Shown one piece after another: positions 1 to 64,000 of a stretch of DNA of 64,000 bases. This DNA comes from Clostridiales bacterium (lineage in GTDB: Bacteria; Bacillota; Clostridia; Lachnospirales; Lachnospiraceae): assembly GCA_020859985.1 (NCBI GenBank), contig JAJBVD010000006.1, positions 1 through 64,000 of the forward strand. Reading direction: 5' to 3'. Position 1 is the stretch's first letter; each line of letters begins with the position of its first letter. A model generated the notes under the pieces. The model was not told the DNA's origin, searched no databases, and saw nothing but the letters and a program-made list of their open reading frames with translations. The translations under genes were made by a program, and so were the position numbers.

Positions 1-23
1 ACCCGGTAGGGGAGCTACCGGGT
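1..23. other. 9-bp inverted repeat at window edge
   Basis: ACCCGGTAG and CTACCGGGT form a perfect 9-bp stem around a 5-nt loop. No T-run follows on the plus strand, so it could be a terminator read on the minus strand or the end of an upstream structured RNA. The window edge hides the context. Confidence 0.4.
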
Positions 24-133
24 GTTTCGAGGGGAGTATAAATAATTAATAAGGGATTTTGTAAAAAAAATTGTTTGAAGGGTAAATTCTTTTTACGAGG
101 ATGATTATAATATAGTTTCCAGAAAAATGCAAT

Positions 134-162
134 ACATATTTTCAAAAATTATTGGAATACTA
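134..162 (+). promoter_or_regulatory. Possible forespore (sigma-G/F-like) promoter
   Basis: ACATA (134-138) and AATACTA (156-162) are separated by 17 nt and match the sigma-G pattern (GMATR, 17-18 nt, CATNMTA) except for the first base of each box. The start codon follows 37 nt later. A housekeeping -10-like TATAAT at 106-111 has no convincing -35. Confidence 0.3.
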
Positions 163-199
163 CAAGCGTAATACAAAATAACACCAGGAGGTATTAGCA

Positions 200-382
200 A
201 TGGCTAAGAACACAGCAGAAAATACGACATCGAACACGGAGAACCAGCAGAATAGAGCACAGAATTCGAGTCAGCAGCAGAATCAGCAGCAGAACAAGTC
301 GAAGAATTCTTCAAAGGATTGCGGTTCTAACAGCGCGTCCGAGCGGGACAGCTACGAAAAGGATTGTGGCTCCAGATACTAA
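200..382 (+). CDS. Small N/Q/S-rich hydrophilic protein (possible spore protein)
   Basis: This is a 60-residue protein, dominated by Asn, Gln, Ser and Lys, with two Asp-Cys-Gly-Ser motifs near the C terminus and no hydrophobic segment. A strong ribosome binding site (AGGAGG) lies about 8 nt before the ATG, and a textbook terminator follows, so it looks like a genuine monocistronic gene. The composition and the MAK start recall gamma-type small acid-soluble spore proteins, and the upstream sequence contains a sigma-G-like promoter pattern. I cannot establish homology by eye; the two cysteines are not typical of SASPs. Function is unknown; a spore role is an inference. Confidence 0.6.
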   Translation: MAKNTAENTTSNTENQQNRAQNSSQQQNQQQNKSKNSSKDCGSNSASERDSYEKDCGSRY

Positions 383-429
383 AGACAAGGAAAATGAGCC
401 GGTGCGGGCGCTGCCGCACACGTATTCAG

Positions 430-470
430 AAAGGGATGGCATTCGTGCCGTCCCTTTTTGGCGTTTTTTT
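430..470 (+). terminator. Rho-independent terminator with TTCG tetraloop
   Basis: A 12-bp stem (AAAGGGATGGCA, one T-G pair) closes a TTCG loop and is followed by T-rich sequence ending in seven T. It ends the small-protein transcript. Confidence 0.85.
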
Positions 471-580
471 AAAGATGGCATATTATAATAAAGTAAAGAA
501 GGAAAGATGCGGGACTGTCGGAATGCCGGCTGTTCGCAGGGCATTGCAGGGCAGTTTTGATATAAAGGAGGCGGGGAAGA

Positions 581-886
581 ATGGAGACGATTCCGGCAAA
601 GGAATTAGACTGGTATGTAAATAAAAAAGGGTATCTGATTGTAGACCTTCGGCCATATGAGGAGTTTGCAAGAGGCCACATTCGCGGCGCTGTCAGCGCT
701 CCGGAAGGAAAATTCGGAGCCTGGCTGCGAAAAGGGCAGGGAATGGATACACTGATTCTTTATTGTGACCGCGGTGCAATGAGCATGTCTGTGGCTCGCA
801 TGCTGGAAAAACAGGGGTGGGAAACAAAAACAGTTGTTGGCGGGATTCATGCCTATCGTGGAGAAAACCTGGTAAGTACCCGGTAA
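581..886 (+). CDS. Single-domain rhodanese-like protein
   Basis: This 101-residue single-domain rhodanese (sulfurtransferase fold) contains the CH2A-type element DLRPYEEFARGHIRGA (about residues 22-37). The active-site loop YCDRGAMS carries the catalytic Cys62, which would hold a persulfide. The length fits stand-alone PspE/GlpE-type domains. The ribosome binding site AAAGGAGG precedes the ATG closely. Substrate and sulfur acceptor cannot be inferred; the downstream methyltransferase is 160 nt away and may or may not be co-transcribed. Confidence 0.88.
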   Translation: METIPAKELDWYVNKKGYLIVDLRPYEEFARGHIRGAVSAPEGKFGAWLRKGQGMDTLILYCDRGAMSMSVARMLEKQGWETKTVVGGIHAYRGENLVSTR

Positions 887-1046
887 TAAAAACAGGAACA
901 GATGCTGCCAGGCAGTGAACATCCGTTAAGAACGTCAACCGGAATGGAACGGAGAACGTATTCTTTTTCATTGACAGAGAGCGTGTCAGCCATTAAAATT
1001 ACAGAAAGAGTCAGGAACAGCAAAAAGGGAAAGACGGGAAAAGCAT

Positions 1047-2213
1047 ATGAAAAAAATGATGGAATTGATGGCACCCTGTCATTTTGGGCTGGAAGCGGTG
1101 TTAAAAAGAGAAATCCTGGATCTCGGCTATGAGATCAGCAGTGTGGAGGATGGCAGGGTCACATTCCTTGGGGACGCGGAAGCAATTGCGATGGCGAATG
1201 TCTTTCTGCGTACGGCAGAGCGGATTCTTTTGAAAGTGGGAAGCGTGCATGCCGAGACATATGATGAATTGTTTGAGGGAACAAAAGCCATGCCGTGGGA
1301 GGAGTTCCTCCCGCGGGATGCAAAGTTTCAGGTGACGAAGGCGACTACGGTGAAAAGTAAGCTGTTCAGCCCTTCGGATATTCAGTCGATCGTGAAAAAA
1401 GCGGTGGTGGAACGATTGAAGAGCGTTTATCGGATTGACTGGTTTCCGGAGGACGGTGCGTCCTATCCGATCCGTGTGTTTTTTATGAAAGATGAGGCGG
1501 TTCTGGCATTGGATACGACAGGGGAATCTTTGCATAAAAGAGGCTATCGGAAGCTCACGGCAAAGGCTCCCATTTCTGAGACACTTGCCGTTGCACTTAT
1601 TTCTCTGACGCCATGGAAAGCGGATCGGATTCTCGTGGATCCGTTCTGCGGAAGCGGTACCTTCCCGATCGAGGCGGCTATGATGGCTGCGAACATTGCG
1701 CCCGGGATGGAACGTTCGTTTCTGGCGGAAAACTGGCAGAATCTGGTTGAAAAACGTCATTGGTATGATGCGGCAGAGGAAGCGCAGGATCTGATCCGGA
1801 TGCCGGAGGAATGCGATATTCAGGGCTATGACATTGACGGAGAGGTTATAAAAGCCGCACGAGAAAACGCGAGGCGTGCAGGCGTGGATCAGCTGATTCA
1901 TTTTCAGCAGCGTCCGGTGAGTGAGCTGCGGCATCCGAAAAAATATGGTTTTGTGATCACAAATCCGCCCTACGGGGAGCGTCTGGAAGATAAGGCGGCG
2001 CTCCCGGGCCTGTACCGGGAGATGGGGGAGGCATTTGCCAGACTGGACTCCTGGTCGGAATATGTGATCACTTCCTATGAGGATGCGGAAAAATATATCG
2101 GCAAAAAGGCGGCGAAGAACCGGAAGATTTACAATGGCATGATTAAAGCATATTATTATCAGTTCCCGGGACCGCGCCCGCCGAAGAGGAATATGCCGCG
2201 AGGTGTGGAATGA
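1047..2213 (+). CDS. THUMP-domain class I rRNA (guanine-N2) methyltransferase, RlmL/YpsC type
   Basis: This 388-residue cytoplasmic SAM-dependent methyltransferase has an N-terminal ferredoxin-like/THUMP region (about 1-165) for RNA binding and a C-terminal Rossmann methylase domain. DPFCGSGT at 198-205 is the SAM-binding motif and NPPYG at 306-310 is the catalytic (N/D)PPY motif of N-methyltransferases. The layout matches the RlmL/RlmK N-terminal half and Bacillus YpsC, which act on 23S rRNA. The exact target nucleotide is an inference. The ribosome binding site is weak (GGGAAAAG). It stands between the rhodanese and a secreted protease with no clear operon partner. Confidence 0.88.
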   Translation: MKKMMELMAPCHFGLEAVLKREILDLGYEISSVEDGRVTFLGDAEAIAMANVFLRTAERILLKVGSVHAETYDELFEGTKAMPWEEFLPRDAKFQVTKATTVKSKLFSPSDIQSIVKKAVVERLKSVYRIDWFPEDGASYPIRVFFMKDEAVLALDTTGESLHKRGYRKLTAKAPISETLAVALISLTPWKADRILVDPFCGSGTFPIEAAMMAANIAPGMERSFLAENWQNLVEKRHWYDAAEEAQDLIRMPEECDIQGYDIDGEVIKAARENARRAGVDQLIHFQQRPVSELRHPKKYGFVITNPPYGERLEDKAALPGLYREMGEAFARLDSWSEYVITSYEDAEKYIGKKAAKNRKIYNGMIKAYYYQFPGPRPPKRNMPRGVE

Positions 2214-2237
2214 TTTTTGCTGCATAAAGGCGAAAGT

Positions 2238-2263
2238 ATACTGTGAAGGTACTGAGCAGTTAC
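2238..2263 (+). repeat. H3 hairpin repeat, copy A
   Basis: A degenerate copy of the dispersed GTAACTGT/ACAGTTAC hairpin: ACTGT, then GAAGGTACTGA, then GCAGTTAC. It lies 19 nt before the protease start codon, in the same orientation. The loop is fully conserved, although the outer stem has drifted. Confidence 0.75.
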
Positions 2264-2282
2264 CACTGAGAAAAGAACGAAG

Positions 2283-3701
2283 ATGAATTGTTTTTGGAAA
2301 AAAAGGATTATAAGAACCCTTGCTGCAGGTATTCCGGCGGCCTTTCTACTGTCAGGATATTCAGTTTGCCTGCCATTCACAGGTTCGGAAGGAATGGGAT
2401 CAGCCGGGGACCGTACGATAAGCGGAATGTCAGGCAGGACTATGCGGGTTATGGCAGAGGAGGAGCTGACAGATATTTCGGTTGTCTCGGCGGAAGCGGA
2501 GACGGAGAGCATCGGAGCGGATGATTCTTTGCCCTCATACTGGTATGCAGGTGATGCAGGGAAGAAGCCTACAGTGAAAAATCAGGGAGCATATGGAACC
2601 TGCTGGGCGATCACGGCGACTTCCGCTTTGGAGTCGGCATTGCTTCCGGAGCGGCAGATCGTGTTTTCTGCTGACCACCTGACGCTTCAGAATTCTTTTA
2701 CTGCGGATGTCAATGATGGCGGCGATTACTTGATGCTGATGGCGTATCTTTGCGGCTGGCAGGGGCCGGTGACCGAAGAGGAAGACCCTTATGGAGATGA
2801 ATATTCCCCGGAAGGACTTGCCTCGGCGGTGCACGTGCAGGAGGTCCGCGTTTTTTTGGATTCTTCTATTGAAAAAATCAAGGAAACTGTGTATACTTAT
2901 GGCTCTGTACAGACATCTCTATATATGGATCATGATACAGCTACTGACGGAGCAGGATATTACAATGCATCGACTTCTTCCTATTATTATACAGAAGAAA
3001 TGACGCAGAATCATGATGTGCTGATTTTAGGATGGGATGATTCCTGGGGCGAGGAGCAGTTTGCAGTTTCACCGGATCAGAGTGGAGCGTTTATCTGCCT
3101 GAATACATGGGGAAGCGATTTTGGTGAGGACGGGATTTTCTATGTGTCGTATTCCGATCCGAATATCGGTGCTGTTGCGGTAGCTTATACGCAGATTGAA
3201 GATACTGACAATTACGATCACCTTTATCAGTATGATCCGTGCGGCTGGCAGGGACAGCAGGGATATGAATCCGAGGATTGCTATTTTTCAAATGTCTACA
3301 CTGCGGATGGGGACGAAACGCTTGCGGCGGTTGGATTTTACGCGACAGGAGAGGATGTCTCCTACGATATTTATCTGGTGCATGATTTTGACGGAACAGA
3401 CTCTTTTGCTCAGATGGAATACCTGCAAAGCGGGAGCCTGAAGGATATAGGCTATTATACCGTGGATCTGGACGCAGGGCAGGAGCTTACAGCCGGAGAA
3501 CGGTTTGCAGTGGTGATCAGAATCCATGTTCCCGGAGAGAGCAATCCGGTTGCGGTGGAATACAAATCGGATGAATATACACAGAATGTGACTATTGAGG
3601 GAAAAGAAAGCTATCTGAGCAGATATGGGAGCTCCTGGGAAAATACACAGGAAAAGTTTGCGACCAATGTCTGCCTGAAGGTTTATACAAAGGACCGGTA
3701 G
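2283..3701 (+). CDS. Secreted papain-family (C1) cysteine protease
   Basis: This 472-residue exported protein has a basic N terminus and a hydrophobic segment (about 7-30) forming a signal peptide or anchor. A C1A papain-like domain runs from about 85 to 300. Visible active-site residues are Gln101 in KNQGAYGTCW (oxyanion hole), Cys107 as nucleophile, His244 in NHDVLILGW and Asn274 in LNTWGSDFG. The remaining 170 residues look like the lectin-like beta domain that follows C1 peptidases in clostridial surface proteases. It probably degrades extracellular proteins or peptides. A copy of the H3 hairpin lies just upstream of the start codon. Confidence 0.9.
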   Translation: MNCFWKKRIIRTLAAGIPAAFLLSGYSVCLPFTGSEGMGSAGDRTISGMSGRTMRVMAEEELTDISVVSAEAETESIGADDSLPSYWYAGDAGKKPTVKNQGAYGTCWAITATSALESALLPERQIVFSADHLTLQNSFTADVNDGGDYLMLMAYLCGWQGPVTEEEDPYGDEYSPEGLASAVHVQEVRVFLDSSIEKIKETVYTYGSVQTSLYMDHDTATDGAGYYNASTSSYYYTEEMTQNHDVLILGWDDSWGEEQFAVSPDQSGAFICLNTWGSDFGEDGIFYVSYSDPNIGAVAVAYTQIEDTDNYDHLYQYDPCGWQGQQGYESEDCYFSNVYTADGDETLAAVGFYATGEDVSYDIYLVHDFDGTDSFAQMEYLQSGSLKDIGYYTVDLDAGQELTAGERFAVVIRIHVPGESNPVAVEYKSDEYTQNVTIEGKESYLSRYGSSWENTQEKFATNVCLKVYTKDR

Positions 3702-3760
3702 GACAGGCTTAATACTACAGGCGAGTACGCTGTATGCAGCGCGGGGAGGAAGGAAAGCTC

Positions 3761-4360
3761 ATGAAAAGGATCCTGTTTGCCACTGGCAATGAAGATAAAC
3801 TCAAAGAGATCCGTATGATCCTGAAGGACACGGGCGTGGAGGTTGTTTCTATGAGAGAAGCAGGAATTCATGCGGATATTGTGGAAGATGGAACGACTTT
3901 CGAGGAGAATGCTGCTATTAAAGCAAAGACGGTTATGGAACTCTCAGGTGAAATAGTACTGTCGGATGATTCCGGCCTGGAGATTGATGCTCTGGGCGGC
4001 GCTCCCGGTGTACACTCTGCACGCTTCATGGGAGAGGACACATCCTATGATATCAAAAATGCCGCGATCCTTGAGAAGCTTTCCGGTGTTCCGGAGGACA
4101 AACGCACGGCGCGGTTTGTCTGCGCGGTAGTCTGCGCACTTCCGGACGGACGGATTTTTACCTGCCGCAGAACGATGGAAGGCAGGATTGGGTATGAGAG
4201 CAGCGGAGAGAATGGTTTTGGCTATGATCCGATTTTTTATCTTCCGGAATATGAGTGTTATTCCGCTCAGCTTTCACCTGAAAAAAAGAATGAGATCAGC
4301 CACAGGGGCAAAGCTTTGCGGGGGATGCGCGACATCTTAAAAGAGGAACACATTCTCTGA
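3761..4360 (+). CDS. rdgB: XTP/dITP diphosphatase (RdgB/HAM1 family)
   Basis: This 199-residue nucleotide pyrophosphatase hydrolyses non-canonical purine triphosphates (XTP, dITP) to monophosphates, keeping them out of nucleic acids. The N-terminal FATGNEDKLKEI motif, SDDSGLEIDAL and ENGFGYDPIF are the family signatures. I chose the ATG at 3761 over the in-frame ATG at 3734 because GGGAGGAAGG lies just before it and homologues begin with M-K-R-I-hydrophobic. The gene is followed 113 nt later by a phosphodiesterase; this pair is often adjacent in Clostridia. Confidence 0.93.
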   Translation: MKRILFATGNEDKLKEIRMILKDTGVEVVSMREAGIHADIVEDGTTFEENAAIKAKTVMELSGEIVLSDDSGLEIDALGGAPGVHSARFMGEDTSYDIKNAAILEKLSGVPEDKRTARFVCAVVCALPDGRIFTCRRTMEGRIGYESSGENGFGYDPIFYLPEYECYSAQLSPEKKNEISHRGKALRGMRDILKEEHIL

Positions 4361-4473
4361 ACCATGCCGCCTTCAGGCAGTATCTGATGAAAGAATGTAT
4401 GTGATTGATACCATCATTGATTTGCGGAATGAGCAGTGAATGAGAAAGCCGCCGTAGGGGATGAGGAGAGGTT

Positions 4474-4965
4474 ATGAAAATACTGATTGTAAGCGATACA
4501 CATGGTTACGATGATAATCTGAAAAAGGCGCTGGAGCAAACCGGGCAGCCGGACTGTATGATTCATCTGGGCGATTCTGAAGGTTCTGAGGAGCATATGA
4601 GGAGCCTGGCGAACTGTCCCGTCTATATGGTGGCGGGGAACTGTGATTACTTTACCAGGCTTCCCGTTTCACGGGTGGTGGATCTGGATGACTGCCGTGT
4701 GTTTATGACCCATGGGCATTATTATTACGTATCTGTCGGTGTGCGGGATCTTGCGGAGGAGGCAAAGACCAACAGCTGCAATGTCGCCATGTTTGGTCAC
4801 ACTCACCGGCCGTTTATCGATGAAGGGGATCCGGCTCTGACCATCTTAAATCCCGGCAGTCTCTCTTTCCCTCGTCAGGAGGGGCGAAAGCCCAGCTACA
4901 TCGTGATGGAGACGGCAGCAGGGCAAAGACCTGTATACCGGCTCTGCTTTCTGGAGAAAAACTAG
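4474..4965 (+). CDS. YfcE/MJ0936-type metallophosphodiesterase
   Basis: This 163-residue calcineurin-like phosphoesterase carries the metal-binding motifs SDTHG (8-12), LGDSEG, AGNCD and GHTH (about 109-112), in the order expected for the YfcE/MJ0936 family. The enzyme class hydrolyses phosphodiesters with Mn or Ni; the natural substrate is unknown. The ribosome binding site GAGGAGAGG sits just before the ATG. It follows rdgB in the same orientation and precedes a strong promoter for the ribosomal/transcription operon. A second paralogue lies at 23339-24082. Confidence 0.9.
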   Translation: MKILIVSDTHGYDDNLKKALEQTGQPDCMIHLGDSEGSEEHMRSLANCPVYMVAGNCDYFTRLPVSRVVDLDDCRVFMTHGHYYYVSVGVRDLAEEAKTNSCNVAMFGHTHRPFIDEGDPALTILNPGSLSFPRQEGRKPSYIVMETAAGQRPVYRLCFLEKN

Positions 4966-4985
4966 GAATTGCCTGCGAAAAAAGC

Positions 4986-5014
4986 TTGACTCCCTTTCGT
5001 ATGTGTGTTACACT
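4986..5014 (+). promoter_or_regulatory. Sigma-A promoter of the rpmG-secE-nusG-rplK-rplA operon
   Basis: TTGACT (4986-4991) and TACACT (5009-5014) are separated by 17 nt. The first gene starts about 70 nt downstream. Confidence 0.75.
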
Positions 5015-5082
5015 GGACGAGCGTATGGAAGAAGGCTTTTTTTTTATGCCTAAAATGCATTTATGGAAGCGAGGTGGAAGTT

Positions 5083-5232
5083 GTGCGTGTACGTATCACA
5101 TTGGCATGTACGGAATGCAAACAGCGTAATTACAACATGACAAAGGATAAGAAGACCCATCCGGACCGCATGGAAACGAAGAAATACTGCCGTTTCTGCA
5201 GGTCGCACACGCTGCATAAAGAAACGAAATAA
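5083..5232 (+). CDS. rpmG: 50S ribosomal protein L33
   Basis: This 49-residue ribosomal protein binds the large subunit near the E site. It carries four Cys in two CxxC pairs (CTEC and CRFC), so it is the zinc-containing C+ form, as opposed to the C- paralogue used under zinc limitation. I placed the start at GTG 5083, preceded by GAGGTGG; the longer in-frame reading from 5005 would add a sequence unlike L33. It is the first gene of the secE-nusG-L11-L1 transcription unit, a conserved Firmicute order. Confidence 0.95.
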
Positions 5233-5261
5233 TTGATAGAACGAGCAAAGGAAGTGATGAT

Positions 5262-5480
5262 ATGGCTAAGGAAGAGAAAGCTGTAAAAGACTCAAAAGTC
5301 AAGAACTGGTTCAGCGGCGTGAAAGCTGAGTTCAAAAAGATCATCTGGCCGGACAAGACCACGCTGGCGAAGCAGACCGGTACCGTCATTGTCGTTTCTA
5401 TCATACTCGGAGTGATCATCGCGATGCTGGATTTCATATTCCAGTATGGCATAGACATTCTGGTGAACATTAGTTTCTGA
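5262..5480 (+). CDS. secE: Preprotein translocase subunit SecE
   Basis: This 72-residue short-form SecE is the small clamp subunit of the SecYEG channel. It has a charged amphipathic N-terminal half containing the conserved VKAEFKKIIWPDKTTL segment (about 20-35), followed by a single C-terminal transmembrane helix (about 40-62). It lies 29 nt after rpmG and 26 nt before nusG, the standard bacterial arrangement. Confidence 0.96.
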   Translation: MAKEEKAVKDSKVKNWFSGVKAEFKKIIWPDKTTLAKQTGTVIVVSIILGVIIAMLDFIFQYGIDILVNISF

Positions 5481-5506
5481 ATGAAGTAAGGGCAGAGGGT
5501 GATTGT

Positions 5507-6022
5507 ATGGCAGAAGCGAACTGGTATGTAGTTCATACTTATTCCGGGTATGAGAACAAGGTAAAGGCCAACATTGAGAAGACGATTGAGAACCGCCATC
5601 TTGAGGAGCAGATTCTGGAGGTGCGGGTACCGCTTCAGGATGTTGTGGAGATGAAAAACGGCGTCCAGAGGACCGTACAGAAGAAGATGTTTCCGGGCTA
5701 TGTGCTTCTCAATATGGTGATGAACGATGATACCTGGTATGTCGTAAGAAATACGAGAGGCGTGACAGGTTTTGTCGGTCCGGGATCCAAGCCGGTTCCG
5801 CTGACGGACGCGGAGATGTACAATCTCGGAATCCAGTCGAATGGCATTACGGTGGATTTCGAGGTGGGCGACACGGTGACCGTCGTTGGCGGCGTCTGGA
5901 AAGATACGGTTGGAGTGATCCAGTCGATGAATCAGGCGAAGCAGAGCGTTACAATCAATGTCGAGTTGTTTGGCCGGGAAACACCGGTCGAGATCAATTT
6001 TGCTGAGATCCGCAAGATGTAA
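5507..6022 (+). CDS. nusG: Transcription termination/antitermination factor NusG
   Basis: This 171-residue NusG contacts RNA polymerase and modulates pausing, termination and transcription-translation coupling. The N-terminal NGN domain begins with WYVVHTYSGYENKVK and contains FPGYVLLNM and VRNTRGVTGFVG. The C-terminal KOW domain begins around GDTVTVVGGVWKDTVG. Length and domain order are normal. The 180-nt gap after it contains an L1-binding-site-like leader for rplK. Confidence 0.97.
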   Translation: MAEANWYVVHTYSGYENKVKANIEKTIENRHLEEQILEVRVPLQDVVEMKNGVQRTVQKKMFPGYVLLNMVMNDDTWYVVRNTRGVTGFVGPGSKPVPLTDAEMYNLGIQSNGITVDFEVGDTVTVVGGVWKDTVGVIQSMNQAKQSVTINVELFGRETPVEINFAEIRKM

Positions 6023-6093
6023 AGCAAAGGATCGTGCCACGGATCCGCGGAGCGGATTCGGAAGAATTAGTAAAGCGGCGCTACAGCCGCAAA

Positions 6094-6185
6094 GTGGGAG
6101 GGAACGAGGAAGCGCACATTTCTTGGTGCGGCTCCGGTCAGGCTGCTTTAGAAAGAGCCGGGCATACATCTCCCGACATTACCAC
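6094..6185 (+). promoter_or_regulatory. L1-binding-site-like leader of rplK
   Basis: GTGG-GA-GGG (6094-6102) can pair with CCC-GACATTA-CCAC (6172-6185), leaving the asymmetric GA / 7-nt internal loop. It resembles the ribosomal protein L1 site in 23S rRNA, where GUGGGAGG faces a strand ending AUACCAC. The intervening arm is 69 nt. L1 feeding back on the L11-L1 mRNA is established in other bacteria; its use here is inferred from this similarity. Confidence 0.65.
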
Positions 6186-6202
6186 ATAGGAGGTTCCTGA
6201 AA

Positions 6203-6628
6203 ATGGCAAAGAAAGTAACAGGTTATATTAAATTACAGATTCCTGCCGGCAAGGCGACGCCGGCTCCGCCTGTAGGTCCGGCACTTGGACAGCATGGTGT
6301 GAACATTGTACAGTTTACCAAAGAGTTCAACGCAAGGACCGCGGACAAGGGTGATCTGATCATTCCGGTTGTGATCACAGTCTATGCGGATCGCAGCTTC
6401 AGCTTTATTACAAAGACTCCGCCAGCGGCAGTTCTTCTTAAGAAAGCATGCAACATTAAGTCCGGTTCCGGAACACCGAACAAGACGAAGGTTGCTACGA
6501 TCTCCAAAGATAAGGTTCGTGAGATCGCAGAGATGAAGATGCCGGATCTGAACGCGGGCAGCATTGAGGCGGCCATGAGCATGATCGCCGGTACCGCGCG
6601 CAGCATGGGTATCACGGTAGAAGACTAA
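6203..6628 (+). CDS. rplK: 50S ribosomal protein L11
   Basis: This 141-residue L11 binds the GTPase-associated region of 23S rRNA and helps elongation factor function and stringent-response sensing. The N terminus contains the Pro-rich [20 protein letters not shown] motif (about 13-32), and the C-terminal rRNA-binding domain ends with AGTARSMGI. Length is normal. A strong ribosome binding site (TAGGAGG) overlaps the end of the putative L1 leader, so binding there could occlude initiation. Confidence 0.97.
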
Positions 6629-6639
6629 AGCCACAGAAA

Positions 6640-6667
6640 GTGGGAGGGCATTCCCCGCAATTACCAC
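6640..6667 (+). promoter_or_regulatory. Second L1-binding-site-like hairpin, before rplA
   Basis: GTGG, GA, GGG, a 5-nt loop, CCC, GCAATTA and CCAC make a compact hairpin with the same internal loop pattern as the one before rplK. It ends 2 nt before the AGGAGG of rplA. Having one copy before each gene would allow separate L1 feedback on both cistrons. Confidence 0.65.
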
Positions 6668-6683
6668 CAGGAGGTTATTTAAT

Positions 6684-7376
6684 ATGAAAAGAGGAAAAAA
6701 ATACAGAGAGGCTGCGAAAGAGATCAATCGCGCTACTCTCTATGATGTCAATGAGGCGATCGCACTGGCTAAGAAGTCAGCTGTTGCGAAGTTTGATGAG
6801 ACGATTGAAGTTCATATCCGTACCGGTTGTGACGGACGTCACGCGGATCAGCAGATCCGTGGTGCGGTAGTTCTTCCGCACGGCACTGGCAAGACGGTTC
6901 GCGTACTTGTATTTGCGAAGAACGCAAAGGCAGACGAAGCGACGGCAGCAGGCGCTGACTTCGTTGGAGGAGAAGAACTCGTTCCGAAGATTCAGAAGGA
7001 AGGCTGGCTGGACTTCGATGTAGTTGTTGCTACGCCGGATATGATGGGCGTGGTTGGACGTCTCGGCCGTGTTCTTGGACCTAAGGGCCTTATGCCGAAC
7101 CCGAAAGCCGGCACGGTGACGATGGATGTGACGAAAGCCATCAACGACATCAAAGCAGGTAAGATTGAATACAGACTCGACAAGACCAACATCATCCATG
7201 TGCCGATTGGGAAAGCTTCTTTCACAGAGGAGCAGCTCACGGACAACTTCCAGACGCTTATGGAAGCAATTATCAAGGCAAGACCGTCAGCATTGAAGGG
7301 TCAGTTCTTAAAGAGCGTGACTATTGCGCCGACCATGGGTCCGGGCGTGAAGCTGAATACGGCGAAGCTTGTATAA
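6684..7376 (+). CDS. rplA: 50S ribosomal protein L1
   Basis: This 230-residue L1 builds the mobile L1 stalk of the large subunit and assists release of deacylated tRNA; in many bacteria it also represses its own mRNA. Recognisable segments are the N-terminal [33 protein letters not shown] (the family signature, about 122-142) and the C-terminal [15 protein letters not shown]. Length is normal. It is the last gene of the operon and is followed by a strong terminator. Confidence 0.97.
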
Positions 7377-7403
7377 TTGCCGATCATAAATTTAACAAAC
7401 CAG

Positions 7404-7434
7404 ACAGCAGGCTGAAAATGCCTGCTGTTTTTTT
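7404..7434 (+). terminator. Terminator after rplA
   Basis: ACAGCAGG and CCTGCTGT form an 8-bp stem with a 9-nt loop, followed by seven T. Confidence 0.88.
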
Positions 7435-7444
7435 GAAAATTTTA

Positions 7445-7473
7445 TTGACAATGCCGCAAACCTGATGTATAGT
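7445..7473 (+). promoter_or_regulatory. Sigma-A promoter of rplJ-rplL
   Basis: TTGACA (7445-7450), a 17-nt spacer and TATAGT (7468-7473), immediately upstream of the L10 leader. Confidence 0.88.
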
Positions 7474-7483
7474 AGCAAAGATG

Positions 7484-7570
7484 ACTGCCGAAGACAGCAG
7501 GTGCCGTATGGCATAATTTCGTTAACTGAAGATCGGATTCCGATATCGGTGACGTGGCCTGCCGAGGAGT
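7484..7570 (+). ncRNA. Ribosomal protein L10 leader
   Basis: The leader of rplJ contains the two conserved strands of the L10 leader. ACTGCCGAAGACAGCAGGTG (7484-7503) can pair around a kink-turn-like core with the partner strand containing GCCTGCCGAGGAGTG (7557-7571). In other bacteria the L10(L12)4 complex binds this RNA and represses its own operon. The 7377-7736 gap is otherwise accounted for by the terminator, promoter, attenuator and a further hairpin listed separately. Confidence 0.88.
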
Positions 7571-7595
7571 GAGATTCTTATAGAAGAATTGTGAT

Positions 7596-7634
7596 GCTCT
7601 TTTGTCGGATGTGGTGACAGAGGAGTATTTTTTA
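7596..7634 (+). terminator. Attenuator-type terminator in the rplJ leader
   Basis: GCTCTTTTGTC (7596-7606) pairs fully with GACAGAGGAGT (7616-7626), including three G-T pairs, around a 9-nt loop; a T6 run follows at 7628-7633. Its position directly after the L10 leader suggests transcription attenuation coupled to L10 binding. Confidence 0.7.
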
Positions 7635-7637
7635 TCG

Positions 7638-7662
7638 TATAGGAAATTCTGTTCTTCCTATA
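7638..7662 (+). other. Short hairpin TATAGGAA/TTCCTATA in rplJ leader
   Basis: A perfect 8-bp stem with a 9-nt loop lies between the attenuator and the rplJ start. A similar hairpin with AGGAA/TTCCT core lies before the HD-domain gene at 22600-22637. Confidence 0.5.
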
Positions 7663-7736
7663 GATAGAAGCTTCACTAAAAAGGCAGTTTGGAGAACGTT
7701 CATCGTACTCCGAAAATCTATAAGGAGGTACAGATC

Positions 7737-8228
7737 ATGGCAAAGGTTGAACTGAAAAAACCGGTTGTGGATGAGATCGCGGGAAATATCAAAGATGCGG
7801 AGTCAGTCATTCTTGTTCATTACAGCGGCATCACAGTGGAAGCAGACACAGAACTGCGCAAGGCGATGCGTGAAGCAGGCGTTACCTATAAGGTATACAA
7901 GAATACGATGATGAATTTCGCATTCAAGGATACACCCTGTGAGTCTCTCTCCCAGCATCTGGAAGGACCGAACGCGCTGGCAATCTCGAAAGACGATGCA
8001 ACAGCTCCGGCAAGGATCCTTTCCGGGTTCGCGAAGAAGGCTCCGACCGTCAAGATGCTTGCCGGTGTCGTTGAGGGCAATTACTATGATGAAAAGGGCG
8101 TAGCCGCTCTGGCATCGATTCCGTCCAGAGAAGAGCTTCTTGGCAAACTGCTTGGAAGTATCCAGTCGCCTGTTTCCAATCTGGCTCGTGTACTGAATCA
8201 GATTGCAGAAGCGAAAGCGGCAGAGTAA
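7737..8228 (+). CDS. rplJ: 50S ribosomal protein L10
   Basis: This 163-residue L10 anchors the L7/L12 dimers to the GTPase-associated centre. The N-terminal globular part contains VDEIAGNIKDAESVILVHYSG and VYKNTMMNFAF; the C-terminal helix that carries L12 dimers ends in LARVLNQIAEAK. I chose the ATG at 7737, preceded by AAGGAGG, over the upstream in-frame TTG at 7689, which would add 16 residues without homology. Expression is probably controlled by the L10 leader and attenuator upstream. Confidence 0.96.
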   Translation: MAKVELKKPVVDEIAGNIKDAESVILVHYSGITVEADTELRKAMREAGVTYKVYKNTMMNFAFKDTPCESLSQHLEGPNALAISKDDATAPARILSGFAKKAPTVKMLAGVVEGNYYDEKGVAALASIPSREELLGKLLGSIQSPVSNLARVLNQIAEAKAAE

Positions 8229-8312
8229 TATTCGTGCAGGCATGCAGATTATGGCTGCTTGTGCTCGTGAGGACTAACAATTTTAAAGGAAAATAATCAG
8301 GAGGAAAAAGAA

Positions 8313-8690
8313 ATGGCTAAGTTGACAACTGCTGAGTTTATCGAAGCAATCAAAGAGTTATCCGTGCTTGAGCTGAATGAGCTGGTAAAGGCATGTGAGG
8401 AAGAGTTTGGCGTATCTGCAGCAGCAGGCGTAGTAGTAGCTGCGGCAGGCGGTGCTGCTGCTGAGGAAGCAGAAGAGAAGACTGAGTTTGATGTAGAGCT
8501 GACTGAGGTTGGTCCGTCCAAGGTTAAGGTTATCAAGGTTGTTCGTGAAGCTACCGGTCTTGGCCTGAAGGAAGCTAAGGATGTTGTTGATTCTGCTCCG
8601 AAGGTGATCAAAGAGGGCGTTTCCAAAGCAGAGGCGGATGAGCTCAAGACTAAGCTTGAAGCGGAAGGCGCAAAAGTTACAGTTAAATAA
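8313..8690 (+). CDS. rplL: 50S ribosomal protein L7/L12
   Basis: This 125-residue L7/L12 forms the multicopy stalk that recruits translational GTPases. The N-terminal dimerisation domain (about 1-33) is followed by an Ala/Glu-rich hinge (about 36-56) and a C-terminal domain with the signature [24 protein letters not shown]. Length is normal. The ribosome binding site AGGAGG is strong, as expected for a protein needed in several copies per ribosome. A terminator follows, separating it from rpoB. Confidence 0.97.
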
Positions 8691-8731
8691 TTCTTTCTGC
8701 AGCACTTGGAAAACATGGATACAAAACTTAT

Positions 8732-8759
8732 CGGGGTTCCGGATGGAACCCCGTTTTTT
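8732..8759 (+). terminator. Terminator after rplL
   Basis: CGGGGTTCC and GGAACCCCG form a perfect 9-bp stem with a GGAT loop, then six T. Confidence 0.92.
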
Positions 8760-8767
8760 CTTTTAAA

Positions 8768-8814
8768 TGATTTATTTTCGAAAATAAATCAAAAATTCTG
8801 ATATTTTCAGAATT
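8768..8814. promoter_or_regulatory. Two tandem palindromes upstream of the rpoB promoter
   Basis: The first (8768-8791) is a perfect 24-nt palindrome with half-site TGATTTATTTTC. The second (8794-8814) has AATTCTGA and TCAGAATT around 5 nt. They lie between the rplL terminator and the rpoB -35 box, and could be operators or transcript hairpins. Confidence 0.6.
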
Positions 8815-8836
8815 CAGAATACAGGCAAAAATTTCC

Positions 8837-8865
8837 TTGACACGGATTTTGCATTGTGGTACAGT
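8837..8865 (+). promoter_or_regulatory. Sigma-A promoter of rpoB-rpoC
   Basis: TTGACA (8837-8842) and TACAGT (8860-8865) are separated by 17 nt. The rpoB ATG is about 92 nt downstream. Confidence 0.85.
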
Positions 8866-8957
8866 ATACGTTGCACTATTGTGCGGGATTATATCCTGCA
8901 GTATAATTATGCCCAAAAGTAGAATCTGACTGCAGAAAGAACAGAGGTGAAACATCG

Positions 8958-11900
8958 ATGGAGAAAAACAGGATACGTCCTATTACAAATGGCAAAGGAT
9001 TCCGTATGAGTTATCAGCGGCAGAAGGAAGTCCTTGAGATCCCGAATCTCATTGAGGTTCAGAAAAACTCTTACCAGTGGTTTCTGAACGAAGGACTGAA
9101 AGAAGCCTTTGATGACATTTCACCGATTGAAGACTATGGCGGAAAGCTGAGTCTTGAATTTGTGGATTTCAAGCTGTGTGAGGATGATGTAAAATACTCG
9201 ATTGAGGAGTGTGTAGAACGTGATGCTACGTATGCTGCTCCCCTGAAGGTACGGGTGCGTCTCCATAATAAAGAGAACGATGAGATCAGCGAGCATGATA
9301 TTTTCATGGGTGATCTTCCCCTGATGACAGCAACAGGCACCTTCGTGATCAATGGCGCGGAGCGTGTTATTGTCAGCCAGCTTGTTCGTTCTCCTGGTAT
9401 TTATTATGGAATCACTCATGATAAGTTTGGTAAAAAGTTGTATTCCTGTACCGTTATTCCGAACCGCGGTGCGTGGCTCGAATATGAGACAGACTCCAAT
9501 GATGTTTTTTATGTACGTGTAGACCGGACCAGAAAGGTACCGGTGACGGTTCTTGCACGTGCGCTTGGTTTAAGCTCGAATGCGGAGATTATCGAGTTTT
9601 TCGGCGAGGAGCCGAAGATTGTAGCTACATTGGCGAAGGACACGGCCACCAATTATCAGGAAGGCCTTCTTGAACTTTATAAGAAGATCCGTCCGGGCGA
9701 GCCGCTTGCTGTAGAGAGTGCGGAGAGCCTGATCATGAGCATGTTCTTCGACCCGCGCAGATACGATCTTGCTAAGGTCGGACGTTATAAATTCAACAAA
9801 AAGCTGATGTTCCGCAACCGGATTGCCGGACATGTCCTTGCTGAGGATGTGTTTGACGCTTCGACAGGGGAAATTTTAGCGGAGGCAGGCACCGAGCTGA
9901 CCCGCGAACAGGCAGATGCCATTCAGAATGCTGCTGTTCCGTATGTGATGATCCGCACGGAGGAACGTGACGTAAAAGTTGTCTCCAGTATGATGGTTGA
10001 TCTGAAAGCATGGGTTGACTGTGAGCCGAAAGAGCTGGGCATTACGGAGCTGGTATATTATCCTGCATTGAAAGCGATTCTGGAAGAGTATGATGATCCG
10101 GAAGATCAGAAGGATGCAATCCGTCGCTCTGTGCATGAACTGATTCCGAAGCATATCACGAAGGAAGACATTCTTGCTTCGATTAACTATAACATCCATC
10201 TGGAGTATGGCATTGGCAATGACGATGACATTGACCATCTGGGGAACCGCCGTATCCGTGCTGTCGGAGAGCTGCTGCAGAACCAGTACCGCATTGGTCT
10301 GTCCAGACTGGAAAGAGTCGTTCGTGAGAGGATGACGACGCAGGAGATTGAGGGCATTTCGCCGCAGTCACTGATCAATATTAAGCCGGTTACAGCCGCG
10401 GTTAAGGAGTTCTTCGGTTCCTCCCAGCTGTCGCAGTTCATGGATCAGAACAATCCTCTGGGTGAGCTGACGCACAAGCGTCGTCTGTCGGCACTTGGCC
10501 CAGGCGGACTTTCCAGAGAGAGAGCCGGATTCGAGGTTCGCGATGTGCATTATTCTCACTATGGAAGAATGTGCCCGATCGAGACCCCTGAAGGTCCGAA
10601 CATTGGCCTGATCAACTCTCTGGCCTGCTATGCACGGATCAATGAATACGGTTTTGTGGAGGCACCTTACCGCAAGATTGATCACTCGGATCCGAAGAAT
10701 CCGCGTGTTACAGACGAAGTGGTCTACATGACAGCGGATGAAGAAGATAATTATCATGTGGCGCAGGCAAATGAGGCTCTGGATGAGGAAGGACATTTTG
10801 TTCGCAAGAATGTATCCGGCCGCTACCGTGAGGAGACGCAGGAGTACGAGCGCAGCATGTTTGACTACATGGATGTGTCGCCGAAGATGGTATTTTCTGT
10901 GGCAACAGCACTGATTCCGTTCCTGCAGAATGATGATGCGAACCGTGCTCTGATGGGTTCCAACATGCAGCGTCAGGCTGTGCCGCTTCTGACGACAGAA
11001 GCGCCTGTTGTGGGTACCGGTCTGGAGACTAAGACTGCTGTGGACTCAGGTGTGTGTGTGGTCGCAGATCATGCGGGTGTTGTAGAACGCTCCGAGTCCA
11101 ATCACATAATTGTGCGCACGGACGATGGACGCCGCGATGAGTATCATCTGCGCAAGTTCGTCCACAGCAACCAGAGCAACTGCTATAACCAGCGTCCGAT
11201 CGTCAATAAGGGAGATCGTGTGGAGGCTGGAGATGTGATCGCAGACGGAGCGTCCACTTCCAACGGTGAGATCGCGCTGGGCAAGAACCCACTGATCGGC
11301 TTTATGACCTGGGAAGGCTATAACTACGAGGATGCTGTTCTGATCAGTGAGAAACTGGTGATGGACGACGTTTATACCTCTGTTCATATTGAAGAATATG
11401 AGGCGGAAGCGCGTGACACGAAGCTCGGACCGGAGGAGATCACCCGTGATGTGCCGGGCGTCGGCGATGAGGCACTGAAGGATCTGGATGAGCGGGGGAT
11501 TATCCGTATTGGTGCGGAAGTACGTGCCGGCGATATTCTGGTCGGCAAGGTGACCCCGAAGGGTGAGACGGAGCTCACCGCAGAAGAGCGCCTGCTTCGT
11601 GCAATTTTTGGTGAGAAAGCCAGAGAGGTGCGGGATACTTCTCTGAAAGTGCCGCACGGCGAGTATGGTATCGTTGTAGACGCTAAGGTGTTTACACGTG
11701 AGAATGGCGACGAGCTTGCGCCGGGTGTGAACCAGGCTGTCCGCATCTATATTGCACAGAAGAGAAAAATTTCCGTGGGCGACAAGATGGCCGGCCGCCA
11801 TGGCAACAAGGGTGTTGTCTCCCGTGTGCTTCCGGTGGAAGATATGCCGTTCCTTCCGAATGGCCGTCCGCTGGACATCGTTCTGAACCCGCTGGGCGTG

Positions 11901-12815
11901 CCGTCCCGTATGAACATCGGACAGGTACTGGAGATTCATTTGAGCCTTGCTGCAAAGGCACTGGGATTCAATGTTTCCACACCGGTATTCGATGGTGCGA
12001 ATGAGACAGATATTATGGATACTCTGGAGCTCGCGAACGATTACGTGAATCTGGAGTGGGATGAATTTAAAGAAAAACATGGTGAAGAGCTTTTGCCGGA
12101 GGTGCTGGATTATCTGTATGAGAACCGCGATCACAGGGCTCTGTGGAAAGGAGTACCGATTTCCAGAGATGGAAAAGTACAGCTCCGCGACGGACGTACG
12201 GGCGAGTATTTTGACGCACCGACCACCATTGGCCACATGCATTACCTCAAGCTCCATCATCTGGTTGACGATAAGATCCATGCGCGGTCTACCGGACCGT
12301 ATTCTCTGGTGACGCAGCAGCCACTGGGCGGCAAGGCGCAGTTCGGCGGACAGCGTTTCGGTGAGATGGAGGTATGGGCATTGGAGGCGTACGGCGCATC
12401 CTACACGCTGCAGGAGATTCTGACAGTGAAGTCCGATGATGTTGTGGGCCGTGTAAAAACTTACGAAGCCATCATTAAGGGCGAAAACATACCTGAGCCT
12501 GGTATTCCGGAATCATTTAAGGTACTCATTAAAGAGCTGCAGTCACTCGGACTTGATGTCAGAGTGTTGAAGGACGATGATACTGAGGTTGAGATCACAG
12601 AAACGTCGGATTATTCTGACACGGACTTCCGTTCTGTCATGGGCGATGACCGCAGATACAATGATAAAGAAGATGAATCCCTTGGCAGCTATGGATTCAG
12701 CCGTCAGGAATTTGCCGGGGAAGAACTGGTATCGGTCGAAGAGGATCAGATGGAAGAAGACAGTGCTGATCTGTACGAAGAGATAGAGCAAACCTTTGAA
12801 GAGGATGAATCGTAA
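8958..12815 (+). CDS. rpoB: DNA-directed RNA polymerase subunit beta
   Basis: This 1285-residue beta subunit forms, with beta', the catalytic cleft of RNA polymerase. The rifampicin-pocket segment is visible in [20 protein letters not shown] followed by [10 protein letters not shown], with wild-type-looking residues. [12 protein letters not shown] and the C-terminal [16 protein letters not shown] and [21 protein letters not shown] clamp motifs are intact. An acidic C-terminal tail (about the last 60 residues) extends past the conserved core, as in other Lachnospiraceae. It has its own promoter and lies 66 nt before rpoC. Confidence 0.98.
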
Positions 12816-12881
12816 CTATTCAGGACAAGGCTGTGAGGACGCGAAAAGTTACGAAGAATAGCGTGTGAAAGGAGTACCGTA

Positions 12882-15800
12882 ATGCCAGAGACAACAAAAA
12901 ATGAAGCGTATCAGCCGATGACGTTTGATGCTATTCGGATCGGTCTGGCTTCTCCTGAAAAGATTCTGGAGTGGTCTCACGGAGAGGTAAAAAAGCCGGA
13001 GACGATTAACTACAGGACATTAAAGCCGGAAAAAGACGGACTTTTCTGTGAGCGTATTTTCGGACCGAGCAAGGACTGGGAATGCCACTGCGGAAAGTAT
13101 AAAAAGATCCGCTATAAGGGGGTCGTCTGCGACCGCTGCGGTGTGGAAGTGACAAAGTCTGCTGTTCGCCGTGAGCGCATGGGACATATCGTGCTCGCGG
13201 CTCCGGTTTCCCACATCTGGTACTTTAAGGGAATTCCCTCCAGAATGGGTCTGATGCTGGACATTTCTCCGCGCGTGCTGGAAAAGATTCTGTATTTTGC
13301 GAATTATATCGTATTGGATCCGGGAGATACGGATCTGCACTACAAGCAGGTTCTGACCGAGCGGGAATATCAGGAAGCAGTGGATAAATGGGGAAAAAGA
13401 TTCCGCGCCGGAATGGGTGCTGAGTCTGTCAAGGAACTGCTGGAATCTATCGATGTTGAGGCGGAATCCGCCGAGCTCAAGGCAGCTCTTAAGGATTCTA
13501 CCGGACAGAAACGTGCCAGAATCATCAAGCGTCTGGAAGTTGTGGAAGCGTTCCGTGAGTCCGGCAATAAGCCGGAGTGGATGGTGATGACGGTGATTCC
13601 GGTGATTCCGCCGGATCTGCGCCCGATGGTACAGCTGGATGGCGGTCGTTTTGCGACCTCTGACCTGAATGATCTGTATCGCAGGATCATCAACCGCAAT
13701 AACCGACTTAAGAGACTTTTGGAGCTGGGCGCTCCGGATATCATTGTGCGCAATGAGAAACGTATGCTGCAGGAAGCGGTGGACGCTCTGATCGATAATG
13801 GCCGTCGTGGACGTCCGGTTACCGGTCCGGGCAACCGTGCACTGAAATCTCTTTCCGATATGCTGAAGGGTAAATCCGGACGATTCCGTCAGAACCTGCT
13901 TGGTAAGCGTGTCGATTATTCCGGACGTTCGGTTATCGTTGTAGGTCCGGAGCTGAAGATTTATCAGTGCGGTCTGCCAAAAGAGATGGCAATCGAGCTG
14001 TTCAAGCCGTTCGTGATGAAAGAACTGGTGGAGAACGGCACGTCACATAATATTAAGAATGCGAAGAAGATGGTGGAACGTCTGCAGCCGGAGGTATGGG
14101 ACGTTCTGGAGGATGTTATTAAGGAGCATCCGGTTATGCTGAACCGTGCCCCTACACTGCATCGACTTGGTATTCAGGCATTTGAGCCGATCCTTGTTGA
14201 AGGAAAAGCGATTAAGCTGCATCCGCTCGTGTGTACCGCATTTAACGCGGACTTCGACGGCGACCAGATGGCAGTCCATCTTCCGTTGTCCGTAGAGGCA
14301 CAGGCAGAATGCCGTTTCCTGATGCTTTCCCCGAATAACCTCTTAAAGCCGTCCGATGGTGGTCCGGTAGCGGTTCCGTCGCAGGATATGGTGCTTGGTA
14401 TTTATTACCTGACACAGGAGAGACCGGGCGTTAAGGGAGAAGGGAAATTCTTCAAGAGCGTGGCAGAGGGAATCCTTGCCTATGAGAATAAATACATTAC
14501 GCTGCAGTCAAAGATCAAAGTGCGCATGAGCAAGAAGATGGCGGACGGCAGTGTAGTCATGGGCGACATCGAGTCGACGCTGGGACGCTTCCTGTTCAAT
14601 GAGATTATTCCACAGGATCTTGGCTTTGTAGACCGCTCTGTTCCGGGCAATGAGCTTAAGCTGGAGATTGATTTTCTGGTAAATAAGAAGGGCTTAAAGA
14701 GTATTCTGGAAAAAGTTATCGATATTCATGGCTCGACAAGGACTGCGGAGGTGCTTGACGACATCAAGTCAATGGGCTACAAGTATTCGACGCAGGCTGC
14801 TATGACGGTATCTATCTCGGATATGACAGTGCCTCCGAAGAAGCCGGAGATGATCAAAAACGCGCAGGATACAGTAGACCGGATTACACGGAACTACAAG
14901 CGTGGACTGATCACGGATGAGGAGCGTTATAAAGAGGTTGTAGAGACCTGGAAGGACACGGACGATCAGCTGACGAAAGAGCTGCTCGACGGACTTGATA
15001 AGTACAACAACATTTTCATGATGGCGGATTCCGGAGCCCGTGGTTCCAACAAGCAGATCAAACAGCTTGCCGGTATGCGAGGCTTGATGGCGGATACGAC
15101 CGGTCACACGATCGAGCTGCCTATCAAGTCAAACTTCCGTGAAGGTCTGGACGTTCTGGAGTACTTCATGTCCGCACATGGAGCACGTAAAGGACTTTCT
15201 GATACCGCTCTTCGTACCGCTGACTCTGGTTATCTGACCAGACGTCTGGTAGATGTTTCTCAGGATCTGATCGTCCGCGAGACGGACTGCAGCGAAGGAC
15301 TTGACGATATCCCGGGTATGTATGTAAGTACATTCTCGGATGGAAAAGAAGAGATCGAGAATATTCAGGAGCGTATCACGGGGCGTTTTTCCTGCGAGGA
15401 TATCTGTGACAAAGACGGAGAGATCATCGTGAAGGCAAACCACATGATCACGCCGAGACGCGCGGCACGCATCATGAAAGAGGGTGTGGATGCAGAAGGC
15501 AAGCCGTTTGAGAAGATCAAGATCCGTTCGATTCTGACCTGCCGTTCTCATATTGGGATCTGCTCCAAGTGCTATGGTGCGAACATGGCGACTGGTGAGC
15601 CGGTACAGGTAGGCGAGTCTGTTGGTATTATCGCTGCACAGTCAATCGGTGAGCCGGGTACACAGCTGACGATGCGTACCTTCCATACCGGTGGTGTTGC
15701 CGGTGGTGATATCACGCAGGGTCTTCCGCGTGTAGAGGAGCTTTTTGAGGCAAGAAAGCCGAAAGGACTTGCGATTATCACTGAGATAGCAGGTCTGGCG

Positions 15801-16691
15801 ACTTTGCGCGACACCAAGAAGAAGCGCGAGATTGTGGTGACCAATGAGGAGACAGGAGAGTCCAAGACGTACCTGATTCCATACGGATCGAGGATCAAAC
15901 CGGTGGATGGCACACATCTGGAAGCCGGCGATGAGCTGACCGAGGGTAGTGTGAACCCGCATGACATCCTGAAGATCAAAGGTGTGGATGCGGTGCAGGA
16001 TTATATGCTCCGTGAAGTACAGCGTGTATACCGGCTTCAGGGCGTAGAGATCAACGATAAGCATATCGAAGTGATCGTGCGTCAGATGCTGAAGAAGATC
16101 CGCATTGAGACCAATGGAGATACGGATTTCCTGCCGGGCAGCCTTGTGGATATTCTGGATTATGAGGATACCAATGCCCGGATGATCAAAGAAGGAAAAG
16201 AGCCGGCTGATGGCAAGCGCATTATGCTCGGTATCACGAAAGCTTCTCTGGCGACGAATTCATTCCTGTCGGCGGCCTCCTTCCAGGAGACGACAAAGGT
16301 ACTGACCGAGGCGGCCATCAAAGGGAAGAAGGACCCGCTTGTCGGCCTGAAGGAGAATGTCATTATTGGTAAGCTGATTCCGGCTGGTACCGGCATGAAA
16401 CGGTATCGCAATGTTGAGATCGACACGACCGGGACAGATGACCATGAATATGAACAGATGCTTCTGGAAGAATACGATGATGAGGACGAGACGCCCATCG
16501 ATGCGACGCAGGAGATGTCGTTCGAAGAATTGATTGAAGAAGCCGCGTCAGAGAATGCGGGGGCGGATGAAACCGAATCTGAGGAGGCTACAGCGGAGAC
16601 TGCGGAAAGCAACATGGATGGGATTGGAGCAGGAGAGGCTGGGTCCGACGTGACGGAAGCGGAAGACTCTGAGAACAATGAATCAGAGTAA
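12882..16691 (+). CDS. rpoC: DNA-directed RNA polymerase subunit beta'
   Basis: This 1269-residue beta' subunit carries the catalytic magnesium motif NADFDGD (455-461) and the N-terminal zinc-binding cluster (Cys68, Cys70, Cys83, Cys86). The second zinc site is visible around [11 protein letters not shown], and the trigger loop region around [16 protein letters not shown] is present. The C terminus ends in a roughly 60-residue, very acidic Glu/Ala/Ser/Asp-rich tail that is not part of the conserved fold. It is the last gene of the unit and is followed by a bidirectional terminator. Confidence 0.98.
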
Positions 16692-16725
16692 GAATTCGAA
16701 AAAGAAATGATATAATTAATGAAGT

Positions 16726-16758
16726 AAAAAACGACCCGGTTCCTGCGGGTCGTTTTTT
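16726..16758. terminator. Bidirectional terminator between rpoC and vanZ-like gene
   Basis: ACGACCCG and CGGGTCGT form an 8-bp stem extended by A/T pairs, with a 7-nt loop and T6 on the plus side and T5 on the minus side. It can end both the rpoC and the convergent minus-strand transcript. Confidence 0.88.
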
Positions 16759-16763
16759 AAACA

Positions 16764-17570
16764 TTATTCATCGTTGCCATCTCTGAGATTCTGGATCAGA
16801 TTTTTTAAAGACATATCTTCGGAAAGGCTATCGGAATGATTTGTTCTTTTCTTTTTCTTGGTCTGCGGTGGCTGTGAACCATGCGGATAGGATGCCTGAG
16901 GATTGTAGGATCCAGCCGCCTGTGGGTTATAAGTGTTGTATCCTGCGTTACCCGGTGAATTGTAAGTGCTGTATCCTGCTGTTGACTGTGCGCTTTGATA
17001 TCCCTGCGGGGCATTCATATAAGGATTTGACGCAGATTCCCACCCGGAAGCTGCCTCTTCCCTGCCACGCTTCTTTTTTTTATTGAAAGGCCGGAAAATG
17101 GTATGTCGGCCGGTCCACCCGATGATACGAACAAGGATGATTCCCCAGAAAACGCCAAACGAATCAATCAGAACGTCACGGACGGATGGTCCGCGGTCAT
17201 TTACGAAGGACTGATGATATTCATCTCCGCAGGCAAACAGAACGCAGAAAAGTCCTGCTGCGAACATGAGCGGCAGCCCGTGGAGTCCGTAAACATAAAG
17301 AGGAAACGATACTGCAATAGCAAGCGCAAAGTATTCTGACATATGGGCAAGCTTCCGCACTACACCGTTAAAACGTGTCGCCAGAGCGGAGACTTCGGAA
17401 GGTTGCAGATCTGCATCAAGGATCACATTACCGGCTTCTACCATCGTGTAGCTGACCTGATAACTCAGGTTGGAGGAAGTCTCACCGTCCTGAGCGGAGA
17501 AGCAGAAAATCATATACATCAACAGGATTGCAGGTATAAAAGACAAAGGCTTTAACATTTTAACTAGCAA
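16764..17570 (-). CDS. VanZ-like membrane protein with repetitive hydrophilic tail
   Basis: This protein of 268 residues has an N-terminal VanZ-like domain with about four hydrophobic segments. It carries the family landmarks FSAQDG after helix 1, RKLAHMSEYF before helix 2 and CGDEYHQSFVNDRGPSVRDVLID. The family is linked to teicoplanin resistance and otherwise of unknown function. The C-terminal 100 residues are unusual: a basic stretch, then a Tyr/Asn/Gln/Pro/Gly-rich low-complexity region with repeated YNSPGNAGYNTYNPQ-like units, ending in a charged segment. I chose the TTG at 17570 because GAGGTG lies 6 nt before it; the ATG at 17558 is an alternative. The longer reading from 17693 has no support. 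Confidence 0.82.
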   Translation of the reverse strand: MLVKMLKPLSFIPAILLMYMIFCFSAQDGETSSNLSYQVSYTMVEAGNVILDADLQPSEVSALATRFNGVVRKLAHMSEYFALAIAVSFPLYVYGLHGLPLMFAAGLFCVLFACGDEYHQSFVNDRGPSVRDVLIDSFGVFWGIILVRIIGWTGRHTIFRPFNKKKKRGREEAASGWESASNPYMNAPQGYQSAQSTAGYSTYNSPGNAGYNTYNPQAAGSYNPQASYPHGSQPPQTKKKKRTNHSDSLSEDMSLKNLIQNLRDGNDE

Positions 17571-17598
17571 TTCAATCACCTCTGATTCTTCATTATAG

Positions 17599-17628
17599 AA
17601 TATAAGGAAACGAAAAACCTCGTTCTTA
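17599..17628 (-). other. Hairpin in the leader of the VanZ-like gene
   Basis: TATAAG-containing and CTTATA-containing arms with inner ACGA/TCGT form an imperfect stem about 30 nt before the TTG start. Role unknown. Confidence 0.4.
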
Positions 17629-17734
17629 TAGGAAAGGACATTAGTCGATGACCACCGACATTTTAGCATTATGAGGCGAAAGTGTCCACCCACTTTATGA
17701 AATTCTAAGAAAATCTAAGAAATAAAAAAATCTC

Positions 17735-17763
17735 TTGACAAGAAAATACTGCTTTCGTATAAT
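17735..17763 (+). promoter_or_regulatory. Consensus sigma-A promoter of rpsL-rpsG-fusA
   Basis: TTGACA (17735-17740), a 17-nt spacer and TATAAT (17758-17763): a perfect consensus promoter. A GGCCGC/GCGGCC inverted repeat (17818-17848) lies in the leader. Confidence 0.93.
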
Positions 17764-17888
17764 GGAGCAGTGCGTGAATGCATGTTGTTTTTTTTGCGCA
17801 TATTTCCAGGCAACCATGGCCGCATTTTTATCAGATGAATAAGCGGCCGACCCGTGTAAAACGAATTTTATCAGGAGGTGAAGGGAGA

Positions 17889-18311
17889 ATGCCAACATTC
17901 AACCAGTTAGTCAGAAAAGGCAGACAGACATCGGTCAAGAAGTCGACCGCGCCGGCACTTCAGAAAGGATACAATTCTCTTCAGAAGAAGCAGACCAACA
18001 CGTCTTCTCCGCAGAAGAGAGGTGTATGCACTGCTGTGAAGACCGCTACGCCGAAGAAGCCGAACTCTGCGCTTCGTAAGATCGCCAGAGTACGTCTGTC
18101 CAACGGTATCGAGGTGACCAGCTATATTCCGGGCGAGGGACACAACCTTCAGGAGCACAGCGTTGTGCTGATCCGTGGAGGAAGAGTCAAGGACCTTCCG
18201 GGTACCAGATACCACATCGTAAGAGGTACGCTTGATACCGCCGGTGTTGCCAAGAGACGTCAGGCCCGTTCCAAGTACGGTGCCAAGAGACCGAAAGAAG
18301 CTAAGAAATAA
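17889..18311 (+). CDS. rpsL: 30S ribosomal protein S12
   Basis: This 140-residue S12 sits at the decoding centre and contributes to translational accuracy. The conserved [20 protein letters not shown] and [21 protein letters not shown] segments contain the lysines known elsewhere as streptomycin-resistance positions, and both have the normal sensitive-type sequence. I chose the ATG at 17889, preceded by AGGAGGTGAAGG; the upstream in-frame ATG at 17778 would add 37 residues unlike S12. First gene of the str operon. Confidence 0.97.
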
Positions 18312-18460
18312 TACCGGTTTCAAAGATTTACCTTAGTATCACATGAAAACAGATTTTTGTTTCACCAGATGCGGAGTTCGTATTACCAGGTGGTTGCAGG
18401 TTAATATAGAAGTCCAAGCATGAACACGGAGAGAAACAATCGTGAGTACCTGTGATTTAA

Positions 18461-18955
<495 letters not shown>

Positions 18956-19005
18956 AACAGAAAGCGGCATAAGGTATGCTGCTGTCTGATGAGGAGGAAA
19001 AAATT

Positions 19006-21123
19006 TTGGCTGGTAGAGAATATCCATTAGAGAGAACCAGAAATATCGGTATCATGGCTCATATCGATGCGGGTAAGACTACATTGACCGAACGTATTCT
19101 GTATTACACCGGTGTGAATTATAAGATCGGTGATACACATGAAGGTACCGCTACAATGGACTGGATGGAGCAGGAACAGGAAAGAGGTATTACTATCACT
19201 TCAGCCGCTACCACCTGCCACTGGACGCTGCAGGAAAACTGCAAGCCGAAGGCTGGCGCTCTGGAGCATCGTATCAATATCATTGATACTCCAGGTCATG
19301 TGGACTTTACTGTAGAGGTTGAGCGTTCTCTTCGTGTACTGGACGGCGCTGTCGGCGTCTTCTGCGCAAAGGGAGGCGTAGAGCCGCAGTCAGAGAATGT
19401 ATGGCGTCAGGCGGATACCTACAATGTTCCTCGTATGGCATTTATTAATAAGATGGATATCATGGGAGCGGATTTCTACGGCGCTGTAGAACAGATCCGC
19501 ACCAGACTGGGCAAGAATGCCATCATCCTTCAGCTGCCGATTGGCAAAGAGGATGAATTCAAGGGCATTATTGACCTGTTTGAGATGAAGGCTTACATCT
19601 ACAATGACGATAAGGGTGAGGATATCACGATCACAGACATTCCGGAGGATATGGCTGAGGATGCGGAGCTTTACCGCGCTGAACTGGTCGAGAAGGTCTG
19701 CGAACTGGATGACGATCTTACCATGATGTATCTGGAAGGCGAAGAGCCGACTACAGAGCAGATGAAAGCCGCGCTTCGGAAAGCGACCTGTGAGTGCACT
19801 GCGGTTCCGGTGTGCTGCGGAAGCGCTTATCGCAACAAGGGCGTACAGAAGATGCTGGACGCTGTGATTGAGTATATGCCGGCACCGACAGATATCCCGC
19901 CGATCAAGGGCACGGATCTGGACGGCAACGAAGTTGTGAGACATTCATCCGACGATGAACCGTTCTCCGCTCTGGCATTCAAGATCATGGCGGATCCGTT
20001 TGTAGGAAAGCTTGCATTCTTCCGCGTATACTCCGGTACGATGAACTCCGGTTCTTATGTACTGAATGCGACGAAGGGCAAAAAAGAGCGTGTGGGACGT
20101 ATCCTGCAGATGCATGCAAACAAGCGTGCTGAGCTGACTAAGGTATATTCCGGAGATATCGCTGCGGCGGTTGGCTTCAAGCTGACGACGACCGGTGATA
20201 CGATTTGTGATGAGCAGCATCCGGTAATCCTCGAGTCCATGGAGTTCCCGGAGCCGGTTATCGAGCTGGCGATCGAGCCGAAGACCAAGGCCGGTCAGGG
20301 CAAGATGGGCGAGGCGCTCGCAAAGCTGGCTGAGGAAGACCCGACCTTCCGTGCTCATACGAATACAGAGACCGGACAGACGATCATCGCCGGTATGGGC
20401 GAGCTTCATCTGGAGATCATCGTAGACCGTCTGCTTCGTGAGTTCAAGGTTGAGGCGAATGTCGGCGCTCCGCAGGTTGCCTATAAGGAGACCTTTACAA
20501 AAGAGGTTACGGTGGACAGCAAGTACGCGAAGCAGTCCGGCGGACGCGGACAGTACGGACACTGTAAGGTTATCTTCACACCGATGGATCCGAACGGAGA
20601 GAAGACCTTTGAATTCGAGTCGACGGTTGTCGGCGGCGCGATTCCGAAGGAATATATCCCGGCAGTCGGAGAAGGTATTGAGGAAGCGGCAAAGGCCGGT
20701 ATCCTCGGCGGGTTCCCGGTACTCGGTGTGCACGCGAATGTCTATGATGGTTCGTTCCATGAGGTCGACTCCAGTGAGATGGCATTCCACATCGCCGGTT
20801 CCCTGGCGTTCAAGGATGCGATGAGACAGGGCAATCCGGTACTGCTTGAGCCGATCATGAGAGTCGAAGTGACGATGCCTGAGGAATACATGGGTGACGT
20901 CATTGGCGACATCAACTCCCGCCGCGGACGTATCGAGGGCATGGATGACCTTGGAGGCGGCAAGATTGTCAGAGGCTTTGTACCGCTGGCAGAGATGTTC
21001 GGCTACTCCACAGACCTTCGTTCCAAGACTCAGGGCCGTGGTAACTACTCGATGTTCTTCGAACGTTACGAGCAGGTACCGAAGTCCGTACAGGAGAAAG
21101 TCTTAAGCGAGAAGTCAAAGTAA
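19006..21123 (+). CDS. fusA: Elongation factor G
   Basis: This 705-residue EF-G catalyses ribosomal translocation with GTP hydrolysis. G-domain motifs are AHIDAGKTT (P-loop), the switch-II element DTPGHVDF and NKMD. The C-terminal domains carry [10 protein letters not shown] and RRGRIEGMD. The start deserves attention: TTG at 19006 lies 7 nt after GAGGAGGA and gives the usual [17 protein letters not shown] terminus. The ATG at 18976 would add 10 acidic residues that include the ribosome binding site itself. It is the third gene of the str operon. Confidence 0.97.
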
Positions 21124-21235
21124 GACATCCGCAAGGCAAACCTTTATTCAAAGTAATGGATTTGTAAAATGAGCCATTTGCCGCGGGAGAGCCGCGGCGG
21201 ATGGCAATAAAAGTAATAATATTTGCAAAAAAAAC

Positions 21236-21264
21236 TTGAAAAGACGCACGTTTTGAAATATAAT
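21236..21264 (+). promoter_or_regulatory. Sigma-A promoter of tuf
   Basis: TTGAAA (21236-21241), 17 nt and TATAAT (21259-21264), about 47 nt before the tuf ATG. The gene therefore has its own promoter besides possible read-through from fusA. Confidence 0.88.
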
Positions 21265-21310
21265 CAGAGCAGCGTTTTTAGAAGCATTGTATTGAAGGAG
21301 GAAAATCACA

Positions 21311-22504
21311 ATGGCAAAGGCTAAATTTGAAAGAACGAAACCGCATTGTAACATCGGTACCATCGGTCACGTAGACCATGGTAAGACTACTCTGACAGCG
21401 GCTATCACAAAGGTTCTTTCCCACAGAGTTGCTGGTAACGTAGAGACAAGCTTTGACAACATCGACAAGGCTCCGGAAGAGAGAGAGCGTGGTATCACGA
21501 TTTCTACTGCTCACGTTGAGTATGAGACCAACAACAGACACTACGCACACGTTGACTGCCCAGGCCACGCTGACTATGTAAAGAACATGATCACCGGTGC
21601 TGCACAGATGGACGGCGCTATCCTCGTAGTGGCTGCTACAGATGGTGTTATGGCTCAGACCAAGGAGCACATCCTTCTGTCCCGTCAGGTAGGCGTTCCG
21701 TATATCGTAGTATTCATGAACAAGTGCGATATGGTTGACGATGAGGAGCTTCTTGAGCTGGTAGACATGGAGATTCGTGAGCTGCTCAACGAGTATGAGT
21801 TCCCGGGCGATGACACGCCGATCATTCAGGGTTCTGCTCTGAAGGCTCTGGAAGAGCCGGACGGAGAGTGGGGCGACAAGATTATGGAGCTTATGGATGC
21901 TGTTGACAGCTGGGTTCCGGATCCGCAGCGTGCTACCGATCAGCCGTTCCTTATGCCGGTTGAGGACGTATTCACCATCACAGGCCGTGGTACGGTTGCT
22001 ACAGGCCGTGTAGAGCGTGGTACTCTGAAGCTGAACGAGGAAGTTGAGATCGTTGGTATCAAGGAAGAGATCCAGAAGACAACTGTTACCGGTATCGAGA
22101 TGTTCCGTAAGCTGCTTGACTATGCTCAGGCTGGTGATAACATTGGTGCTCTGCTTCGTGGTATCAGAAGAACAGATATCGAGCGTGGCCAGGTTCTGGT
22201 TAAGCCGGGTAGCATCAAGTGCCACACCAAGTTTACCGCTCAGGTATACGTTCTGACCAAGGATGAGGGTGGCCGTCATACGCCGTTCTTCAACAACTAT
22301 CGTCCGCAGTTCTATTTCAGAACAACTGACGTAACAGGCGTTATCAACCTTCCGGAAGGCACAGAGATGTGCATGCCTGGCGACAACGTTGAGATGACCA
22401 TCGAGCTGATCCACCCGATCGCTATGGAGCAGGGTCTTACGTTCGCTATCCGTGAGGGCGGCCGTACGGTTGGTTCAGGCCGTGTTGCTACGATTATCGA
22501 GTAA
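21311..22504 (+). CDS. tuf: Elongation factor Tu
   Basis: This 397-residue EF-Tu delivers aminoacyl-tRNA to the ribosome as a GTP complex. The P-loop GHVDHGKTT, the switch-[17 protein letters not shown] and NKCD motifs are intact, followed by beta-barrel domains 2 and 3 ending in [15 protein letters not shown]. Length is normal. It has a dedicated promoter, a strong ribosome binding site (AAGGAGG) and a strong terminator, consistent with very high expression. Confidence 0.98.
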
Positions 22505-22536
22505 TCGAGACTGTAGAGCTATATATTAAGATTTGT

Positions 22537-22572
22537 ACCGCAATCCCTGAAAACAGGGGTTGCGGTTTTTTT
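22537..22572 (+). terminator. Terminator after tuf
   Basis: ACCGCAATCCCTG pairs with CAGGGGTTGCGGT (including one mismatch or wobble), followed by T7. Confidence 0.9.
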
Positions 22573-22599
22573 GTCTATCATTTAGAATAGGACAGAGTA

Positions 22600-22637
22600 T
22601 TTTACTTTACAGGAAGATTCGTTCCTATAAAGTAAAA
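22600..22637 (+). other. Long AT-rich hairpin before the HD-domain gene
   Basis: TTTTACTTTACAGGAA pairs with TTCCTATAAAGTAAAA: a 16-bp stem with one C-A mismatch and a 6-nt loop. It lies about 55 nt before the start codon and shares its AGGAA/TTCCT core with the hairpin at 7638-7662. Confidence 0.6.
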
Positions 22638-22690
22638 ATGCAACGCGAAGGCTAAATGAAGCGACATTCATATGGGAGAGGAGAATCAGA

Positions 22691-23194
22691 ATGTCTGTAT
22701 CAGCAGCTATGACTAAAATGATTCAGTTTTACGCACAGGAATCCGGTCAGAAGAGCCATCATGATATCAACCATTTCCAGAAGGTGTGGGCGTTTGCAAA
22801 GACAATCGGTGAACTGGAACATCTGGATGCGTATACACAGGAGACACTGGAACTCGCGGTCATCGTACATGACATCGCCTGTCCGCTCTGCAGGGAGAAA
22901 TACGGCGATGCGGATGGTCCCCATCAGGAACTGGAAGGACCGTCGATGGCAAGGGCATTTTATGAGGAAATGGGATTGCCAAATGAGCAGTTGGAGCGAA
23001 TCTGCTTCCTGGTCGGTCATCATCATACACTGGATCAAGTAGATGGGCTGGATTATCAGATATTGCTTGAGGCGGACTTTCTTGTGAACGCGGACGAGAG
23101 TCAGGCATGCAGGGAGCAGATTATGCGGTTTCGCGACAGAGTTTTTCGGACAAAAACAGGGATATCGTTATTGAATGACATTTACGGATTGTAG
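22691..23194 (+). CDS. HD-domain phosphohydrolase
   Basis: This 167-residue metal-dependent HD-superfamily protein has an early His-containing motif HHDINHFQKVWAFA (about 23-36), the eponymous His60-Asp61 in VIVHDIACP and a downstream HHH cluster in LVGHHHT, giving a full set of metal ligands. Such single-domain proteins hydrolyse phosphate esters or nucleotides, but the substrate is not predictable. The ribosome binding site is GAGAGGAG. It is separated from tuf by a terminator and a long hairpin. Confidence 0.85.
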   Translation: MSVSAAMTKMIQFYAQESGQKSHHDINHFQKVWAFAKTIGELEHLDAYTQETLELAVIVHDIACPLCREKYGDADGPHQELEGPSMARAFYEEMGLPNEQLERICFLVGHHHTLDQVDGLDYQILLEADFLVNADESQACREQIMRFRDRVFRTKTGISLLNDIYGL

Positions 23195-23245
23195 GGCTTT
23201 GAGGCGGAAAATACAGGCACCAACTCGAGCTATAGTAAATTCGTC

Positions 23246-23271
23246 GTAACTGTGAAGGTATTGAACAGTTA
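23246..23271 (+). repeat. H3 hairpin repeat, copy B
   Basis: GTAACTGT, GAAGGTATTGA, then ACAGTTA: a near-perfect copy with one loop change. It lies 68 nt before the phosphoesterase start, in the same orientation. Confidence 0.85.
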
Positions 23272-23338
23272 GAATCTGCTTTAGTTAGCACTTTATATTA
23301 TTCTATACATGTAAATGTGGAGAGTGAGAGGAGAAGAG

Positions 23339-24082
23339 ATGCGAATTGCAGTACTTTCCGATACGCATGATGTGCTGCGGGAGGAAGTCCTTGAGCAGAT
23401 TCGTCTGGCCGATGCGGTGATCCATGCCGGAGATGTCAGCAAACCGGAGATCGTGGATCGGATCAAAGCCAATCTGAAAAAGGATGCTCACTTTTATTTG
23501 GTGCGCGGCAATGCGGATGGAGAATGGGCAATGCGGATTCCGGATATACTGGAATTGGAACTTGAGCAGGTACGTATTTTTGTAGTACATAACAGGAAGA
23601 AGGCGGTGATTCCGGAGAAGTGTGATATTATTATTTCCGGACATACTCATAAATTTCAGGCAGAAACAGTAGGGGAGCGATTGTGGCTGAATCCGGGTGC
23701 CTGCGGGCGGAGACGTTTTCGTTCGGAATTGTCAATGGCTGTACTGCAAATTGAAGGAAAACGCTGGCAGATAGAGAAAATCAGGATTGGAGTAGAAGAT
23801 GAGTCTGCCGGAAGGAATGAGAATACGATCGCCGCGGCTGATACGCACCGCTCCGGAGGATGCAGTGATCCGATGGAATTGTCATCGGGAGCGCTTCTTC
23901 TTCTGATCTCTGGAATCTTAAAAAGAATGAACAAGGGAAAGACCATTTCGCAGATTGCAGGAGAACTGAATTTAGAGGAATCTTTTGTGGAGGAGATCTG
24001 CAGGATTTACGTCACGCACCCAGGAGTTACCGCAAATGGAATTCTGGATAAGCTGGAAGTAAACCGGCATATAGGAGCCTAA
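23339..24082 (+). CDS. Metallophosphoesterase with C-terminal helical extension
   Basis: The first roughly 150 of 247 residues form a YfcE-like calcineurin phosphoesterase with SDTHD (7-11), AGDVS, RGNADG and SGHTHKF. An additional C-terminal region of about 85 residues follows (from SSGALLLLISGILKRMNKGK), containing KTISQIAGELNLEESFVEEI, which resembles a helix-turn-helix recognition unit. I chose the ATG at 23339, preceded by GAGAGGAGAAGAG; the longer form from 23315 has no ribosome binding site. It is a paralogue of the gene at 4474. The extension is not part of the standard family and might bind nucleic acid or a partner. Confidence 0.82.
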   Translation: MRIAVLSDTHDVLREEVLEQIRLADAVIHAGDVSKPEIVDRIKANLKKDAHFYLVRGNADGEWAMRIPDILELELEQVRIFVVHNRKKAVIPEKCDIIISGHTHKFQAETVGERLWLNPGACGRRRFRSELSMAVLQIEGKRWQIEKIRIGVEDESAGRNENTIAAADTHRSGGCSDPMELSSGALLLLISGILKRMNKGKTISQIAGELNLEESFVEEICRIYVTHPGVTANGILDKLEVNRHIGA

Positions 24083-24171
24083 AATGGGATTATAAGGAAA
24101 CTGTTTAAGTAATAGATAGAGGTGCTTGTAATGAATCTGAGTGGATATAATAATGATAATTGGGAGCAGAA

Positions 24172-24861
24172 ATGACACCGATACAGGAACGGCTTTTTGA
24201 GCTTCAGGATATCAAATATGCGGATTTTCAGAGTAATCTGACGCCGACGCTTTCTCGCGAACGATTTATCGGCGTACGGACGCCGGAGCTTCGTGCGTTG
24301 GCGAAAAAGCTGGCGGCAGTAAGAAAGATTGAGGAGTTTATGAAAGAGCTGCCGCATTTTTATTTTGAAGAGAATCAGCTGCATGCATTTCTGATTGCAG
24401 AGGAAAAGGATTTTTCCGTATGCCTTGCGGAATTGGAACGTTTTTTGCCTTATATTGATAACTGGGCGACCTGCGATCAGCTTTCTCCGGGAGTATTGAA
24501 AAGGGAACCGGAGAAATTGCTTCCTTATATAAAGCGTTGGCTGGATTCTTCTCATATTTATACGGTACGCTTTGGAATTGGCATGCTGATGCGCTATTTC
24601 CTCGATGACCGGTTTGAGGTAAACTATGCGGAGCAAGTGGCGGCAATTCCTTCTGACAGGGATTATTATATCAGCATGATGGTTGCGTGGTATTTTGCAA
24701 CGGCTCTGGCAAAGCAGTATGATGCGATCCTGCCATTTCTGGAAGAAAACAAGCTCGATACGTGGACACATAATAAGACGATTCAGAAAGCGGTGGAGAG
24801 CTATCGGATTCTTCCGGAACGTAAAGCTTATCTGAAAACTCTCAAAAGGCCATCGCACTGA
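24172..24861 (+). CDS. AlkD-like DNA alkylation repair protein
   Basis: This 229-residue all-helical (HEAT-like) protein has the AlkC/AlkD signatures FIGVRTPELRALAKKL, DNWATCDQLSPGVL and WYFATALAKQYD, followed by WTHNKTIQKAVESYRI. The family flips and excises alkylated purines from DNA without a classical pocket. The Asp/Trp-containing NWATCDQ motif corresponds to conserved catalytic-face residues. I chose the ATG at 24172 with GGGAG 5 nt upstream instead of the TTG at 24160. It precedes a tandem repeat array and an MFS transporter. Confidence 0.86.
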   Translation: MTPIQERLFELQDIKYADFQSNLTPTLSRERFIGVRTPELRALAKKLAAVRKIEEFMKELPHFYFEENQLHAFLIAEEKDFSVCLAELERFLPYIDNWATCDQLSPGVLKREPEKLLPYIKRWLDSSHIYTVRFGIGMLMRYFLDDRFEVNYAEQVAAIPSDRDYYISMMVAWYFATALAKQYDAILPFLEENKLDTWTHNKTIQKAVESYRILPERKAYLKTLKRPSH

Positions 24862-24889
24862 AATCGCAATTTTCAGTTTCTATGCGATA

Positions 24890-24970
24890 GGACAAACTCT
24901 ACGATGGATAAACTCTACGATAAGATAAACTCTACAACCAGGATAAATTCTACGATGGGACAAACTATAT
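24890..24970 (+). repeat. Five-copy 17-bp imperfect tandem repeat
   Basis: Units near GATAAACTCTACGAT begin at about 24890, 24906, 24923, 24941 and 24958, with 16-18 bp spacing. The array fills the gap between the AlkD-like gene and the MFS transporter and ends about 20 nt before the transporter start. It could be an array of regulator sites. Confidence 0.75.
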
Positions 24971-24989
24971 CAGATCGGAGAAAAAATGT

Positions 24990-26168
24990 ATGAAATTCAC
25001 TTATAAACACACGGTTTACGCCTGCTTTACCGGCTATGTCGTGCAGGCGATCATCAACAATTTTGCGCCGCTGCTCTTTCTGACGTTTCAGTCGCAGTAT
25101 GGGATTACGCTGGACAAGATCGCACTTTTGACCGGACTGAATTTTGGTGTGCAGCTGCTGATTGACCTGCTCTCTGCGAAGTTTGCGGATCAGATCGGTT
25201 ATCGCCCTTGTGTGATCGGCGCGCATGTTTTTTCAGCAGTGGGGCTGATTCTGCTCACGATTTTGCCAGATCTGCTGCCGAATGCGTATGCGGGGCTTTG
25301 CATCGCTGTGGTCGTCTATGCGATAGGCGGCGGGCTTCTGGAGGTGCTGGTAAGTCCGATCATGGAGGCCTGTCCGGGGGATGAGAAAGCAAAAGCAATG
25401 AGCCTGCTGCACTCGTTTTACTGCTGGGGACATGTCGGGGTTGTCCTGCTTTCCAGTCTGTTTTTTGCTGTATTTGGGATTTCAAACTGGAAAATACTGG
25501 CGCTGATCTGGGCAATCGTACCGATCCTAAACGGGATTTTCTTTGCACGGGTACCGATCGGCTCTCTGCTTGAAGAAGGTGAAGAGGGCTGCAGCATCCG
25601 TCAGCTGGCGTCGATGGGCGCTTTCTGGATTTTTATGCTGCTGATGGCCTGTGCGGGTGCCTGCGAGCAGGCGGTGAGCCAGTGGGCGAGCGCCTATGCG
25701 GAGAGCGGCCTGAAGGTGTCAAAAACGGTCGGCGATCTGGCCGGTCCGCTGCTGTTTGCCGTGACCATGGGCAGCGCCCGGTTGTTTTACGGGAAATTCA
25801 GCGAAAAGATTGACCTGAAGAAGTTTATGTGGATGAGCGGCCTGCTCTGTCTGTGCAGCTATCTGATCATTGGCTTGTCGGCTCTGCCAATTCTGGGATT
25901 TCTGGGATGTGCCCTCTGCGGCCTTTCGGTCGGTATTTTATGGCCTGGCACATTCAGCCTCGGCTCGAAAGGAATTCCCAAAGGCGGGACGGCGATGTTT
26001 GCGCTTTTTGCTCTCGCAGGCGACGTCGGCTGCAGCAGCGGGCCGACTTTTGTCGGCATGATGGCGGAACGGTTCGGCGGTCAGCTGAATCTGGGTATTC
26101 TGGCGGGGATTGTATTTCCAATCCTGCTGCTTGTGGGGCTTGCGCTGGAGAGAAAGATTTCTTTGTAA
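24990..26168 (+). CDS. MFS transporter
   Basis: This 392-residue major facilitator protein has about 12 hydrophobic segments and a central break near SLLEEGEEGCSIRQLAS. The first loop (FADQIGYRPCVIG) resembles the DRxGRR-type motif A. It resembles the FucP/NNP-like sugar-porter group in general form, but I cannot name the substrate. The ribosome binding site CGGAG lies about 9 nt upstream, directly after a tandem repeat array that may hold its regulatory sites. Confidence 0.85.
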   Translation: MKFTYKHTVYACFTGYVVQAIINNFAPLLFLTFQSQYGITLDKIALLTGLNFGVQLLIDLLSAKFADQIGYRPCVIGAHVFSAVGLILLTILPDLLPNAYAGLCIAVVVYAIGGGLLEVLVSPIMEACPGDEKAKAMSLLHSFYCWGHVGVVLLSSLFFAVFGISNWKILALIWAIVPILNGIFFARVPIGSLLEEGEEGCSIRQLASMGAFWIFMLLMACAGACEQAVSQWASAYAESGLKVSKTVGDLAGPLLFAVTMGSARLFYGKFSEKIDLKKFMWMSGLLCLCSYLIIGLSALPILGFLGCALCGLSVGILWPGTFSLGSKGIPKGGTAMFALFALAGDVGCSSGPTFVGMMAERFGGQLNLGILAGIVFPILLLVGLALERKISL

Positions 26169-26223
26169 ATACAGAGAATCGAATTAGAGAAAATTGTCAG
26201 AGCATTAAGAGTGTGGATATATT

Positions 26224-28119
26224 ATGAATGATAAGATACGCGGAATTACACGAAAACTATATCTGGAACTGACGCCGCCGACGGAGGAGGACAACCGTTC
26301 TGCGCAGCGGCGTATTCTGGATGCGATTGAAGTCGGTATAAATACTGGAATAGCTAAAAAATCAAAAGACGCTGGATTTTTTAAACATACCGGGGAGACA
26401 AAGTCAGAGACAGGATTGGCTATGGGAGCTGATGAGGCAGATTGTTCAGTATTTATGAATGGCTGTAGTGTGGATGATTGTGAAAAAACAATGATTCCGT
26501 TGCGCATTCTGCGCACACTGCACCCGTTCTGTGAGGATGCCGACTGGAATCTGACCGTTTCACTAGCGTGGGATGGCTCCTGCTGGCGGGCAGTGGCGCT
26601 GGAGGCGGGAGATACCAGCCATGAGCATTACGGACTTGCGGTGGATCTGGGGAGCACGACGGTGGTGATGCAGCTGGTGGACTGTGAGAGTGGTGAAGTG
26701 ATGGCGCAGGAGAGTGCCTATAATCGGCAGATTGCATTCGGTGAGGACATCCTGACGCGGATTTTTTACAGCAAGGATCAGCCGGAGCGTCTGGAGGAGA
26801 TCCGGCGCACAACGGTGGAGACAATTGTTGCGCTGATGGAGAAGCTGGAGGAGAGGACAGGGATTCCTCTAAGGACGTCTTCCGATACTTTAGAAACAAA
26901 TGCCGCTGAAGAAGACAGTGACGGGAACCGTCCAGGTCGCTGCATCTCCATGGTCGTGGCAGGCAATACCACGATGATACATTTTTTGCTTGGAATGGAT
27001 GCGTTCTGCGTTTTTTCTACGCCATATGCCGTGCAGGCGGATCAGCCGGGATTCCTGTCGGCAAAAGAGCTTGGGATTCCGATACCGGGCTATGTTTTTT
27101 GCTATCCCGGGAAAGCCAACTATCTGGGCGGCGATATTATCAGCGGGATGGTGGCGACCGATATATACCGTAAGGATACGATTTCTCTGTTTTTTGATGT
27201 GGGAACGAACGGCGAGCTGGTCGTCGGGAACCGGGAGTTTTTACTCTGCGGCGCCGGTGCCGCGGGCCCGGCTCTGGAAGGCGGTGTTGTGAAGACTGGC
27301 ATGCGTGCCGCAGAGGGTGCGGTGCAGCATGTGAGGCTGGCCGAAACGGCCGACAACGCAGAAGGAGCTATGGACAGAGACGCTTCGGAATTGGTTCGGA
27401 TAAAAGTAAAGGAAGGCGCGGCGGAAAAACAGTACAGTGTCGTCACAGATGTGATTGGCGGCGGCAGGCCAGAGGGCATCTGTGGCTCCGGGATTATTGA
27501 CTTGATTTCGGAGTTGTTTCTGCATGGGATACTTGACCTGCGGGGCAAACTGGTACCGGAGGCATCGGACGCGGTCGTGTGGTGTGCGGGTACCGAAGAT
27601 TCTCCGGATGACGGAGCAGAGTGTGCTGCAGAAAACGTGGGATGCGGCGGCGATGCGGCCGGGCGGGATGGCGAATACGCGTTTCGGTACGCGCCCGATC
27701 TTTACTTTTACCAGAGTGATATTCACGAATTCATCCGCACAAAGGCGGCCGCTTACACGATGATGGAATATCTGCTCTCAGAGACCGGAATGAGCCTGGA
27801 TGATGTTGGAGATTTTTATATGGCAGGCGCGTTCGGCTCACACGTAGATGTGAATTCCGCAGTCAATATCGGGATGTATCCGGACGTAGATCCGTCGCGG
27901 ATTCACGCGGTGGGAAATACATCGCTGGAGGGCGCACGGAAGCTTTTACTTGACCGCTCTATTGCTGATGAATTACCGGAAATTCTTGACCTGATGACCT
28001 ATGTCCAGTTTGGCGCGGTGGAGGATTTTCTGGAAAAAATGTCAGCGGCTTCTGCGTTGCCGCACACCGATCTGGATCGGTATCCATCGGTGAAAGCCAG
28101 GCTGGCTCAATACGCATAA
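26224..28119 (+). CDS. RACo-like ASKHA ATPase (DUF4445), lacking the ferredoxin domain
   Basis: This 631-residue protein matches the C-terminal part of corrinoid-activation proteins (RACo/RamA). It has the actin-like phosphate motif AVDLGSTT (139-146), GEDILTRIFY, VVAGNTTMIHFLLG, FFDVGTNGELVV, FLLCGAGAAGPALEGG, and the C-terminal FYMAGAFGSHVD and GNTSLEGAR. Typical members reductively activate corrinoid proteins using an N-terminal 2Fe-2S domain; here there is no such Cys cluster, and the first 130 residues correspond only to the linker. Two low-complexity acidic inserts (about 215-235 and 455-480) are unusual. No corrinoid protein or methyltransferase gene is nearby, so the target is unknown. 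Its end overlaps the convergent kinase gene by 13 bp. Confidence 0.82.
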   Translation: MNDKIRGITRKLYLELTPPTEEDNRSAQRRILDAIEVGINTGIAKKSKDAGFFKHTGETKSETGLAMGADEADCSVFMNGCSVDDCEKTMIPLRILRTLHPFCEDADWNLTVSLAWDGSCWRAVALEAGDTSHEHYGLAVDLGSTTVVMQLVDCESGEVMAQESAYNRQIAFGEDILTRIFYSKDQPERLEEIRRTTVETIVALMEKLEERTGIPLRTSSDTLETNAAEEDSDGNRPGRCISMVVAGNTTMIHFLLGMDAFCVFSTPYAVQADQPGFLSAKELGIPIPGYVFCYPGKANYLGGDIISGMVATDIYRKDTISLFFDVGTNGELVVGNREFLLCGAGAAGPALEGGVVKTGMRAAEGAVQHVRLAETADNAEGAMDRDASELVRIKVKEGAAEKQYSVVTDVIGGGRPEGICGSGIIDLISELFLHGILDLRGKLVPEASDAVVWCAGTEDSPDDGAECAAENVGCGGDAAGRDGEYAFRYAPDLYFYQSDIHEFIRTKAAAYTMMEYLLSETGMSLDDVGDFYMAGAFGSHVDVNSAVNIGMYPDVDPSRIHAVGNTSLEGARKLLLDRSIADELPEILDLMTYVQFGAVEDFLEKMSAASALPHTDLDRYPSVKARLAQYA

Positions 28120-30434
28120 TAGTAATCCGCATCCGGATACTGCGCACGAATGGCCTTGGCCTGCTCTTCGGTGCAGGTGATGATATGCAAATTCGGAATA
28201 TCGGTGAGTCCATCGTAGCTCAGGCAGGTGCTTGCGTAGATTTTCAGCGAAGTCAGCGATTCCAGTGAGGACAGGCCGGTAAAATCGGGGATGGTCGCAT
28301 CCTTGATGTCGAGATTCCACATGGCGGGCAGGTCAATTGAGTCCAGAGAGACCTCATCCATATTTCCTACGACCACGCCGAGGGATTCCAGCGTAGAGAC
28401 TTCAGAAAGCTGACTGATTGGAATGCCATTTGCTGAATGGACGAAGAGTGAGGTCAATGAGGTCTCACTCACGGCGGAGATTATGGCATTTGAAAGATGG
28501 TTGATTTCCAATGAGGTCAGGTGCTCCAATGAGGACAATTGGGAATAATCAGCCAGATCCAGATCGTAGATGTTCAACTCCTCAATGGCGCAGTTCTCCA
28601 GCCCGGCCAGTGAGCGGATATTGGTCGAGCTGATGTTGAGACTTTTCAGATTGCCAAGTGTAGAGATTACGGAAACGTCTGATATCTCCAGTCCGGCCAG
28701 ATTAAGAGCTTCGATATCCGCGTTCTCCGAAAGAGGCGACAGATCCGTCAGCGGATTATAGCCAAGCCCAAGCTCCGTGATCGCCAGACCAGAGTCCGCA
28801 AGGACAGAAATATCCTTGATCTGCTGTCGGTAGAGACAGAGCGTGTGGAGGTTTGGCATGTGCTTGATATCTTCCAGGGATGAGATCGTGCCCGTCCGTT
28901 CATAGAGCCCGGATTCCCGCGTTTCATCATCATAGGCATAAGGATAATTCCCCTGAAACCAGAATTCCTCATCATCTGAATAAATCTGAAGTCCGAAAAT
29001 ATGCAGAGATACAATCTGCTCCAGATCTTTCTCTGTGATAGATTCCTCTTCACTGATCCCAAGCTGGGAACGCACTGCTTCTTCAATCAGCGGCTCGGTG
29101 AACGTGTAAATTGTGTTCGAAGAATCAGAGTTATCGCTGCCGGATTCGGATGTGATATCGGATTCGGATGAATTGCCGGAAGCATTTTCGCTAAAAAGAG
29201 AGTAGAAAGTCCTCCGATTCATCCAGATGGCTGTCGCGAGAATAAGGATGCCCGCAAAAACGACGGTCAGAATCCGCAAAAATGCAAAATGCCTTGGGGC
29301 GGCTGAAGCGCCTGAAACGCTAGAAACACCCGAAATATCTGAAATGTCTGAAATATCTGAAACACTTGAGATATCAAAACCGCCCGAAGCACCGGAAACA
29401 TCAGAACCGCCCAAAACACCGGAACTGCCCGAAGCACCGGAGCCGCCGGAAACATCGGAACCGCTGAAAACATTGGAAGCACCGGAAACATCAGAACCAC
29501 CTAAAACACCGGAACTGCTTGAAATATCAGAAGCATCAGGAATGTCGGCAGCGTCCGGGACATCTGCAGTTTCGGAGATCTCTGCTGTACAGACCTCTCC
29601 GGCCGGGTAGAGCTGCGGAAAACGCACAGCCAACAGATCAGCCAGCAGCTCGTCTGCACTCTGGTAGCGCTGGTCGGGGTCAAACATTGTCGAGTGACGG
29701 ATGATGGCGGCGATCGGCTCATCAAGTTCAGAAAGCAGAACATCGTTCGGCGTGTATTCTCCGGTCAGACAATAGAGGAGCATGAGTCCGAGCGAATACA
29801 GGTCGCTTCTCGTGTCGCTCTGTCTGTAGCCGAACTGTTCCGGCGGCGCGGTCAGCTGAGTTCCCATTACAAGCGTATCGCTGCGCTTATCCGGCTGATA
29901 AAAACGGGAAATGCCAAGATCAATATAGTGACATCTGCCGTCCGTGTCCACGATGATGTTTTGCGGCTTGATGTCCCGGTGAATCAAAGGCGGAGTCATG
30001 GAGTGCAGAAAACGCAGAAGGTCGGTCAGGGAGATCATATAGTCGAGAGCCTGCATCAGAGGAATCCCCGGCTTTTCATAATTGGTCTCGCACAGCTCCT
30101 CCAGAGTTTTCCCTTCTATATAAGTACGAATGTAAAAAATCTCACCGTCAGGGGGGTATTTTTCCAGAAAAACAGCAACCGGAAAAAGCTTCGGATAGCT
30201 GGAATTCTCCGAAGCATGGATGGTATTCAGAATCTTCTGTTCATTGATAAGCTGTGCCGCATATTCAGGATCTGAAGCCGTCTTTAAAAGGTAGAGGCCG
30301 CCTGTCCCTCTTTTGCGGAGCAGGTAAGTGCCGGTACCGGCCTGCACAGAATATTTCAGACAGGATTTTACTTCATAGACCGCCGCCAGATCGTCAGGAA
30401 GCGAAAACGGCACGTCATCCGACCGCTGATTCAT
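28107..30434 (-). CDS. Transmembrane Ser/Thr protein kinase with extracellular leucine-rich repeats
   Basis: This 775-residue Hanks-type kinase has a cytoplasmic catalytic domain at about 20-275: Lys51, Glu65, catalytic loop HRDIKPQN (152-159), DLG (172-174, in place of DFG) and PPEQ in the activation segment. A Ser/Gly/Asp/Val-rich low-complexity linker (about 285-378) with internal repeats precedes one transmembrane helix (about 384-406). The outer part (407-775) contains internalin-type LRRs of about 22 residues, instead of the PASTA domains of PrkC. It therefore probably senses a protein or glycan outside and phosphorylates targets inside. It overlaps the upstream HTH gene by 20 bp and is translationally linked to it, with a G10 tract 11 nt before its ATG that may serve as the ribosome binding site. 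Confidence 0.9.
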   Translation of the reverse strand: MNQRSDDVPFSLPDDLAAVYEVKSCLKYSVQAGTGTYLLRKRGTGGLYLLKTASDPEYAAQLINEQKILNTIHASENSSYPKLFPVAVFLEKYPPDGEIFYIRTYIEGKTLEELCETNYEKPGIPLMQALDYMISLTDLLRFLHSMTPPLIHRDIKPQNIIVDTDGRCHYIDLGISRFYQPDKRSDTLVMGTQLTAPPEQFGYRQSDTRSDLYSLGLMLLYCLTGEYTPNDVLLSELDEPIAAIIRHSTMFDPDQRYQSADELLADLLAVRFPQLYPAGEVCTAEISETADVPDAADIPDASDISSSSGVLGGSDVSGASNVFSGSDVSGGSGASGSSGVLGGSDVSGASGGFDISSVSDISDISDISGVSSVSGASAAPRHFAFLRILTVVFAGILILATAIWMNRRTFYSLFSENASGNSSESDITSESGSDNSDSSNTIYTFTEPLIEEAVRSQLGISEEESITEKDLEQIVSLHIFGLQIYSDDEEFWFQGNYPYAYDDETRESGLYERTGTISSLEDIKHMPNLHTLCLYRQQIKDISVLADSGLAITELGLGYNPLTDLSPLSENADIEALNLAGLEISDVSVISTLGNLKSLNISSTNIRSLAGLENCAIEELNIYDLDLADYSQLSSLEHLTSLEINHLSNAIISAVSETSLTSLFVHSANGIPISQLSEVSTLESLGVVVGNMDEVSLDSIDLPAMWNLDIKDATIPDFTGLSSLESLTSLKIYASTCLSYDGLTDIPNLHIITCTEEQAKAIRAQYPDADYYYAY
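29386..29518 (-). repeat. Direct repeats inside the kinase linker
   Basis: A 43-bp unit at 29386-29428 recurs at 29476-29518 with two mismatches, 90 bp apart, encoding the repeated SSGVLGGSDVSGAS. Shorter related units lie between and around them. Such repeats can change copy number by recombination. Confidence 0.75.
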
Positions 30435-30903
30435 GGCCTCTCATTCCCCCCCCCCGATTCTCTTTATACAGGGGCAGCTCGCCCTCCTGAATCAGCAGGT
30501 CATTCGCCTGCTGCATAGTGTATTTCTTCTCAATCGCGAAAATAATCGCCGCATCCCTTTTAACCTTTGGATACAATACGCCCTGCCGGGCGAGCCGCAG
30601 CAGCTGGTTCGTCTCGGTAAGTGTCGCAGAAAGGCACAGACTGATACGCAGCACAATATTGCGGCCGGGTGTCTTCTGTCCGCTTAATACGTGATAAAAA
30701 TAGGATCGCTCGATGCCGCTCTCCATGATCACATCCGTCGGCGCCTTGTCGTGCTTTTGCATCGTAGCGTACAGAAAATGGCAGAAGAGAGGTTCTTCCT
30801 CCTGATCGTGATATGTCCCGGTCACTTCAGAAAAGTCATTTGATCTTTTGATGATAGAAAGAAGCTGGGATGTTGTGATGTCTTTTTTATTCTGCTTCGA
30901 CAA
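30415..30903 (-). CDS. HTH (XRE-like) regulator upstream of the kinase
   Basis: This 162-residue cytoplasmic protein has a helix-turn-helix-like core at about 45-105. DVIMESGIERSYFYHVLSGQ reads as a lambda-repressor-type HTH and is followed by a LSATLTETNQLLRLAR helix. It starts at TTG 30903 with AGGAGG 7 nt upstream. Its 3' end contains the G10 run and overlaps the kinase start, so the two form an operon; HTH/kinase pairs of this kind occur elsewhere in Clostridia. Likely DNA targets are the direct repeats in the divergent intergenic region, an inference from position. DNA binding itself is not demonstrated. Confidence 0.78.
   Translation of the reverse strand: MSKQNKKDITTSQLLSIIKRSNDFSEVTGTYHDQEEEPLFCHFLYATMQKHDKAPTDVIMESGIERSYFYHVLSGQKTPGRNIVLRISLCLSATLTETNQLLRLARQGVLYPKVKRDAAIIFAIEKKYTMQQANDLLIQEGELPLYKENRGGGMRGHESAVG
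30446..30455 (-). repeat. G10 homopolymer at HTH/kinase junction
   Basis: Ten consecutive G on the minus strand (C on plus), within the last codons of the HTH gene and ending 11 nt before the kinase ATG. Length change by slippage would alter the HTH C terminus and its overlap with the kinase. It may also act as Shine-Dalgarno sequence. Confidence 0.8.
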
Positions 30904-30947
30904 AGCAACCCCTCCTGATGTTCAAATTATATTCGCTGATTTTCTTA

Positions 30948-30978
30948 AGTATATCATAGTTCGATAAAAACTGACAAA
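30948..30978 (-). promoter_or_regulatory. Possible promoter of the HTH-kinase operon
   Basis: On the minus strand, TTGTCA (30978-30973) and TATACT (30953-30948) are separated by 19 nt, longer than ideal. The TTG start of the HTH gene is about 45 nt downstream. It lies beside the triple repeat at 31002-31077. Confidence 0.4.
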
Positions 30979-31001
30979 CCTTTTGGAAACTCTTAAAAAA
31001 A

Positions 31002-31077
31002 GTCTTTTTTTAGGACACAACAAATCTTTTTTTGGGACACTTCGAAAATAATTTACGAAGTCTTTTTTTAGGACACC
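31002..31077 (+). repeat. Three direct repeats TCTTTTTTT(A/G)GGACAC
   Basis: Copies occur at 31002-31019, 31025-31041 and 31060-31077, all in the same orientation, with steps of 22 and 36 bp. They lie in the 255-bp divergent region between the HTH-kinase operon and the surface protein gene. They are candidate operators for the HTH protein. Confidence 0.75.
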
Positions 31078-31158
31078 ATTGGAAAAACGAAAGGTGATAG
31101 AATCGCGGTAGATGTCAGAACTTTGCGTAAAACATGACATGAATAAGGAGGCTTTTCT

Positions 31159-34100
31159 ATGAAGAACAAAAAGAGGTTAACGGCGCTTCTGCTTGCGACC
31201 GTTCTGGTCTGCTCACAGGTGAGCACGATCGGAAGCCCCGTCACGGCAGAGGAAACCGAGCTGACGACGGAAGCTGCTGAAGCAGCCGAAGCGGTCAGTG
31301 AGGAGTCTGAGGCAGCAACAGGGGAGACTGTATCGGCTTCTGCGGAAACCGCGGATAACGACGCCGAGACACCTGATGCTGATAGTACGGACGCGGATGA
31401 ATCAGCCGATGTCGCAGAGGCAGTGACGGAAGGCATGACGGAAGCGGTGACGGAGAGCACGACCGGGGATGTTGCGGAAGGTACGGTCGACGGCAGTACG
31501 GAAGCGGCGACGGAAGCTGTTTCTGAAGCGGAAGGAGAGTCCGAAGACGAGACCGAAACCGAGACCATCGAAGACGTGAACGCCGGCATCTCGCTGGCCG
31601 GTCTGGATCTGGATGGCAGCGTGAGCGCGGTGGACGAGGAAGAAGAGGAAAATGGCGAGGATGAGGATTCTGAGTCCTGGTGGCTGGACGTTAGCTGGCC
31701 GAACGGCACGAACCAGCTGCTGGTTGGTGAAACTGTTTCCGCGACTGTTTATGTGGGACATCATTATTATTATGAGGATGGCGATGATGGCTGGTGGGAG
31801 GATGAGACTCTTGAATTCAATGATTTCATCTATACGCTGAACTATGACACTGAGGCCATATCTGTTTCTGATGCAGCTGATGAAGATGGCTATGGCGTAG
31901 CCCTTGCTGTCACTGGAAAGGAAGAGGGCGATGCACGAATCACGATTCGTGTTTACATTGACGGAACGCAGGTAATAAGAGAAAATCTGGATTTTTATGT
32001 TTCAGACAGCGGCTATTACTATCTGACAGCTGACACATCGGACGGAATTTATGTTCCGCTTGGTGAGGACTATAATCTGACAGAATGTGGCTTCACCCTC
32101 TATTATGTATCTGATGAAAATGGGGAGGTGAGCACAACAGCAGTTTCTGAAGATGAATATACTCTTGTAGTGGATGATTTTGAGGACTATTGCTTTGACT
32201 CCTGTGATGGTCTGGTATTGACAAAGCGCATTCATACAGATGGGACGTACGCCTATGTTTCTGCTTACGCTGATCCTGAAGATTCGGATAGTGGACTTGC
32301 AGGTACGAGCATTTGGTTTGACGGGCTGGAATACAGCATCGACATGAGCCTGACGGATGAGTATTTGAGCGGTTATGGTGATTATATCGTTTATGGATAT
32401 CCTCAGACGGTGACATTTAGTGCGACGGAAGGTTATGAGTCGCTTCCGGACGGATACACTGTGACATGGGATCTTTATGACGATACAGGTTTGCTTGAAA
32501 TTTCGGGTGAAGGTACGTCTGCGACTCTAACGTTAAACAGCGACAATACGGATTATGACGGCTGGTGGGCTGGCGTCGCTGCAACTGTCTGGTATGATGG
32601 TGATGGAGGTGGTGATGGTGCTGAAATCGCCTATAATGAGATCTGGTTTGAAGTCGTAATCCCTTATTATTCTACAGATGAATTGCCGAGTGATCTGGTT
32701 CTGGTCATCAATGAGACAGGATATGTGGAGCTGGAACCCAATTCTTATGTGAGAAGTTATGACATTCCGTATGGTGATAATGTGACTTTGTCACTAAACG
32801 TTGATACGTATGCTATTTTAAGTGATTATAGTGAGTATATCTCAATCACAGAGAGTGGAACAGGATTGGACATCACCGGCCTTAATTCTACAGATGGCAC
32901 AGGTATTGAGGTACCGTATACCTATGAAAATCCGGTAACAGGTGATATAGAGAACGGCAGCTTCTATGTATATGTGCAGGGAAGTAAATATACCATGTGG
33001 GGTGAATATCTGGATGAAACATCAGAGATGCTCCCGAATGCCACGAAAGAGATTGAAACATATCTGAATTATTATGAAAGTAACGATGAGGACTACAGTG
33101 AGGAGACTGTAGAGGATTATGAGAAGAACGGGTATACATTACATGTTGATACAGATTCGATTGACACTGACATCTTCACAGTCGAGATCAGTGAAGACGA
33201 TCCGTCCAGGCTGATTGTAACAGCTGTGTCTTCGGGCGGTCAGGATATCTATGCTTATATTACAGACGCGGAGGGACAGATAGTAGCAGATACTTGGATC
33301 TGGGTGAATGTGACGGATTTAGACGGGTATTATACGTTAAGTGCTGATTCCGTTGACCTTGCTCTTGGCGAGACCGTGGATATGAACGATCTTGATGAGA
33401 TTAGCTACACGCTGACCTATTATTACACAGATGCGAATGGCGACAATCAGAAAGAAATCGTTGATCTGGATGATGGATACAGCTATATGGTCATTGAAAG
33501 CTATGACGATGGCTGCTGGAATGCGGTGGAGGACAGTGATACACAGCTGACCAGAAAAGGAAACTGGCAGACATGGGTCGATGTACATGTGATGTTGTAC
33601 AACGAGGAAACTGAGGATTATGATGAGATTGCCAGCTGCGGTGTCGAGTTTGGAGATTTGAATTATGACTCCTCCCTGACAGCGGCCTATGACGGCGAGG
33701 AAACATCAAACTTGATCGTCGGCGAAGCGGCAACCATTACGCTGGAGGAGTCTTACAAGAACGATTACGAATTCCCGGATGGCTATACCGTGAAGTATGA
33801 TGTTCATATCGAAGGGGAGGAAGACTGGGAGGACGCTTCTAAATATGGTGCGGAATGGTCTTTTGATGACAATATCCTTACCCTGACAGTTGCCAGTGAC
33901 GATTATACTTACGTTGTGTGCGCCACGGTTTATTATGAGGATGAGGATAATGTATTCTCATATGCGGAGCTTTACCTTTCTGCAACGGAAGCAGATATCA
34001 TTTATTACGCGGAGTCGGATACATGGAGGATCTTGAAAGGTGACTCCACTACACTACACGCATATCAGATCGTATACAGCACGGAGTATCCGGAAGGTGA

Positions 34101-36738
34101 AGTGACGGAACTGCCGATCACAGCTGTGGGAGTAAAGCGAGGAGATGTTTACGATGACTCGGCAGATGAGGACAGTGTTGCGGTAGAAATCGGAGAATCT
34201 ACAGAATCAGGCACAGAGATAACAGGTATCTATGAAGGCTGGGCAGACCTGTATACTTATGTCACGGTGGACGGTAAAGAAATCCTCTGCGGCACAGATA
34301 ATGAGGACGGAGAAACGGTTTACATTGAAGTAGATAGTGGATATTATTATCTTGATCTTGAAGATAGCTATACGATCAGTTTGCAGGATGAGGATCCCAC
34401 GATTACTCTGGAAGATATCCTTCGCCTGACTTATCTTGATGAGAATGATGAAACGATTGATAAGGCAGCAGAATTTGAGTCTATCAGTTTCCAATGGTAT
34501 GACGAAGATACTGGTGAATATTTTGACTCCTTCGACAGCAATATTATTGACGTATCAGAAGAAGACGGTGTTATCACAATCACAGGTCTCGAAGAAGGGG
34601 AAACCGGGCTTCAGATTACTGTAGTTTATGCTTATGATGATGAAACTAGAGATCCTTATGAGGAGAGTACTTGGATTCAGATCTATGTTCAGGGCAAAAA
34701 TGATGCGGAGATCATGCAATCTGATGGTACAGAAGCCGTAACGGAATACACCGAAGAATACGATCCTGATTCTTCTTTCAATCTGGGATTGAAGACGAAC
34801 AGCGATAATAAGGATGGTCTTCAGTACAAGGTTACAGAAGGTGCCGAGGTAGTCAAAGTTGATAATAAAGGAAATGTGACGATTATCGGCATCGGTACTG
34901 CTGTGATCAAGGTTTGGGTAGGAGAAGGAGATACCTACTATGAGACTGAGATTACGATCACGGTGGTCGGAGAGAAGGCATCCGTTACATTTGAAAATGA
35001 TGGCGCGGTGACGAAAACTTATGGCGATGAGGAATTTGATCTTACTGTGAAAGCAGATAATACGGAATCTGTGCTGTCCTACACATCATCTGATCCGAGC
35101 GTGGTAACCGTAGATTCCACTACTGGTAAAGTAACTATCGTAGGTGCCGGTACTGCGGAGATCACTGTAAGCGCGGCAGAAACAGATTATTTCAAGAGTG
35201 CGAAGACAACGGTTGCTGTAACAGTAGAAAAGGCGGAGGCAGCGATTACCGGTTCCCTATCTTACGACAAGTACATGACTGATTCGGCGTTTACACTGGA
35301 TACTGTGCTGAACCACGATGAGACAACTTTGACCTATGAAGTGGTGGCAAATGCGCAGGTGGTGTCCGTGGACGAGAATGGTCTTGTGACGATTCTGGAG
35401 CCCGGCGCGGCGGAGATCAAGGTTTCGGCGGCGGAGACGGCAAATTATAAAGCAGCAACCGATTATGTGGTTGGAGTGACAGTTATAAAGGCAACGGCTT
35501 CGATCACCCCGGCAACCTCGACACAGACCGTGACCTACGGTCATTCGATCGTTCTCTCAGCCGACAACCTTGGTCTTACAGTGGTTGGCGACGGGACGCC
35601 GACCTATACGGTAACGTCCGGAACGGATGTACTCTCAATCAGTGATTCGACTGCTGCGACGTTGAAAGCGGGCACGGCTGTGATCAAGGTGAGCATGGCG
35701 GCGACTGACAAGTATTATGCGGCGGATGATGTGACTATCACGGTGACTGTGAATAAGGCGGACGGTACCGGTTCTGTGACAATCACGGGCTGGGTAGCGG
35801 GCGAGACGGCGAATGCGCCTGCCGCAACCTCTGCGACGAACGGTACGGACAATGTGACCTATTACTATAAGGTACAGGGCGCTGATGACAGCACCTACAC
35901 GACGACGGTTCCGACGACAGCAGGAAGCTACACGGTGAAAGCGGTATTTGCGGCGACGGATAATTACAATGAGGTTTCTGCGACATCGAACTTTACAGTT
36001 CTGGATATGAGCGGATATGTTGAGTTGGATACGAATGTGGATGATCTCAGTGATATTACGCTGCCGACAGGCTGGGCGTGGGTGTCCGGACAGGAGATTC
36101 TCCCTGGAGCAATCAACTATGTACAGGCCGTAAACAGTTCGACGAGTGAGACGATCACAGTACCGGTAGCTCTGATCCCGCATATTACGAGCAATGATAC
36201 CTTTACTAAGGGTGAAGATACCAGCGCAGTTATCAAGTGCTCCGGTGAGCTTCAGTATTTTAAAGGCTTGAAGGTGGATGGAAAGGAAGTAGCTGCGACG
36301 AGTTACACGGCTACACACGGATCCACGATCCTGACCTTTACGCAGGATTATATGAATACGCTTTCCGTGGGTGCGCATACCGTGACTCTGACTTATGAGA
36401 CTGGTGATCTCGATGCGACATTGACGGTTCTGGAAAAGTCAACGACCGAAACGGAGTCTGAGACAACTGCTACGGAGTCTGAGACAACTGCAACCGAGTC
36501 CGAGACGGAGACAGCGACAGAGATTGCTACAGAAATCGAGACCGAAACGGAAACGGATACGGAGGAAGCAACAGAGACCACAACGACCGCTTCGGGCGAA
36601 TCTGAGACGACAAGCAGTGATTCCGTATCTACGGGAGATGAGACGCCGATTGCAACGACTCTTGCGGTAATGCTTCTGGCGGCAGCGCTGTTAATCGCGG
36701 GTGCGGCATACAGAAGAATGTATGGCAGAAGAAGATAA
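31159..36738 (+). CDS. Giant cell-wall-anchored surface protein with Ig-like repeats
   Basis: This 1859-residue exported protein has a basic/hydrophobic signal peptide (1-31), then an acidic Thr/Glu/Ala low-complexity stretch (to about 150). A long Tyr/Asp-rich beta-sheet region of repeated domains follows (about 170-1230). Bacterial Ig-like (Big2-type) units come after that, recognisable by VVTVDSTTGKVTIVGAGTAEITVSA-like cores (split here across about 1290-1560). The C terminus has a Thr/Glu stalk, the sorting motif STGDE, a hydrophobic helix and RRMYGRRR, the TGD-type sortase signal seen in Lachnospiraceae. It is likely an adhesin or S-layer-like component. The gene is divergent from the HTH-kinase pair and has a strong ribosome binding site (AAGGAGG). 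Confidence 0.88.
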   Translation: MKNKKRLTALLLATVLVCSQVSTIGSPVTAEETELTTEAAEAAEAVSEESEAATGETVSASAETADNDAETPDADSTDADESADVAEAVTEGMTEAVTESTTGDVAEGTVDGSTEAATEAVSEAEGESEDETETETIEDVNAGISLAGLDLDGSVSAVDEEEEENGEDEDSESWWLDVSWPNGTNQLLVGETVSATVYVGHHYYYEDGDDGWWEDETLEFNDFIYTLNYDTEAISVSDAADEDGYGVALAVTGKEEGDARITIRVYIDGTQVIRENLDFYVSDSGYYYLTADTSDGIYVPLGEDYNLTECGFTLYYVSDENGEVSTTAVSEDEYTLVVDDFEDYCFDSCDGLVLTKRIHTDGTYAYVSAYADPEDSDSGLAGTSIWFDGLEYSIDMSLTDEYLSGYGDYIVYGYPQTVTFSATEGYESLPDGYTVTWDLYDDTGLLEISGEGTSATLTLNSDNTDYDGWWAGVAATVWYDGDGGGDGAEIAYNEIWFEVVIPYYSTDELPSDLVLVINETGYVELEPNSYVRSYDIPYGDNVTLSLNVDTYAILSDYSEYISITESGTGLDITGLNSTDGTGIEVPYTYENPVTGDIENGSFYVYVQGSKYTMWGEYLDETSEMLPNATKEIETYLNYYESNDEDYSEETVEDYEKNGYTLHVDTDSIDTDIFTVEISEDDPSRLIVTAVSSGGQDIYAYITDAEGQIVADTWIWVNVTDLDGYYTLSADSVDLALGETVDMNDLDEISYTLTYYYTDANGDNQKEIVDLDDGYSYMVIESYDDGCWNAVEDSDTQLTRKGNWQTWVDVHVMLYNEETEDYDEIASCGVEFGDLNYDSSLTAAYDGEETSNLIVGEAATITLEESYKNDYEFPDGYTVKYDVHIEGEEDWEDASKYGAEWSFDDNILTLTVASDDYTYVVCATVYYEDEDNVFSYAELYLSATEADIIYYAESDTWRILKGDSTTLHAYQIVYSTEYPEGEVTELPITAVGVKRGDVYDDSADEDSVAVEIGESTESGTEITGIYEGWADLYTYVTVDGKEILCGTDNEDGETVYIEVDSGYYYLDLEDSYTISLQDEDPTITLEDILRLTYLDENDETIDKAAEFESISFQWYDEDTGEYFDSFDSNIIDVSEEDGVITITGLEEGETGLQITVVYAYDDETRDPYEESTWIQIYVQGKNDAEIMQSDGTEAVTEYTEEYDPDSSFNLGLKTNSDNKDGLQYKVTEGAEVVKVDNKGNVTIIGIGTAVIKVWVGEGDTYYETEITITVVGEKASVTFENDGAVTKTYGDEEFDLTVKADNTESVLSYTSSDPSVVTVDSTTGKVTIVGAGTAEITVSAAETDYFKSAKTTVAVTVEKAEAAITGSLSYDKYMTDSAFTLDTVLNHDETTLTYEVVANAQVVSVDENGLVTILEPGAAEIKVSAAETANYKAATDYVVGVTVIKATASITPATSTQTVTYGHSIVLSADNLGLTVVGDGTPTYTVTSGTDVLSISDSTAATLKAGTAVIKVSMAATDKYYAADDVTITVTVNKADGTGSVTITGWVAGETANAPAATSATNGTDNVTYYYKVQGADDSTYTTTVPTTAGSYTVKAVFAATDNYNEVSATSNFTVLDMSGYVELDTNVDDLSDITLPTGWAWVSGQEILPGAINYVQAVNSSTSETITVPVALIPHITSNDTFTKGEDTSAVIKCSGELQYFKGLKVDGKEVAATSYTATHGSTILTFTQDYMNTLSVGAHTVTLTYETGDLDATLTVLEKSTTETESETTATESETTATESETETATEIATEIETETETDTEEATETTTTASGESETTSSDSVSTGDETPIATTLAVMLLAAALLIAGAAYRRMYGRRR

Positions 36739-36768
36739 TACGAAACAGAATAAAAGACAACAAAGGTG

Positions 36769-36788
36769 TCTGTGAAAGTACAGTTACA
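36769..36788 (+). repeat. Degenerate H3-like remnant
   Basis: TCTGTGAAAGTACAGTTAC resembles the H3 hairpin with part of the loop missing. It lies just after the surface protein stop codon and is not close to a start codon, so it may be a decayed copy or coincidence. Confidence 0.35.
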
Positions 36789-36843
36789 GGCAAAGCTCGA
36801 TGAAACAGAATAATCAGAGAATATAAAGTCTGATTAAAAACAG

Positions 36844-36890
36844 GCCGGGTATCATGGCGCGGAATATTGCACCAGATGCCCGGCTCTTTT
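36844..36890 (+). terminator. Terminator after the surface protein gene
   Basis: GCCGGGTATC pairs with GATGCCCGGC (one G-T pair) around a 21-nt loop, followed by TCTTTT. Confidence 0.75.
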
Positions 36891-36955
36891 GTGACTTCCG
36901 AATTTAATCCTTGAATGACTTCCGGCATTATGGTAATCTATTATGAAAAAGAGAT

Positions 36956-36982
36956 GTAACTGTGAGGGGATAGAACAGTTAC
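36956..36982 (+). repeat. H3 hairpin repeat, copy C
   Basis: Intact GTAACTGT and ACAGTTAC arms around a diverged loop (GAGGGGATAGA). It lies 22 nt before the glycogen debranching enzyme start, same orientation. Confidence 0.85.
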
Positions 36983-37004
36983 AATGTGAAATGGAGAGAC
37001 AGAC

Positions 37005-39131
37005 ATGAATCAGCTGAAATTTAAAACAGACTATCCTTTATCGATCCGCCCGATGCGCGAGATCAATGGCTTTCAGGTGCGGCCTGGTTTTTTTGATATG
37101 AACGGCGCGATGGCGCTCGATTCCGGTGTAAATTTTACAGTACACACGAAGGAAGGAACGTCCTGCGAGCTTTTGCTGTATTACAACGGTGAGGAGGAGC
37201 CGTACGCGGTGATCCCCTTCCCGCAGGAATATAAGATCGGCGATGTCTACGCGATGATCGTCTTTGGGCTGGATATTGATAAATTCGAGTATGCTTATCG
37301 GGTGGACGGCCCCTACGATCCGGATAAGGGGCTGATCTTTGACCGCAATGCGGTGCTGCTTGATCCGTATGCGCGGGATGTGGCCGGGCAGCGGCACTGG
37401 GGCATGAAGAAGATAGACGGCTATCATGCCCGTGTGATGAAGGATTCGTTTGACTGGGGCGCGATGCCGCAGTCGAAAAAGGAACTGAGCGACCTGATCA
37501 TTTATGAACTGCATGTGCGCGGCTTTACGCAGCATCCTTCGTCGGGAGTGGCGCATCCGGGCACCTTTGACGGTCTGAGGGAGAAGATTCCCTATTTAAA
37601 AGAGCTGGGGATCAATGCAGTGGAGCTAATGCCGATCTTTGAGTTTGACGAGACGCGGGATATGCGCGAGGTGGATGGACGGACGCTTCTGGACTATTGG
37701 GGCTACAATCCGGTCTGTTTCTATTCGCCGAATTCCAGCTACGCGGCGAACGCAGCTTCCCATCGGGTCAGCGGTGAGCTGAAGAATCTGATTCGTGAGC
37801 TGCATAAGAACGATATTGAGGTGATCCTTGATGTGGTGTTCAATCACACAGCGGAGGGCAACGAGCTGGGGCCGATGTTCAGCTTCAAAGGTTTTGATAA
37901 CCGCGTCTACTATATGCTGACGCCGGACGGCAATTATTACAATTTCAGCGGTTGCGGCAATACGCTGAACTGCAATCATCCGATCGTGCAGCAGATGATC
38001 GTGGACTGCCTGCGCTACTGGACGATTTACTACCGTGTGGACGGCTTCCGCTTCGATCTGGCGAGTATTCTGGGGCGCCATGAGGACGGGACGCCGCTGA
38101 ACAATCCGCCGCTTCTGCGTTCCCTTGCCTACGATCCGGTTTTGAGCAATGTAAAGCTGATCGCAGAGGCCTGGGATGCGGGCGGTATGTATCAGGTCGG
38201 GAAGTTCCCGGCGAGCCGCCGCTGGGCGGAATGGAACGGTCGTTACCGCGACGTGATGCGTTCCTACTTAAAAGGAGATAACTGGGTGTCGGGGACGGCG
38301 GCCTGGTCTCTGGCGGGTTCCGGCGACCTTTACGGAGGCGCGGACGGCGATGGCGACGGGAATTATGTCGGCTACAATTCCTGCATCAATTTCCTGACCT
38401 GCCACGACGGGTTTACACTCTATGATCTGTATTCCTACAATGAAAAGCATAATGAAGCAAACGGCTGGGGGAATACGGACGGCGCAAACGACAACCGCAG
38501 CTGGAACTGCGGAGCGGAAGGTGAGACGAATGATCCGGAGGTGATCCGCCTGCGCCGCAGGATGATCCGCAACGCCTGTACGGTACTGATGTGCAGCCGC
38601 GGGACGCCGATGTTCTATGCCGGAGATGAGTTCGGCAACACGCAGTTCGGGAATAATAACGGCTATTGTCAGGATAACGAGATTTCCTGGCTAGACTGGA
38701 GCTTTGTTGAAAAGAATAAGGACATCTATGAATTTTTCAAATTTATGATTCATTACCGGAAACGGCACAGGATTATCCAGAAACGCCTGCCGGATGCGGT
38801 CTGCGGTATGCCTGCGCTGCGCGCGCACGATGTAAATCCGGAGATTACGGAACTGCCGCCGAATGCACGCATGATCGGTGTCAGCTTTGCCGGATATGAC
38901 CGTACAAAAGGACGCGATGATCTGGTCTACATCGCTGTGAACTCTTACTGGGAGGAGATGGAGATCGGTCTGCCGCAGATTCCGCACGGCGGTGCGTGGT
39001 ACTTAAGTGTAAATACTGCGGGAGATGAGTGCGGAAGATACTGCTACAACGAGTATGAAGAACGGCGCATTACCGGAAAGTTTGTCATGGCGCCGCGCTC
39101 TGTGGCGGTATTTGCCGGACGGCCATATTGA
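37005..39131 (+). CDS. glgX: Glycogen debranching enzyme, isoamylase type (GH13)
   Basis: This 708-residue alpha-1,6-glucosidase family protein hydrolyses branch points in glycogen or limit dextrins. A CBM48/isoamylase N-terminal domain spans about 15-150, followed by the GH13 barrel. ILDVVFNHTAEG (about 274-285), DGFRFDLA with the nucleophile Asp351, IAEAWDAGG with acid/base Glu388 and TCHDGFTLYDL are the catalytic regions I-IV. Length fits GlgX/TreX. It is cytoplasmic, without signal peptide. An H3 hairpin lies in its leader; no other glycogen genes are within the window. The stop overlaps a stretch upstream of a small nucleotidyltransferase gene. Confidence 0.93.
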   Translation: MNQLKFKTDYPLSIRPMREINGFQVRPGFFDMNGAMALDSGVNFTVHTKEGTSCELLLYYNGEEEPYAVIPFPQEYKIGDVYAMIVFGLDIDKFEYAYRVDGPYDPDKGLIFDRNAVLLDPYARDVAGQRHWGMKKIDGYHARVMKDSFDWGAMPQSKKELSDLIIYELHVRGFTQHPSSGVAHPGTFDGLREKIPYLKELGINAVELMPIFEFDETRDMREVDGRTLLDYWGYNPVCFYSPNSSYAANAASHRVSGELKNLIRELHKNDIEVILDVVFNHTAEGNELGPMFSFKGFDNRVYYMLTPDGNYYNFSGCGNTLNCNHPIVQQMIVDCLRYWTIYYRVDGFRFDLASILGRHEDGTPLNNPPLLRSLAYDPVLSNVKLIAEAWDAGGMYQVGKFPASRRWAEWNGRYRDVMRSYLKGDNWVSGTAAWSLAGSGDLYGGADGDGDGNYVGYNSCINFLTCHDGFTLYDLYSYNEKHNEANGWGNTDGANDNRSWNCGAEGETNDPEVIRLRRRMIRNACTVLMCSRGTPMFYAGDEFGNTQFGNNNGYCQDNEISWLDWSFVEKNKDIYEFFKFMIHYRKRHRIIQKRLPDAVCGMPALRAHDVNPEITELPPNARMIGVSFAGYDRTKGRDDLVYIAVNSYWEEMEIGLPQIPHGGAWYLSVNTAGDECGRYCYNEYEERRITGKFVMAPRSVAVFAGRPY

Positions 39132-39232
39132 CAAGGGCATCAGAGCCTGCTGCATGCCTGTATGAAATCGACCAAAAGAAATTGCTGACATATTATGCAG
39201 CATATTGTGCAGGTATAAGAGAAGGAGGAGGC

Positions 39233-39577
39233 ATGAATATGGTTGATACATCCATGGTAAATGATATAAAACGAAAAAAAGTAGAAAAGGTTATTCAGAT
39301 TGCCAGTAATACCGGTGTAGTAAGGCGTCTGATTATTTTTGGAAGTGCTGTGACTAATGAATGCCGTGAGGAAAGTGATGTTGATATCTGTTTAGATATT
39401 TCCTGTGAAACGAGTGATAAACGCCTGCGTCGACCTATGTATGATTTTAACGAAGCATGTGATTTTAATTGTGATATTTTGTTTTATCATAAACTTGGTG
39501 AGAAACTAAAAAGGGAAATAGATACTAAGGGGGTAGAAGTGTATGAAACAGAATATTCGCATCCAATACCTGAATGA
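39233..39577 (+). CDS. MNT-type nucleotidyltransferase domain protein
   Basis: This 114-residue minimal nucleotidyltransferase contains the signature [20 protein letters not shown] (GS with a downstream DxD) and a third acidic residue in CDFNCDILF. Such domains are the MntA antitoxins of HEPN/MNT modules, or free-standing. No HEPN partner is visible. I chose the ATG at 39233, preceded by AAGGAGGAGG, because the longer reading from 39128 overlaps glgX and lacks similarity. The gene is distinctly more AT-rich than its neighbours, suggesting recent acquisition, and its last 35 bp overlap the dUTPase gene. Confidence 0.85.
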
Positions 39578-39980
39578 TGAGATCAAACATTTGGAATACA
39601 TCGGCGGCAAATCCGACTGGATCGACCTGCGTGCCGCCGAGGAGGTTGTGATGAAAAAAGGGGAATTTCGTCTGATCCCGCTGGGCGTGGCGATGCAGCT
39701 GCCCGTGGGCTATGAGGCGCATATCGTTCCCCGAAGCTCTACATTTAAGAACTACGGCATTATCCAGACCAACCACATGGGAGTCGTCGACGAGACCTAC
39801 GCCGGCCCGAATGACTGGTGGTATATGCCGGCCTATGCGGTGCGCGACACGGAAATCCATGTGAACGACCGCATCTGCCAGTTCCGCATTATGGAGCATC
39901 AGCCGGAGCTTGTTTTTGAGACGGTCGATGCGCTGGACGCGCCCGATCGGGGCGGGATCGGAAGCACGGGAAAGAACTAA
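39543..39980 (+). CDS. dut: dUTP diphosphatase
   Basis: This 145-residue trimeric-type dUTPase converts dUTP to dUMP and pyrophosphate. Motifs appear in order: DLRAAEE (I), [12 protein letters not shown] (II), [14 protein letters not shown] (III, with the substrate Asp), NDRICQFRI (IV) and GGIGSTGKN (V). The motif V Gly-rich tail distinguishes it from dCTP deaminase. The start at 39543 has AGGGGG upstream. It overlaps the upstream nucleotidyltransferase, so the two are likely co-translated. Confidence 0.88.
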
Positions 39981-39981
39981 A

Positions 39982-40029
39982 AAAAGCCATGATTGCCGGG
40001 ATTGAATCCGGACGATCATGGCTTTTGAT
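39982..40029. terminator. Bidirectional terminator between dut and carbamate kinase
   Basis: AAAAGCCATGAT pairs with ATCATGGCTTTT around an inner CCGG/CCGG hairpin, with T-rich sequence on both sides. It serves both convergent genes. Confidence 0.85.
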
Positions 40030-40060
40030 TTTCTGATGCGCAGGGCCGGGCAGACAGTTT

Positions 40061-40987
40061 TCAGGAGATAACCGTCCCTGTCTTTCCAAGATAAGCATCC
40101 AGAGCCTTGTCCAGCGAGGTGATAACGGCGCTGCGGCCTTCTTTCTGGGAGACAAAGTGGACGGATGCCTCTACCTTCGGGAGCATCTTATCCTTACCGA
40201 ATTCATTGTTATGAATATGCTGCAGTGCCTCGCGGACATTCATCTCGCGGATGGGCTGCGGGGCATCGGTTTCATAGCCAAGGTAGACATATTCCTCATT
40301 TGTGAGGATCAAAAGCATATCTGCATCAACCAGATCTGCAAGGCGCCCGCTGACGGTGTCTTTTTCAATAACTGCGCTTGCACCCTTCAGCTGGCTTCTC
40401 TGCTTTAAGACGGGAATGCCTCCCCCGCCGCCGGCAACTACGATATGGCCGGCGTTCACAAGAGTATTGATCGCGTCAATCTCCACGATATCAAGCGGCT
40501 TCGGCGCAGCGACGATCCGGCGGAAGCCTTTTCCCGGCTCCTCCACAACGTAATTGCCCTTCTTTTCCTCCTCAGCCGCCTCTTCTGCGTTCAGGTAACG
40601 GCCGATCACCTTAATCGGGTGATAAAACGCTTCGTCGTATGGATCCACAGTCACCTGCGTGAGGACTGTAGCTACCGTGCGGTAAATGCCGCGGGAGAGG
40701 AGCTCGGAGCGAAGCGTATTCTGAATATCATAGCCGATGTAGCCCTGGCTCATAGCGGAGCAGAGCGCGACCGGAGCGCTGTAGGTCTCATGCGTTTTGG
40801 CGTATTCATTGATCGCGGTATGGATCATGCCAAGCTGCGGCGCGTTGCTGTGCGTAATGATCAGCTGTGCGCCTTCCTCTACAAGGTCGGCAAGGATCTT
40901 TGCTGTGTGCAGGACCGCGTCCCGCTGTTCCGGAAAGGTAGTGCCAAGGGCCTTATGGCCGAGCGCTACGACTACTCTTTTTTTCAT
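40061..40987 (-). CDS. arcC: Carbamate kinase
   Basis: This 308-residue amino-acid-kinase-fold enzyme interconverts carbamoyl phosphate + ADP and carbamate + ATP. Family landmarks are QLIITHSNAPQLG, PIKVIGRYLNAEEA, FRRIVAAPKPLDIVE, VVAGGGGGIPV and DADMLLILTNEE. The N-terminal loop reads VVVALGHKALG where most carbamate kinases have GGNALG, so the two residues of the first glycine loop that bind phosphate are replaced (G to H, N to K). No arginine deiminase or ornithine carbamoyltransferase gene is adjacent. It might act on a purine or allantoin-derived carbamoyl phosphate, which is speculation. Confidence 0.88.
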   Translation of the reverse strand: MKKRVVVALGHKALGTTFPEQRDAVLHTAKILADLVEEGAQLIITHSNAPQLGMIHTAINEYAKTHETYSAPVALCSAMSQGYIGYDIQNTLRSELLSRGIYRTVATVLTQVTVDPYDEAFYHPIKVIGRYLNAEEAAEEEKKGNYVVEEPGKGFRRIVAAPKPLDIVEIDAINTLVNAGHIVVAGGGGGIPVLKQRSQLKGASAVIEKDTVSGRLADLVDADMLLILTNEEYVYLGYETDAPQPIREMNVREALQHIHNNEFGKDKMLPKVEASVHFVSQKEGRSAVITSLDKALDAYLGKTGTVIS

Positions 40988-41082
40988 AAAACGTTCGCCC
41001 TTTCTTTTCTGTTTGACAAGTGCCAGAATCCAGCTGTGCTGCGCACATCTGCCGCTGCTTCGCAGCTTTTCGATTCTGTCAC

Positions 41083-41130
41083 TAACCTATCAAGAAAAGT
41101 CCGCAAGCGCACTTTTCTTCTGATAGGTTA
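41083..41130. other. Long near-perfect hairpin between arcC and spoIIIA
   Basis: TAACCTATCA/TGATAGGTTA (10 bp) continues as AGAAAAGT/ACTTTTCT (8 bp) after a 2-nt bulge, and CGC/GCG close the tip. No T-run follows, so it is not a plain terminator. The 40988-41287 region otherwise holds only the sigma-E-like promoter at 41188-41216. Confidence 0.7.
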
Positions 41131-41187
41131 CATTATACATGGCAATTCCGTTATGCGCAAGTTTAAAAAAGATGAGTCTGATTTCAG

Positions 41188-41216
41188 GCATATTCCGAAG
41201 ACCTGTCCCATATATT
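41188..41216 (+). promoter_or_regulatory. Sigma-E-like promoter of the spoIIIA operon
   Basis: GCATATT (41188-41194) and CATATATT (41209-41216) are separated by 14 nt and fit the mother-cell sigma-E pattern (kmATATT, 14-15 nt, CATACAhT) apart from one core base. spoIIIA is a known sigma-E operon in Bacillus. The spoIIIAA ATG is 72 nt downstream. Confidence 0.6.
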
Positions 41217-41287
41217 ACTGTAAGCGGTTGATGGAGTGCGAAGCACGGAGCAATCGGTTTTTGCATGTGATGTCAGAAAGGAGCCCC

Positions 41288-42244
41288 ATGGAATCGGTAT
41301 ATCGTCTGCTGGCGCTTCCAGTGCGTGCTTTGTTGGAGAAATGCAGGCTGGATTTTGCACAGCTGCAGGAGATCCGGCTGCGCGCAGGCCTTCCGGTGAT
41401 GCTGCGCTACCGCGGACAGGAAATGGCCCTTTGCCCGCCCGGGCGGCTTTCCCGGAAGCCGCTGGAGGGCTATCGTATTTCGGCGGAGGAGATAAAAGAA
41501 ACGCTGGAATATGCAACCGGATTTTCCATGTATGCATTTGATGAGGAGGTACGGCAGGGCTTCCTTACCGTGCCGGGCGGGCATCGGATCGGACTGGCCG
41601 GACATGCCGTGACGGATGAGAACCATATTCGCAGCATCCGGCATATTTCCTTCCTGAATATCCGGCTGGCGCATGAGAGAAAAGGCTGTGCGGATGAGGT
41701 AATGCCGTTCCTGTATGAGGACGGCGAAATCTGCCACACGCTGATTCTTTCTCCGCCGGGAGGAGGAAAGACGACACTCCTGCGCGATGTGATCCGGCAG
41801 GTTTCTGACGGTGGAATGTATGGGGATGGATGCACGGTAGGAGTGGTGGATGAACGATCGGAGCTGGCCGGGTCCTACCTGGGTATACCGCAGAATGACC
41901 TCGGACTGCGCACGGATGTGCTGGACGGCTGCAGCAAAGCAGAGGGAATGCTGCTTCTTCTTCGATCCATGTCGCCTCAGGTGATTGCTGCTGATGAACT
42001 GGGAAATTATGAGGATGAGAAAGCAGTGGAGAATGTTTTTACCTGCGGCTGTAAGCTGATTGCCACGGTACACGGGGCGTCGATGGAGGAGCTGGAGCGA
42101 AAACCCTTGCTTGGACGGATGAAACGGGAACGCATGTTTGAACGGTATGTGGTGCTTGAAGGGAGACAAAGTCCGGGGAGTGTGCGCGAGATTCTGGACG
42201 GGGAAGGAACTGTCCTTTACCGGCGGTCGGCTCATCCTGTGTAA
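41288..42244 (+). CDS. spoIIIAA: Stage III sporulation protein AA
   Basis: This 318-residue secretion-type ATPase is thought to energise the SpoIIIA-SpoIIQ channel between mother cell and forespore. The Walker A motif SPPGGGKT is at 155-162, followed by a Walker B-like VIAADELG and a His-containing IATVHG. I chose the ATG at 41288, preceded by AAAGGAG; the open frame extends upstream to 40445, but that part is antisense to arcC and does not resemble SpoIIIAA. It is the first gene of the complete AA-AH operon. Confidence 0.95.
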   Translation: MESVYRLLALPVRALLEKCRLDFAQLQEIRLRAGLPVMLRYRGQEMALCPPGRLSRKPLEGYRISAEEIKETLEYATGFSMYAFDEEVRQGFLTVPGGHRIGLAGHAVTDENHIRSIRHISFLNIRLAHERKGCADEVMPFLYEDGEICHTLILSPPGGGKTTLLRDVIRQVSDGGMYGDGCTVGVVDERSELAGSYLGIPQNDLGLRTDVLDGCSKAEGMLLLLRSMSPQVIAADELGNYEDEKAVENVFTCGCKLIATVHGASMEELERKPLLGRMKRERMFERYVVLEGRQSPGSVREILDGEGTVLYRRSAHPV

Positions 42245-42252
42245 AATCGCAG

Positions 42253-42285
42253 CAACCGCTCGGGACAGTACTTCGCATTTGCTGC
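42253..42285 (+). repeat. Truncated H1 module, tandem left copy
   Basis: This stretch aligns without gaps to the left 33 nt of the H1 module (AACC, ACAG, CTTCGCA, TGCTGC shared) and abuts the full copy at 42286. It is a partial tandem duplication. Confidence 0.6.
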
Positions 42286-42345
42286 TAACCATTCAGAACA
42301 GGTCTTCGCACCTGCTGCGAAGACCGTATGAAAACCTGCAGCATG
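42286..42345 (+). repeat. H1 module, full copy before spoIIIAB
   Basis: TAACC, ATTCAG, then a perfect 10-bp stem GGTCTTCGCA/TGCGAAGACC with loop CCTGC, followed by GTATGAAAA and GCAGCATG. It aligns gap-free with the copies at 45072-45130 and 53524-53583, with compensatory stem changes. Confidence 0.85.
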
Positions 42346-42348
42346 TGG

Positions 42349-42390
42349 GGGAAAGCCCCATCGCGAAGCGATTTTAAATGGGCTTTTCCC
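42349..42390 (+). repeat. H2 hairpin of the composite repeat
   Basis: GGGAAAGCCCCAT pairs with ATGGGCTTTTCCC (two single-base bulges) around a loop holding TCGCGAAGCGA. It lies between H1 and H3. The copy upstream of yifB retains only the right arm, GGGCTTTTCCC. Confidence 0.75.
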
Positions 42391-42392
42391 TC

Positions 42393-42419
42393 GTAACTGT
42401 GAAGGTACTGAACAGTTAC
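42393..42419 (+). repeat. H3 hairpin repeat, copy D
   Basis: GTAACTGT, loop GAAGGTACTGA and ACAGTTAC: the consensus copy. It lies 33 nt before spoIIIAB and is the last hairpin of the three-hairpin composite. Confidence 0.9.
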
Positions 42420-42452
42420 GGTTGAAATAAGAAACAGGGGGAGCAAATGTGA

Positions 42453-42974
42453 ATGTGGATGAAGCTGTGCGGTCTGGTATGCATTTTTGCTTCCTGTGTT
42501 CTGACAGGATTTGAGATGGAGCGCCGATTGAAGCAGCGCTGGATGTTTTTGTGGGAGATGAAGGAGACGCTGCGTCTTCTGGAAAAGGATATGACCTGGC
42601 ATAGGACTCCGCTTCCGGAAGCGTTGCTTGGCGCGGCGCAGGTCTGCAAAACACCGCTTGGACCCATGCTCGTATGTTGTGCAGGTCAGGCAGGAATGTC
42701 GGGCGGACAATCCTTCGGGGAGATCTGGCAGGAAAGTGCCAGGGGGAAGCTTCCAGACGGGCTGCTGAGTGAGGCACAGCTTCAGGCGGTATTGGAGACG
42801 GGAAAAGCTCTCTGCAGTGCGGATACCGTGCTGTTAAAGTCAAATCTGCAGAAACAGGAGCTTATGTTTGAGAACCTGTCCATGACTGCGAGGGAAGAGT
42901 GGCGCGAAAAAGGAATGCTTTACCGGCGGCTTTCCGCCGCTGCCGGAGCAGCGGCCGTGATTTTGCTTCTGTGA
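42453..42974 (+). CDS. spoIIIAB: Stage III sporulation protein AB
   Basis: This 173-residue membrane protein of the mother-cell side of the SpoIIIA complex has an N-terminal transmembrane helix (about 3-22), then the GspF-like helical region with MKETLRLLEKDMTWHRTPLPEAL, and a C-terminal hydrophobic end (AAGAAAVILLL). The layout matches SpoIIIAB, which resembles a secretion-system platform protein. GGGGGAG lies 9 nt before the ATG. It is separated from spoIIIAA by about 200 nt filled with hairpin repeats, which is unusual for this normally compact operon. Confidence 0.92.
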   Translation: MWMKLCGLVCIFASCVLTGFEMERRLKQRWMFLWEMKETLRLLEKDMTWHRTPLPEALLGAAQVCKTPLGPMLVCCAGQAGMSGGQSFGEIWQESARGKLPDGLLSEAQLQAVLETGKALCSADTVLLKSNLQKQELMFENLSMTAREEWREKGMLYRRLSAAAGAAAVILLL

Positions 42975-42980
42975 GCATTG

Positions 42981-43079
42981 TCCGCAATTCCTGAAAGAAT
43001 TGCGGATGCAGACAGTGCCATCATCTGAAAGGCGATTTGCATGGCACGGGTATCCTTGTTATGTCCGCGGAATGCGGAC
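42981..43079 (+). other. Three consecutive hairpins between spoIIIAB and spoIIIAC
   Basis: TCCGCAATTC/GAATTGCGGA (42981-43006, perfect 10 bp), GTGCCAT/ATGGCAC (43015-43047) and GTCCGC/GCGGAC (43063-43079). None has a T-run. They may protect or process the mRNA. Confidence 0.6.
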
Positions 43080-43105
43080 GCACTATTTTGAGTAGGGGAC
43101 AGCGC

Positions 43106-43300
43106 ATGAGTATCAATCTGATTTTTAAAATTGCCGCAGTCGGGATTCTGGTCTCGGTTTTAAGCCAGGTGCTCAAACAGAGCGGCAGGGAGGAGCATGC
43201 GTTTCTGACCAGTCTTGCCGGTTTGCTGTTGGTGCTTTTCTGGCTGGTGCCCTATATCAGTCAGCTCTTTGAAACTGTGAAATCGCTGTTTGCGCTATGA
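43106..43300 (+). CDS. spoIIIAC: Stage III sporulation protein AC
   Basis: This 64-residue membrane protein has two hydrophobic helices (about 5-23 and 33-52), as expected for SpoIIIAC of the feeding-tube complex. I chose the ATG at 43106 with AGGGGA upstream. The longer reading from 43037 would double the N terminus with sequence containing the hairpins. Confidence 0.92.
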   Translation: MSINLIFKIAAVGILVSVLSQVLKQSGREEHAFLTSLAGLLLVLFWLVPYISQLFETVKSLFAL

Positions 43301-43309
43301 GGTGCCGCT

Positions 43310-43693
43310 ATGAACATGATCAAAATTGCCGCTCTCGGACTCTCAGCAGTCCTCCTCGCCCTGTTCCTTAAAGAAGCGCATGCACCTTTTTCTGCGCTGG
43401 TCAGTTTTGCCGCGTGCCTGCTGATTGTTTTTTACAGCGTTTCCAGACTTTCTTCCATATTTGAATTGCTGGATACCCTAAGCGGGTATGTTTCCGCACA
43501 GAAAAGCTACTATAAAATCCTGCTGAAAATCATTGGTATAACGTATGTCGCTGATTTTTCTGCAAATCTCTGCCGGGATGCGGGGTACAGCGCGATTGCC
43601 GGCCAGATTGAGATTTTCGGTAAAATTTCTATTCTGGCGGTGAGCGCGCCGATTATTCTGGCGCTGATGGAGACGGTGTATACCTTTTTATGA
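43310..43693 (+). CDS. spoIIIAD: Stage III sporulation protein AD
   Basis: This 127-residue membrane protein has about four hydrophobic helices and shares the SpoIIIAC-like N-terminal half (KIAALGLSAVLLALFLKEA). It starts 9 nt after spoIIIAC with GAGGTG as ribosome binding site. The conserved GITYVADFSANLCRDAGYSAIAGQIE segment (in the third quarter) identifies SpoIIIAD. Confidence 0.94.
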   Translation: MNMIKIAALGLSAVLLALFLKEAHAPFSALVSFAACLLIVFYSVSRLSSIFELLDTLSGYVSAQKSYYKILLKIIGITYVADFSANLCRDAGYSAIAGQIEIFGKISILAVSAPIILALMETVYTFL

Positions 43694-43785
43694 TCTTGCC
43701 GCAGCTGTTTTGTACTATCACAGCCGCAGTAAATGCGAAGTAATGTACGGAACGCGGCATCCTGTCCGCAGGGAGGAGGGATGAA

Positions 43786-45036
43786 ATGTCTCCATGTGTT
43801 AAGGAAGGAGGGCGGAAATTTCGGGGCAGACAGTTCGCGGGGATTGGTGCAGGCTTGTCCGGGGCGGCGCTGTCTCTTGCGGTATTGCTCTGTGTGTCCC
43901 TGTCTGGCATGGTGCCGTTCCCTTGTGCGGCGGCTGAGGAGCTTCCCGCCGTAAATGCGAACGACGAAGCGGATGTCTTTTCTTTTGCAGATGAGGCTGC
44001 GGAATATATGGACATTGCGGAGATTGAAGAAACTCTTTCCGAACTGTCTGTGACAGAGAAATTTTCTTTCTGGGATACAGTAAAAGCATTCCTGACGGGG
44101 GAGATTCCGTTTACGCTGGACGGACTTTTTGAAGCAGCAGCTGCGCTGTTGCTGGGGGAGCTGAAAGCACAGAAGCAGCTGGCGGTGCAGATCCTGCTGG
44201 TCGCTCTGGTTTCCGCAGTTTTTTCTAATTTTGTGCGCGTGTTTGAAAATCACCAGATCTCTGACATCAGTTTTTTTATGATGTATCTGATGCTTTCAGC
44301 GCTGCTGATGAACTCTTTTTCTACACTGACAGAGATGGTCTCGGACACCTGCACATCGCTGAATACTTTTATGAAAATATTGCTCCCGTCCTATGTGATC
44401 ACGATTGTGGCGAGTGCGGGGACTGTTACAGCGTTGGGGTTTTATGAGATCACGCTTCTGGCGGTTGGCCTTTTGCAGACTGTGATCCTGAAAGTAGTCC
44501 TGCCTGCGGTTCATTTGTATATGCTGGTGCTGCTTCTCTCTCAGCTATCCGAGGGGGATTCCTTTTCACGGCTCGCCGCACTTCTGGAAACGTTGATTTC
44601 CTGGAGCGTCCGTTCCCTCGTTGGCGTAGTAGTCGGACTGCAGACCGTGCAGTGTCTGACTGCCCCTGCGGTGGATTCTCTGAAAAATTCTTCCATAAGC
44701 CGGATTGCCTCTGTGATTCCCGGTGTTGGCTCGGTATTGAACGCAGCGGCGGAGACGGTGATCGGGTCGGCAGTAGTGTTGAAAAACGCAGTCGGAGCAG
44801 CTGGGATTCTCGCGTTGGGACTGATCTGCCTGACTCCTTTTATGAAGCTTCTGGCCTGCATTCTGCTGTTTCGCTTTCTTTGCGCGGTGATTGCTCCGGT
44901 GTGCGAGAAACGGATGGTCGAGGGGATTGAGAGTATTTCCAGAGGCTCTGTTCTCCTGATCCGTGTGATGTCTTCGGCACTGGCAGTTTTTGTGATCTCG
45001 CTGGCGATGATCACTGCCTCAATCAGAAGCGGCTGA
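43786..45036 (+). CDS. spoIIIAE: Stage III sporulation protein AE
   Basis: This 416-residue polytopic membrane protein begins with a signal-like hydrophobic segment (about 22-47), then an acidic extracytoplasmic segment, then six to eight transmembrane helices. Conserved SpoIIIAE parts are FVRVFENHQISDISFF, SIPGVGSVLNAA-like SVIPGVGSVLNAAAETVIGS and the C-terminal RVMSSALAVFVISLAM. It is a permease-like core component of the SpoIIIA channel. GGGAGGAGGG is the ribosome binding site; the ATG at 43781 is in another frame. Confidence 0.94.
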   Translation: MSPCVKEGGRKFRGRQFAGIGAGLSGAALSLAVLLCVSLSGMVPFPCAAAEELPAVNANDEADVFSFADEAAEYMDIAEIEETLSELSVTEKFSFWDTVKAFLTGEIPFTLDGLFEAAAALLLGELKAQKQLAVQILLVALVSAVFSNFVRVFENHQISDISFFMMYLMLSALLMNSFSTLTEMVSDTCTSLNTFMKILLPSYVITIVASAGTVTALGFYEITLLAVGLLQTVILKVVLPAVHLYMLVLLLSQLSEGDSFSRLAALLETLISWSVRSLVGVVVGLQTVQCLTAPAVDSLKNSSISRIASVIPGVGSVLNAAAETVIGSAVVLKNAVGAAGILALGLICLTPFMKLLACILLFRFLCAVIAPVCEKRMVEGIESISRGSVLLIRVMSSALAVFVISLAMITASIRSG

Positions 45037-45071
45037 TCCTGAATCCGGAGGCAACAATGCTGCCGCATTGA

Positions 45072-45130
45072 TAACGATTCAGAGTAAGCCGCCGCATTTG
45101 CTGCGAAGATTGTATGAAAACGTATAGCAT
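45072..45130 (+). repeat. H1 module, diverged copy before spoIIIAF
   Basis: TAACG, ATTCAG, GCCGCA, loop TTTGC, TGCGAAG, GTATGAAAA and TAGCATA align gap-free with the other copies; the stem is degraded on one arm. No H2 or H3 follows here. Confidence 0.75.
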
Positions 45131-45147
45131 AATAGGAAAGTGTGTAT

Positions 45148-45717
45148 ATGACCGGATGGATCAAATCACTTGCTGCTGCAGCCTGTCTGCTGACCATAAT
45201 TCTGCATCTGGTACCGGAAAACCGTTTTGCAAAATATGTTCGGTTTTACGCGGGACTGCTGTTTTTTCTTCTGGCAGTGCAGCCGGTTCTGGAGCTTATG
45301 GGAAGCGCGGATGAATGGGATAAGCTGCTGCAGCTGGAGTTTTTGAAGGAAGAATATTATGATCTGGAAAGCGCGGCGGAGGGTCTGGATGACCTGAAAA
45401 ATGAACAGATACAAAATGCATACCAAAAGGAACTGGAGAGGCAGGCGGCCGGAATTGTATCCGCCTATGGACTGACGCCTGTTTCGGTTGAGATTATATT
45501 CGGTGAGGATGGATATTCCGTGGAACATGTTCTGGTACTCGTGGAAGCTTTGACCACGGATCAAAGCGGGGATGCGGTTTTGAAAACAGCGGATAACAGC
45601 GGCACTACAGCTGTCACATCGGATGATGAGCAAACAATCTCAGCGGCTGCTGAGGAGCTGGCAGAGCTGTATCTGATACCGAAACCGGCTATTGAGATTG
45701 TCAGGCAAGGCGAATAA
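45148..45717 (+). CDS. spoIIIAF: Stage III sporulation protein AF
   Basis: This 189-residue protein has two N-terminal transmembrane helices (about 5-22 and 32-50) and a soluble C-terminal ring-building-like domain (about 90-189) of the type found in SpoIIIAF-AH. I took the ATG at 45148 preceded by AGGAAAG; the GTG at 45142 is possible and adds two residues. It follows spoIIIAE after a 110-nt gap that contains an H1 repeat. Confidence 0.9.
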   Translation: MTGWIKSLAAAACLLTIILHLVPENRFAKYVRFYAGLLFFLLAVQPVLELMGSADEWDKLLQLEFLKEEYYDLESAAEGLDDLKNEQIQNAYQKELERQAAGIVSAYGLTPVSVEIIFGEDGYSVEHVLVLVEALTTDQSGDAVLKTADNSGTTAVTSDDEQTISAAAEELAELYLIPKPAIEIVRQGE

Positions 45718-45781
45718 TGCAGGAGTTAAACGGATACCGAAGGACTGGAAATGAACCAAATAGTGAAAAAGTGAAGCATAG

Positions 45782-45808
45782 GTAGCTGTGAAGGTACTGA
45801 ACAGTTAC
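45782..45808 (+). repeat. H3 hairpin repeat, copy E
   Basis: GTAGCTGT, GAAGGTACTGA and ACAGTTAC; the A-to-G change in the left arm keeps a G-T pair. It lies 23 nt before spoIIIAG. Confidence 0.88.
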
Positions 45809-45831
45809 AAGCATGGAAGCGGGGTGAGGCG

Positions 45832-46452
45832 ATGAAGCAATGGCTGGAAGGCCTGAAGAATGGGAAAAAGGATCAGATCCTGATTCTTCTGCTGCTGGGG
45901 GTGCTGCTCGTTGTGATTGCCTGGCCGGCCGGCGGTACGTCATCAGAAGGAGAAGAGGAAACAGCCGGACTCCAGTCGGGAGAAGCGTATGATCAGGAGC
46001 AGACTTCCGCGGAGCTGGCTGTGACCGCATCGGGAGCTTCCGCAAGCGCGGACAGCGAAGATCCGGCGGCATCCCTGGAGGCACGGCTGGAGGAAATATT
46101 AAGTCAGGTATCAGGAATCGGCCAGACGCGGGTTATGATCACTCTGGAATCAGATGGGAGAAAGGTGGTGGAAAAGGATACGCAGCAGTCTGAATCAAAA
46201 GAGGAGAGCGGAGGAGAAAGTGAATCCTCCTCTTCGGAGCAGATATCCGGCAGTGAGACAACCATTTACGAGAAGAACTCGGACGGAAGTGAGAGTCCCT
46301 TCGTGACAGAGGAGCTGTCGCCGGAAATTCTCGGCGTGCTTGTGATCGCACAGGGGGCAGACAGCTCTTCCGTGGTTACAGAGATTACGGAAGCCGTGAT
46401 GGCATTATTTGGAATAGAGGCGCATAAAATCAAAGTAATGAAGATGGAATGA
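45832..46452 (+). CDS. spoIIIAG: Stage III sporulation protein AG
   Basis: This 206-residue protein has one transmembrane helix (about 19-36) and an extracytoplasmic ring-forming domain, beginning near LEARLEEILSQVSGIGQTRVMITLES. A Ser/Glu-rich insert interrupts the domain, as in the known SpoIIIAG, which inserts a beta-triangle. It forms the large oligomeric ring of the feeding tube in the intermembrane space. The ribosome binding site is GGGGTGAGG. Confidence 0.93.
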   Translation: MKQWLEGLKNGKKDQILILLLLGVLLVVIAWPAGGTSSEGEEETAGLQSGEAYDQEQTSAELAVTASGASASADSEDPAASLEARLEEILSQVSGIGQTRVMITLESDGRKVVEKDTQQSESKEESGGESESSSSEQISGSETTIYEKNSDGSESPFVTEELSPEILGVLVIAQGADSSSVVTEITEAVMALFGIEAHKIKVMKME

Positions 46453-46462
46453 GGAGGATCAG

Positions 46463-47299
46463 GTGAAAAAACTTTTAAAGAAAAACCAGATTATCATTAC
46501 GACGCTGGCAATCATGATCGCGATTGCCGGGTATCTGAATTACTCCGGACGGGTGCTGGAGGAAAGTGCGGATACGGTGAGCCTGGATGACAACACGGTA
46601 CTGCTGACCGATGAGATTGAGGAAAATACATACGTGGACACCTACACGGATATTGTGAGTCTGGATGGAGATGATACAGAGGAGGTGACTGCGGATGAGG
46701 ATGCTGCGGCAGACACATCCGGCACGGCAGATACATCAGAGACAGCCGATACATCAGAAGCCGCAGTCGGAGAAGCAGTGTTAGCCAGCACCACCGTCAA
46801 TGCCGGGAGTGAAATTCTGGCAGCCGCAAAGCTGAACCGGGAGCAGGTTCGTGCAAAAAGTAAGGAAGAGCTGCAGGAGCTGATCGACAGTGCGAAGATT
46901 TCGGACGATCAGAAGCAGGAAGCAGTCGCTGCCATGACGACCCTGACGCTCAACGCTGAAAAAGAATCGGCGGCGGAGCTGCTGCTTGAGGCGAGCGGGT
47001 TCACGGACTGTGTGGTGAGCATCACGGACAACACAGCAGACGTCGTAATAAATGCGGCCGAGCTTACCGAGGCACAGCGCGCGCAGATTGAGGATATTGT
47101 GAAACGGAAGACAGATGTGGCCGGTGAGAATATTGTGATCACACCGGCAGCCGCAGTAGCCGATTCCGGTGCCTCATCGGCAGAAGCAGATACGGATGCT
47201 CAGACAGATACAGAAGAGACAAGTGCGGCAGAAAGTGATGAGGAGCCTGCGACGGAGAATGCTTCAGCAGAGGAGGCTTCTGCAGAGGAAGACGGTTGA
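46463..47299 (+). CDS. spoIIIAH: Stage III sporulation protein AH
   Basis: This 278-residue protein has a GTG start with GGAGG upstream, one N-terminal transmembrane helix (about 9-25, QIIITTLAIMIAIAGYLNY), an acidic linker and a YscJ/FliF-like ring domain (about 112-220) that binds forespore SpoIIQ. The C-terminal 55-60 residues are an acidic Ala/Glu/Thr tail not found in the Bacillus protein. It is the last gene of the operon, followed by a terminator. Confidence 0.93.
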   Translation: MKKLLKKNQIIITTLAIMIAIAGYLNYSGRVLEESADTVSLDDNTVLLTDEIEENTYVDTYTDIVSLDGDDTEEVTADEDAAADTSGTADTSETADTSEAAVGEAVLASTTVNAGSEILAAAKLNREQVRAKSKEELQELIDSAKISDDQKQEAVAAMTTLTLNAEKESAAELLLEASGFTDCVVSITDNTADVVINAAELTEAQRAQIEDIVKRKTDVAGENIVITPAAAVADSGASSAEADTDAQTDTEETSAAESDEEPATENASAEEASAEEDG

Positions 47300-47312
47300 A
47301 TGGCGGAATGAA

Positions 47313-47347
47313 AAAACACCCCCGCAAAGAGCATGCAGGGGTGTTTT
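47313..47347. terminator. Bidirectional terminator between spoIIIAH and malic enzyme
   Basis: AAAACACCCC and GGGGTGTTTT form a perfect 10-bp stem. It serves the plus-strand sporulation operon and the convergent malic enzyme gene. Confidence 0.85.
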
Positions 47348-47374
47348 GACGAAAAACGATTCAGATATCCGGAC

Positions 47375-48547
47375 TTATATTCTCGCCACGCCGCTTTTGC
47401 GGGCTGCGTCGGCAGCCGCTTTTGCCACGGCATCCTTTACACGCGGGTCAAAAGCCGCGGGGAGAATGTAATCCGCATTCAGCTCCTCATCGCTCACCAG
47501 AGAAGCAAGCGCATAGGCCGCCGCCACTTTCATTTCATCGTTGATATCGGAAGCGCGTACATCGAGAGCTCCGCGGAACATTCCCGGAAAGCAGAGAACA
47601 TTGTTGACCTGATTGGGGAAATCCGACCGGCCGGTGGATACGACTGCCGCGCCGGCTGCCTTAGCCTCATCAGGGAAGATCTCGGGCGTCGGATTCGCGC
47701 AGGCAAAGATGATCGGATCTTTTGCCATGGAGCGCACCATGTCTCCGGTCAGGGTGCCGGGAGCGGAGACCCCGATAAAGACATCCGCGCCTTTGATGAC
47801 ATCACAGAGAGCTCCTTTTTCATGGTTAAAGTTTGTGATCCGCGCCATTTCCTCTTTGATCGGATTCAATCCCTCACGACCTTCATAGATCGCGCCTTTC
47901 CGGTCTGTCATGATGACGTTCTTAAGCCCCATAGACAAAAGAAGGCGGATGATCGCGATGCCTGCGGCACCGGCACCGGAGGTGACGATCTTTACATCCT
48001 CTATTTTTTTGCCAACCAGCTTCAGGGCATTAATCAGCCCTGCGAGCGTGATCACGGCTGTGCCGTGCTGGTCGTCATGAAAAATCGGAATGTCACAGCG
48101 CTCCTTCAGTTTTTTTTCAATCTCAAAGCAGCGGGGAGCGGAGATATCTTCCAAATTCACTCCGCCGAAGCTGCCAGCGAGCAATGCAACGGTATTGACG
48201 ATATCATCGACATCCTTGCTCCGCACGCAAAGCGGGATTGCGTCCACATCGCCGAATGCTTTGAACAGCACGCATTTTCCTTCCATGACCGGCATACCGG
48301 CCTCCGGACCAATGTCGCCTAAGCCAAGCACTGCGGTGCCGTCCGTCACGACCGCGACGGTATTCCAGCGCCGGGTCAGCTCATAGCTCTTATTAATATC
48401 CTTTTGAATTTCCAGACACGGCTGTGCCACGCCAGGTGTATAGGCAAGGCTCAGCGCATCCTTGGAATTGACAGCCGCGCGGGCGGTCACCTCAATTTTA
48501 CCTTTCAGGTCATAATGCATTTTCAGGGATTCTTTTGCGTAGTCCAT
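47375..48547 (-). CDS. NAD(P)-dependent malic enzyme
   Basis: This 390-residue short-form malic enzyme decarboxylates malate to pyruvate and CO2 with reduction of NAD(P). It shows SLAYTPGVAQPCLEI (with the catalytic Tyr), the metal-binding FHDDQHGTAVI and the nucleotide fold TSGAGAAGIAI. Length corresponds to the bacterial class without the phosphotransacetylase-like extension. The ribosome binding site AAGGAG lies before the ATG. Cofactor preference is not certain. Confidence 0.93.
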   Translation of the reverse strand: MDYAKESLKMHYDLKGKIEVTARAAVNSKDALSLAYTPGVAQPCLEIQKDINKSYELTRRWNTVAVVTDGTAVLGLGDIGPEAGMPVMEGKCVLFKAFGDVDAIPLCVRSKDVDDIVNTVALLAGSFGGVNLEDISAPRCFEIEKKLKERCDIPIFHDDQHGTAVITLAGLINALKLVGKKIEDVKIVTSGAGAAGIAIIRLLLSMGLKNVIMTDRKGAIYEGREGLNPIKEEMARITNFNHEKGALCDVIKGADVFIGVSAPGTLTGDMVRSMAKDPIIFACANPTPEIFPDEAKAAGAAVVSTGRSDFPNQVNNVLCFPGMFRGALDVRASDINDEMKVAAAYALASLVSDEELNADYILPAAFDPRVKDAVAKAAADAARKSGVARI

Positions 48548-48679
48548 TGATGTTTCTCCTTAAACGTGTTTTCTGCAAGTATACCATTTGTTATTCACAA
48601 TTTCCATACGTAAGCAGTAAAATCCACTGAGAAATTTCTATGCTAAGTGATACGGGTGCTGACGACAGTTTTTTTCCGG

Positions 48680-48708
48680 TTGTCACATTCGACAAAATAC
48701 GATACAAT
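48680..48708 (+). promoter_or_regulatory. Promoter of the CmpB-type gene
   Basis: TTGTCA (48680-48685), 17 nt and TACAAT (48703-48708), about 54 nt before the ATG. Confidence 0.7.
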
Positions 48709-48761
48709 TGCCGTATCATTCAGAATGAGAGAAAAACGGGACTGGAAAGGATTTTGCTTCT

Positions 48762-50087
48762 ATGGAATATACATTTTATGAGCTTGGCTGGCTGTTCCTG
48801 ATTTATTCCCTGGTTGGCTGGTGTCTCAGCGTTGCGCTGGAGGCAGTACGGAGGCGCACGTTTGTCAATACTGGTGTGCTGAATCTTCCGGTCAGTCCGG
48901 TTTATGGCTTTTCAGCGGCAGCAATCAGTGTGTTTCTGACAGAACTGAAAAGCGAATTTGTCTTCCTCTTCATCGGAGGTATGCTGCTGAGCGCGTTTGT
49001 GGCTTTCATTGCCGGTATCGTGCTGGAGCATATTTTTCACCGGAAGTGGACGGATGATCGGAAAAGAAGATTTTCGGCCGGCAGTCTGGTTTCTGTTCTG
49101 GTGCTTCTGACAGGAGGCGGAGGAGCAATCTTTGTCCTCTGGCTTGGCAATCCTCTGATCCTGCGCGTGATGGACTGGATTCCCGATACGCTGGGGCATA
49201 TTCTGCTGATCATCCTTTTGATCGTGCTCGCGCTTGATCTTTCGGGAACCCTCGCTACAGTCTGGAAATGGAAACGCCATATCGAGCGTGTATCGGCTCT
49301 GACAGATAATATGCAGACAATCTCAACGAGTTTTGGCAATGCTATTACACGCGCCATCTGCCACCGTCTGGAACGCTCCTATCCGAATATTGAGACGAAA
49401 AAGCTTCTTGCTGACAGGAGTGCCAGAAAGAAGAAGACCGCAACGAAATTCGCTGAGGGCTGCTGCTTCTACAAGCTGGCTCTGATCTTTATTCTGGCCT
49501 CTCTGATCGGAGATCTGGCGGAAATGGTATTCTGCCGGTTCTCTCTTGGATACTGGATGAGCCGGAGCAGTCTGGTCTATGGCCCGTTTTCCGTCATCTG
49601 GGGGATGGCCTGCGTGATGCTGACCGCTTTTCTCTATGCACATCGGGATAAAAGCGACCGCTATATTTTTGTATACGGCACAGTGGCCGGAGGCACCTAC
49701 GAGTATGTGTGCAGTGTGCTCGCGGAGCTCGTGTTTGGCGCTTCCTTCTGGAATTACAGCCACATTCCCTTTAACCTGGGCGGCCGCATCAATCTGCTGT
49801 TTTGCTTCTTCTGGGGCTGCACCGCTGTTATCTGGCTGAAAATGATCTATCCGCGCTTATCGGATCTGATTGAAAAGATTCCCATCCGCACGGGCAAGAT
49901 CATTACCTGGATTCTTGTCGTGCTTATGGTCATTGATATGGCAATCTCGGCGATGGCTCTCATCCGGTATTCCGCCCGGCAGAACGGCATCGAAGCGTCG
50001 ACGCAGATCGAGCAGATACTGGATGAGCATTTTACCGATGAACGGATGGAACGGATCTATCCGAAGGCGAAGATTGTGAAGAAATGA
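48762..50087 (+). CDS. Putative ABC transporter permease family (CmpB-type) membrane protein
   Basis: This 441-residue membrane protein has about ten hydrophobic segments in two similar halves. Each starts with a short helix and a G-W-C/S or Y-G-P-F-type motif (LVGWCLSVALEAVRRRTFVNTG; SSLVYGPFSVIWG), the pattern of the CmpB family annotated as ABC permease but never shown to transport. No ATPase gene is adjacent. The function is therefore unassigned. Confidence 0.75.
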   Translation: MEYTFYELGWLFLIYSLVGWCLSVALEAVRRRTFVNTGVLNLPVSPVYGFSAAAISVFLTELKSEFVFLFIGGMLLSAFVAFIAGIVLEHIFHRKWTDDRKRRFSAGSLVSVLVLLTGGGGAIFVLWLGNPLILRVMDWIPDTLGHILLIILLIVLALDLSGTLATVWKWKRHIERVSALTDNMQTISTSFGNAITRAICHRLERSYPNIETKKLLADRSARKKKTATKFAEGCCFYKLALIFILASLIGDLAEMVFCRFSLGYWMSRSSLVYGPFSVIWGMACVMLTAFLYAHRDKSDRYIFVYGTVAGGTYEYVCSVLAELVFGASFWNYSHIPFNLGGRINLLFCFFWGCTAVIWLKMIYPRLSDLIEKIPIRTGKIITWILVVLMVIDMAISAMALIRYSARQNGIEASTQIEQILDEHFTDERMERIYPKAKIVKK

Positions 50088-50093
50088 TTCCTC

Positions 50094-51632
50094 TTAGTTC
50101 AGCTTGGCGTCATACGCCGTGATCAGCTCAGCGAATTTCTGATATCCCTTGGCATTCCAGTGGATGCCGTCCCCGCCGCTGTACCCGGATTTCAGATAAC
50201 CGTTGGAATCCTTGAATTTTGCTGCAAAATTATAATATCGGCAGCCTAATTTGCGTGCCATGGATTTCAGCCTCGAATTGAAAGAGTCAATCTTCTGGAA
50301 GCCTTTACGTCTTGCCGCCACGGACTGTGTTACCGGGGAGACGGAGAGTACCACAATATCCACGCCAGGGCAGGAATTCTGTATCTTCTGAATGATTTTT
50401 TTGTAGTAAGATATGTAAGTATCTGCAGTGACATACTCGACCTCGTTCATCCCCAGCATGATATATACCCTCGTGGGGTTATAGCTGATGATCTTTGACA
50501 GGCAGGACTGTGAGCCAAAAGCGGCTTTCGTTGAAAAGTTCTGCGTATTGATGCCTGTGTATGCGACCACCTGCAGCGAGCCGCTGATCCCTACTTTGGA
50601 AATTCCGTTGTAGGAGCTGGCATACAGTCCTGTCATGATGGAATCGCCGGCGAAGACCGTCACTTTTCTCTTTGTTGTAGTCGTTTTCACAGAGCTCCAG
50701 GCAGAATAAAACGTTCTTCCTCCCACCGTTTTGTAGCTCCGCACCCTGACAAAATACTTTTTGGAAGAGGCCAGCTCGGTGACTTTCGTGGAGACAGTCG
50801 AAGCACCTTTTACTTTTATGGTTCTTTTCCCGGAGGTAAATGATTTATTCTGCGCACATTGGATCTGGTAACCGGAAGCACTGCTGATCAGATTCCATTT
50901 TACCTGAATTCCGCCTGCAGCCGCCGTCAGGGTGGACACCGCCGTCTTTTCCGGGACCAGAACGGAGACCGTGTTTTTGGCTGCACTGACAGAACTCCCG
51001 GAATATGCCTGTACATAATACGTGTAAGTCACATTATTAGAAATGCTTTTGTCTGTCCAGGAGGTGACAGCGGCTTTTTGGACGGTATTTACGAGCTGAT
51101 AGCTTTCGCCCTGAATCCTTCGATATATGTAGTAGCCGGATGCCTTGCTGTTTTTCTTCCAGGATATTTTTGCATATCCGGCGGATGTGTTTTTAACAGA
51201 GGATACTTTTTGCGGAGTCAGATATTTCAGAGATACAGAAGCAGAAGTGGAGATATTTTCACTTCCGGAATATGCGGCAACTCTGTAATAATAGGTCTTT
51301 CCGTTTTTGAAAGAGGTGCTTTTGTCGGTGAATGTGGTAGTGGAACCCGAACTTACGGTTCCCACTTTTGTATAGCTGCCATTTTGACTTGTGCTGCGAT
51401 AAATGGAGTAGCCGCTGGCTCCGGACACTTCCGCATATGTGATCTGAATACCGGCTGAGGTATTCATAAGCTCAGTGATGAGAGCAGAGTCGCTCAGGGA
51501 TTCTTCAGATGCGGCTGCAGACGCAATCAGAACAGCAGAAGACCGGGCAGTCTTCATACTGCCCGGAATCGGAGAAATCGAAAATATAACACTTAACAGC
51601 GCCAGTAAAAATACTCTGTTTATATTTTTCAT
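50094..51632 (-). CDS. Exported SGNH hydrolase with three FN3-like domains
   Basis: This 512-residue protein has a signal peptide (about 1-25), three fibronectin type III-like domains (about 50-137, 140-228, 230-320) and a C-terminal SGNH/GDSL esterase domain. Catalytic residues are Ser331 in the GDS block, Asn396 in GMNEVEY and Asp488/His491 in GGDGIHWN. It probably deacylates polysaccharide or glycoconjugates outside the cell. Its start codon overlaps the stop codon of the upstream transglutaminase-like gene (ATGA), so the two are translationally coupled. Confidence 0.88.
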   Translation of the reverse strand: MKNINRVFLLALLSVIFSISPIPGSMKTARSSAVLIASAAASEESLSDSALITELMNTSAGIQITYAEVSGASGYSIYRSTSQNGSYTKVGTVSSGSTTTFTDKSTSFKNGKTYYYRVAAYSGSENISTSASVSLKYLTPQKVSSVKNTSAGYAKISWKKNSKASGYYIYRRIQGESYQLVNTVQKAAVTSWTDKSISNNVTYTYYVQAYSGSSVSAAKNTVSVLVPEKTAVSTLTAAAGGIQVKWNLISSASGYQIQCAQNKSFTSGKRTIKVKGASTVSTKVTELASSKKYFVRVRSYKTVGGRTFYSAWSSVKTTTTKRKVTVFAGDSIMTGLYASSYNGISKVGISGSLQVVAYTGINTQNFSTKAAFGSQSCLSKIISYNPTRVYIMLGMNEVEYVTADTYISYYKKIIQKIQNSCPGVDIVVLSVSPVTQSVAARRKGFQKIDSFNSRLKSMARKLGCRYYNFAAKFKDSNGYLKSGYSGGDGIHWNAKGYQKFAELITAYDAKLN

Positions 51633-52957
51633 GATGCACGCAGCCTCGTTTTATTGGAACGGTGAAGTCCGGCTGTCGAATATGAGGAGCCGTAATACTT
51701 CTTATAGTTCTTTGCTTCCGCGAACAGAGTGTCGTAGACTTTACCGTTGATCTCTGTCCATGCGTGTCCGGTATCGTCGCACACGTACGATGTGTAGCCG
51801 CACTCATGAGCCAGAAACGCGAATGCGCAGGCTTCAGAGACACAGCAGCCGTTTCCTTTCTTGAAAACGTCGTTGGCGTAGGTGCAGATCCAGTTCTTGG
51901 AAGTTCTGGCCTGAGCCAGAATACGGTAGCGCTTATACGGATGCTTCAGAACCCAGTTGAAGCATTTCTTTAACTTTGTTGCCTTGGAATCCGTAGTTTT
52001 TGTGTTGGCCAGCAGGATTTTTCTGGCAGTGATCATAGTATTGATAAAAGTCTTTTTCGAGCTGTTGACCACGGCCTTGCCATTCGCTTTCAGCTTGATC
52101 CCGTCTACGGTTGTGCTTTTTTTCTGTACGCCGGTGCTGCGGTTAAAGAAATAGTAGCTTCCGCTGATCTTCGCCCAGCCCGTAGCCATAACGCCCTTGC
52201 TGTTGAAATAATAGGTCTTACTGCCGATGGTCACAAATTTGTTTTTGGCATAGGAACCGTTGGAATATTTATAATACTTTTTTCCGCTCTTGGAGACGAT
52301 GCCTCCGGTCTTAAGACTCTTTGCATCGCTCCATGCCGAATAGTAATCCTTGCCATCTACGGTCTTGTATGTTCGCACACGTACATAATAGGTCGTATTT
52401 GAATTAGAGACGGTGTATGATTTTGTAACCGTCGACGGGTCACTGATGGTCATCGTTGCGATTGCGCTGCCGGTAAAAGTGCTGCTCGTCGAGTACTGAA
52501 TCTGATAACCGGTGGTCTGAGCCGCGACCTTTGTCCACGTCGCCTTAAATCCGTTGCAGTACGAGCTCAATGCTGAGAGTACAGTGGCCTGCGGATTGAT
52601 AAGAAAATTTTTTTCCAAAGAACCGGTATAGCTCCCTCTGCCGGTGATAGTCACAGTCGCGGTGCCGACATTTGTATTATTGCTGTATGTGACTACATAA
52701 TCCGTGCCCTGAACCAGGGTTACGGTTCCATTTTCATATGTAATGGTGACAGCCGGCTCTATGGCTGATCCGGTGTAGGTCTGATCCGGTATGTCGCTGA
52801 CCGTGGCAAGACTGACATCGGTCTGCGCTGTGCTGCCGCTGGTATCAGCCGCCAGGGATAACGTTGGTCTGAAAGAAATGGTAAGTAAAATAACAAGCAG
52901 AAATGCAAAGAAAAGCCTTGCGGCATCATTAGAAAATGCCTTATTTGACAATTTCAT
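51629..52957 (-). CDS. Exported transglutaminase-like protein with cell-wall-binding repeats
   Basis: This 442-residue protein has a signal peptide (about 1-35), a beta-rich region, an FN3-like domain, two or three choline/cell-wall-binding-type repeats (YYKYSNGSYAKNKF, YYFNSKGVMATGWAKI) and a C-terminal transglutaminase-like domain. Cys in GCCVSEACAF, His in GHAWTEI and Asp in KVYDTLF form the expected triad. It may be a wall-associated peptidase or crosslinker. I placed the start at 52957, preceded by GAGGGAGGAAAG, instead of 52981. It forms a two-gene operon with the SGNH hydrolase. Confidence 0.87.
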   Translation of the reverse strand: MKLSNKAFSNDAARLFFAFLLVILLTISFRPTLSLAADTSGSTAQTDVSLATVSDIPDQTYTGSAIEPAVTITYENGTVTLVQGTDYVVTYSNNTNVGTATVTITGRGSYTGSLEKNFLINPQATVLSALSSYCNGFKATWTKVAAQTTGYQIQYSTSSTFTGSAIATMTISDPSTVTKSYTVSNSNTTYYVRVRTYKTVDGKDYYSAWSDAKSLKTGGIVSKSGKKYYKYSNGSYAKNKFVTIGSKTYYFNSKGVMATGWAKISGSYYFFNRSTGVQKKSTTVDGIKLKANGKAVVNSSKKTFINTMITARKILLANTKTTDSKATKLKKCFNWVLKHPYKRYRILAQARTSKNWICTYANDVFKKGNGCCVSEACAFAFLAHECGYTSYVCDDTGHAWTEINGKVYDTLFAEAKNYKKYYGSSYSTAGLHRSNKTRLRAS

Positions 52958-53023
52958 ACTCTTTCCTCCCTCTTCAAGCAAAAAATTTGGATAACTTTAT
53001 ATTATTTCATACCGTGCTTCTTG

Positions 53024-53245
53024 TCAAGAATCCGTTTGCCGCGATTTCGTAAAGTCTTTCTTAATTTTTCCATGGCTCTGGAGGGACGGAACGACCGTCT
53101 GCGCGGGGCTGAACGGGTACAGTTCTTCATAGGATTCCATTTCAGCTTCCGAAGCAGGCGGCGTCGGCATCAGGCCGGTACATTCGGTATCAGAGCTGAC
53201 ACTTCCGGTCAGAAAGGGATCGGTCAATTCTTCTTCTCTTTTCAT
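53024..53245 (-). CDS. Small acidic conserved-looking protein
   Basis: This 73-residue protein has an acidic N-terminal half (TDPFLTGSVSSDTECTGLMP, then TPPASEAEMESYEELY) and a basic tail. It has no transmembrane segment or recognisable fold. AAAGGAG lies about 8 nt before the ATG, and a variant H3 hairpin lies upstream in the same orientation, both supporting a real gene. The TECTGL-P-TPP pattern looks like one under selection, but I cannot name the family. Confidence 0.6.
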   Translation of the reverse strand: MKREEELTDPFLTGSVSSDTECTGLMPTPPASEAEMESYEELYPFSPAQTVVPSLQSHGKIKKDFTKSRQTDS

Positions 53246-53272
53246 AGCAAGGCTCCTTTGACATGTATTATT

Positions 53273-53300
53273 GTGACTGTTCAGTATTTTTTATAGTCAC
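53273..53300 (-). repeat. H3 hairpin repeat, copy G (minus strand)
   Basis: Read on the minus strand: GTGACTAT, an A-rich loop ending TACTGA, then ACAGTCAC. The A-T to G-C change at stem position 3 is compensatory. It lies 27 nt before the minus-strand small gene, in that gene's orientation. Confidence 0.7.
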
Positions 53301-53423
53301 GTTTTTTCTTTTACAGGAAGAGTATGTCCCAAATACGCTGAGTTTATGCGGGGATTGTATTTTGCTACGCAGACTCTGACAGACAATGAATAAATATAAT
53401 GCGATAAAAAGAGAAAATGCATA

Positions 53424-53452
53424 TTGACAATTTAAATAAAATAAGATAATAT
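53424..53452 (+). promoter_or_regulatory. Promoter of the yifB-dprA-topA region
   Basis: TTGACA (53424-53429), 17 nt and TAATAT (53447-53452) in AT-rich sequence. The yifB start is about 230 nt downstream; that leader holds an H1 module and an H3 hairpin. The rest of 53301-53684 shows no other feature. Confidence 0.8.
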
Positions 53453-53523
53453 ACAGGAACCTAATAAATGGTATCAAAAGAATTATATATCAGATACATA
53501 ATATAGATGGAGAATGCAGACAG

Positions 53524-53583
53524 TAACAATTCAGGTCAGTACCTCGCACTTGTTGCGAGGTACGTATGAAAATATACAGCATG
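53524..53583 (+). repeat. H1 module, copy before yifB
   Basis: TAACA, ATTCAG, perfect stem GTACCTCGCA/TGCGAGGTAC with loop CTTGT, then GTATGAAAA and ACAGCATG. Three stem pairs differ from the spoIIIAB copy in a compensatory way. Confidence 0.85.
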
Positions 53584-53599
53584 CGAGGGCTTTTCCCTT

Positions 53600-53626
53600 G
53601 TCACTGTGAAGGTACTGAACAGTTAC
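53600..53626 (+). repeat. H3 hairpin repeat, copy F
   Basis: GTCACTGT, GAAGGTACTGA and ACAGTTAC, with one stem mismatch. It lies 58 nt before yifB, and follows the H1 module and an H2 remnant. Confidence 0.88.
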
Positions 53627-53684
53627 AGCTGACAAAAATATCTGGCCGCAAGCCGGCAGAATATTCCGGCGGAGAAAAGGAGGG

Positions 53685-55214
53685 ATGAATTTGTATAGCA
53701 AGGTTTATACGGCAGCGTTAAGCGGTGTACAGTGCAGGATGATATCGGTTGAGACAGATGTGAGCGAAGGACTGCCGATGTTTTCCATGGTGGGATATCT
53801 GGCATCTGAGGTAAAGGAGGCGCAGGATCGGGTAAAGACAGCTTTGCGGAATTCAGGGTTTCAGATGCAGCCCAAAAAGATCATGGTGAATCTGGCACCG
53901 GCAGATATCCGCAAATCCGGCTCGGGTTATGATTTGCCGATAGCGGTCGCACTGCTTGCGGCAAATCATTATCTGCCTCAGGAAAGTCTGGAAAAGACCT
54001 TTTTCGCAGGAGAACTGGGGCTGGATGGGAGTATCTGCCGGATTCCCGGCGTCCTCGGCATGGTTCTGGAGGCGAAGCGCGCCGGGTTTGATTCCTGCGT
54101 TATTCCACAGGAGAACGCGGCGGAGGGCGGCGTGATCAGCGGGATATCTGTTTATGGAGCTTCGACTCTGCGTGATGTCGTGGAACACCTGTTGTCTGTA
54201 AAAAAGCTGAGACAGGTTACTATTAATATAGAAGAAAGTCTGTGCACTCAGACCAGTGGTATCGAAGAGGATTTCGCGGATATTCGTGGCCAGGAGATGG
54301 CAAAGCGCGCTGCCGAGATTGCGGCAGCAGGGATGCATAATCTGCTTTTGACGGGAACACCTGGTGTTGGAAAAACGATGGTGGCGCGACGGATCCCGGG
54401 GATATTGCCCCTGCTGCATCCGGATGAGGCATTGGAAGTATCTCAGATTCACAGTGTGGCAGGGACACTTCCGAAAGAAGGAATCCTGATGCGGCGTCCT
54501 TTCCGCATGCCGCATCACACCATCACCGCCGCAGCGCTCGCGGGAGGCGGCAATATTCCGCAGCCGGGAGAGATCAGTCTGGCGCACAGGGGTGTGCTAT
54601 ATCTGGACGAGCTTCCGGAATTCTCACGGGAGGCCCTGGAGATTCTTCGCCAGCCGATGGAGGAGGGCGAAGTGCGGATATCAAGGAGCAGCGGTCAGTA
54701 TGTGTTTCCTGCGGATTTTATGCTGGTGGCCTCCCGAAATCCATGCCATTGTGGTTACTATCCTGATCGTACACGCTGTACCTGTACCGAAGGAGAGATC
54801 CGAAGCTATCTTCACAAAATCAGCCGCCCATTGCTGGATCGGATCGATCTTCACGCGGAGGTGCGGCCCCTTTCTTATGAAGAACTATCCGGCAGCAGGA
54901 AAGAGGAATCAAGCAGCGAGATACGTGCGCGTGTACTTTGCGCACAGGAGATCCAGAACAGACGCTATCAGGGCAGCGGGATTCGCTTCAACTCCTCTCT
55001 TCCGGCATCGCAGCTGGAACGGTATTGTCCGCTTGGCAGGGAAGAGGATCATTTTATGCAGCAGGTTTATGAGACGAAAAAGCTGACTGCGCGAGCCTGT
55101 CACCGGATGCTTCGTGTCGCTCGTACCATTGCCGATCTGGAAGGGAGCGAGCGGATCAGCATCCGGCATTTAAGTGAGGCGGTACGGTACCGGCCGGCGA
55201 AGTTTTTGGAGTGA
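53685..55214 (+). CDS. yifB: YifB/ComM-family Mg-chelatase-like AAA+ ATPase
   Basis: This 509-residue AAA+ ATPase has an N-terminal domain (SVETDVSEGLPMFSMVGYLASEV), the Walker A GTPGVGKT at 224-231 and a Walker B near LYLDELPEF. A Cys-containing zinc-like segment (NPCHCGYYPDRTRCTC) precedes the C-terminal lid. ComM-type proteins are branch-migration helicases in natural transformation; the next gene is dprA. The ATG at 53685 abuts the AAGGAGGG; a TTG at 53691 has ideal spacing and would give the N terminus YSKVYTAAL, so it may be the real start. Confidence 0.93.
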   Translation: MNLYSKVYTAALSGVQCRMISVETDVSEGLPMFSMVGYLASEVKEAQDRVKTALRNSGFQMQPKKIMVNLAPADIRKSGSGYDLPIAVALLAANHYLPQESLEKTFFAGELGLDGSICRIPGVLGMVLEAKRAGFDSCVIPQENAAEGGVISGISVYGASTLRDVVEHLLSVKKLRQVTINIEESLCTQTSGIEEDFADIRGQEMAKRAAEIAAAGMHNLLLTGTPGVGKTMVARRIPGILPLLHPDEALEVSQIHSVAGTLPKEGILMRRPFRMPHHTITAAALAGGGNIPQPGEISLAHRGVLYLDELPEFSREALEILRQPMEEGEVRISRSSGQYVFPADFMLVASRNPCHCGYYPDRTRCTCTEGEIRSYLHKISRPLLDRIDLHAEVRPLSYEELSGSRKEESSSEIRARVLCAQEIQNRRYQGSGIRFNSSLPASQLERYCPLGREEDHFMQQVYETKKLTARACHRMLRVARTIADLEGSERISIRHLSEAVRYRPAKFLE

Positions 55215-55225
55215 GGGGTTAAGAG

Positions 55226-56305
55226 ATGGAGACATACTGGGAATGGTTCTGCAGCATACCGGGCATTTACCGGACGCAGCGTGAGATCCTGCTGCACTGT
55301 TTTCACACACCGCGGCAATTGTGGGAGGCGTCTGAGGAGGAGCTTATATATCTGCGCGACCGGGGATGCGGCTGGATTACAAAAGTAACCGATTACAGAA
55401 AAAAATACTCTCCCGGGATGGTCGTGAATGCACACAGGTCACTCGGGATCAGGTTTACTGATGTGGAGCAGGGAAATTACCCGAAGCGGCTGCTGCCGCT
55501 GCGCGACAGGCCTTACGGACTGTTTTACAAAGGCGAGCTTCCGCCGGAAGATGTGAAAACAGTGGCGATCGTTGGCGCACGCGTCTGTACGCCGGGAGGG
55601 CGTGCGATGGCGGAGACAATCGCGGGGGAGATTGTCCGTGCAGGCGGAGTGGTGGTGAGCGGAGCAGCTTATGGGATTGACGGAGCTGCTCAGTGGGCCG
55701 CGCTTGATGCAGGCGGCAAAAGCTATGGGATATTAGGATGCGGGCCGGACATCTGTTATCCCTCATCGCACAGGCAGCTGTATGTCCGGCTTTGTGAGTG
55801 CGGAGGTCTGATTTCAGAATTTCCGCCGGGCACGAAGGCAATGCCGACACATTTTCCCATGCGCAACCGAATCATCAGCGGCCTCTCTGATGTTGTGGCG
55901 GTGGTCGAGGCAAGAAAGAAAAGCGGCTCGCTGATCACGGCGGAGTTTGCGTTGGATCAGGGCAGACAGGTTTATGCTGTACCGGGCCGCCCTGATGATG
56001 ATCTGAGCTATGGCTGTAACGAACTGATCTCGCAGGGAGCCGGACTGATCCTCTCTGCAGAGAGCTTTACGGAAGCTGTATTTCCGGAAATGAAAAAACG
56101 AGTAAGAAGATCATCGGCAAACATTACACTTGCACCTACAGAAAAATTAGTGTATAGTAGTCTCGGTTTTCACGGAAAAAGCCTGTGGGAACTGGAAGAA
56201 AACACAGCGCTGTCTTTGTCGGATTTAAGCGACGGCCTGCTTTCCCTGGAACTGAAGGGACTGGCAAAGGAGACAGAGCAGAATTTTTATGTAAAAGTGA
56301 AGTGA
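55226..56305 (+). CDS. dprA: DNA-processing protein DprA
   Basis: This 359-residue protein loads RecA on incoming single-stranded DNA during transformation. The Rossmann-like core has VAIVGARVCTPGGRAMA, VSGAAYGIDGAAQWAALDAGG and FPMRNRIISGLSDVV. A C-terminal winged-helix segment follows (about 295-355). Length is normal. It lies 11 nt after yifB and 7 nt before topA. Confidence 0.94.
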   Translation: METYWEWFCSIPGIYRTQREILLHCFHTPRQLWEASEEELIYLRDRGCGWITKVTDYRKKYSPGMVVNAHRSLGIRFTDVEQGNYPKRLLPLRDRPYGLFYKGELPPEDVKTVAIVGARVCTPGGRAMAETIAGEIVRAGGVVVSGAAYGIDGAAQWAALDAGGKSYGILGCGPDICYPSSHRQLYVRLCECGGLISEFPPGTKAMPTHFPMRNRIISGLSDVVAVVEARKKSGSLITAEFALDQGRQVYAVPGRPDDDLSYGCNELISQGAGLILSAESFTEAVFPEMKKRVRRSSANITLAPTEKLVYSSLGFHGKSLWELEENTALSLSDLSDGLLSLELKGLAKETEQNFYVKVK

Positions 56306-56312
56306 GGTTTTT

Positions 56313-58373
56313 ATGGCCAAGAATCTGGTGATCGTAGAGTCACCTGCAAAGGTAAAGACAATTAAGAAATTTCTGGGTTCCAACTACGAGGTGATGGCTT
56401 CCGGCGGGCATGTGAGGGATCTGCCGAAGAGCCAGATGGGAGTGGATGTGGAACACGGATTTGAACCGAAGTATATCACAATTCGTGGAAAGGGGGAGGT
56501 ACTCGCACAGCTGCGCAAGGCAGAGAAGAAGGCAGATCATGTGTATCTTGCGACGGACCCTGACCGCGAAGGAGAGGCGATTTCCTGGCATTTGTCCGAG
56601 GCATTGAAGATTGATCCGAAGAAGCAGAGAAGGATCACATTTAATGAGATTACGAAAAGTGCGGTGAAGGAATCAATCAAACATCCCCGTGAGATTGATA
56701 TGGATCTGGTGGACGCGCAGCAGACCCGCAGGATTCTGGATCGCATGGTGGGATATGAGATCAGCCCGCTGCTATGGAAAAAGGTTAAGAGAGGCCTGAG
56801 TGCCGGCCGTGTACAATCCGTGGCGCTGCGCATCATCGCGGACCGCGAGGATGAGATCAACGCATTTGTTCCGGAAGAATACTGGACGCTTGATGTGGGG
56901 CTTCTGGCTGAGGGCGAGACGAGACCGCTTACCGCCAGATTTTTCGGGACGGATAAAAAGATGACTGTCTCCTCCGGGGAAGAGATGGATCAGATTCTGA
57001 AAGAACTTGATGGCGCAGAATATATTGTGGAGGACGTGAAAAGGGGAGAACGCACCCGGAAAGCGCCGCTGCCTTTTACTACAAGTACCCTTCAGCAGGA
57101 GGCGGCAAACGCACTGAATTTTTCCACGCAGAAGACGATGCGTCTGGCACAGCAGCTTTATGAGGGCGTTGATATCAAAGGCAGCGGAACCGTCGGCCTG
57201 ATCACATATCTGCGTACCGACTCCACACGTGTAGCAGATGAAGCACTGGCGGCTGCCAGAGAGTACATCCGTGAGAATTATGGCGCGGAATACAATGAGG
57301 AACATAAGGTACAGCCTGACAATGGAAAGAAAATTCAGGACGCGCACGAGGCTATCCGCCCGACGGATATTGCCCGGACGCCGGTGATGGTAAAAGATTC
57401 CTTAAGCCGTGATCAGTTTCGATTGTATCAGCTGATCTGGAGACGTTTTATGGCGAGCCGGATGTCTCCGGCCAGATATGAGACGACTGCGGTCCGGATC
57501 GGCGCGGCTGGATATCGTTTTACCGTATCGGCTTCGAAGCTTGCATTTGATGGGTTTCGCTGCGTCTATACGGCAAGCGATGAGGCGAAAGAGGAAGAGA
57601 ATGTGATCCGGGGTGATTTGAAACCCGGAATGCATCTGAAAGCAGAAACGCTTGATCCGAAGCAGCATTTCACGCAGCCACCGGCTCATTATACGGAGGC
57701 GACTCTGGTACGGGCACTTGAGGAAAAGGGCATTGGCCGTCCGAGCACCTATGCGCCGACCATTACGACGATCCTTGCGCGGCGTTATGTTGCGAAGGAG
57801 AATAAGAACCTCTACATGACGGAGCTCGGAGAGGTTGTCAACAATATTATGAAAGAAGCCTTTTCTGTGATCGTTGATGTCAACTTTACCGCAAATATGG
57901 AGTCACTTCTGGACTCGATTGAGGAAGGTAAGACCAACTGGAAGACTGTGGTGGAGAATTTTTACCCGGATCTGGATGCTGCGGTAAAAGCAGCGGAGGA
58001 GAATCTTGAAAAAGTGACGATCGAAGATGAGGTTACGGACGTCATTTGCGAGGAATGCGGCCGCAATATGGTTGTCAAATATGGTCCGCACGGGAAGTTT
58101 CTTGCCTGCCCCGGCTTTCCGGATTGCCGCAATACAAAGCCTTATCTGGAAAAGATTGGTGTGCCCTGTCCGCTTTGCGGCAAAGAGGTCGTAATCCGCA
58201 AGACAAAGAAAGGACGCCGGTACTTCGGATGTGAGGACGCTCCAAAATGTGAGTTTATGTCCTGGGCAAGACCGGTAGAGAAGCGCTGTCCGCAGTGCGG
58301 CGGCTATATGGTCGAGAGGGGAGCCCGCGTAGTCTGTGAGGACAAGGCATGCGGCTATACAGAGAAAAAATAA
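56313..58373 (+). CDS. topA: DNA topoisomerase I
   Basis: This 686-residue type IA topoisomerase relaxes negative supercoils. The Toprim domain is at the N terminus (VIVESPAKVKTI; ATDPDREGEAISWH), the active-site Tyr299 in ITYLRTDSTR, and three C-terminal tetracysteine zinc fingers (CEECGRNM..., CPLCGKEV..., CPQCGGYM...). Length is normal. Gene order dprA-topA is conserved in Firmicutes. Confidence 0.97.
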   Translation: MAKNLVIVESPAKVKTIKKFLGSNYEVMASGGHVRDLPKSQMGVDVEHGFEPKYITIRGKGEVLAQLRKAEKKADHVYLATDPDREGEAISWHLSEALKIDPKKQRRITFNEITKSAVKESIKHPREIDMDLVDAQQTRRILDRMVGYEISPLLWKKVKRGLSAGRVQSVALRIIADREDEINAFVPEEYWTLDVGLLAEGETRPLTARFFGTDKKMTVSSGEEMDQILKELDGAEYIVEDVKRGERTRKAPLPFTTSTLQQEAANALNFSTQKTMRLAQQLYEGVDIKGSGTVGLITYLRTDSTRVADEALAAAREYIRENYGAEYNEEHKVQPDNGKKIQDAHEAIRPTDIARTPVMVKDSLSRDQFRLYQLIWRRFMASRMSPARYETTAVRIGAAGYRFTVSASKLAFDGFRCVYTASDEAKEEENVIRGDLKPGMHLKAETLDPKQHFTQPPAHYTEATLVRALEEKGIGRPSTYAPTITTILARRYVAKENKNLYMTELGEVVNNIMKEAFSVIVDVNFTANMESLLDSIEEGKTNWKTVVENFYPDLDAAVKAAEENLEKVTIEDEVTDVICEECGRNMVVKYGPHGKFLACPGFPDCRNTKPYLEKIGVPCPLCGKEVVIRKTKKGRRYFGCEDAPKCEFMSWARPVEKRCPQCGGYMVERGARVVCEDKACGYTEKK

Positions 58374-58399
58374 GATCGCAGATATAACCTGACTCAATG

Positions 58400-58441
58400 A
58401 ACGGGGACCACGTAACTGAAAAATCGAGGTCCCTGTTTTTT
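58400..58441 (+). terminator. Terminator after topA
   Basis: AACGGGGACC pairs with GGTCCCTGTT (one G-T pair) around 18 nt, followed by a T6 run. Confidence 0.8.
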
Positions 58442-58545
58442 GCTTTACAGGCGCCTTCATTTCTGTAAAGAAAAAATGATTGGCGTATGAATGTGTAAAG
58501 TAAAAATATTTTCAAAATATACACCAAATTCTCATCTTTTATGTT

Positions 58546-58560
58546 GATTTTCTGAAAATT
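58546..58560 (+). promoter_or_regulatory. CodY box upstream of codY
   Basis: GATTTTCTGAAAATT matches the CodY consensus AATTTTCWGAAAATT at 14 of 15 positions. It lies about 130 nt before the codY start, implying autoregulation by CodY with branched-chain amino acids and GTP as co-effectors. Confidence 0.75.
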
Positions 58561-58691
58561 ACATGATAAAATCAATCAAAATATAAAGATTCGTGAACAT
58601 TTTATTTGTTGAAAGAGCGATCAGAGGCTGTGCTGCTGCCGTAGAGACGCCAGATGGCAGGAACGCCCAGTTCGTGTGGAGGAGGTACGTG

Positions 58692-59477
58692 ATGAGTGTA
58701 CAGTTGCTGGATAAAACCAGAAAGATCAACCAATTGCTGCACAACAACAATACCAGCAAGGTAGTTTTCAATGACATCTGCGATGTGCTTACCGGAATTC
58801 TGGATTCCAATATCCTGGTGATCAGCCGGAAAGGAAAGGTTTTAGGCGTCGGATTGTGTGATCATGTCGAGGAGATTGACGAGCTGATTGTAGACCGGGT
58901 CGGCGGTTTTATTGATCCGCTTTTGAATGAGCGTCTTTTGGGCGTCCTTTCCACGAAAGAGAATGTGAATCTGGAAACGCTCGGTTTTGTCAGCGAGAAT
59001 GTGAAAAAATATCAGGCAATCATCAATCCGATTGATATTGCCGGAGAACGGCTTGGCACCGTGTTTATGTACAAATATGGCAGTCAATACGATATTGATG
59101 ATATCATTCTGAGTGAGTATGGCACTACGGTGGTAGGGCTGGAGATGATGCGTTCGGTCAATGAAGAAAATGCGGAAGAGAACCGCAAGGTTCAGATTGT
59201 CAAGTCGGCGATCAGTACTCTTTCCTTCTCAGAGCTGGAGGCGCTGATTCATATTTTTGACGAGCTGGACGGCACGGAGGGAATTCTGGTGGCGAGCAAG
59301 ATTGCTGACCGCGTCGGCATTACCCGTTCGGTGATCGTCAATGCGCTCCGGAAGTTCGAGAGTGCCGGGGTCATCGAGTCCCGGTCTTCCGGCATGAAAG
59401 GAACCTATATCAAGGTGTTGAACGATGTTGTCTTCGATGAGCTGGAAGAGATCAAAAAAAGCAAAAATATGTCGTAA
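58692..59477 (+). CDS. codY: GTP-sensing pleiotropic repressor CodY
   Basis: This 261-residue global regulator represses amino-acid-uptake and biosynthesis genes during growth. The N-terminal GAF domain (1-155, MSVQLLDKTRKINQLL) binds branched-chain amino acids. The C-terminal winged helix-turn-helix (200-245, SKIADRVGITRSVIVNALRKFE) contacts DNA and is highly conserved. I chose the ATG at 58692 preceded by AGGAGG; the frame remains open upstream to 58593, but that part is unlike CodY. A strong CodY box lies upstream. Confidence 0.96.
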   Translation: MSVQLLDKTRKINQLLHNNNTSKVVFNDICDVLTGILDSNILVISRKGKVLGVGLCDHVEEIDELIVDRVGGFIDPLLNERLLGVLSTKENVNLETLGFVSENVKKYQAIINPIDIAGERLGTVFMYKYGSQYDIDDIILSEYGTTVVGLEMMRSVNEENAEENRKVQIVKSAISTLSFSELEALIHIFDELDGTEGILVASKIADRVGITRSVIVNALRKFESAGVIESRSSGMKGTYIKVLNDVVFDELEEIKKSKNMS

Positions 59478-59489
59478 TACAAGGGAGAA

Positions 59490-59531
59490 AAAAGCAGAAA
59501 CGGAACGCTTGCGATCCTGTTTCTGCTTTTT
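59490..59531 (+). terminator. Terminator after codY
   Basis: AAAAGCAGAAAC pairs perfectly with GTTTCTGCTTTT (12 bp), with a 17-nt loop and a T-rich end. Confidence 0.85.
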
Positions 59532-59555
59532 GCGACCGCAAAAAAAATGAGGAAG

Positions 59556-59577
59556 CAGCCATTTTGGCTGTTTTTTT
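59556..59577 (+). terminator. Second terminator downstream of codY
   Basis: CAGCCA and TGGCTG form a 6-bp stem with a TTT loop, then seven T. It follows the first terminator by 25 nt. Confidence 0.7.
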
Positions 59578-59675
59578 ATTTTTAAAAAAAATGAAATTGT
59601 TATGAAAAAACGAGAATTTGAGAGCAATTTTGAGTATTAATGAATAATTCCCTTAATTTTTACGCTTTTGGGAAG

Positions 59676-59704
59676 TTGCATAATCAACCTGTTTTCACTA
59701 ATAT
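59676..59704 (+). promoter_or_regulatory. Promoter of groESL
   Basis: TTGCAT (59676-59681), 17 nt and TAATAT (59699-59704), just before the CIRCE operator. Confidence 0.75.
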
Positions 59705-59716
59705 ATGCATTGTCCG

Positions 59717-59743
59717 TTAGCACTCGAACTTGATGAGTGCTAA
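59717..59743 (+). promoter_or_regulatory. CIRCE operator (HrcA site)
   Basis: TTAGCACTC, 9 nt and GAGTGCTAA match the CIRCE consensus exactly. It lies at the expected transcription start region of groESL, so HrcA should repress the operon. The 59478-59784 gap is explained by two terminators, this promoter and the operator. Confidence 0.97.
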
Positions 59744-59784
59744 TAAAGTGAAAACAACAGACTGGAATTAAGGAGGAATCAGAT

Positions 59785-60072
59785 ATGAAGTTAGTACCGT
59801 TAGGCGACAGAGTTGTTTTGAAGCAGCAGGAAGCAGAAGAGAAGACGAAATCAGGTATTATCCTGACCAGTAAAACACAGGAGAAGCCGCAAGAGGGCGA
59901 AGTTGTGGCAGTAGGCCCGGGCGGAATGGTTGACGGCAAGGAAGTACAGATGACAGTTAAGGTCGGAGATAAAGTGATTTACTCCAAGTATGCGGGCAAC
60001 GAAGTGAAGCTTGGTGAGGATGAATACATTATCGTAAAGCAGAGCGATATTCTCGCGGTAGTGGCTGAGTAA
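59785..60072 (+). CDS. groES: Co-chaperonin GroES
   Basis: This 95-residue lid protein of the chaperonin begins with MKLVPLGDRVVLKQQEAEEKTKSGIILT. It contains the mobile loop region around KSGIILTSKTQEKPQEGEVVAVGPG and VIYSKYAGNEVKL. Length is normal. It is first in the CIRCE-controlled operon, 39 nt before groEL. Confidence 0.97.
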   Translation: MKLVPLGDRVVLKQQEAEEKTKSGIILTSKTQEKPQEGEVVAVGPGGMVDGKEVQMTVKVGDKVIYSKYAGNEVKLGEDEYIIVKQSDILAVVAE

Positions 60073-60078
60073 TAGTAA

Positions 60079-61731
<1,653 letters not shown>

Positions 61732-61832
61732 TCCCTGTCCTGTCTCATAAAACAGCCATGTTCGGCCGCAGCAGGATCGGTGTTGCAGGAAAGACTTGTC
61801 GTGTAAAAACTGAACATGTGAAAAGTTTGTAA

Positions 61833-61868
61833 AAAAGGGGGTAAACTTGTAGAAGTTTACCCCCTTTT
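61833..61868. terminator. Terminator after groEL
   Basis: A perfect 16-bp stem, AAAAGGGGGTAAACTT with AAGTTTACCCCCTTTT, closes a GTAG loop. The symmetric A/T ends allow it to work on either strand. Confidence 0.85.
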
Positions 61869-61957
61869 GTGTTAGAATAAAAAAGAATTGTTCGTAACAG
61901 TGAAAGAGCAAAAAGTGAAAAAATGAAACAGCTGCGGACATGAAAAGGAGCAGGGCA

Positions 61958-62644
61958 ATGGGTGACCGGAACCGAAAGGAAAGGATCAAAGATAAGATCC
62001 GGGAGGAGACAGGAAAGCTGAAGCTTTTGTCCTGGAAGGACAGGCTGATCTATGTGTGGGATTATTACAAGCCGCAGATGGCGGGAATACTCGCGGTGAT
62101 CTTTGTGATCTATCTTGGCGTCACCATTTATCATAATCTTCAGATCGATACCATTTTTTCTGTTTATATGGTGAACTGCGATTCCTATACTGTAGATGAT
62201 GAGGCGCTGCTGGCGGATTTTACGGATTATGCCGGAGGCCTGGAAGACAACGAAGAGATTGTCATTGACACCAGTGTGTTCCTGGATGAGGACGACAGCT
62301 CATATAGCTATGCTTATCAGATGAAATTTACGGCTGTGCTTACGGCGAAGATGGTGGATGTGATCCTCGCAGATCCGGATACCATGGAGGAATATGCAGC
62401 TTACAGCTATTTTATTGACCTCAGGGATATCCTCACGGAGGAGCAGCTGGCGGAATGGTCTGAATTGCTTGTATATTTGGAAGATCAGGATGGTGAGAGC
62501 GCCCCTTATGCCATTGATCTGACCGGCACAGCAGTTGCGGATGAGTACGGGCTGTATGATGACACGGTATATGGGGCTGTCGTGATCAACGGAGAGAACA
62601 TTGAGATGGCGCCGACATTCTTTGACTGGATGTTCGGAGAGTGA
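61958..62644 (+). CDS. Membrane protein of unknown function with extracytoplasmic domain
   Basis: This 228-residue protein has a basic cytoplasmic N terminus (about 1-40), one transmembrane helix (about 41-60, AGILAVIFVIYLGVTIYH) and an acidic extracytoplasmic C-terminal domain. I do not recognise it. The start at 61958 has AAGGAG upstream; the ATG at 61940 lacks one. It is followed 113 nt later by another small membrane protein, with which it may be co-transcribed. Confidence 0.72.
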   Translation: MGDRNRKERIKDKIREETGKLKLLSWKDRLIYVWDYYKPQMAGILAVIFVIYLGVTIYHNLQIDTIFSVYMVNCDSYTVDDEALLADFTDYAGGLEDNEEIVIDTSVFLDEDDSSYSYAYQMKFTAVLTAKMVDVILADPDTMEEYAAYSYFIDLRDILTEEQLAEWSELLVYLEDQDGESAPYAIDLTGTAVADEYGLYDDTVYGAVVINGENIEMAPTFFDWMFGE

Positions 62645-62757
62645 GAGGAAAGCCTGAAACGGCGGGACTGACTGCAGTTTGGGAAATAATGATCAGAAGA
62701 AGTCTGAAGATTTCAGATAAAATAAATGAGAAATAACAACCAAGGAGGATATGAAAA

Positions 62758-63258
62758 ATGGGTGATATGTACAGGGAGATATTAGTAAAGCCGGATATCT
62801 CGTTTGGGAAACGTTTTCTGAAAGGATTTTTCCCGGTGATGACCGGGCTTTGCGTAGTGGTTGGCGTCATTATCTGGCCGTTTCTGATCGGTGCACTGGC
62901 ATTCCTGCTGCTATCGATCTTTGTCGGTCCGAAGATGGATGTGGAGTACGAATACCTGTATGTGAACGGCGAGCTGGATATTGATGCAATCTATTCAAAA
63001 CAGAAGCGCAAGAGAGTATGCAGCTATGACATGGAGCACCTGGAAGTACTGGCGCCGGAGAAATCCCACGCATTGGATTCCTATATGAGCCGTCAGGGCG
63101 CGAAATACGATGATTATACATCAAAACACGCGCCGGAGAAGAGCTACATTCTGGTCTTTAATGAGGAAAAGGGACAGAAGATCATCGCGGTGGAGCTGGA
63201 CGATGCGATCATCGCTGATATCCGCAGAATTGCGCCGCGGAAGGTAAATTTATATTAA
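62758..63258 (+). CDS. Small two-helix membrane protein (DUF6106-like)
   Basis: This 166-residue protein has an N-terminal hairpin of two hydrophobic helices (about 25-59) followed by a soluble domain with YEYLYVNGELDIDAIYSKQKRKRV. The pattern is similar to a family of uncharacterised Lachnospiraceae proteins, but I am not certain of the family. AAGGAGG gives a strong ribosome binding site. Function unknown. Confidence 0.72.
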   Translation: MGDMYREILVKPDISFGKRFLKGFFPVMTGLCVVVGVIIWPFLIGALAFLLLSIFVGPKMDVEYEYLYVNGELDIDAIYSKQKRKRVCSYDMEHLEVLAPEKSHALDSYMSRQGAKYDDYTSKHAPEKSYILVFNEEKGQKIIAVELDDAIIADIRRIAPRKVNLY

Positions 63259-63266
63259 GAAAGAGG

Positions 63267-63295
63267 TTGACAGACCAACGGGGATTTGTTAGAGT
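63267..63295 (+). promoter_or_regulatory. Promoter upstream of guaB
   Basis: TTGACA (63267-63272), 17 nt and TAGAGT (63290-63295). A terminator-like hairpin begins at about the expected transcript start. Confidence 0.7.
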
Positions 63296-63307
63296 AAGGA
63301 TTTATAA

Positions 63308-64000
<693 letters not shown>

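Follow-up and report, generated by a model that had tools for sequence, protein, structure and literature searches.

A dispersed miniature transposon with covarying hairpins in Lachnospiraceae, with one copy inside a spoIIIA operon

The three hairpins that lie between spoIIIAA and spoIIIAB in this genome are one copy of a non-autonomous transposon (MITE) that is scattered through the genome; it is a structured form of an already known type of element. Taking the reading as a whole, we consider it highly probable that the element is a ~134-bp MITE inserted in trans, likely by an IS66 transposase of the ISBst12 group, that its three-hairpin interior covaries, and that the spoIIIA copy is a passenger. 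In the mechanism that we propose, a transposase supplied in trans would insert the non-coding ~134-bp element and duplicate an 8-bp AT-rich target, which often starts with G and then A.

The element, its copies and its target sites

Within the window (the whole 64,000-nucleotide stretch of DNA analysed), a direct reading of the sequence finds H1, a conserved strand, H2 and H3 in succession between spoIIIAA and spoIIIAB, just as the initial annotation had described. A covariance model built from the copies, a check proposed there, recovers this copy at 146.5 bits together with further copies, and sets its limits at 42285-42419, 1 base beyond the 42286-42419 first given. H1 has a 10-bp stem (GGTCTTCGCA/TGCGAAGACC) and a loop of 5 nt; it is followed by the conserved strand CGTATGAAAAC...AGCATG. 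H3 pairs GTAACTGT with ACAGTTAC around an 11-nt loop, and its outer arm serves as the element's right terminal inverted repeat; H3 also occurs alone elsewhere. The features of the element in the window are as follows, with their basis in brackets.

42285-42419, + strand: full-length element copy in the spoIIIAA/spoIIIAB gap (covariance model R1, 146.5 bits; BLAST copies; flanks)
42285-42296, + strand: left terminal inverted repeat, CTAACCATTCAG, consensus GTAACTATTCAG (sequence, aligned copies)
42301-42325, + strand: hairpin H1 (sequence, RNAalifold, covariation)
42326-42346, + strand: conserved single strand, GTATGAAAAC... (aligned copies)
42347-42390, + strand: hairpin H2, inner stem ATCGC/GCGAT (sequence, RNAalifold, covariation)
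42393-42419, + strand: right hairpin H3, a 27-bp palindrome (pattern count, flank tests, placed elements)
42252-42284, + strand: incomplete left end from another copy, directly adjacent to the full-length copy (by eye against other copies)
53523-53626, + strand: second copy, upstream of yifB, with H2 truncated (sequence, covariance model, flanks)
45071-45190, + strand: decayed copy at the spoIIIAE/AF junction (covariance model, 37.9 bits)
45782-45808, + strand: right hairpin alone in the spoIIIAF/spoIIIAG gap (placed elements, flanks)
23246-23272, + strand: right hairpin alone, worn, flanks identical at 4/8 (pattern, flanks)
36956-36982, + strand: right hairpin alone, worn, flanks identical at 5/8 (pattern, flanks)

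The three H3-only copies, the decayed copy and the partial left end are additions to what was first reported. In the decayed copy the left end, H1 and the conserved strand are recognisable by eye to ~45135, and the model match extends into spoIIIAF. The yifB copy carries H1, a shortened H2 and H3 in the same order, and its H1 differs from that of the spoIIIA copy by two-sided changes in three pairs (G-C/T-A, T-A/A-T, T-A/C-G); both statements had been made from the window alone and both hold. Profiles support the identities of spoIIIAA, AB, AE, AF, AG and YifB, with Pfam matches above curated cut-offs for spoIIIAA, AB, AE and AF, no Pfam match for AG, and NCBIfam matches below curated cut-offs for spoIIIAB, AE, AF and AG. 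The window also holds a ribosomal protein L10 leader (RF00557) at 7470-7640 (+), which scores 65.7 bits.

The element is abundant. Its own genome has at least 46 matches to a 181-bp query (40 of 251 first-look candidates scored), and the 27-bp right hairpin GTAACTGTGAAGGTACTGAACAGTTAC occurs there 169 times with up to 3 mismatches (74 forward, 95 reverse), against 0 matches in the same genome for a reversed control pattern. The right hairpin is present in 21 of 47 genomes of the genus, at up to 234 per genome. Named genomes with the element, among the matches listed, include Oliverpabstia, Blautia, Murimonas, Catenibacillus, CE91-St56 and other Lachnospiraceae assemblies. Copies are dispersed, mostly intergenic and without an internal transposase; 10 of 197 element places fall inside an ORF called by our script. 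The plasmids gave no match to the element and the viral contigs gave 0, and among phage records four unannotated faecal contigs match. A literature search that included the end sequences found no paper on this element.

Copies start with GTAAC(T/A)RTTCAG and finish with the inverse, the aligned copies reading GTAACTATTCAG / GTAACTGTTCAG at their ends. A comparison of flanks reveals a target duplication that peaks at 8 bp and at no other length, the outcome that the proposed check for duplications associates with a mobile repeat. Composite elements have a flank identity of 0.836, compared with 0.358 for shuffled partners, and 51 of 71 match at 7 or 8 of the 8 positions. In the 'solo' class of this comparison, many rows of which are composites with another left arm, identity is 0.523 against 0.279 for shuffled partners, with at least 7/8 in 31 of 102. 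A second script placed 124 elements, selected for flanks matching at 7 or 8 of 8: 31 are exactly 27 bp long and a few are 26, 28, 29 or 41 bp (the 41-bp row possibly unrelated), with the remainder at 45-96, 132-143 and 151-272 bp (the 272-bp row being two tandem copies). The target in the placed elements is AT-rich, with G first (0.52) and then A (0.67).

Target duplications are worn or missing in the window copies. The flanks of the full-length spoIIIA copy (ATTTGCTG / GGTTGAAA) are identical at only 3/8, and the partial left end at 42252-42284 occupies the place expected for its left duplication. The flanks of the yifB copy (TGCAGACA / AGCTGACA) agree at 6/8 and those of the 45782-45808 solo (AAGCATAG / AAGCATGG) at 7/8.

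At the spoIIIAA/AB junction of 26 other loci, neither the left nor the right end of the element was found. Of the 26 loci, 20 also match spoIIIAB, and 12 come from genomes in which the right hairpin is present at other places, 13 to 234 times. A conserved position upstream of spoIIIAB, as expected of a cis-regulatory leader, is thus not observed (absent from 26/26), and among the loci compared the spoIIIA copy is known from this genome alone. Probably this copy is a passenger that the operon tolerates and that is transcribed together with it. The initial annotation had left the choice between a structured regulatory RNA, an mRNA-processing signal and a mobile repeat; the last is upheld by the ends, the 8-bp duplications and the copies, and the first two find no support in the position, which is not conserved. 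The inverted ends, the 8-bp duplications, the 169 near-copies of the right hairpin, the absence from 26 loci and an IS with matching ends elsewhere together establish the mobile repeat.

At the same junction a relative (L275) has a different hairpin repeat, GGGCTTATCCCGCACGAAGTGTGGGATGCCACCCGGCGAGGG, twice in tandem, and a stretch resembling it lies inside 174-bp copies (L027, L028).

Covarying hairpins and strand orientation

Covariation, first claimed from two H1 stems, is borne out on many more copies. RNAalifold on 50 copies yields 33 pairs, 17 with change on both sides. In 96 matches to the model, 93 of them distinct, pairing holds in 98.3% of stem cells and 20 of 34 pairs show two-sided change, at levels that 0 of 500 shuffles reach on any of five covariation measures, although the shuffles take no account of how the copies are related and the alignment was itself fitted to the structure; slid controls are only 31-43% paired. 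Every helix covaries. The right hairpin exists as compensated variants (GTAACTGT/ACAGTTAC, GTAACAGTTCAG/CTGAACTGTTAC and GTAACGATTCAG/CTGAATCGTTAC), and the order H1, strand, H2, palindrome is constant across several genera despite differing stem sequences.

Rfam holds no family for the window copy up to E=1, in keeping with the earlier remark that no named element is known with this layout, and at curated cut-offs no family falls on the element in 7 loci, where the one match is an unrelated GA-cis RNA (RF02987; L201 6024-6106, - strand, 47.6 bits) in an 8-kb locus shared with an element copy. A named family, or random placement without covariation, had been put forward as what would speak against the original proposal; we find instead no Rfam match, strong covariation and a sense bias of 72:29.

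Alignment A2 comprises 49 of 61 oriented or orientable elements plus the window copy, leaving out ten of another H1 class, one short row and one tandem row. One H1 class within it (e.g. L133, L227; GGTCGAAGCA/TGCTGAGACC) retains a tandem G-A mismatch, and many of the H2 tips in A2 read GCGAAGC or GCGCAGC, motifs that form very stable DNA hairpins.

We propose that the hairpins would matter when the + strand is single-stranded and folds on itself, be it while the element transposes or, once it lies in a transcribed gap, as RNA. The covariation could instead be a by-product at the DNA level, since template switching can rewrite one arm of a quasi-palindrome from the other, with no need for any function of an RNA or a single strand. 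We regard this as possible though doubtful. It would accommodate the 98.3% of stem cells that pair, and also the greater number of broken pairs in copies whose flanks match at less than 7/8 (14/734, compared with 17/2243 in the rest; p=0.011), since upkeep then seems weaker in older copies. It would not predict the same layout in several genera with different stem sequences, nor, being a strand-symmetric process, an excess of G-U over A-C. On the + strand we count 38 G-U and 18 A-C mismatches (p=0.01, union of two alignments), which favours structure in a single strand; the two parts taken separately give 24:12 (p=0.065) and 14:6 (p=0.115), neither significant alone, and the alignments, of which A3 contributed the 88 best of 96 rows (89 of 96 in another analysis), are fitted to the structure and may lean to G-U. 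The broken pairs in copies with worn duplications also suggest that the hairpins are of more consequence during transposition than once the element is in place.

The same G-U excess, together with covariation in every helix, would suit a structured RNA that acts in cis on the host, as a leader or processing signal, and is retained for its regulatory effect. Orientation adds to this: between co-directional genes, copies lie 72 times in sense and 29 times in antisense (p=2e-5; 25:5 in the element's own genome and 46:21 in named loci). This count uses script-picked ORFs of at least 110 aa rather than annotation, and covers the 158 of 197 places that could be classed (two neighbours, no ORF across), the others being set aside; a solo of Blautia parvula that lies between divergent genes is counted twice (L196, L257), and the full form of the window copy is excluded, its row having been scored as a solo inside a spurious ORF. 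We nevertheless judge such a regulatory role improbable. Copies also lie between divergent (37) and convergent (20) genes, the position at spoIIIA is not conserved in the 26 other loci, and the element has 8-bp target duplications and terminal inverted repeats. Further, in 54 elements, from stretches partly picked for divergent or convergent sites, orientation also agrees with the direction of most nearby genes (37:16) and with GC skew (38:16), so that replication direction could cause the sense bias.

As structured MITEs, such elements can mislead covariation searches for regulatory RNAs. In Lachnospiraceae they place structured sequence in many gaps between genes, with three in the one sporulation operon here.

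A candidate transposase of the ISBst12 group

The mover of the element is likely an enzyme of the ISBst12 group, as judged from shared end sequences. CE91-St56 has a 1.9-kb IS with an IS66-type transposase (L497, 1118 to 3003) whose ends are GCAACAGTTCAGAC / GTAACAGTTCAGAC; the script paired 1118 with 3117, and the inner end at 3003 was read by eye. The flank CTAATTGGA stands on both sides, and the 507-aa ORF matches PF03050 (E 8.8e-18). Six of nine short elements in CE91-St56 begin with GTAACAGTTCAG, and four of these with GTAACAGTTCAGAC, the same sequence as the end of the IS; it is this identity that makes the ISBst12-group mover likely. An autonomous partner with the same ends is thus present in CE91-St56, in a genome other than that of the window, and its ends have the variant form GTAACAGTTCAG in place of GTAACTATTCAG. 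Directly adjoining the IS is a 105-bp element whose ends are similar, with the target TAATTGGA on either side, so that IS and short element stand side by side at L497 1109-3125 with three copies of one target sequence. Of all the data on the partner, those from CE91-St56 are the strongest.

A second IS, of 2267 bp, is found in a genome of the same genus (G008). It encodes a 520-aa IS66-like transposase (PF03050, E 1.9e-10), to which the L497 transposase is a match at 24% identity, and has ends GTTACTATTCAC, which agree with the MITE end at 10/12, and flanks ACTATTTT that agree at 8/8. In the excerpted text of PMC12898284, ISDge4 is a single-ORF member of the ISBst12 group with ends GTGACTACTCAGCA / GTAACTGCTCAGCA and an 8-bp repeat; two composites in CE91-St56 begin with GTAACTGTTCAGCA, identical to ISDge4 at 13/14. 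Ends, 8-bp repeat and single-ORF IS66 transposase all correspond to the group, a label that we take from this one paper, seen in part, and from the one-ORF layout. Such an enzyme (IS66 family, single ORF) would have acted on the copies in the window's own genome.

A search of that genome with the G008 protein found no ISBst12-like gene, and its one IS66 fragment spans profile positions 218-283 of 284; its copies are therefore orphans or dependent on visiting elements. Matches to the G008 protein occur in 4 of 20 genomes searched (G008, G016, G013 and CE91-St56), most of the 20 having been picked for holding elements. Both ends are resolved in two IS of ISBst12-like kind, and the hairpins of the MITE are not seen at the ends of either; for the L497 IS this was judged by eye, and that IS does not account for the element's interior.

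IS66 at large was considered as the parent and set aside. Across the genus, presence of an IS66 gene does not go together with presence of the element (G010, for example, has 161 matches and no IS66), and neither the end motif, in 30 family-level loci and the own-genome fragment, nor an ISDge4-like motif, in family-level and genus loci, occurs in a transposon-like place; most of these loci reach 1500 bases either side of the match, and few have both ends resolved. Readable IS66 ends in the genus are of other kinds (GTAAGCG and similar). Ten further IS66 loci gave no convincing ends, the one pair with 7/8 flanks having unrelated ends. A paired-end search of the loci for an autonomous copy found none, its 57 pairs lacking matching flanks (by eye only), and left ends without a near partner had no transposase visible by eye. 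Matches to the end pattern in Blautia parvula are short elements and chance (19, compared with 14 for the reversed control). Distant transposases appear in 58 plasmid records, all below 60% identity.

IS66-family transposition is called insufficiently characterised in the excerpted text of PMC12898284. A MITE with covarying hairpins, whose right end also occurs alone, offers a small, testable substrate for it.

Solo right hairpins and related repeats

In several genera the right hairpin is found by itself, flanked by 8-bp duplications, as a unit of 27 bp, 29 bp (Blautia parvula) or 30 bp (CE91-St56). We lean towards these solos being remnants, produced by deletion between the left-end GTAAC and the right hairpin's inner GTAAC, in the manner of a solo LTR. 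The geometry fits exactly, the palindrome being left between intact duplications, and some solos in CE91-St56 and Blautia parvula share their right-hairpin variant with a composite of the same genome. In the own genome, perfect duplications surround 3 of 25 solos compared with 15 of 33 composites (p=0.009; full copies L001 and L013, misread by the script as solos, are left out), so solos look older. Against a deletion origin, solos with perfect duplications occur in several genomes, and among the loci compared no site is full in one genome and solo in another. One own-genome solo seems absent from the related site of another genome, which is too diverged to count.

A further possibility, which we consider unlikely, is that the right hairpin of 27-30 bp moves by itself, as two end repeats linked by a short loop that insert with an 8-bp duplication. 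So short a unit would leave no room for the usual paired-end complex on duplex DNA, and the transposase would therefore need a hairpin that is extruded or single-stranded; the same single-strand transposition pathway would then include the covarying hairpins of the larger element and its preference for the + strand. To our knowledge, such a hairpin would be the smallest DNA transposon.

Short palindromes, mostly between genes and in many copies, also recall REP/BIME-type repeats, whose mover is a RAYT (Y1) transposase. REP elements are not known to duplicate their target on moving, and the 8-bp duplication, the clearest feature of the present element, contradicts a REP/BIME origin and renders it extremely improbable. 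The BOX repeat of pneumococcus is set apart by description, since its host group and end sequences differ. In the excerpts of PMC3049150 and PMC10969869, BOX is likewise composite and modular, with predicted stem-loops, variable inner modules and bunching with other repeats. ERIC, a 127-bp enterobacterial repeat likened here by description, is similar in size but has different hosts, and part of PMC3049150 reports an orientation-dependent effect on transcripts.

The closest likeness in kind is to bacterial MITEs such as QMITE2 of Coxiella and MITECca01 of Cardinium, which in the excerpts of PMC10969869 and PMC9769881 are likewise short and non-coding, fold stably, carry terminal inverted repeats and direct repeats (of 7-9 bp in QMITE2) and have AT-rich intergenic targets. 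Unlike these, the present element has interior pairs that covary across genera, a right end that is a complete palindrome of two end repeats and occurs also alone, and, as we infer, an ISBst12-group mover. With the ISBst12 group itself, as ISDge4 is described in part of PMC12898284, it shares near-identical ends (GTAACTGCTCAGCA, compared with GTAACTGTTCAGCA in the CE91-St56 composites) and the 8-bp repeat; unlike the group, with its single-ORF transposase, it has no ORF.

A sister family is marked by ends GTAACNRTTCAGAACAGC and nested hairpins, its copies often being 176 bp long. It has pattern matches in 26 of 47 genus genomes, several of them single-match, and 157 in G018; some of its copies at L231, L233, L390-L404 and L427-L437 have 8-bp duplications. 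A palindromic module, GGCGCTGAACGTCCAGTGGACGTTCGCTTAGCGCCGACCGAAGCGG, lies inside hairpin loops of the present element's loci at L201 132-317, L186 2437-2623, L219 1804-1991 and L149 6184-6419, and similar modules are visible by eye in hairpin loops of the GTAACNRTTCAGAACAGC family at L427 and L431. In both MITE families it is as if hairpins insert into hairpins.
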